Origin: a virus
DNA length: 20,455 nucleotides
Virus record (IMG/VR): IMGVR_UViG_3300000117_000022
Span: 121-20,575 of that record
Strand: one strand, 5' to 3'
The notes under the pieces are model-generated. The model saw nothing but the letters and a program-made list of their open reading frames with translations. It was not told the DNA's origin and searched no databases. The translations under genes and the position numbers were made by a program. Shown here piece after piece: positions 1-20,455 of the stretch. Each line of letters begins with the position of its first letter. Position 1 is the stretch's first letter.

Positions 1-818
1 TTAGTTGATATAACTTTTTTAACTGGGCCGAACAAACCTTCGAGTTGTAATCTATGAACCTCTGAACCATCAAGTGTTCCAGTAGTTCCAAATCGTATTG
101 CAGTCTTTTTCATCTTTTCCAAGATACCTTTAAGAACATCTGCTTTGAATAAATGTGCTTCGTCACCGACAACCATATCAAAAGAACTTAACACCTCCTT
201 TGGTGCTTTTGCGAATGATTGCCATGTGGTGATTGTTATTGGTGCATCAAACACTTCTTGTCCGTGATATATCTTACAGACCTTCTCCTTGTATCCATAC
301 TCTTCAAAATCTTTTGTCATCTGTTCCACTAGTGAAGTGGTAGGAACTATAATAACTGTTTTAACATCATAGTATCGTGCAAGTAGATATATAATTAATG
401 ACTTACCACTTGCAGTTGGAGATAGTAATAGTTGTCTCCCATATTGAACTGCAGTATTAAATGCATCTAACTGATAGTCTCTTGGAGGAAAAGGTAGGTC
501 TAAATCTGCTAACCACGACTCACTACATTTCTCTCTCTGTTTAACACCAATGACATCTTCAACACCTTCAAAATCATATCCTCGTTCTTTGCAGAACTCA
601 TCTATGTAAGGAAGTAATCCTATGTATATCTTTCTTGTTTTGATTGAGAACAAACGAACCTTACCATCCCACCATTTGTTTCGGTAAGAAGGCATGAATT
701 TTGCATTTGGAACTGTAAAGGAAAAGAAGTCAAATAGGTCTTTTGCAAGACCATCATCGGGGCATTCCACCTTTAAAAAAACTTCGTCTATCTTAGAGAC
801 ACGAACTGTATTAGACAT
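1..818 (-). CDS. uvsW: UvsW-type SF2 DNA/RNA helicase, 3' end outside window
   Basis: The reading frame opens with ATG at 818-816 and stays open to base 1, giving 272 residues without the C-terminus. UvsW in T4 is an ATP-dependent helicase that unwinds R-loops and branched DNA, ending origin-dependent replication and acting in recombination-dependent replication. Visible motifs: an N-terminal region of about 105 residues as in UvsW; a PPRDYQ segment at 111-116 (Q-motif/Ia position); Walker A SPTASGKS at 133-140; the DEAH box at 219-222; and TTGTLDG at 245-251 (motif III position). Helicase domain 2 lies beyond the left edge. The start overlaps the stop of the upstream oxygenase gene by 8 bases, so the two are probably translationally coupled. 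The neighbouring uvsY supports the name. Family assignment is very likely; activity is inferred. Confidence 0.93.
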   Translation of the reverse strand, partial: MSNTVRVSKIDEVFLKVECPDDGLAKDLFDFFSFTVPNAKFMPSYRNKWWDGKVRLFSIKTRKIYIGLLPYIDEFCKERGYDFEGVEDVIGVKQREKCSESWLADLDLPFPPRDYQLDAFNTAVQYGRQLLLSPTASGKSLIIYLLARYYDVKTVIIVPTTSLVEQMTKDFEEYGYKEKVCKIYHGQEVFDAPITITTWQSFAKAPKEVLSSFDMVVGDEAHLFKADVLKGILEKMKKTAIRFGTTGTLDGSEVHRLQLEGLFGPVKKVIST

Positions 819-1485
819 AGGGTTGACCGTTAAACCACACAACTAGTGATTTTCTTGTACCTCTCAAAACTGGTGTCACTTGATGATAAACAAACGAAGG
901 GAATATTACTACACTTCCTTTTGCCTTTGCAGAAAATGGAACGGTTCTTATAGATTGATTCAAATCAATAGTAGCATTCTCTTGTGTTATTTTATCTAAT
1001 TGTCTATGTGGTTCTAACCATTGAAAATGACCACCCTCATAATCATCGGGGTCTGATAACTGTATGGTCATACTTAATTTTCTTATAACTCCATTTGGTA
1101 ATGGTTCAGGCCCTGCATCAGTATGCCATGTATAGAAATCCCCTTTCTTCTTATTAGGTTGTGCATCGTAAACTGTATACTGAGGTGGTTCATTCTCCGT
1201 AATTGAATCAGACCATCCACTTTCACTACATGCAAGATATAATGCCTCATACATTTTATCTATAAGTTCTTGTGGAATTTCATGTCCACCAAACCATTTT
1301 ACCCTTGAACTTCTAATGTCCTCATTGAAATCTCCTTTTAGTCCACCATCTGAATCGGGGTCTGTTTGTCCCATTCCAATCTCTGCATCCATAAAATCGA
1401 CTCTATCTGCAACTTTATGGAAAAGTTCTACTTCCCTATCATTAAAAAAGGACGGTGCATTCCAAATATAATTGTGTAGTATCAT
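811..1485 (-). CDS. 2OG-Fe(II) oxygenase, PKHD/prolyl-4-hydroxylase-like
   Basis: This 224-aa protein is predicted to use 2-oxoglutarate, O2 and Fe(II) to hydroxylate an unknown substrate. The double-stranded beta-helix core is readable: iron ligands H121 and D123 in YTWHTDAG, a strand with LSMTIQLSDPDDYEGG at about 137-152, the distal H201 in FPSFVYHQV, and R211 in GTRKSLVVWF as the likely 2OG-carboxylate binder. All four key residues are present, so the enzyme looks intact. It resembles the PKHD-type hydroxylases common in marine T4-like phages. The ATG follows the uvsY stop directly (TAGATG) and its own stop overlaps the uvsW start, so it is embedded in a uvsY-2OG-uvsW unit. The substrate (DNA base, protein side chain or small molecule) cannot be read from sequence. 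Confidence 0.88.
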   Translation of the reverse strand: MILHNYIWNAPSFFNDREVELFHKVADRVDFMDAEIGMGQTDPDSDGGLKGDFNEDIRSSRVKWFGGHEIPQELIDKMYEALYLACSESGWSDSITENEPPQYTVYDAQPNKKKGDFYTWHTDAGPEPLPNGVIRKLSMTIQLSDPDDYEGGHFQWLEPHRQLDKITQENATIDLNQSIRTVPFSAKAKGSVVIFPSFVYHQVTPVLRGTRKSLVVWFNGQPYV

Positions 1486-1929
1486 CTAACTTCCTGCCAT
1501 GAACTTTCTCCAATCAATCGTATTACGAATTGTTTGGTGTCTCCAAGTAATGTTTTGCATACACTCTTTGAGAAAGTCTATTGTTATTTTTAAGTAATCT
1601 TGTTTTGCCTTCATTTCCATAAGGTCTTTATCTGAATTGTAAAAGTAATGCATGTCTGCTTTCATGACATTGACACCATCAAGTGGGTCATGTTCCCATC
1701 CCAATTCATTAATTCTATCCATGTCCATTTTACCGTTATACCACAACCACTTATCTTTAAGTAGTTCGTTATATTTAAATTCGTATTGTTTTGCTAGTAA
1801 AAGTTTACTGGTTAGTAAGTCTTGATATTTTGCATGTAGTTTAGGGACTTCGAGGGATGCATTATCTAGTTCGATATCATCTATCTCACAATCCTCTTTC
1901 CACATGGTTTTTAATTCATCTAAGTTCAT
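1486..1929 (-). CDS. uvsY: UvsY recombination mediator
   Basis: UvsY in T4 is the mediator that displaces gp32 and loads the UvsX recombinase on single-stranded DNA. This 147-aa protein is close to the T4 length of 137 aa. It shares the UvsY pattern: an N-terminal MNLDELKTMWKEDCEID segment, a helical K-rich middle with the tyrosine-containing K-x-WLWYNGK-x-D stretch at about 60-70, a YFYNSDKDLMEMKAKQDYL segment at about 95-113, and a C-terminal helix ending in RKFMAGS. Position next to uvsW with the short 2OG gene between supports the call. No Shine-Dalgarno sequence precedes the ATG; instead a sigma70-like -10 hexamer ends eight bases upstream of the ATG, so the message may be leaderless. 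The identification rests on family resemblance and synteny. Confidence 0.85.
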   Translation of the reverse strand: MNLDELKTMWKEDCEIDDIELDNASLEVPKLHAKYQDLLTSKLLLAKQYEFKYNELLKDKWLWYNGKMDMDRINELGWEHDPLDGVNVMKADMHYFYNSDKDLMEMKAKQDYLKITIDFLKECMQNITWRHQTIRNTIDWRKFMAGS

Positions 1930-1936
1930 ACTGTAT

Positions 1937-1965
1937 ATTATACCACAAAAAGTGGGTTTTATGAA
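1937..1965 (-). promoter_or_regulatory. candidate sigma70-type promoter for uvsY
   Basis: On the minus strand a -10 TATAAT (1942-1937) lies 17 bases from a -35-like TTCATA (1965-1960, 4 of 6 to consensus). The predicted start falls at about 1930, next to the uvsY ATG at 1929, which has no ribosome binding site. The spacer also carries a small CCAC/GTGG hairpin with a five-T loop. T4 uvsY is a middle gene with its own promoter, which makes a dedicated promoter plausible. Confidence 0.45.
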
Positions 1966-2498
1966 GTGGTTTCTATATCGTAATAAGTAAATCTAAATGT
2001 TGCTGTACACACTACTGGTTCAGTTTCAGAACCCGACTCCAATTCCATTCCACTAATTCCTGTAGGGAAACAGTCATAGAATCTTAAGAATCTATTTGGA
2101 ATGTTCTTATTAGTGTTCATTACAAGTGTAATCATTGAATACTGATTTAGGTCATTGTTGATTGCTGACAACTCTCCAGTTGCAGTAGTGGTTGATGCAA
2201 CATAGTTTTTAAAGTCTGAAGGGTCTTTAATTGGAATGATTGCATTCATCCAATCGTACACCTCTTTAAAGTTTTCTAAATCTTCATCAACAAGGAACTG
2301 TACTTCTAAGTTATCAAAAGAAACTTTGTCGCCTGGAAAAAATGCATCTACTCCAACACCTGCACCAGTTTCCACTTCTGTAAACTGTAAGCCAGGGATA
2401 TTAACCGACCTAACATAGTATTCCACTGTAGGAATCTTGTCTATAATAAGTCTGAAATTATTCTTATTAAGAATAGATGTATTGATATTAGTTGCCAA
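1959..2498 (-). CDS. second tail-tube-fold (T4 gp19-like) protein, possibly gp3/gp54-type tail terminator or initiator
   Basis: This 179-aa protein aligns by eye with gp19 of the same window (9180-9677). Both have N-x-FR-(L/V) near the N-terminus, a V-x-S/A-x-x-IPG/A turn, a PG-x-K or R-G-x-x-L strand, an FxNLEVQFLVDEDL-type strand followed by a W residue in a helix, and a C-terminal part with F-x-FP-x-x-(I/T)...TFxY. It is therefore probably a structural protein with the tail-tube fold. In T4-like phages several proteins share this fold or stack on the tube (gp19, gp54, gp48, gp3); cyanophage genomes commonly place a tail-completion gene annotated gp3 between gp23 and uvsY, which fits this position. 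Which of these roles it plays is inference. Its start overlaps the upstream 73-aa gene by 11 bases. Confidence 0.7.
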   Translation of the reverse strand: MATNINTSILNKNNFRLIIDKIPTVEYYVRSVNIPGLQFTEVETGAGVGVDAFFPGDKVSFDNLEVQFLVDEDLENFKEVYDWMNAIIPIKDPSDFKNYVASTTTATGELSAINNDLNQYSMITLVMNTNKNIPNRFLRFYDCFPTGISGMELESGSETEPVVCTATFRFTYYDIETTS

Positions 2499-2709
2499 GT
2501 TTCATTACTCTCTTGTTTGTTGAAGTATCTTGATAATCATTTTCTCTATACTCTCTAGTGACGACCTCTTCACATAGGTATCCGTCTTGTTCGTATAGTG
2601 TAGTGATTCGTCTACTGATAATTCCTTTAGTTGTTTCTTCACCGTTTGGAAATGCTTTATCTGCCCAAGGGCCTTCTAAAACTTTCACTGTTCTTTCATA
2701 ATCTGTCAT
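2488..2709 (-). CDS. small hypothetical protein, 73 aa
   Basis: I do not recognise a function. The protein is short and polar, with the N-terminal LEGPWADKAFPNGEE segment and a TLYEQDGYLCEEVVTREY stretch that looks like two beta-strands. It has no membrane segment or known catalytic motif. A GGAG-type ribosome binding site (CGGAGAATTAA before the ATG) supports the start at 2709. Its end overlaps the start of the tail-tube-fold gene by 11 bases, so it is likely co-translated with it. It could be a minor tail or accessory protein; that is a guess from position only. Confidence 0.7.
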   Translation of the reverse strand: MTDYERTVKVLEGPWADKAFPNGEETTKGIISRRITTLYEQDGYLCEEVVTREYRENDYQDTSTNKRVMKLGN

Positions 2710-2732
2710 TTAATTCTCCGTTATACAGTTAT

Positions 2733-3128
2733 TTATGTTTTTTTCATCACCGTTTTTGGTGAAATAGAATCTTTCTCAAATTCCTCTCTCCAAACTTTCA
2801 TGTCACCATTTTTAACAAGTTGTATGAGTTGTTTGGATTTATCATAATCATACTCACCTGTTTTGTATTTTATCAATACTCCACACTCAAAGGTTCTGCA
2901 AGTGTATGGTCGTTTATCGTATACTCTGCATATGCCATTTGATGTTAGGTTTGTGCAACCACCCCTATCAAAAGTCACACTATGTGTAAATTCTTGACCT
3001 TCATATAAGGTAATATCCTTTACATCGAATAGTTCGTATTCTTTATCAAAGAGGTGGATTGTCTCATTCGGTTGTGAACAACACAAATTGCACGATAGAC
3101 AAATATTATTTTTCGATGACGAACTCAT
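2733..3128 (-). CDS. YkgJ/CxxCxxCC-family putative Zn/Fe-S-binding protein
   Basis: This 131-aa protein carries the signature of the CxxCxxCC (YkgJ, PF03692-type) family: C10-x2-C13-x2-C16-C17 at the N-terminus, then C58 in GGCTN, C67 in GICRVYDKRPYTC, C77 and C82. All eight cysteines of the expected cluster-binding set are present, and the R-x-YDKRPYTCR segment is the family's most typical stretch. Members are thought to chelate zinc or iron; some are linked to flagellin N-methylase (FliB), but most have no known function. The start overlaps the end of the upstream 72-aa gene by 23 bases. A CxxCxxCC protein is not part of the T4 structural set, so it is probably acquired. The role in the phage is unknown: redox, metal handling and modification are all open. 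Confidence 0.83.
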   Translation of the reverse strand: MSSSSKNNICLSCNLCCSQPNETIHLFDKEYELFDVKDITLYEGQEFTHSVTFDRGGCTNLTSNGICRVYDKRPYTCRTFECGVLIKYKTGEYDYDKSKQLIQLVKNGDMKVWREEFEKDSISPKTVMKKT

Positions 3129-3324
3129 TCAATTGTCTTGCAACTCTAATGACTTCTTCACCAGTGATTTCTCTTAATGGTAAAGGTTTCTTATCATTTG
3201 GGAATGAATCGTTATGTGCGTAGATAGCATCAACTTCCCTCTGATAATTAGAAGTCAATAGTCCTTCTGCTTGTGATAATAGGTCGGCTCTAATTTCGAA
3301 CCCCGATTTATTTGAATTACTCAT
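3106..3324 (-). CDS. small conserved-looking phage protein, 72 aa
   Basis: The start is set at ATG 3324-3322 because an AGGAG ribosome binding site lies 6-7 bases upstream (CACAGGAGAAAAAT). The open frame continues 51 codons further upstream, but that part crosses the noncoding-RNA region and has no ribosome binding site, so I exclude it. The 72-aa product reads as two helices (FEIRADLLSQAEGLL and EEVIRVARQLNEFV) joined by a proline-rich linker with PLPLRE. It resembles small helical proteins common in marine T4-like phages, and I know of no function. It is the first gene after the gp23 terminator and would need its own promoter; I found no convincing one on the minus strand. Confidence 0.72.
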   Translation of the reverse strand: MSNSNKSGFEIRADLLSQAEGLLTSNYQREVDAIYAHNDSFPNDKKPLPLREITGEEVIRVARQLNEFVIEK

Positions 3325-3376
3325 ATTTTTCTCCTGTGTGTATGTGTAATGTACATCATTGTACCTTGTATTTAGG

Positions 3377-3406
3377 TTGACAATCCCCTCTACTTTTTGG
3401 TATACT
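3377..3406 (+). promoter_or_regulatory. strong sigma70-type promoter on the plus strand
   Basis: A perfect -35 TTGACA at 3377-3382 and a 5-of-6 -10 TATACT at 3401-3406 are separated by 18 bases. This points rightward, opposite to all protein genes in the window. The predicted start is about 3413. No open reading frame of meaningful length follows on the plus strand before the terminator at 3701-3730. Confidence 0.65.
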
Positions 3407-3481
3407 AGTAAAGTAGGAAATCGAGACGGAAGTAAGATGGTTGTGAGAGGTTGTTCCGTATAGAAAAGGTGTTCCACACTG

Positions 3482-3510
3482 TTAAAGTCAATTAAGACGT
3501 GGCATATAAT
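3482..3510 (+). promoter_or_regulatory. possible second, internal plus-strand promoter
   Basis: A perfect -10 TATAAT (3505-3510) sits 17 bases after a weak -35 TTAAAG (3482-3487). If used, it would start a shorter form of the plus-strand RNA near 3517. It may also be chance in AT-rich DNA. Confidence 0.35.
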
Positions 3511-3700
3511 CGTGAGGTGTGGATAGAATCCGAACAGAGAAACACTTGAAATTTTTGACGAATTGGGATTGTGTGGTAAACGAATTTCTTTATGGTCACT
3601 ACCTATTGACCTAGATAAAATTGGGGTAAGGCCTCACTAGAAGGACACGGTGTAAAGAATAGGGTATTCCCTAGACATTGAACGATTGAAGTCACTAAAC

Positions 3701-3730
3701 AAAAAAAAAGGTCTCGTAAGAGACCTTTTT
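3701..3730 (-). terminator. intrinsic terminator after gp23, bidirectional
   Basis: A perfect 6-bp GC-rich stem (GGTCTC 3710-3715, GAGACC 3720-3725) with a GTAA loop is flanked by nine A on the left and five T on the right. Read on the minus strand it gives a stem followed by nine U, directly downstream of the capsid gene stop at 3762. Read on the plus strand it gives a stem followed by five U and ends the candidate noncoding RNA. The A/T flanks extend the stem by several base pairs in either direction. Confidence 0.9.
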
Positions 3731-3761
3731 AGTATTACCCGAAGGTAATGAGACTTTCGTC

Positions 3762-5063
3762 TTACAGAATGTTTGACACTGCAAATTTTCTGTAGTACTG
3801 GTTAGTACCTGCTGATGCAAGTCCGTCTGCTGGTGTAGCACCGACAAATGGATTTGAAACCATACCATATCTAGTTTTGAAACCGATTTTTGGTTGGAAT
3901 GTGTTCTCACCTACTGCACGAACCATTTGTAATGGAACGTATGGGCAATAGAAAAGACCAGCATCATAAGGGTTAGTACCTCTATAACCTACTGTTAAGT
4001 AGTCAACACCTGCATAAGGGTCAACATATACTTTAACTCTTCCGTTTAATAAACCAGCAAAAGTATTACCAGTGTCATCAACGTTTAGGTTAGTTGAAAG
4101 AGCAGGAGCGTAATCTAATACACCCGCCATTGACAATGCACTTGCTACGTCTGAAGAACATAGAATAAAGTTTCCTTTACCTCTTCTTGTTTCTTTAGCA
4201 ATTGTGTTTGATTCTCTTTCGATTTGGAATAATAAACCTTTGAATTTCTCAACAGACCATCTTCCGTTTGCATCAACGTCTAAGTTGAATGTTCCAGCAG
4301 AAGCAGTTGCTGATGCACCTGTTTTTGCTTGTACATTTACTGTTCTAACAACTTCTCTGTTAATCTCTGCAAGAATTTCTGATGAAAGAATATTCGCAAG
4401 TTCTGACTCAGCGTCAAGACCGTGGATTGCTTTGAGGTCTTGTGCAAGTTCTAATGTGTATTCTGCTTTTAATGCTCTTGATTTTGCAGTCACAGTTGCT
4501 TTCTCTATTGAGAATGCCATCTGAGCAAAACCGTTTGATGCTTCAACATCACCTAATGCTTCTGCAGATGCAGTTGACATACCTGAACCAGTATGTGTTG
4601 CATAGTCAGAGTTAAAAGGGTCTGAGTTAGCCGTAGCTTGTAAACCGTCAGTCACTGTTTGGTTTTCTGAAGAATAACGTGATTCAACTTCGTTGATTCC
4701 CATTGCTTCAGTTTTATTTACCACAGATACTGATGGATAGTCGTTATACCTTGCTTTCATTGCAAAGATAAGTCCTGTCGGGCCAGTCATAGGTTGAACG
4801 CCACAAATGTCGTATGCAACGAGATTTGGCATAGCTCTTCTAACTAGGGATATTAAAATCGGGTCCCAGTTTGAAATTGAACTACCAGTAGCATTTAAAG
4901 GTGCTGCTTCCGCCAATTGAGCTCTGTCTTCGTTTAGAGCATTCTCTTGGTTTTCAAGGATAACAGCAGTAACAGCACGTTTGTAGTTGTCTTCGATTTT
5001 AGGTAAATCGGAGTGTTCTAGAATCGGTTGCCACTTTTCTTGTAAGTTTTCTGATAAAAACAT
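3762..5063 (-). CDS. 23: gp23 major capsid protein precursor
   Basis: gp23 forms the hexameric HK97-fold shell of the head. The 433-aa length is shorter than T4 gp23 (521 aa), as usual in marine T4-like phages. The highly conserved core RRAMPNLVAYDICGVQPM followed by GPTGLIFAMKARY (about 74-107) is diagnostic. A prohead-protease site (L-A-E|A) is visible at 50-53, matching the I/L-x-E rule for gp21 and predicting removal of a 52-residue propeptide. The C-terminal part with GTNPYDAGLFYCPYVPLQM and KIGFKTRYGMVSNPF is also typical. The start is preceded by AAAGGAAA. It lies 24 bases after gp22 and is followed by a strong terminator, so gp22-gp23 end one transcription unit. Confidence 0.97.
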   Translation of the reverse strand: MFLSENLQEKWQPILEHSDLPKIEDNYKRAVTAVILENQENALNEDRAQLAEAAPLNATGSSISNWDPILISLVRRAMPNLVAYDICGVQPMTGPTGLIFAMKARYNDYPSVSVVNKTEAMGINEVESRYSSENQTVTDGLQATANSDPFNSDYATHTGSGMSTASAEALGDVEASNGFAQMAFSIEKATVTAKSRALKAEYTLELAQDLKAIHGLDAESELANILSSEILAEINREVVRTVNVQAKTGASATASAGTFNLDVDANGRWSVEKFKGLLFQIERESNTIAKETRRGKGNFILCSSDVASALSMAGVLDYAPALSTNLNVDDTGNTFAGLLNGRVKVYVDPYAGVDYLTVGYRGTNPYDAGLFYCPYVPLQMVRAVGENTFQPKIGFKTRYGMVSNPFVGATPADGLASAGTNQYYRKFAVSNIL

Positions 5064-5087
5064 TTTTTTTCCTTTATTAAGTAAGTC

Positions 5088-6431
5088 TTAACCTAATGGT
5101 TTTAACTTACTGATTGCTTGTGTATACTTTGCCATTGTAGGGTCAGTCTGAACTTCTGTAGATTGCTCTACTTTAAATTCTTCAGAACCTTCAACAACTA
5201 AAGTTTCTTCAACTACACTTTCACCTTCTGCAGGAAAGTAAGCTTCTTTGATTTCAGAAATCTTCTCAGCGAAGTCTTCTGCATCTTTAAAGTCTACTCC
5301 TTCAGCAAGTGAAGATAGTTTCTCTTTTTGTGTTTCAGTCAAATCTTTCGATGCTTCTGAAACTACGTTATCTCTTTTGAGGGTGTCTAACTCTTCAGTG
5401 ATGTCCATATTTCTATTTACTTCACTGTCAAGTTTTTGTTCCATCTCGTCAAGACGATTTGCAAGTTCATCGATAACATCATACTTATCTTCAGGAACGT
5501 CAACATAATGTTCTACGAACAATGTTTTCAAACCTTCGATAAAGTTTTCTGTCATTTCTGACCTTAAACCACGTTCTATAGCAAGTTCGTTTTCTTTCGT
5601 CCACTCTTCTGCACAATACGTTAAGTACTTATCAACTGCTTCCGATAGGTCACCTTTGACAGTCTCAACTGTGGTTTTTAATTCTGCTTCATACTGCGAT
5701 TTCAATTCTTCAGATACTTCTTGTACCTTACTTGAAACTGCTGCTTTGAAGATTGTTTTTGCCTTTTCTGCATTTTCTTCAGAAAGGTCTAATGCTTCTG
5801 AAATTGCTGATAGGTCGTCATCTATTTCAATTTCAACAAGAGAAGATTCTAATTCAGATGAAATTTCTTCAGAAACAGATTTCTCTTCTTCTTGTTCACC
5901 TTCTTCGTCTTCTTTCTTCTTGTTTGCGTTCAGTTTACCATAAGTTTCTGCAACTTCTTCTTCAGTCATAGACTTCAAAGACTCTACTACTTTTCTAGCA
6001 ACTTCTGCTTTTGTCAAACTTTCGTCAACTTCTTCTTCAGATATTGTTCCCAATACTGATTGGATGTCTTCCTTAGTCATTTCCTTCATATTGTTGACGA
6101 TAGCTTTGATAGATTCCATTTTAGAAGCTTTTAATTCGTCTTTTTTAGACTCTTTTTCATCTTCCTTAATTGAATCTGCTTTTTCAGCTTTACCAGCATT
6201 TTTCTTCTGAGCATCACCTTCGTTAGACGGTGCTGTTTCAGCTTTCTTTACTGATGCAACTGATTTGTCAACAGGATTTTCTTCGGGTTTGACGACTTCA
6301 ACTTTACCACTTCCAATTTCTGCGGCATCAGATGAACCTTGTTTGACTGGTTTTGAATCTCCTTTCTCAGCACCGTCATGAGGTTGTTTTACCTCTTCGA
6401 TACTTTCTAGGTTGTTTTCTAAATCTGCCAT
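5088..6431 (-). CDS. 22: gp22 prohead core scaffold protein (long form)
   Basis: gp22 is the main internal scaffold of the T4 prohead, degraded by gp21 before packaging. The conserved family core, CAEEWTKENELAIERG followed by VEHYVDVPEDKYDV, lies at about 273-319. At 447 aa it is far longer than T4 gp22 (269 aa); the extra part is a Lys/Glu/Ser-rich N-terminal region of about 190 residues. That region holds two related helical units around MKEMTKEDIQ (115-124) and LKSMTEEEVAE (152-162). The whole protein is highly charged and predicted helical or coiled-coil, as expected for a scaffold. The start has a CAGGAG ribosome binding site and a late promoter box 41 bases upstream. Confidence 0.92.
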   Translation of the reverse strand: MADLENNLESIEEVKQPHDGAEKGDSKPVKQGSSDAAEIGSGKVEVVKPEENPVDKSVASVKKAETAPSNEGDAQKKNAGKAEKADSIKEDEKESKKDELKASKMESIKAIVNNMKEMTKEDIQSVLGTISEEEVDESLTKAEVARKVVESLKSMTEEEVAETYGKLNANKKKEDEEGEQEEEKSVSEEISSELESSLVEIEIDDDLSAISEALDLSEENAEKAKTIFKAAVSSKVQEVSEELKSQYEAELKTTVETVKGDLSEAVDKYLTYCAEEWTKENELAIERGLRSEMTENFIEGLKTLFVEHYVDVPEDKYDVIDELANRLDEMEQKLDSEVNRNMDITEELDTLKRDNVVSEASKDLTETQKEKLSSLAEGVDFKDAEDFAEKISEIKEAYFPAEGESVVEETLVVEGSEEFKVEQSTEVQTDPTMAKYTQAISKLKPLG

Positions 6432-6471
6432 TTTTTTCTCCTGTTATTAGTTTCTAATGAACTACTTAATT

Positions 6472-6479
6472 TATTTATA
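6472..6479 (-). promoter_or_regulatory. T4-type late promoter box before gp22
   Basis: The minus strand reads TATAAATA, the exact T4 late -10 consensus recognised by the gp55 sigma factor in T4, in the short gap between the gp21 stop and the gp22 start (ATG at 6431). Spacing of about 41 bases leaves room for a leader with the AGGAG ribosome binding site. Confidence 0.65.
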
Positions 6480-6481
6480 TG

Positions 6482-7132
6482 TTATAGACTCTCAACGAAC
6501 CTTTTCCATAGATTTAACTTGGTTTCTTCCAAATTGTTTAATTTTGCAGTTTTTAACTCGTTTTGCATCTGCTCAACTTGAACTGCAGTAAGTATACCAT
6601 TCTGATATACCCATTCGACTCCTTCCATTATTCCTTCAACGAATGCTTCAGGTGCAGACGGGTCTGCAACGATATCACCTGCTGTTGCAAGTTGGAAGTC
6701 CCCTTTTACCATTTGTGCGCCACCTTTCTGCTCTAGTGAACCTAGACCTCTAGATGATACACCTAGTTTTGCACCATCATTGATAAGTGCTTTAACTATT
6801 TCTCCATTAGGAGTACTTAATATTTTTGCTTTACCCACGTAATTTTTACCTTCGAGTGTAAGTGATTCTATTAAGTGGGAAACTTTGTCTAAGTTGATTG
6901 TTGGCCCTTCAGGATGTCCTAACTCTCCAAAAGCTCTTTGTTTTTCTACGAACTCCTTTGTATATCGTTCAACTTCTTTCTGCATTACTTCCATAGGATA
7001 GATTCTACCATTCCTATTTTTTATGTCTGCTTGCATAAAGACCCCTTCTATGAAGTAGTCTTTACCTTTACCATCTTTTGATTCGGTAATGATTGGAGAT
7101 ATTGTCTCGTTAAATTCAGCTATTAATTTCAT
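6482..7132 (-). CDS. 21: gp21 prohead core protease
   Basis: gp21 is the serine protease inside the prohead that cleaves gp23, gp22, gp67 and gp68 after (L/I)-x-E. The 216-aa length matches T4 gp21 (212 aa). The herpesvirus-assemblin-like fold is readable: NRNGRIYP at 39-46, catalytic H73 in FGELGHP, and the nucleophile S127 in LGVSSRGLG, with the typical strand QLATAGDIVADPSAPEAFVEG near 155-180. The N-terminus itself contains I-A-E (4-6) and I-T-E (15-17), possible self-cleavage sites. The start overlaps the end of gp68 by 17 bases, as in a tightly packed head operon. Confidence 0.95.
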   Translation of the reverse strand: MKLIAEFNETISPIITESKDGKGKDYFIEGVFMQADIKNRNGRIYPMEVMQKEVERYTKEFVEKQRAFGELGHPEGPTINLDKVSHLIESLTLEGKNYVGKAKILSTPNGEIVKALINDGAKLGVSSRGLGSLEQKGGAQMVKGDFQLATAGDIVADPSAPEAFVEGIMEGVEWVYQNGILTAVQVEQMQNELKTAKLNNLEETKLNLWKRFVESL

Positions 7133-7412
7133 TTATAATGTCCTCTAATTTTACTTCTTGCATATCGGATGATGACATAATAGATTTTATCTGTTTCATC
7201 TCCTTCTCTGCACTTTTTAAGTCTTTGTAAGGTTTCTCACTGAATAAATTACCATCAATATACACATTAACCTTACCTTTGTTATCAGTGTATATTATTT
7301 CTACTTTTGATGAACCAACTTTGGTTGCATCTCTCTTCAATTCTTTCTCCCCACGAGGAAGTTTAAACTTTGCCTCGTTTAGTTCGATTTGCATTGAAGA
7401 AAAACTTTTCAT
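7116..7412 (-). CDS. 68: gp68 prohead core protein
   Basis: In T4, gp68 is a small prohead core protein. The ATG at 7412-7410 overlaps the gp67 stop (TAATG); a TTG 12 codons upstream is in frame but would lie inside gp67, so the ATG is preferred. The 98-aa product is smaller than T4 gp68 (141 aa) but has the pattern seen in marine T4-like phages: an N-terminal helix, L-N-E|A-KFKLP at 11-19 (a gp21 cleavage motif), then a KRDATKVGSSKVEIIYTD beta-rich part and a lysine-rich C-terminal helix. Order gp20-gp67-gp68-gp21 supports the call strongly, as sequence similarity to T4 itself is weak. Confidence 0.82.
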   Translation of the reverse strand: MKSFSSMQIELNEAKFKLPRGEKELKRDATKVGSSKVEIIYTDNKGKVNVYIDGNLFSEKPYKDLKSAEKEMKQIKSIMSSSDMQEVKLEDIINEINS

Positions 7413-7588
7413 TACATCCCTTGTGTTTCTGCTGACTGATTCATCCAATCAACCTGTAGTTCTACTCTTTTCATGTCCACGGTCTCTGCAGCTTTCTGTT
7501 TGATACCTTGGTCTATTAGTTCTTTTGCATCCGAAAGATTACCAGTTTCTATGGTATCTACTATCTGTTTTGCTATTTCACTACTCAT
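7412..7588 (-). CDS. 67: gp67 prohead core protein, 58 aa
   Basis: This 58-codon gene fills the gap between gp20 and gp68. The product begins MSSEIAKQIVDTIETGNL and has the gp67 pattern of an N-terminal helix, a (T/K)-x-G-(N/D)-L turn, an SDAKELID helix and a VELQVDWMN segment. T4 gp67 is 80 aa with a long acidic tail, which is missing here. The ATG at 7588-7586 has an AGGAG ribosome binding site that overlaps the gp20 stop codon (TAGGAG), so translation is coupled to the portal gene. In T4 gp67 is a prohead core component that affects head shape. Identity rests on position and pattern. Confidence 0.85.
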   Translation of the reverse strand: MSSEIAKQIVDTIETGNLSDAKELIDQGIKQKAAETVDMKRVELQVDWMNQSAETQGM

Positions 7589-7602
7589 TATTTATATCTC
7601 CT
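7589..7602 (-). promoter_or_regulatory. gp67 ribosome binding site with a late-promoter-like spacer
   Basis: The minus strand reads AGGAG (7602-7598) and then TATAAATA (7596-7589) directly before the ATG. AGGAG overlaps the gp20 stop codon. The octamer matches the T4 late box exactly, but a start from it would fall inside gp67, so it would serve gp68/gp21 rather than gp67, or be chance. Confidence 0.5.
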
Positions 7603-9130
7603 AATATGATGAAAAACCGTCATCGTCTTGGTCTGGCATTGTTTCTTTTTCAGTCTTCATTTGCTGGTCAAGAAGTTCAATGTCCTCTTCAGTTTGTCTA
7701 AGTATATACTTTCTTACATATTCATGTGAGAAGTATTGACCGACATACTCTGATGCACTTTGTAATGCATCTAATCTTTCTTTAAAAATCTCTTGTTCTT
7801 TTAGTTCTGTAAAGTGATTATCTGCAGTAAAGTCGTATTGGATAAAGTCTTTAAACTTATCAAATTCTTCTTGACTTACAATCTCTTTAAGAATAACTTG
7901 AGTTCTTAAAATGTCTGTAAATGTTCTAGCAAACTTCTTCTGAAGTCTGTTAGTGAACTTATTAAACTTAAGTTCGTCTCTACTAATCTCTGAAGAACGA
8001 CCCATGTTAAACCCATTGTCGGCCTCCATTCTTGACGAAGGAACATTCAGTGATTGATATAGTTTCTTCTTAAAGTATTCTATATCATCTATTTCTGAAA
8101 GGTTCTGTCCGCCTGGCAGTGTAGTAATCTCTGTTCCTCTACCACCCTCTCTTCTCGGCAACCAAAAGTCTTCTAACATACTCATATGTTTTCTATCGTC
8201 TTTTATCTCACCAGTATCTGCATTGTAAATAAGTTTATTTCTATACTTATTCATAGTCTCTGCAAGGTACTGTTCTGCCTTTGCTTTTGGAAGGTTTCCT
8301 ACATCAATGTAGAAAATTCTTCTTTCGGGAGCTCTTGATAATCTATAAATTACAAGTGCATCTTCCATCATTGATAACTGATTTGAAGTTTTCAATGCTT
8401 TATGCAGATACCCGATAACTGCATTTTTATTATAGTCTAAAAGACCCGAAGTAGTATAACATACTGCCTCAGGTGCAATTTTAAGTGTAGAACCTTCTAC
8501 AGCACTACTCTTATCGAATCCTTTATCATTGAAAACATAAAATTCTTCAATAGACTTGATTCTTTTAATTCCGTCTTTGCCCTTCTCTTCTTCTACATTT
8601 CTGACTTTCTTAATCTTAAGAGGGTCTACATTTCGTAAATCTACAAGACCAAGTTTAGGTCTTTTAGTGTCAACGACTTTATGGAAGTATATTCTTCCAT
8701 CTACGTACCATTTTCTGAATAATTCATGAGAGTTCTGATTGAACTTCATTAAGGATAGGATATGACTAAATTCGTCTTGCATCTTTTTCTTGATGCTGTC
8801 TGAGAGTTTAACATCTCTTAAGTCAAGTGTCACAATCCTATCTGCACTATCCGATGTGATACACTCATTTATAATGTCTTCAATAGCAGCGTCGCATTCA
8901 GGTACTAGGGATGTTTCTCTGTATCTACGAATAAGTTCAACCTCATTCTTAATACCACCATCCATATCGACATAGGAACCATAAGCACCACCACCGACAT
9001 AACCTGCCTGTTGAGCAATGACGGGTGTTCCATCATCATCTACAGGTGCAACAAATGACTGTCCTTGATTGACAGTCGTTGCTCTTAACTCGTCTTTTTT
9101 ACGAGATATTTCAAATCCAAATATTTCCAT
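7601..9130 (-). CDS. 20: gp20 portal vertex protein
   Basis: gp20 forms the dodecameric portal that nucleates prohead assembly and is the channel for DNA entry. The 509 aa match T4 gp20 (524 aa). Typical stretches are ETSLVPECDAAIEDIINE (about 73-90), KWYVDGRIYFHKVVD, the very conserved LSRAPERRIFYIDVGNLPK, MSMLEDFWLPRREGG followed by LPGGQNL, and YQSLNVPSSRM. The C-terminal helix EDIELLDQQMKTEKE with an acidic tail (DQDDDGFSSY) fits the crown. The start (9130) has no close ribosome binding site: the nearest candidate, AAGGTG, is about 15 bases upstream and sits in a hairpin with a late box. Confidence 0.96.
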   Translation of the reverse strand: MEIFGFEISRKKDELRATTVNQGQSFVAPVDDDGTPVIAQQAGYVGGGAYGSYVDMDGGIKNEVELIRRYRETSLVPECDAAIEDIINECITSDSADRIVTLDLRDVKLSDSIKKKMQDEFSHILSLMKFNQNSHELFRKWYVDGRIYFHKVVDTKRPKLGLVDLRNVDPLKIKKVRNVEEEKGKDGIKRIKSIEEFYVFNDKGFDKSSAVEGSTLKIAPEAVCYTTSGLLDYNKNAVIGYLHKALKTSNQLSMMEDALVIYRLSRAPERRIFYIDVGNLPKAKAEQYLAETMNKYRNKLIYNADTGEIKDDRKHMSMLEDFWLPRREGGRGTEITTLPGGQNLSEIDDIEYFKKKLYQSLNVPSSRMEADNGFNMGRSSEISRDELKFNKFTNRLQKKFARTFTDILRTQVILKEIVSQEEFDKFKDFIQYDFTADNHFTELKEQEIFKERLDALQSASEYVGQYFSHEYVRKYILRQTEEDIELLDQQMKTEKETMPDQDDDGFSSY

Positions 9131-9135
9131 ACTAT

Positions 9136-9162
9136 TATTTATAACACCTTCATGAGTGTTAT
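9136..9162 (-). promoter_or_regulatory. late promoter box overlapping a hairpin before gp20
   Basis: The minus strand carries TATAAATA (9143-9136) only five bases before the gp20 ATG, overlapping a perfect 7-bp inverted repeat (ATAACAC 9141-9147 with GTGTTAT 9156-9162, loop of 8). A transcript starting from the late box would have almost no leader, while the read-through transcript from gp19 would carry the hairpin, hiding the only SD-like AAGGTG. Confidence 0.45.
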
Positions 9163-9179
9163 TTTCACTTTAATTCTAC

Positions 9180-9677
9180 TTAAACGACTCTTTCCCAGTG
9201 AGAATATGAGAATGTTGTTTCAAATTCTTCTAAAGCATCACCGTTTTCATAAGATAAATCGATTGTACCGATTGAATTTGGGAACATATTAAAGAACTCA
9301 TATCTCGCAAGGACTGAATCATCTTTACCTAACTGTTCTACGAACGCACGAGAAATTAAGTAATCAGTTGAAGTTGCACCATCAGAAGTTCCAAATCCTT
9401 GGATTTCTTCTTGCCATGCTTCTAAAGCAGTTCTTGCAGAGAACTCATTATCGTTTATAACAGTGATACTCCAATCTTCAAAAGTTCTATCACCTGCAAG
9501 TTTAAGTACTTGACCTCTGAACGGGACTTCTACTGGAGTGATTGTAGCAGCAGGTATACTTGTTGCTTTACACAAAAACTCTATTTTATTTCCTGTCCTA
9601 GGAACAAACACTCTAAATCTGTTGGCTCTTGGGCCACCACCGATTAATTGTGCTTTAAATTGGTCTATTGTTGCCAT
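9180..9677 (-). CDS. 19: gp19 tail tube protein
   Basis: gp19 stacks as hexameric rings to form the inner tail tube through which DNA passes. The 165 aa equal T4 gp19 in length (163 aa). Visible family features are the N-terminal IDQFKAQLIGGGPRANRFRV, FLCKATSIPAATITPVEVPFRG, DRTFEDWSITVINDNEF, then YEFFNMFPNSIG and the terminal TTFSYSHWERV. It sits 13 bases downstream of the gp18 stop, with a GGAGAAATAAAAC ribosome binding site before the ATG, the usual sheath-tube order. A second protein of the same fold is at 1959-2498. Confidence 0.96.
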   Translation of the reverse strand: MATIDQFKAQLIGGGPRANRFRVFVPRTGNKIEFLCKATSIPAATITPVEVPFRGQVLKLAGDRTFEDWSITVINDNEFSARTALEAWQEEIQGFGTSDGATSTDYLISRAFVEQLGKDDSVLARYEFFNMFPNSIGTIDLSYENGDALEEFETTFSYSHWERVV

Positions 9678-9690
9678 GTTTTATTTCTCC

Positions 9691-11679
9691 TTAAACTGCA
9701 CTATATATTTCTTCAAACTCAACACCACTTCTAGCAGCAATAAAGTTTAAAGTTATGAAGTTAATAGATTTTGCAGGTTTCACGAAGATTGAACATACAA
9801 ACTCGTTTCTGTCTATAACAGTGTCTGTATTGTTTGTTTCATCACAAATAACTGAATAATCTACTAATCCTCTTCTGTTTTTAACATCTCTTAAGAATGG
9901 TTCTACTGCACTTCTAAACTGAGCACGAGTGAATGCATCATTGAACTCAAATAACTGAGCTTTAGCTGCAGTTGCAATTGCTTTCTCTAATACAATGAAT
10001 AACCTTCTTACATTAATTCTATCAAAAGCACTAGGTGTTGTTAATGCAGTTTTATCTCCATATAACAATGTACCTTGGCCAGGGAATGTGACAACAGGGT
10101 TAACTCTTGCACGATATAAATCGTCTCTTGAACCTTGTTTTGGATTGAATGCAAGTTTAGTAATACCTAAGTATTGTCCTCTTGAGAAACCAGCAGGAGA
10201 TATCCATGCATCTCTCAATAGGTCTGACCTTGCCATAATACCTGCAGTATGTCCGTTTGCAGGAATCCATCTATATGTGTCATGGAATCTATCGTATTGA
10301 TATACCCATGTTGAATCGATAACTGCATATGAACTTGATGTTGCTGTATTTGCAGTTGTGATTACATTACTTGATTGTGTTGCTTCTGATGAAACACCAA
10401 CAACATCTGCATATCTTGGTGAACATATTGCCATACAGTCCTTTCTTGTTTCACAAAGAAGGATTGCTTGGTTTGTTAATGTTGTCCAGTCTGCAAGAAG
10501 GTCTTGTTCGACACCACTTCCATTATCAGTTCTTGTTGAACCTACTAATAATAATGAGAAGTCTATAGTTTCTGCATCACCGAAGTGAGTTGACCATGCA
10601 CCATGTTTCTCACCTGCAGTAGATAATCTACCATCTGCACCACCACTTAATGATGATGAGAAAGGTGTTGATGGGCCAGTAAATGCATCACCTACTGATT
10701 GAGCAAGTGTTCTACTTTCTGATACTGTTAGGTCTGTTGCAGTGTTATGTCCACTCCAATATACCCATGATGAACCATTTGATACTACATCTTTATAGTA
10801 TAATGAACCACCTTGTGCATCTTTAGCGTCTGATGCAAGTGATACAAAACCGTATGATTCTAAAACTGTTCCTGATACACCTGAAATTACACCATCTTCA
10901 TCTAGAACCACAATGTGTAGTTCGTCTGCACCTGCACCTGCAAGTGTAGCACCTGAAGATGTGCCTGGTGCTTTACTGAATAATGCATAATGTTCCCAGT
11001 ATCTTGATACCTGTACTCCATCTGCAACATCAACTGTTAAACCAGTTCCAGCAGGTTGACCTACTGCTTCGATTGTGACATCATTTGTAGAAATTCCAGT
11101 AATTTTGTATTCTGTATTGTGTCCTGCAAATCTGATTATGTCTCCAACGATAAACACTGCACCACTAGTCATAGTGATAACCGTTTGTCCTGTTCCTTCA
11201 TTTCCGTTTACTGTAGTTACGTTATCGTTGAAATATGCGTTTGCACTAGCACATGATGATACTTTTAATGAATTACCTAATGAGCCTGGGTTTCTTGCTA
11301 TCCACTGTCCTGCAGTTCCTGCTTGTCCACCACTCTTATAAGTGTTTACATAGTCATCGTTGTTTTTTAATAATGATGAGGCATGTCCAGCACCGTTTGC
11401 ACTGAAAAGACCACTTGTGTTTACCCTAACGATTCTTAAAGAAGAACCATATTTAAGGAAGGATTCTGCTGTGTAGAAGTCTTCAGCTCCTGCAACTGAA
11501 TTTGCTGGTGAAGAAAAATTGTCTACCAAACCCTTTGCATCTGAAACTGTTACAACTTCATCAACAGGGCCCCAATTAAATGAACCTGCAAATGCACCAG
11601 TTGTACTGGATACTGCTGGAACAACATTTGTCAAATCTATTTCTGAGATTTGAACGCCTGGTGATACTTGAAATGTCAT
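9691..11679 (-). CDS. 18: gp18 tail sheath protein
   Basis: gp18 polymerises around the tube and contracts during infection. The 662-aa length equals that of T4 gp18 (659 aa). N-terminal SPGVQISEIDLTNVVPAVSS with GAFAGSFNWGPVDE is diagnostic, as is the C-terminal core LTTPSAFDRINVRRLFIVLEK (from about 562), the AQFRSAVEPFLRDVKNRRGL stretch, and the final SGVEFEEIYS. The middle contains an extra beta-rich segment at about 155-222 (TVITMTSGAVFIVGDIIRF, then VTIEAVG) that looks like a small inserted domain, probably exposed on the sheath surface. The ATG has CAGGAGTAAAAGAGT upstream and its own late promoter. Confidence 0.97.
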   Translation of the reverse strand: MTFQVSPGVQISEIDLTNVVPAVSSTTGAFAGSFNWGPVDEVVTVSDAKGLVDNFSSPANSVAGAEDFYTAESFLKYGSSLRIVRVNTSGLFSANGAGHASSLLKNNDDYVNTYKSGGQAGTAGQWIARNPGSLGNSLKVSSCASANAYFNDNVTTVNGNEGTGQTVITMTSGAVFIVGDIIRFAGHNTEYKITGISTNDVTIEAVGQPAGTGLTVDVADGVQVSRYWEHYALFSKAPGTSSGATLAGAGADELHIVVLDEDGVISGVSGTVLESYGFVSLASDAKDAQGGSLYYKDVVSNGSSWVYWSGHNTATDLTVSESRTLAQSVGDAFTGPSTPFSSSLSGGADGRLSTAGEKHGAWSTHFGDAETIDFSLLLVGSTRTDNGSGVEQDLLADWTTLTNQAILLCETRKDCMAICSPRYADVVGVSSEATQSSNVITTANTATSSSYAVIDSTWVYQYDRFHDTYRWIPANGHTAGIMARSDLLRDAWISPAGFSRGQYLGITKLAFNPKQGSRDDLYRARVNPVVTFPGQGTLLYGDKTALTTPSAFDRINVRRLFIVLEKAIATAAKAQLFEFNDAFTRAQFRSAVEPFLRDVKNRRGLVDYSVICDETNNTDTVIDRNEFVCSIFVKPAKSINFITLNFIAARSGVEFEEIYSAV

Positions 11680-11722
11680 ACTCTTTTACTCCTGTTAATG
11701 TAAAAAGTGTTGTTTACTGTTT

Positions 11723-11730
11723 TATTTATA
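11723..11730 (-). promoter_or_regulatory. T4-type late promoter box before gp18
   Basis: Minus-strand TATAAATA lies 43 bases before the gp18 ATG (11679), in the 81-base gap between the gp17 stop and gp18. The gap holds no terminator-like hairpin, so gp17 transcripts may read through. This box is well placed to boost sheath and tube synthesis. Confidence 0.65.
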
Positions 11731-11760
11731 ACAAATAAAAACCCACCAACACATCATTTT

Positions 11761-13341
11761 TTACGATTGAAACCACCTATCCCCTTCTTTATCTACAAAT
11801 GATACTTCTTCTGCAGGGGCTGAACCAAAAACACCTGCTGGTAATAGGTCTTCTTCAATCAATTTTTGTTGTTCTGAATACAACAAGTCTTTAACTTGTG
11901 AATCCGTTAAATGATAGAAAAATTCTGTTGTCACAAACCATGCAAATAATACACAGTTCATAACCATATCGTCATGATATCCTTTTGCTGCTTCATATGA
12001 ATTACCTTTATTAACAAATGTTAGTAATTCAGTTATAGTTGCACGGTCAATCAATTCTAGTCTATTTTCTTCTAATAGTTCTTTTAATGTTGAACAGCCA
12101 ATCCTTTTGATTTTCCTGTTCATTGTTACACCGATATCTTCTTGTTTTGTCATCCCTTGCACAAAAACATTAGGATATTCTATATCATAGTGTAATTGGG
12201 TTGCAACTGTACCACCTTCTGCATTGTTCTCTACTATCACCAATGCTTCGTTGTATGGTTTTACATACTTACTTATCATGTCGGGAAGTAGCATAGGTGA
12301 GAGCATATTGTCTCTAAATGTTGCAACTTGTTTAAATGGTTGACTACTCACATCAAAAATACTAAATGTTGAATAATCTATTCCTCTACCCTTAGAAACA
12401 TCAACTGTACATACATATGAATGCCCCTCTTTGGGTCTTTCGTATATATTTATGTTATCTCGATTCCAATCAGGGTCTACACTCCTTAGTCCTAGTAAAA
12501 CATTACTGTTTATAAGGGTATTACCAGTTCCCAAGAATGAATTACCATACTCCTGTTCGAACTGAGTCTCGGATGTATTTGCAATGGTTTGTTTCTTCCA
12601 CTCTTCATCTCTGCCTGGCACATCAAACCAGTTGATAAGGAAGTGTTTATATTCAGATTGTTTCTGAACTGCACTCTCATATATCTTATAGAACATATTA
12701 CCAACACCATTTGCAGTAGATGTGATAATAACCTTTGACTCTTTACCCGATGTGACAACGGGATATGTTGAAGTATAAAATTCTTCTGCATTTTCTACGA
12801 ACGCAAACTCATCAAGATACAAGAGGTTTATAGACAATCCACGAATAGAACTCGAAGATGTTGCAGCTGCAACGACCTTAGAATCATTTGCAAATTCTAT
12901 ATTACCTTTGTTAAGAATTTTGACACCTGGCTGTAAGAAAAACGGTACACTTTCTAACATGGTGACAATACGGGATATCATTTCCCTTGCAATTGCACCT
13001 TTGTTTGCAAGAACTGCTACAGTGACTTCGGGATGAAACAACAGATACCATAAGAGATATGCACAAGAAGTGATTGATTTACCACTCTGACGGGATGCAA
13101 GAACTACGTTGAAACGATTTTCATCATAGTGTTCTATCAGATTTCCTTGATACCCACGAAGTTTAAATTTGACAAGACCTTCATCCAATGATATAATTTG
13201 ACAATAGTTTTCTATAAAATGAACGGGTTCTTTAGAACACTTCAAGTATTCTTTAAACTCATCTTCAGTGTATTGTTGTTCAATACCTGCTCTCTTGATT
13301 AAATTATTACCAAGATATCCTTCATTTGTGGGTTTAACCAT
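11761..13341 (-). CDS. 17: gp17 large terminase (packaging ATPase and nuclease)
   Basis: gp17 docks on the portal, cuts concatemeric DNA and pumps it into the prohead. The 526 aa are shorter than T4 gp17 (610 aa). ATPase motifs: SRQSGKS Walker A at 83-89, LLYLDEFAF Walker B at 173-181 with D177 and E178, and the coupling motif TSTANG at 207-212. Nuclease (RNase H-fold) acidic residues match the T4 triad: D314 in TVDVSKGRG, E371 in VIVENNAEGG, and D458 in GYHDDMVM. The protein looks complete and active. The ATG overlaps the gp16 stop (TAATG). Confidence 0.97.
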   Translation of the reverse strand: MVKPTNEGYLGNNLIKRAGIEQQYTEDEFKEYLKCSKEPVHFIENYCQIISLDEGLVKFKLRGYQGNLIEHYDENRFNVVLASRQSGKSITSCAYLLWYLLFHPEVTVAVLANKGAIAREMISRIVTMLESVPFFLQPGVKILNKGNIEFANDSKVVAAATSSSSIRGLSINLLYLDEFAFVENAEEFYTSTYPVVTSGKESKVIITSTANGVGNMFYKIYESAVQKQSEYKHFLINWFDVPGRDEEWKKQTIANTSETQFEQEYGNSFLGTGNTLINSNVLLGLRSVDPDWNRDNINIYERPKEGHSYVCTVDVSKGRGIDYSTFSIFDVSSQPFKQVATFRDNMLSPMLLPDMISKYVKPYNEALVIVENNAEGGTVATQLHYDIEYPNVFVQGMTKQEDIGVTMNRKIKRIGCSTLKELLEENRLELIDRATITELLTFVNKGNSYEAAKGYHDDMVMNCVLFAWFVTTEFFYHLTDSQVKDLLYSEQQKLIEEDLLPAGVFGSAPAEEVSFVDKEGDRWFQS

Positions 13342-13739
13342 TAATCTTTCTTATTCTCTTTCTTTAGGAACTTCTGTAACTCTGATGTTGAACCAACATA
13401 AAGATGGTTATGTTGAGTCTTCACTCCTTCATTCTCATTGTTTAAATCTTTCATCTTTTTCTGCAAGTCTAATAACTTTTCTGCAGTATCCCCAACGGTC
13501 TTTATAAGTTGTCCTGCGACCTCGTAAGCACGTGGGTGTTCCGTTTCTTTGCATAAGTCAAGTATTCCATCGATTGCATCCTGACCCCTTTCTACGAGGC
13601 TGTAGAGGGTCTCACGACCATACTTATAGTCGTTCTCCATGCTCTCAACTCTTTGAGGGACTTTAACTACTTGGGTTTCTTGTTTTATTTCTTTAGAAAT
13701 GTTTAGAACATCATCTAATTGGTCTTCAATTTTTGCCAT
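13341..13739 (-). CDS. 16: gp16 small terminase subunit
   Basis: gp16 recognises DNA ends or the packaging start and regulates gp17. The 132 aa are predicted to be almost entirely helical, with the family's central coiled-coil: RETLYSLVERGQDAIDGIL (about 43-61), then EHPRAYEVAGQLIKTVGDTAEKLLDLQKKMK (about 67-97). T4 gp16 is 164 aa. The C-terminal tail ends in LKKENKKD. The gene is directly before gp17, with stop and start overlapping in TAATG. The call is strong from pattern and position. Confidence 0.93.
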   Translation of the reverse strand: MAKIEDQLDDVLNISKEIKQETQVVKVPQRVESMENDYKYGRETLYSLVERGQDAIDGILDLCKETEHPRAYEVAGQLIKTVGDTAEKLLDLQKKMKDLNNENEGVKTQHNHLYVGSTSELQKFLKKENKKD

Positions 13740-13742
13740 ATA

Positions 13743-14792
13743 TTAACTCGCATCGGTGACTTTATCTTCTGCAAATGTAGAATTAGTACCGTCATCATAA
13801 AATGTAACTGTCTCTGCAACAACAAATGAATCACTTGGGTCTACAGAACCAACAAATTTAAGTGTAGTGTTAGCATCAATAGTGACTGCAGAACTTAATG
13901 TTACACTAAGGTTATCTGAACCAATATTAGAGACCGTTGGGTTGGTTGATAAATTTGTTCCAAACACTTCATCTCCCACACTTATCTTACTATTTATTGT
14001 AGTTGGGAAGGTCACATTAGTACTATTAGACACTGCATTTGCAACCTCTCCAAATGCAGGTTCATAGTGTTTAACCTCTTTAACAAGACCTGATGCATCT
14101 ATTTGTGAAGTTGTAAATCCACCTGCATCTATATTGACATAGTCTCTTTCAATAACACTCTTAATAACTTCTCCCGTATACACAGGGCCAAAGAAGTAAA
14201 CTTTCATTGTAAAGTCTAAAGTGTATTCTACTATTCTATTGTCTTCAAAACTGCCTTCATATGTGTCTTCCATTGATACACTGTTAAGTGTTATAGGAAC
14301 ATCTCTCTTTTCACTCATTGAGTCAATCATATTCATAGTCACAGTATACTCGGGTTGAAAATATGGAACAATTTGTTCTACGATTTGGATTGCATCATTA
14401 ACTTGATTTGCAAGAATACCTAGTGTAAATCCTATATTATAGGGTGCTGGTGCATATTGAAATCCTCTTTTACCAGTATCACTAGTTTCTAGTAAATTCT
14501 TTTGTGTTCTTATAAGTTTGTTTTGTTGTCTAGTTGCATCATATTCAAACGAGTTCATCTCAAATGCCATTCTTGGAAGACTTACTTGACTTCTATTTCC
14601 ATCATTTAAATCGGGTTCTTGATTTAATCGTGACAACCACTTTGCATTAGGGCCATATGCAATAGGAACTAAACTTTTAGCAAGTACTGTTCCGTCTGCC
14701 TTTCTTTTTACTACAGATATGTTATTGAATAGTGTTCCAAAAATTGATACACTTCTTTTAATTGTTTCATGATAAAAATGAGTCCCAAACAT
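13743..14792 (-). CDS. 15: gp15 tail completion/sheath terminator protein with extra C-terminal domain
   Basis: gp15 caps the tail and joins it to the neck. The first 215 residues fit the T4 family: MFGTHFYHETIKRSVSIFGTLFNNI at the N-terminus, VPIAYGPNAKWLSRLNQEP (42-60), SLPRMAFEMNSFEYDATRQQN (71-91), the PYNIGFTLGI strand (117-126), and EYTLDFTMKVYFFGPV (189-204). At 349 aa it exceeds T4 gp15 (272 aa). The extra C-terminal part (about 225-345) includes a beta-rich unit at 257-316 of the kind NSKISVGDEVFGTN followed by LSVTLSSAVT. The ATG overlaps the gp14 stop (TAATG). Confidence 0.94.
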   Translation of the reverse strand: MFGTHFYHETIKRSVSIFGTLFNNISVVKRKADGTVLAKSLVPIAYGPNAKWLSRLNQEPDLNDGNRSQVSLPRMAFEMNSFEYDATRQQNKLIRTQKNLLETSDTGKRGFQYAPAPYNIGFTLGILANQVNDAIQIVEQIVPYFQPEYTVTMNMIDSMSEKRDVPITLNSVSMEDTYEGSFEDNRIVEYTLDFTMKVYFFGPVYTGEVIKSVIERDYVNIDAGGFTTSQIDASGLVKEVKHYEPAFGEVANAVSNSTNVTFPTTINSKISVGDEVFGTNLSTNPTVSNIGSDNLSVTLSSAVTIDANTTLKFVGSVDPSDSFVVAETVTFYDDGTNSTFAEDKVTDAS

Positions 14793-15646
14793 TATGTGAC
14801 CTCACCGAATGGGTTTGTCTCTGAGAAGTCTAAGTACCCATCTGCTTTATCTTCGAAGTCTTTGTTTTGTGCTTGACCATCATTCTCCATTGTCATTACA
14901 TCTGTAATTGCATTAATGGTACGAGATGTTCCTGAAGTAGAACCTACAATAGTGTCACCAACTGCAAGTGTTGAAGTGTTGTGTACAAGATTTAGTTTCT
15001 CTGTTGCACCTGACCATGCAGATACTTCTCCAACTACAGTACCATTAAGTGTCACTGGTTCATTTATAGTGTAAGAACCTGACCCACTATTCATAGTTAA
15101 GTCTAATGCATAGGCATTTTGATTTTCTATAACATCAATAATACCAACATCAGTATCGAAATCTTCTCCACTGTATTCAAAGAGTTCACACTGCATTTTG
15201 AACACAAATAGTTTTCCAACTTGATAGAATGGATTCTCATGTTCTACAAATTTAATTTCAAACATTGAACCACTAAGAGGGAAGTAGATTAGGTCTCCTT
15301 CATTAGGTCTTAGAGATGTTGCAAGATTAGAGTCTAGTGATATGAATCGTTCCCATGTTCTCAATGCAATTACAAAGGTTGCTTGGTCTTTTACTTGAAC
15401 ACCAAACTTACTGAATAGGTCTCCCTCTCCTTCAAATCCTTCTGTATTTTCTAAATACATTTCTACTGAATATGCATCACCAAATGTAGATTGCACATCT
15501 TCATTGAGAATGGTGTCTTCTTCTACGACCTCTCTTGGTAAGTAAAATGTTTCATGGCCATAGAAACGCATAGACTCAACAACTAAATCTTCATAAAGAT
15601 GTTGTTCAGTTCCTACTGCATGGTTAAAAAATACGTTTGTTGGCAT
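14792..15646 (-). CDS. 14: gp14 neck protein
   Basis: gp14 forms the neck ring below gp13 in the head-to-tail connector. T4 gp14 is 256 aa; here 284. Core features are NHAVGTEQHLYEDLVVESMRFYG-type N-terminus, GHETFYLPREVVEEDTILNED (30-50), a GVQVKDQATFVIALRTWERF segment (82-101), RPNEGDLIYFPLSGSMFEIKFVE (113-135), and YQVGKLFVFKMQCELFEYS (141-159). A beta-rich segment at about 185-250, with VGEVSAW and LAVGDTIVGSTSG, looks added and is similar in style to inserts in gp15 and gp18. The gene follows gp13 after 5 bases. Confidence 0.93.
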   Translation of the reverse strand: MPTNVFFNHAVGTEQHLYEDLVVESMRFYGHETFYLPREVVEEDTILNEDVQSTFGDAYSVEMYLENTEGFEGEGDLFSKFGVQVKDQATFVIALRTWERFISLDSNLATSLRPNEGDLIYFPLSGSMFEIKFVEHENPFYQVGKLFVFKMQCELFEYSGEDFDTDVGIIDVIENQNAYALDLTMNSGSGSYTINEPVTLNGTVVGEVSAWSGATEKLNLVHNTSTLAVGDTIVGSTSGTSRTINAITDVMTMENDGQAQNKDFEDKADGYLDFSETNPFGEVT

Positions 15647-15651
15647 TCAGC

Positions 15652-16467
15652 TTATCCCATCATATCAAGAACTGGCATTTCATAGTTCAGTCTTGACTCT
15701 TCTTCTAATCTTAAAATTTCTTCTTTTGCTTCGTCTTTCATTTGTTGTCCATCAAGTGTCACTCCGCCTGGCAGTGCAATTCCTGAGAACTTAGAAAGGT
15801 TTTCTCCCCATTGATACTTAACAAGTGCAGTTGCATACTTCTTTAACCACATGTCATCATAGATATCAGTCATGTCATTAGGGTCTACCTTTCTGTAGCA
15901 CTCTATAACAATAAACTCTCCTGCAACTAATTTGTTTGCATTATAGTCAATGTAAAGTCTATTAGAATGCATATTATACCTTAACGGTATCTGACCCACT
16001 AAGATATCATTCAAAAGAGATAAGTGTGATTGTACTTGTGAATAGTAAAGAACACTTGTAGATGTTAAATCCCACAAGTCATTAAGTCTTAACTGATACT
16101 GAACATCAAACATATTAGAAGTTGTTCCACTTGAGAAAGGGAATATTTGTATAACACTTAACACATGTTCGGGTAGTGTTATATAGTTTTGTCCTTCACC
16201 ATATGTTTGGTTTGAAATTGCTTGAGTTCCAGTGGTTGCTGCATTGTGAGTTTCATTTGTCTTAAACGAATCAATCTCTTCTTGTGTGATTTGATGTTTT
16301 AGATAACACTTGATTGAACCCTCATAGTGAAATTCACGAAAGTATTGTAGAGCTTCATCCATTCTGTCATCAAACTGGTCATCATCCACGTTGATTTCTA
16401 AGACTGGCGCACCCAGTTTTCTTTTGATATACTCTTTGAATGTTGCTTTCGAGTTTGGTTTTGACAT
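15652..16467 (-). CDS. 13: gp13 neck/head completion protein
   Basis: gp13 closes the filled head and links it to gp14. The 271 aa compare with 309 in T4. The N-terminal RKLGAPVLEINVDDDQFDDRMDEALQYF is a hallmark of the marine T4-like gp13 family (residues 16-43), followed by HYEGSIKCYLKHQIT. The middle has VLSVIQIFPFSSG and LRLNDLWDLTS, and the C-terminal DMWLKKYATALVKYQWGENLSKF is helical and conserved. It is first in the neck-tail run, with a late promoter box 30 bases upstream. The ATG at 16467 has only a weak GGAA-type ribosome binding site. Confidence 0.93.
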   Translation of the reverse strand: MSKPNSKATFKEYIKRKLGAPVLEINVDDDQFDDRMDEALQYFREFHYEGSIKCYLKHQITQEEIDSFKTNETHNAATTGTQAISNQTYGEGQNYITLPEHVLSVIQIFPFSSGTTSNMFDVQYQLRLNDLWDLTSTSVLYYSQVQSHLSLLNDILVGQIPLRYNMHSNRLYIDYNANKLVAGEFIVIECYRKVDPNDMTDIYDDMWLKKYATALVKYQWGENLSKFSGIALPGGVTLDGQQMKDEAKEEILRLEEESRLNYEMPVLDMMG

Positions 16468-16497
16468 GATTGTATTCCAGTATTAAATCTATAATAC

Positions 16498-16505
16498 TAT
16501 TTATA
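16498..16505 (-). promoter_or_regulatory. T4-type late promoter box before gp13
   Basis: Minus-strand TATAAATA followed by G lies 30 bases before the gp13 ATG in the 50-base gap after the 86-aa gene. This is a good candidate for the start of the neck-terminase transcript. Confidence 0.65.
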
Positions 16506-16517
16506 CGAATTTTAAGT

Positions 16518-16778
16518 CTATTCTTGGAAGTAAGTCTTAGATTGTAGACGGTCTATCTTTTCGTCTATCCTTGTCATAGTAGCCATAATTCTTTCAAAGT
16601 CTATTTCTATTTGTTCTCTAGTGACATATTCTTTGGCCATCTCTTCTCTTGTCTTGTTAACAAGTATGTCTATTCTCTTTTGTTCAGATAAAAGATTTCT
16701 TATGAGAAAACCTAGTGGTGCTAACACGAATGTTATCATAAGATTCCATAATAGATGAGTGTCGATTACTATTTCCAT
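16518..16778 (-). CDS. small membrane-anchored coiled-coil protein, 86 aa
   Basis: No family is recognised. The N-terminal part has one hydrophobic segment (LLWNLMITFVLAPLGFLI, about residues 8-25), followed by a charged helical region rich in K, R, E and heptad-like leucine/isoleucine spacing (ERIMATMTRIDEKIDRLQ). The single membrane segment plus coiled-coil tail resembles small phage inner-membrane proteins; holin, spanin and superinfection-exclusion roles are all conceivable but unsupported. I chose ATG 16778 over the in-frame TTG at 16799, which overlaps the upstream stop; the ATG has AAGGA just upstream, though the spacing is short. Confidence 0.62.
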   Translation of the reverse strand: MEIVIDTHLLWNLMITFVLAPLGFLIRNLLSEQKRIDILVNKTREEMAKEYVTREQIEIDFERIMATMTRIDEKIDRLQSKTYFQE

Positions 16779-16795
16779 ATCCTTATTTAGGATAA

Positions 16796-17497
16796 TCAAC
16801 TCATTATGGGGTTTCCATTTTGGTCTAAATCAAAGACAAATTCATTTGGATTATAGTTATTAATATCACCAAAGTTTGCATTGTCTTCAGTATAGTTCAT
16901 ATTTATGTTAAATGATATTGAGTATCTTTCTTTATCAGTTTGATTTGGTTCAACCATATGTACTGCACCGCTTGGAAATAGAACAAGTTCTCCACTAGTA
17001 GGTGTGAACCTCCAGTTATTATTAGTTCTTTGACTTGGAGGAAATTCAGAAAGAACCTTTTCACTACCATCAATCATAACTAAGTCCCCTTCATCACCAT
17101 CTGCCTTTATATAAAAAACACCACTATACCAACAACCAGCATGACTATGTGGCATATTCCATGCACCTTTATCATTAATATTTGCCCAAGAGTTTCCTAT
17201 AGACACTTTAGCAGTATTTGGGTTCAATCCATTAAAGGGTAGTACTTCATCATTAAAGGTGTGTACAATTTCATTCATTAGTTTTTGAAATATAGGAGAT
17301 GATTCACACCCATCATTTGATTGCCATCCCGTATATTGATTTGATATCTGTCTACCTTTTGGGTCGTTTCTTCTCATACTATCGATTTCTGTTTGTAGTA
17401 ATACTAAATAATCTTTTGAGAACCCTCTAGTCTCACCAGCATTTAACATATTTCTATGAAAAATATATGTTGGAAACATTAATCTAACTGCCATCAT
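16796..17497 (-). CDS. 2OG-Fe(II) oxygenase, TIGR02466/2OG-FeII_Oxy_5 type
   Basis: This 233-aa protein begins with the family's LMFPTYIFHRN pattern and has the full active site: H117 and H119 in NMPHSHAGCWYSGVFYIK, distal H180 in LFPSGAVHMVEPN, and R191 in ERYSISFNI. The spacing and FTPTSGELVLFPS strand match the TIGR02466 family, which is frequent in marine T4-like phages. The first facial ligand pair is HxH rather than HxD, as is common in this family. Substrate unknown. The start ATGATG is preceded by AGGAGATA and overlaps the end of the upstream DUF6065-like gene by 14 bases, so the two are probably coupled. Confidence 0.88.
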   Translation of the reverse strand: MMAVRLMFPTYIFHRNMLNAGETRGFSKDYLVLLQTEIDSMRRNDPKGRQISNQYTGWQSNDGCESSPIFQKLMNEIVHTFNDEVLPFNGLNPNTAKVSIGNSWANINDKGAWNMPHSHAGCWYSGVFYIKADGDEGDLVMIDGSEKVLSEFPPSQRTNNNWRFTPTSGELVLFPSGAVHMVEPNQTDKERYSISFNINMNYTEDNANFGDINNYNPNEFVFDLDQNGNPIMS

Positions 17498-18398
17498 TAT
17501 CTCCTATAGGTAATTCTAATTGTATTTCGGGTGAGTCTTCACTGACATGATAAGGACACTCGGGTGGTGGTGACTCTTCATTAAAGTATTTTTGTTTAGG
17601 ATTCCAATATTTCATCTTCTTATAAGGCCCTACAGTTTTTGCAGAGACACTTCTATTATCTTCAACACCCAAAATTCTGAATGCTTCTGGCATTCCTATC
17701 GTTTCCCTTTCTGTTGTTAGACGAGATGAACTTAACATTTCAGATTTTGTAGTCTTAAGTGCATATGTCCCAACCCATTCTTCTCTCTTAAAGGGGATAA
17801 TTTGACAAAGAGGTGTTCCTTTAAGAATGGTGAAATTATGGTCAACCTTTGGGTAAAAAATGATTTGTGCATTATCTACACCATTGTTGAATTTATCGGT
17901 ATCAATTACACCTTGCCATGTAGAAAAGTATTTATTCTGATGCAGAAATGGGTCTAAGTAAAATGTAGAATATCCTTCGGGTGTTGTAATGCACCATGGG
18001 TTTCTCATTTTAAATGCATCTTTAACTGGAGGGTTTTCTGACTTGTCCATATATGAAAATCCATCCATAAGTTGAGTATGTGGATGAGAAGAAGAGGATG
18101 TACCCTTTAACCAGTTTCCTGCATCTAAGTCTCTAACAGATGCCCAACCAATACCTTCTTCATCTTTATGAGAAATTCCTTGTATGACTTCCATATCTCT
18201 ATTTGCACATAAGTACCAACCCATCTTTAACCAATCATCCATTGCAGGACATGCTCTTATAGTTTGTTGTTTGACCCCATTTACAACTTCTGCAACCTTT
18301 GATTTTTTCCACCAATCGGGAACTAAATCTTTTGCAAGTATGGGTTTAAAATCTTTTATTGTTGTAGGATTATATGTATGAAAGTCTATCGTTGGCAT
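17484..18398 (-). CDS. DUF6065-like protein of unknown function
   Basis: The 304-aa protein has the layout I associate with DUF6065-type proteins: LVPDWWKK near 25-32, a CPAMDDWLKMGWYL segment (50-63), a KMRNPWCITTPEGYSTFYL strand run, WQGVIDTDKF, and IIFYPKVDHN followed by ILKGTPLCQIIPFKREEW. These look like beta-strands of a cupin- or dUTPase-like barrel, but I see no catalytic set. Function is unknown. It begins with a very strong ribosome binding site (AAGGAGGAG) and overlaps the upstream oxygenase gene by 29 bases. Being sandwiched between two 2OG oxygenases, it may act in the same modification pathway; that is inference. Confidence 0.72.
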   Translation of the reverse strand: MPTIDFHTYNPTTIKDFKPILAKDLVPDWWKKSKVAEVVNGVKQQTIRACPAMDDWLKMGWYLCANRDMEVIQGISHKDEEGIGWASVRDLDAGNWLKGTSSSSHPHTQLMDGFSYMDKSENPPVKDAFKMRNPWCITTPEGYSTFYLDPFLHQNKYFSTWQGVIDTDKFNNGVDNAQIIFYPKVDHNFTILKGTPLCQIIPFKREEWVGTYALKTTKSEMLSSSRLTTERETIGMPEAFRILGVEDNRSVSAKTVGPYKKMKYWNPKQKYFNEESPPPECPYHVSEDSPEIQLELPIGDNDGS

Positions 18399-19095
18399 CG
18401 TAAAACTCCTCCTTATCTACAAGTCTGACTTCATCACCACGAACAACAACAGACTTTCTATCTACATATCTTGCCTTTGCTGTTGGTGCATCTGCACCAT
18501 GTGGTATTCTACCATCAAACATAATTAATCTATTTGGTTTAAACTTAACTGATGCAAACTCTTTGTTGTTGTCTCTTGCATGTATTCCGTGTTCTGTTGT
18601 TGAATAAAATCTTAAATCACCACCCCAAGCATCTTCCCAAAATTTATTTGTATAGTATAAGAATGACATGTTCCACTCATCTTCGGGTGAACAGTCTTGG
18701 TGACAAGTTCCATGTAATCCTTGTGTTTGTGAATTTAATCCCATGTATTGAAATCTCTCCCACTTGAATCCAAATTCTGTTTGCAATTTTCTATTAAGGT
18801 ATCTAGGAAAGTACGTGTATTTATCCTCTATGTCGTCTACAGACATAGGTCTTTTATCTTTGTCATAACCACTAAGTATGGCTCCTCCCCAAAATTGATG
18901 ATGAGGTAATCCTGTTGGACTATCTCCTCTTACTTCATTCCCTTTAGACCAAAAATTTGCACGTGATATTTGTGTATCGTAAAAATGATGGAGTGAAGAT
19001 GGCAACCAATTATCTAAAACATAGATATTCTTTAAAGGAAGTGTTTCAACTCTAAAGGGTTTATCTATGAAGATAACTTCGGGGGTTGAGTTCAT
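18370..19095 (-). CDS. 2OG-Fe(II) oxygenase (prolyl-hydroxylase-like)
   Basis: The 241-aa protein contains the 2OG-Fe(II) core: H132-x-D134 in GTCHQDCSPEDEWNMSFLYYTN, WGGDLRFYS (157-165), KPNRLIMFDGRIPHGADAP with distal H199 (187-204), and R213 in DRKSVVVR as the probable 2OG-binding arginine (R209 is the alternative). The set looks intact. The N-terminal YVLDNWLP and HHFYDTQISRANFW stretches are like those of procollagen-hydroxylase-type phage enzymes. The ATG overlaps the upstream gene's stop (TAATG) and has no clear ribosome binding site, implying coupling. Third oxygenase of the window by distinct sequence; substrate unknown. Confidence 0.87.
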   Translation of the reverse strand: MNSTPEVIFIDKPFRVETLPLKNIYVLDNWLPSSLHHFYDTQISRANFWSKGNEVRGDSPTGLPHHQFWGGAILSGYDKDKRPMSVDDIEDKYTYFPRYLNRKLQTEFGFKWERFQYMGLNSQTQGLHGTCHQDCSPEDEWNMSFLYYTNKFWEDAWGGDLRFYSTTEHGIHARDNNKEFASVKFKPNRLIMFDGRIPHGADAPTAKARYVDRKSVVVRGDEVRLVDKEEFYDANDRLSYI

Positions 19096-19661
19096 TATCT
19101 AGGAGCATCAACTGGAGTTTGAGCTCTAGGAATATAACTCATATATTCTTCTAAGTCTTTTAAATGGTCTTCTCTTGTAGATTGAATATCCATTTGTACT
19201 TGTTCTGATACAGATGCTATTGCATCACAAAACTCTAATACACTTCTTGCATTGCTTCTTTGTGGGTGGTTAGACCCCTCTCTTCCTGCAATGAGGACTT
19301 CTGTTAAATTATCAAATCCAGTACAGTCACAAGTTATATTAACCTGTTCATTACAGAAGTTTGTTATATCTTCACAATACTGATTTGAAAGTGATACTCC
19401 CATAGGTGGTTCTGAATGTTCTATATAGTTCTCAATAGCATCCATATCAGATGGTGATAAAGGAGTTTGGACTTGTTCATCAAAACAAGACTTTGAATCG
19501 TCCCACTTAATTACTTTCAATTCTATGTCATCGTAAACAATAACATCATAGTCAAAACCAAGTTCTGGCTTATCAACATTATCAAATTCATATTGTAATC
19601 CATTAGGTTTTCTAATTATTAGTTTACTTTCTTCTGTATATATAAAACAGTTATTATTCAT
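19095..19661 (-). CDS. hypothetical protein, 188 aa
   Basis: I do not recognise this protein. The N-terminal half looks beta-rich (FIYTEESKLIIRK, DVIVYDDIELKVIKW); the middle has clustered cysteines (C96, C103, C111, C113); and the C-terminal part is a long amphipathic helix (SVLEFCDAIASVSEQVQMD, then REDHLKDLEEYM) preceded by NHPQRSNARS. The overall plan, with a small N-terminal beta unit and a C-terminal helix, recalls phage tail-fibre assembly chaperones, but this is only a resemblance in layout. The start has GAGG upstream and its own sigma70-like promoter. It is coupled to the next gene through TAATG. Confidence 0.75.
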   Translation of the reverse strand: MNNNCFIYTEESKLIIRKPNGLQYEFDNVDKPELGFDYDVIVYDDIELKVIKWDDSKSCFDEQVQTPLSPSDMDAIENYIEHSEPPMGVSLSNQYCEDITNFCNEQVNITCDCTGFDNLTEVLIAGREGSNHPQRSNARSVLEFCDAIASVSEQVQMDIQSTREDHLKDLEEYMSYIPRAQTPVDAPR

Positions 19662-19679
19662 TTTTAAGTCCTCACTTAC

Positions 19680-19708
19680 AGTATATACTATACCTTTTTA
19701 TTTTGCAA
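19680..19708 (-). promoter_or_regulatory. candidate sigma70-type promoter before the 188-aa gene
   Basis: Minus-strand TTGCAA (19708-19703) and TATACT (19685-19680) are spaced by exactly 17 bases. The -10 lies inside GGTATAGTATATACTGTA, which resembles the element in front of uvsY (GGTATAATATACAGTA). The predicted start is about 12 bases before the ATG at 19661. Confidence 0.5.
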
Positions 19709-20455
19709 GAGGTTTTTATACTTTTCATAAACCTCTAAATTATTTATACCACTTATATCCATCCCATCTATCCATGGGCCACCTCTAGTGTAATGCACTC
19801 CATTGTATCTCCATTTCTCTTTAGGATTGTCGTATCCTTCAACAAAGATATACTTTTCGGGTATCTTACTTATCTTATCTGTCCACTCAAATTGATGTAA
19901 TTGTTTACCAGTCCAAGTGTTAACAACTTCGGGTGTCAACTTCTTACAATCTTCATGTCCATTATTGAATATCATCATACTAGACCATAACTTTTTAGGA
20001 TAGTCTATATTAACCTCTCCATCAAACTTAACACTGTCATGTTTGTATTGTGGATATTGAATACATGCAACAGCATCATCGGGGTTTAGATAATAGAACA
20101 TGGGTAATAAGTTCTTTTTAAATATGAAATCATCATCTACGAAGATACTAAATCCTTCATAGTTTTCTAAATGTGGTATTAAGAATCTGCTGTAAGTAAA
20201 TTCGGTAGATTGATTTGCATACTCTCTATTATAATCGGGAAGTTTAGAAATGTCAAGTAATTTAATTTCGGGTGTAAACCTTGTCGTCTCCATCAGTTTA
20301 CCCATGCTCAATCCCTTATGTATACTATCACGAATAGATTCTACACAAACTTTTTCTAAACCATTGTGTGTTGAATCATATCCTACATAAATGTTTAATG
20401 GTTTGCCTTTTGAAAGTGTGTGAACTTTTTTAGCATGTGCATATACATCTTCTCT
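19688..20455 (-). CDS. GT8-like glycosyltransferase, 5' end outside window
   Basis: The frame is open from the right edge (20455) to the stop at 19688, 255 residues, with no start codon that would include the essential N-terminal strand; a TTG/ATG near 20311-20305 would remove it. The part upstream reads LNIYVGYDSTHNGLEKVCVESI, a Rossmann-type first strand of a GT-A fold. FVDDDFIF (105-112) is the DxD-like metal and nucleotide-sugar site, after STEFTYSRFLIPHL. Near the C-terminus GVHYTRGGPWIDG (219-231) matches the H-x-x-G-x-x-PW pattern of GT8 enzymes. It is predicted to transfer a sugar to an unknown acceptor (virion glycan, host envelope or modified base). It opens the group containing two 2OG oxygenases. 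Confidence 0.85.
   Translation of the reverse strand, partial: REDVYAHAKKVHTLSKGKPLNIYVGYDSTHNGLEKVCVESIRDSIHKGLSMGKLMETTRFTPEIKLLDISKLPDYNREYANQSTEFTYSRFLIPHLENYEGFSIFVDDDFIFKKNLLPMFYYLNPDDAVACIQYPQYKHDSVKFDGEVNIDYPKKLWSSMMIFNNGHEDCKKLTPEVVNTWTGKQLHQFEWTDKISKIPEKYIFVEGYDNPKEKWRYNGVHYTRGGPWIDGMDISGINNLEVYEKYKNLLQNKKV
19708..19736 (-). other. perfect 8-bp inverted repeat in the 3' end of the glycosyltransferase gene
   Basis: AGAGGTTT (19708-19715) and AAACCTCT (19729-19736) can form a stem with a 13-base loop on either strand. There is no T-tract on either side, so it is not a standard intrinsic terminator. It lies between the late box at 19741-19748 and the sigma70-like promoter at 19680-19708. 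Confidence 0.4.
19741..19748 (-). promoter_or_regulatory. T4-type late promoter box inside the glycosyltransferase 3' end
   Basis: Minus-strand TATAAATA, exact late consensus, 80 bases before the ATG of the 188-aa gene (19661). It lies within coding sequence, so chance is more likely than for the intergenic boxes, but the position suits late expression of the downstream genes. Confidence 0.4.

Follow-up and report, generated by a model that had tools for sequence, protein, structure and literature searches.

A structured noncoding RNA gene of marine T4-like phages, inferred from comparison of its homologues and absent from Rfam

What occupies the 437-base gap (3325-3761) that separates the capsid gene gp23 (3762-5063, minus strand) from a 72-aa gene (3106-3324, minus strand) in the window, i.e., the whole 20,455-nucleotide stretch of an IMG/VR virus record that was analysed here? 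The first-pass annotation, made from the letters alone, had proposed a plus-strand structured noncoding RNA hidden in a region where every protein gene runs on the minus strand, and the ORF layout agrees with it on both the gene orientation and the size of the gap, within which no plus-strand ORF of at least 50 aa is found, as had also been claimed. The sigma70 promoter was described exactly as it stands (with the TG present), and ranks second among the promoter-like sites of the window, while the predicted terminator hairpin is there as an 11-bp stem with T-tracts flanking it on both sides, so that one terminator can serve both gp23 and the RNA; it is retained in relatives with differing stem sequences. 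The RNA start given in Table 1 is inferred (7 nt past the -10 box) and its end is taken as the terminator T-tract, which makes for a length of about 320 nt from promoter to terminator. Less fortunate was the statement on base composition, as the G+C content, instead of being 42-45%, is 39.4% for 3413-3704 versus 35.7% for the whole window, and is thus less striking than claimed. The sole sizeable minus-strand ORF entering the gap from the side of the 72-aa gene (3106-3477) merely prolongs that gene upstream to a GTG start, and, since locus L003 keeps the RNA without having the 72-aa gene, this extension is not a conserved ORF. The late-promoter-like CTAAATA is comparable to the NATAAATA of cyanophage S-PM2 (PMC2984593), and relatives that have no RNA (e.g., L001) show it too, in the stretch from the gp23 terminator to the neighbouring gene. 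As a separate observation, a perfect TTGACA-17-TATAAT with TG (12/12) is present at 13169-13197 (plus strand) inside the opposite-strand gp17 terminase gene with no terminator-like site close downstream, which might indicate an antisense transcript or be a matter of chance.

Exact word scans of IMG/VR returned about 50 contigs with the RNA straight away, and shorter words together with a profile search brought this to at least about 150 loci in at least five genomic contexts of marine T4-like phages (pattern scans pick members keeping the scanned words, and the invariance of those words looks inflated as a result). The RNA family is widespread in marine T4-like phages, and it is absent from Rfam: the window RNA, searched up to E = 10, matched no GOLLD, ROOL, tmRNA, RNase P RNA, 6S, group I intron or any other family, and the divergent members (with tmRNA checked to E = 1) likewise gave no family, GOLLD and ROOL included, which upholds the earlier failure to match tmRNA, RNase P RNA or 6S. 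Weak Rfam sRNA matches of the window RNA rest mostly on the terminator hairpin. No report of this RNA was found in open-access papers, and its novelty has been checked against these and Rfam only.

Identity across nine close relatives is 92-100% for the RNA, versus 84-87% for gp23 DNA and 75-83% for gp21 DNA, a degree of conservation going far beyond what a minus-strand promoter would explain. Where the sequence downstream of gp23 was read in its closest relatives, the element is kept in L003, and the others show either a different insert or just a short junction, which has a terminator and in most cases the late-promoter-like CTAAATA; L118 and L009 have an additional insert between the terminator and gp23, suggesting that insertions may be frequent in the gap downstream of gp23. 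Phage records searched by BLASTN with the window gap and with three divergent members yielded no RNA homologue, and the covariance model R1 found no carrier among twelve phage records, of which one was a single-cell virus and the other eleven were isolates or assembled phages (T4, Melnitz, HTVC008M and Mosig among them), with an E = 0.34 match in Melnitz falling in coding sequence and being taken as noise. Pattern scans of bacterial genomes did not find the RNA either (the lone match scored 12.6 bits over just 30 nt). As far as these records can tell, the RNA is accessory, because close isolates (Melnitz, HTVC008M, Mosig) do without it; the window phage itself has not been isolated.

The support for a fold comes from the homologues. 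In an alignment of 30 distinct sequences (A1; nine helices, 45 pairs), 95.7% of the paired cells can pair, versus 73.4% in shuffled alignments and 36-46% when partners are slid by 1-3 columns, and cells changed on both sides number 310, a count that drops to 106 on shuffling and to no more than 55 on sliding, so that the covariation asked for by the first-pass annotation is abundantly met by compensatory base changes. Two of five covariation measures are, admittedly, weak against shuffles (the number of pairs with a double change was equalled in 8 of 500 shuffles, and the further pair types were not in excess), and the sequences on which the pairing was counted are also those from which the structure was derived. 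RNAalifold, unaided, recovers P3, P3b and P5-P8 (compensatory pairs, 20 of 39), and three members outside the alignment (L279, L312, L257) form readable helices with different letters, P1 being among the helices present in such outside lineages (strands picked by eye in both cases). The P2 stem reads ACGGAA, ACGCAC, AGGACU or AAAGCU depending on the lineage, and P4, about 98% of whose cells are paired, crosses both P1 and P3, forming a double pseudoknot. The alignment contains 117 G-U pairs but only 10 A-C pairs, which fixes the plus strand as the functional one. Single-sequence folding was uninformative (an unremarkable energy, z = -1.17) and pointed to the wrong long-range stem, namely the GTGAGG/CCTCAC pairing suggested earlier, which is present in the single-sequence fold and is rejected by comparison because CCTC pairs locally with GAGG (P7) and GTGAG sits in P4/P3. 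With homologues, compensatory changes and the G-U excess all behind the original proposal of a structured plus-strand noncoding RNA, the existence of the RNA gene, its strand and its fold can, on comparative sequence evidence, hardly be doubted.

Table 1. Features of the RNA locus in the window (helix strands refer to the comparative fold; pairing percentages are shares of alignment cells)
Feature	Position	Strand	Remarks
Late-promoter-like CTAAATA for minus-strand genes	3369-3375	-	Adjoins the -35 box of the RNA; seen in sequence, function inferred
Sigma70 promoter, TTGACA-18-TATACT, TG before -10	3377-3406	+	11/12; position kept in homologues whatever the flanking gene
Structured noncoding RNA gene	3413-3733	+	Homologues at at least about 150 loci; covariation
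P1, 5' strand	3416-3421	+	Pairs with 3584-3589; 80.6% paired; double changes in 4/6 pairs
P2 hairpin, ACGGAA/UUCCGU	3427-3459	+	Conserved loop of about 21 nt
P3	3474-3522 (3474-3480/3516-3522)	+	98.0% paired; double changes in 6/7 pairs; encloses P3b and the P4 5' strand
P3b hairpin	3487-3503	+	Loop AUUAAGACG; alignment and RNAalifold
P4, 5' strand	3507-3513	+	Partner 3682-3688; 98.1% paired; double changes in 5/7 pairs
P5 stem	3542-3574 (3542-3546/3570-3574)	+	Around conserved GAAA/GGGA; 98.7% paired; double changes in 5/5 pairs
P1, 3' strand	3584-3589	+	Directly 3' of the invariant AAACGA
P6 hairpin, GGUCA/UGACC	3594-3611	+	100% paired
P7 hairpin, GGGG-UAAGG-CCUC type	3622-3636	+	Missing in the L095, L268 and L216 groups
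P8 hairpin, UAGGG/CCCUA	3661-3672	+	Alignment and RNAalifold
P4, 3' strand	3682-3688	+	Partner of 3507-3513
Bidirectional intrinsic terminator	3705-3730		Common to the RNA (+) and gp23 (-)

Some members depart from this layout at the 3' side: L086, L091, L112, L124, L130 and L163 have, after P4 and ahead of the terminator, an optional additional domain (GAAGGAAAGGATAATAAGGCATGATTCGG...) some 60 nt long, and in L179 a hairpin-bounded stretch immediately 3' of the RNA (4930-5040, plus strand; TTGGAGGGAATAAGG...GCGACCTCCAA) may be a second noncoding RNA.

The placement between the capsid gene and uvsY, as originally described, holds for the window copy and fails as a general site, this being one of several places in which the RNA occurs. 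It is antiparallel to gp23 in 67 loci, and this arrangement, along with the terminator that the window copy has in common with gp23, could be taken to mean a cis-acting antisense regulator opposing transcription of, or readthrough from, the gp23 operon; in 11 loci, however, the RNA lies downstream of gp23 in the same direction (the group examined being gp23 - tRNA-Asp - RNA - NifU-like gene), and many loci have no gp23 nearby, the RNA being instead beside a DNA polymerase gene along with a small gene of heat-shock type (L258, L243, L250), beside a gene for a SprT-like protease (L211, L123), abutting tRNA-Asp between 2OG oxygenase-type and vWA-type genes (L269, L279) or upstream of tRNA-Glu (L242, L235, L177). 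Names of context genes lacking a Pfam match were read from sequence. CfrI of cyanophage S-PM2 is a noncoding RNA of about 225 nt that lies antisense to psbA and to the gene of a homing endonuclease (PMC2984593), and is similar in coming from a marine T4-like phage; the RNA described here differs in overlapping no gene and in having several contexts, which leaves the cis-antisense criterion unmet, and selection acts on its own fold. Regulation of gp23 in cis was consequently rejected on account of the other genomic contexts, and we consider it very unlikely. The conservation of a complex fold while the contexts change rather argues for an RNA acting in trans. On a different note, the window itself encodes several 2OG-Fe(II) oxygenase-type genes (811-1485, 16796-17497 and 18370-19095, all minus strand), only the first of which was checked against Pfam, the rest being read from sequence.

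Such a variety of locations, a size of about 300 nt, pseudoknots, and many invariant unpaired bases would also be expected of a self-acting ribozyme or the remnant of a self-splicing/mobile RNA element moving between phages, and there are signs of exchange. Two mosaic RNAs from two separate metagenomes (L095:1291-1550 and L114:527-786) are 92-95% like the window type over their first two thirds, whereas their final third resembles L268 at 91% and the window at just 46%, and the RNA of L118 is 100% identical to that of the window over 278 nt with the gp23 on the same contig being just 83.5% identical. Together, these suggest the exchange of the RNA or its pieces, the mosaics looking like the outcome of recombination of such pieces across phage lineages. 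A ribozyme or mobile element remains improbable nonetheless, with no Rfam ribozyme or intron match, a promoter and terminator of its own, no interrupted gene, and no endonuclease or reverse transcriptase recognised alongside in the contexts read.

The RNA is often found beside tRNA genes. Within RNA-bearing loci, 28 of 37 tRNAs are no more than 100 nt away from the RNA and share its strand, versus 1.7% for random positions (30 of 39 after the final scan). The association is limited to about 30 of the at least about 150 loci, in three arrangements with one group dominant, and the whole 63-kb record of the window contains no tRNA gene. A tmRNA-like RNA deserves mentioning here, as the invariant AAACGA opens, in the alignment, a short frame N-[DE]-x-x-Y-G resembling the ANDENYALAA tag, the fold has pseudoknots, and the related phage Melnitz possesses a two-piece tmRNA, an early-type RNA gene similarly placed at an early promoter (PMC9004378). 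The likeness ends with both being early-type RNA genes of related marine phages: no Rfam tmRNA model matches (the window copy to E = 10, divergent copies to E = 1), ARAGORN finds none, there is no tRNA-like domain with a CCA end and no conserved tag, and the frame, only about 7 to 25 codons long, has ends (LLT, PPR, KSR, GR, etc.) that are not degron-like. In three sequences, UAA even immediately precedes the AAC codon. The AAACGA frame was, for its shortness, its ends and these stops, discarded as a tmRNA candidate, and a tmRNA-like identity is scarcely credible.

Of the 117 loci with a readable 5' side, 86 have a sigma70-like site matching at least 10 of 12 positions at a distance of 5-16 nt upstream of the conserved 5' end, versus 0.6% for random positions (the loci are not independent), and the site recurs in several lineages with unrelated flanks. 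Loci without it have the RNA 7-8 nt after tRNA-Asp or closely after a coding gene, and in phages with the tRNA arrangement the RNA appears to be transcribed together with the tRNA, no transcript data being available. Early transcription in T4-like phages relies on host sigma70 promoters and late transcription on the NATAAATA-type motif (PMC2984593, PMC3037559), from which early expression of the RNA is inferred; early timing combined with a link to translation must, with no transcript data, be regarded as a tentative inference that we hold at well below even confidence. A strong early-type promoter would equally suit a 6S-like mimic made early to shift transcription by the host RNA polymerase, but the lack of a Rfam 6S match and a pseudoknotted fold, as opposed to a long bulged rod, speak against it, and such a regulator seems quite improbable.

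The closest known kind is that of the large phage RNAs encoded near tRNAs, represented by GOLLD and ROOL, even though neither model matched. GOLLD is a phage or prophage RNA found near tRNA islands, in some cases marine, and ROOL (Rumen-Originating, Ornate, Large; 659 nt in the study cited) is a phage RNA with multiple pseudoknots that is often near tRNAs, the function of both being unknown (PMC12286853). The RNA described here resembles the former in having a tRNA within 100 nt at 30 of the at least about 150 loci (not at the window copy) and the latter in its pseudoknotted complex fold (P4 crossing P1 and P3, 98% of cells paired); it differs from GOLLD, often longer than 800 nt with a conserved 3' domain, in its approximately 320 nt and lack of a Rfam match up to E = 10, and from ROOL in the same size, an unmatched Rfam ROOL model and its occurrence in marine T4-like phages. 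ROOL is also known for self-assembling into a nanocage. T4 itself makes the stable RNAs C and D, non-tRNA species of unknown function from inside its tRNA cluster, which are alike in being non-tRNA phage RNAs (a likeness with no alignment behind it), but are much shorter, and T4 is without a match to model R1.

With the above in mind, we somewhat favour an independent gene whose product is a structured RNA acting in trans that binds the translation/tRNA machinery or self-assembles. The plus strand would be transcribed from the strong host-type sigma70 promoter, probably early in infection, the transcript would end at the terminator common to the capsid gene, and the nine conserved helices would form, with the double pseudoknot tying in the 5' and 3' parts; the resulting stable RNA may then bind the host translation/tRNA machinery or assemble with its own copies in the manner of GOLLD and ROOL, a function that is inferred and not shown. 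That the role lies in translation, tRNA handling or RNA self-assembly is merely our best guess, with the odds leaning clearly against it, and it leans on the tRNA neighbours in three arrangements, the early-type promoters elsewhere and the GOLLD/ROOL precedent.

As for the hosts, the window gp23 is, among isolates, closest to that of Methylophilales phage Melnitz and of Pelagibacter phages (64-67%), some RNA-carrying contigs contain glutamine riboswitches (L216:5073-5194, L255:1875-2017), and some carriers have curli-like genes (read from sequence), both of the latter having been reported from this phage group (PMC7029224, PMC9004378). Since all of these match that group, the hosts are probably, by inference, SAR11 or other streamlined marine bacteria.

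Phage RNAs that are large and conserved but without a known function are few (GOLLD, ROOL), and a compact family from marine T4-like phages is now added to them, the fold support of which is good enough for testing and the size of which, about 300 nt, suits structure determination and biochemistry, with the tRNA neighbours offering a concrete functional hypothesis. It also serves as a reminder that annotations of uncultured phages can miss structured RNA genes. The boldest possibility, rather doubtful at present, is that of a new compact, double-pseudoknotted RNA class that uncultured marine T4-like phages express first in infection and exchange as a module, and that usurps some of the host's translation or is catalytic; if true, an RNA would be doing what, in T4-like phages, has until now been ascribed mostly to proteins.
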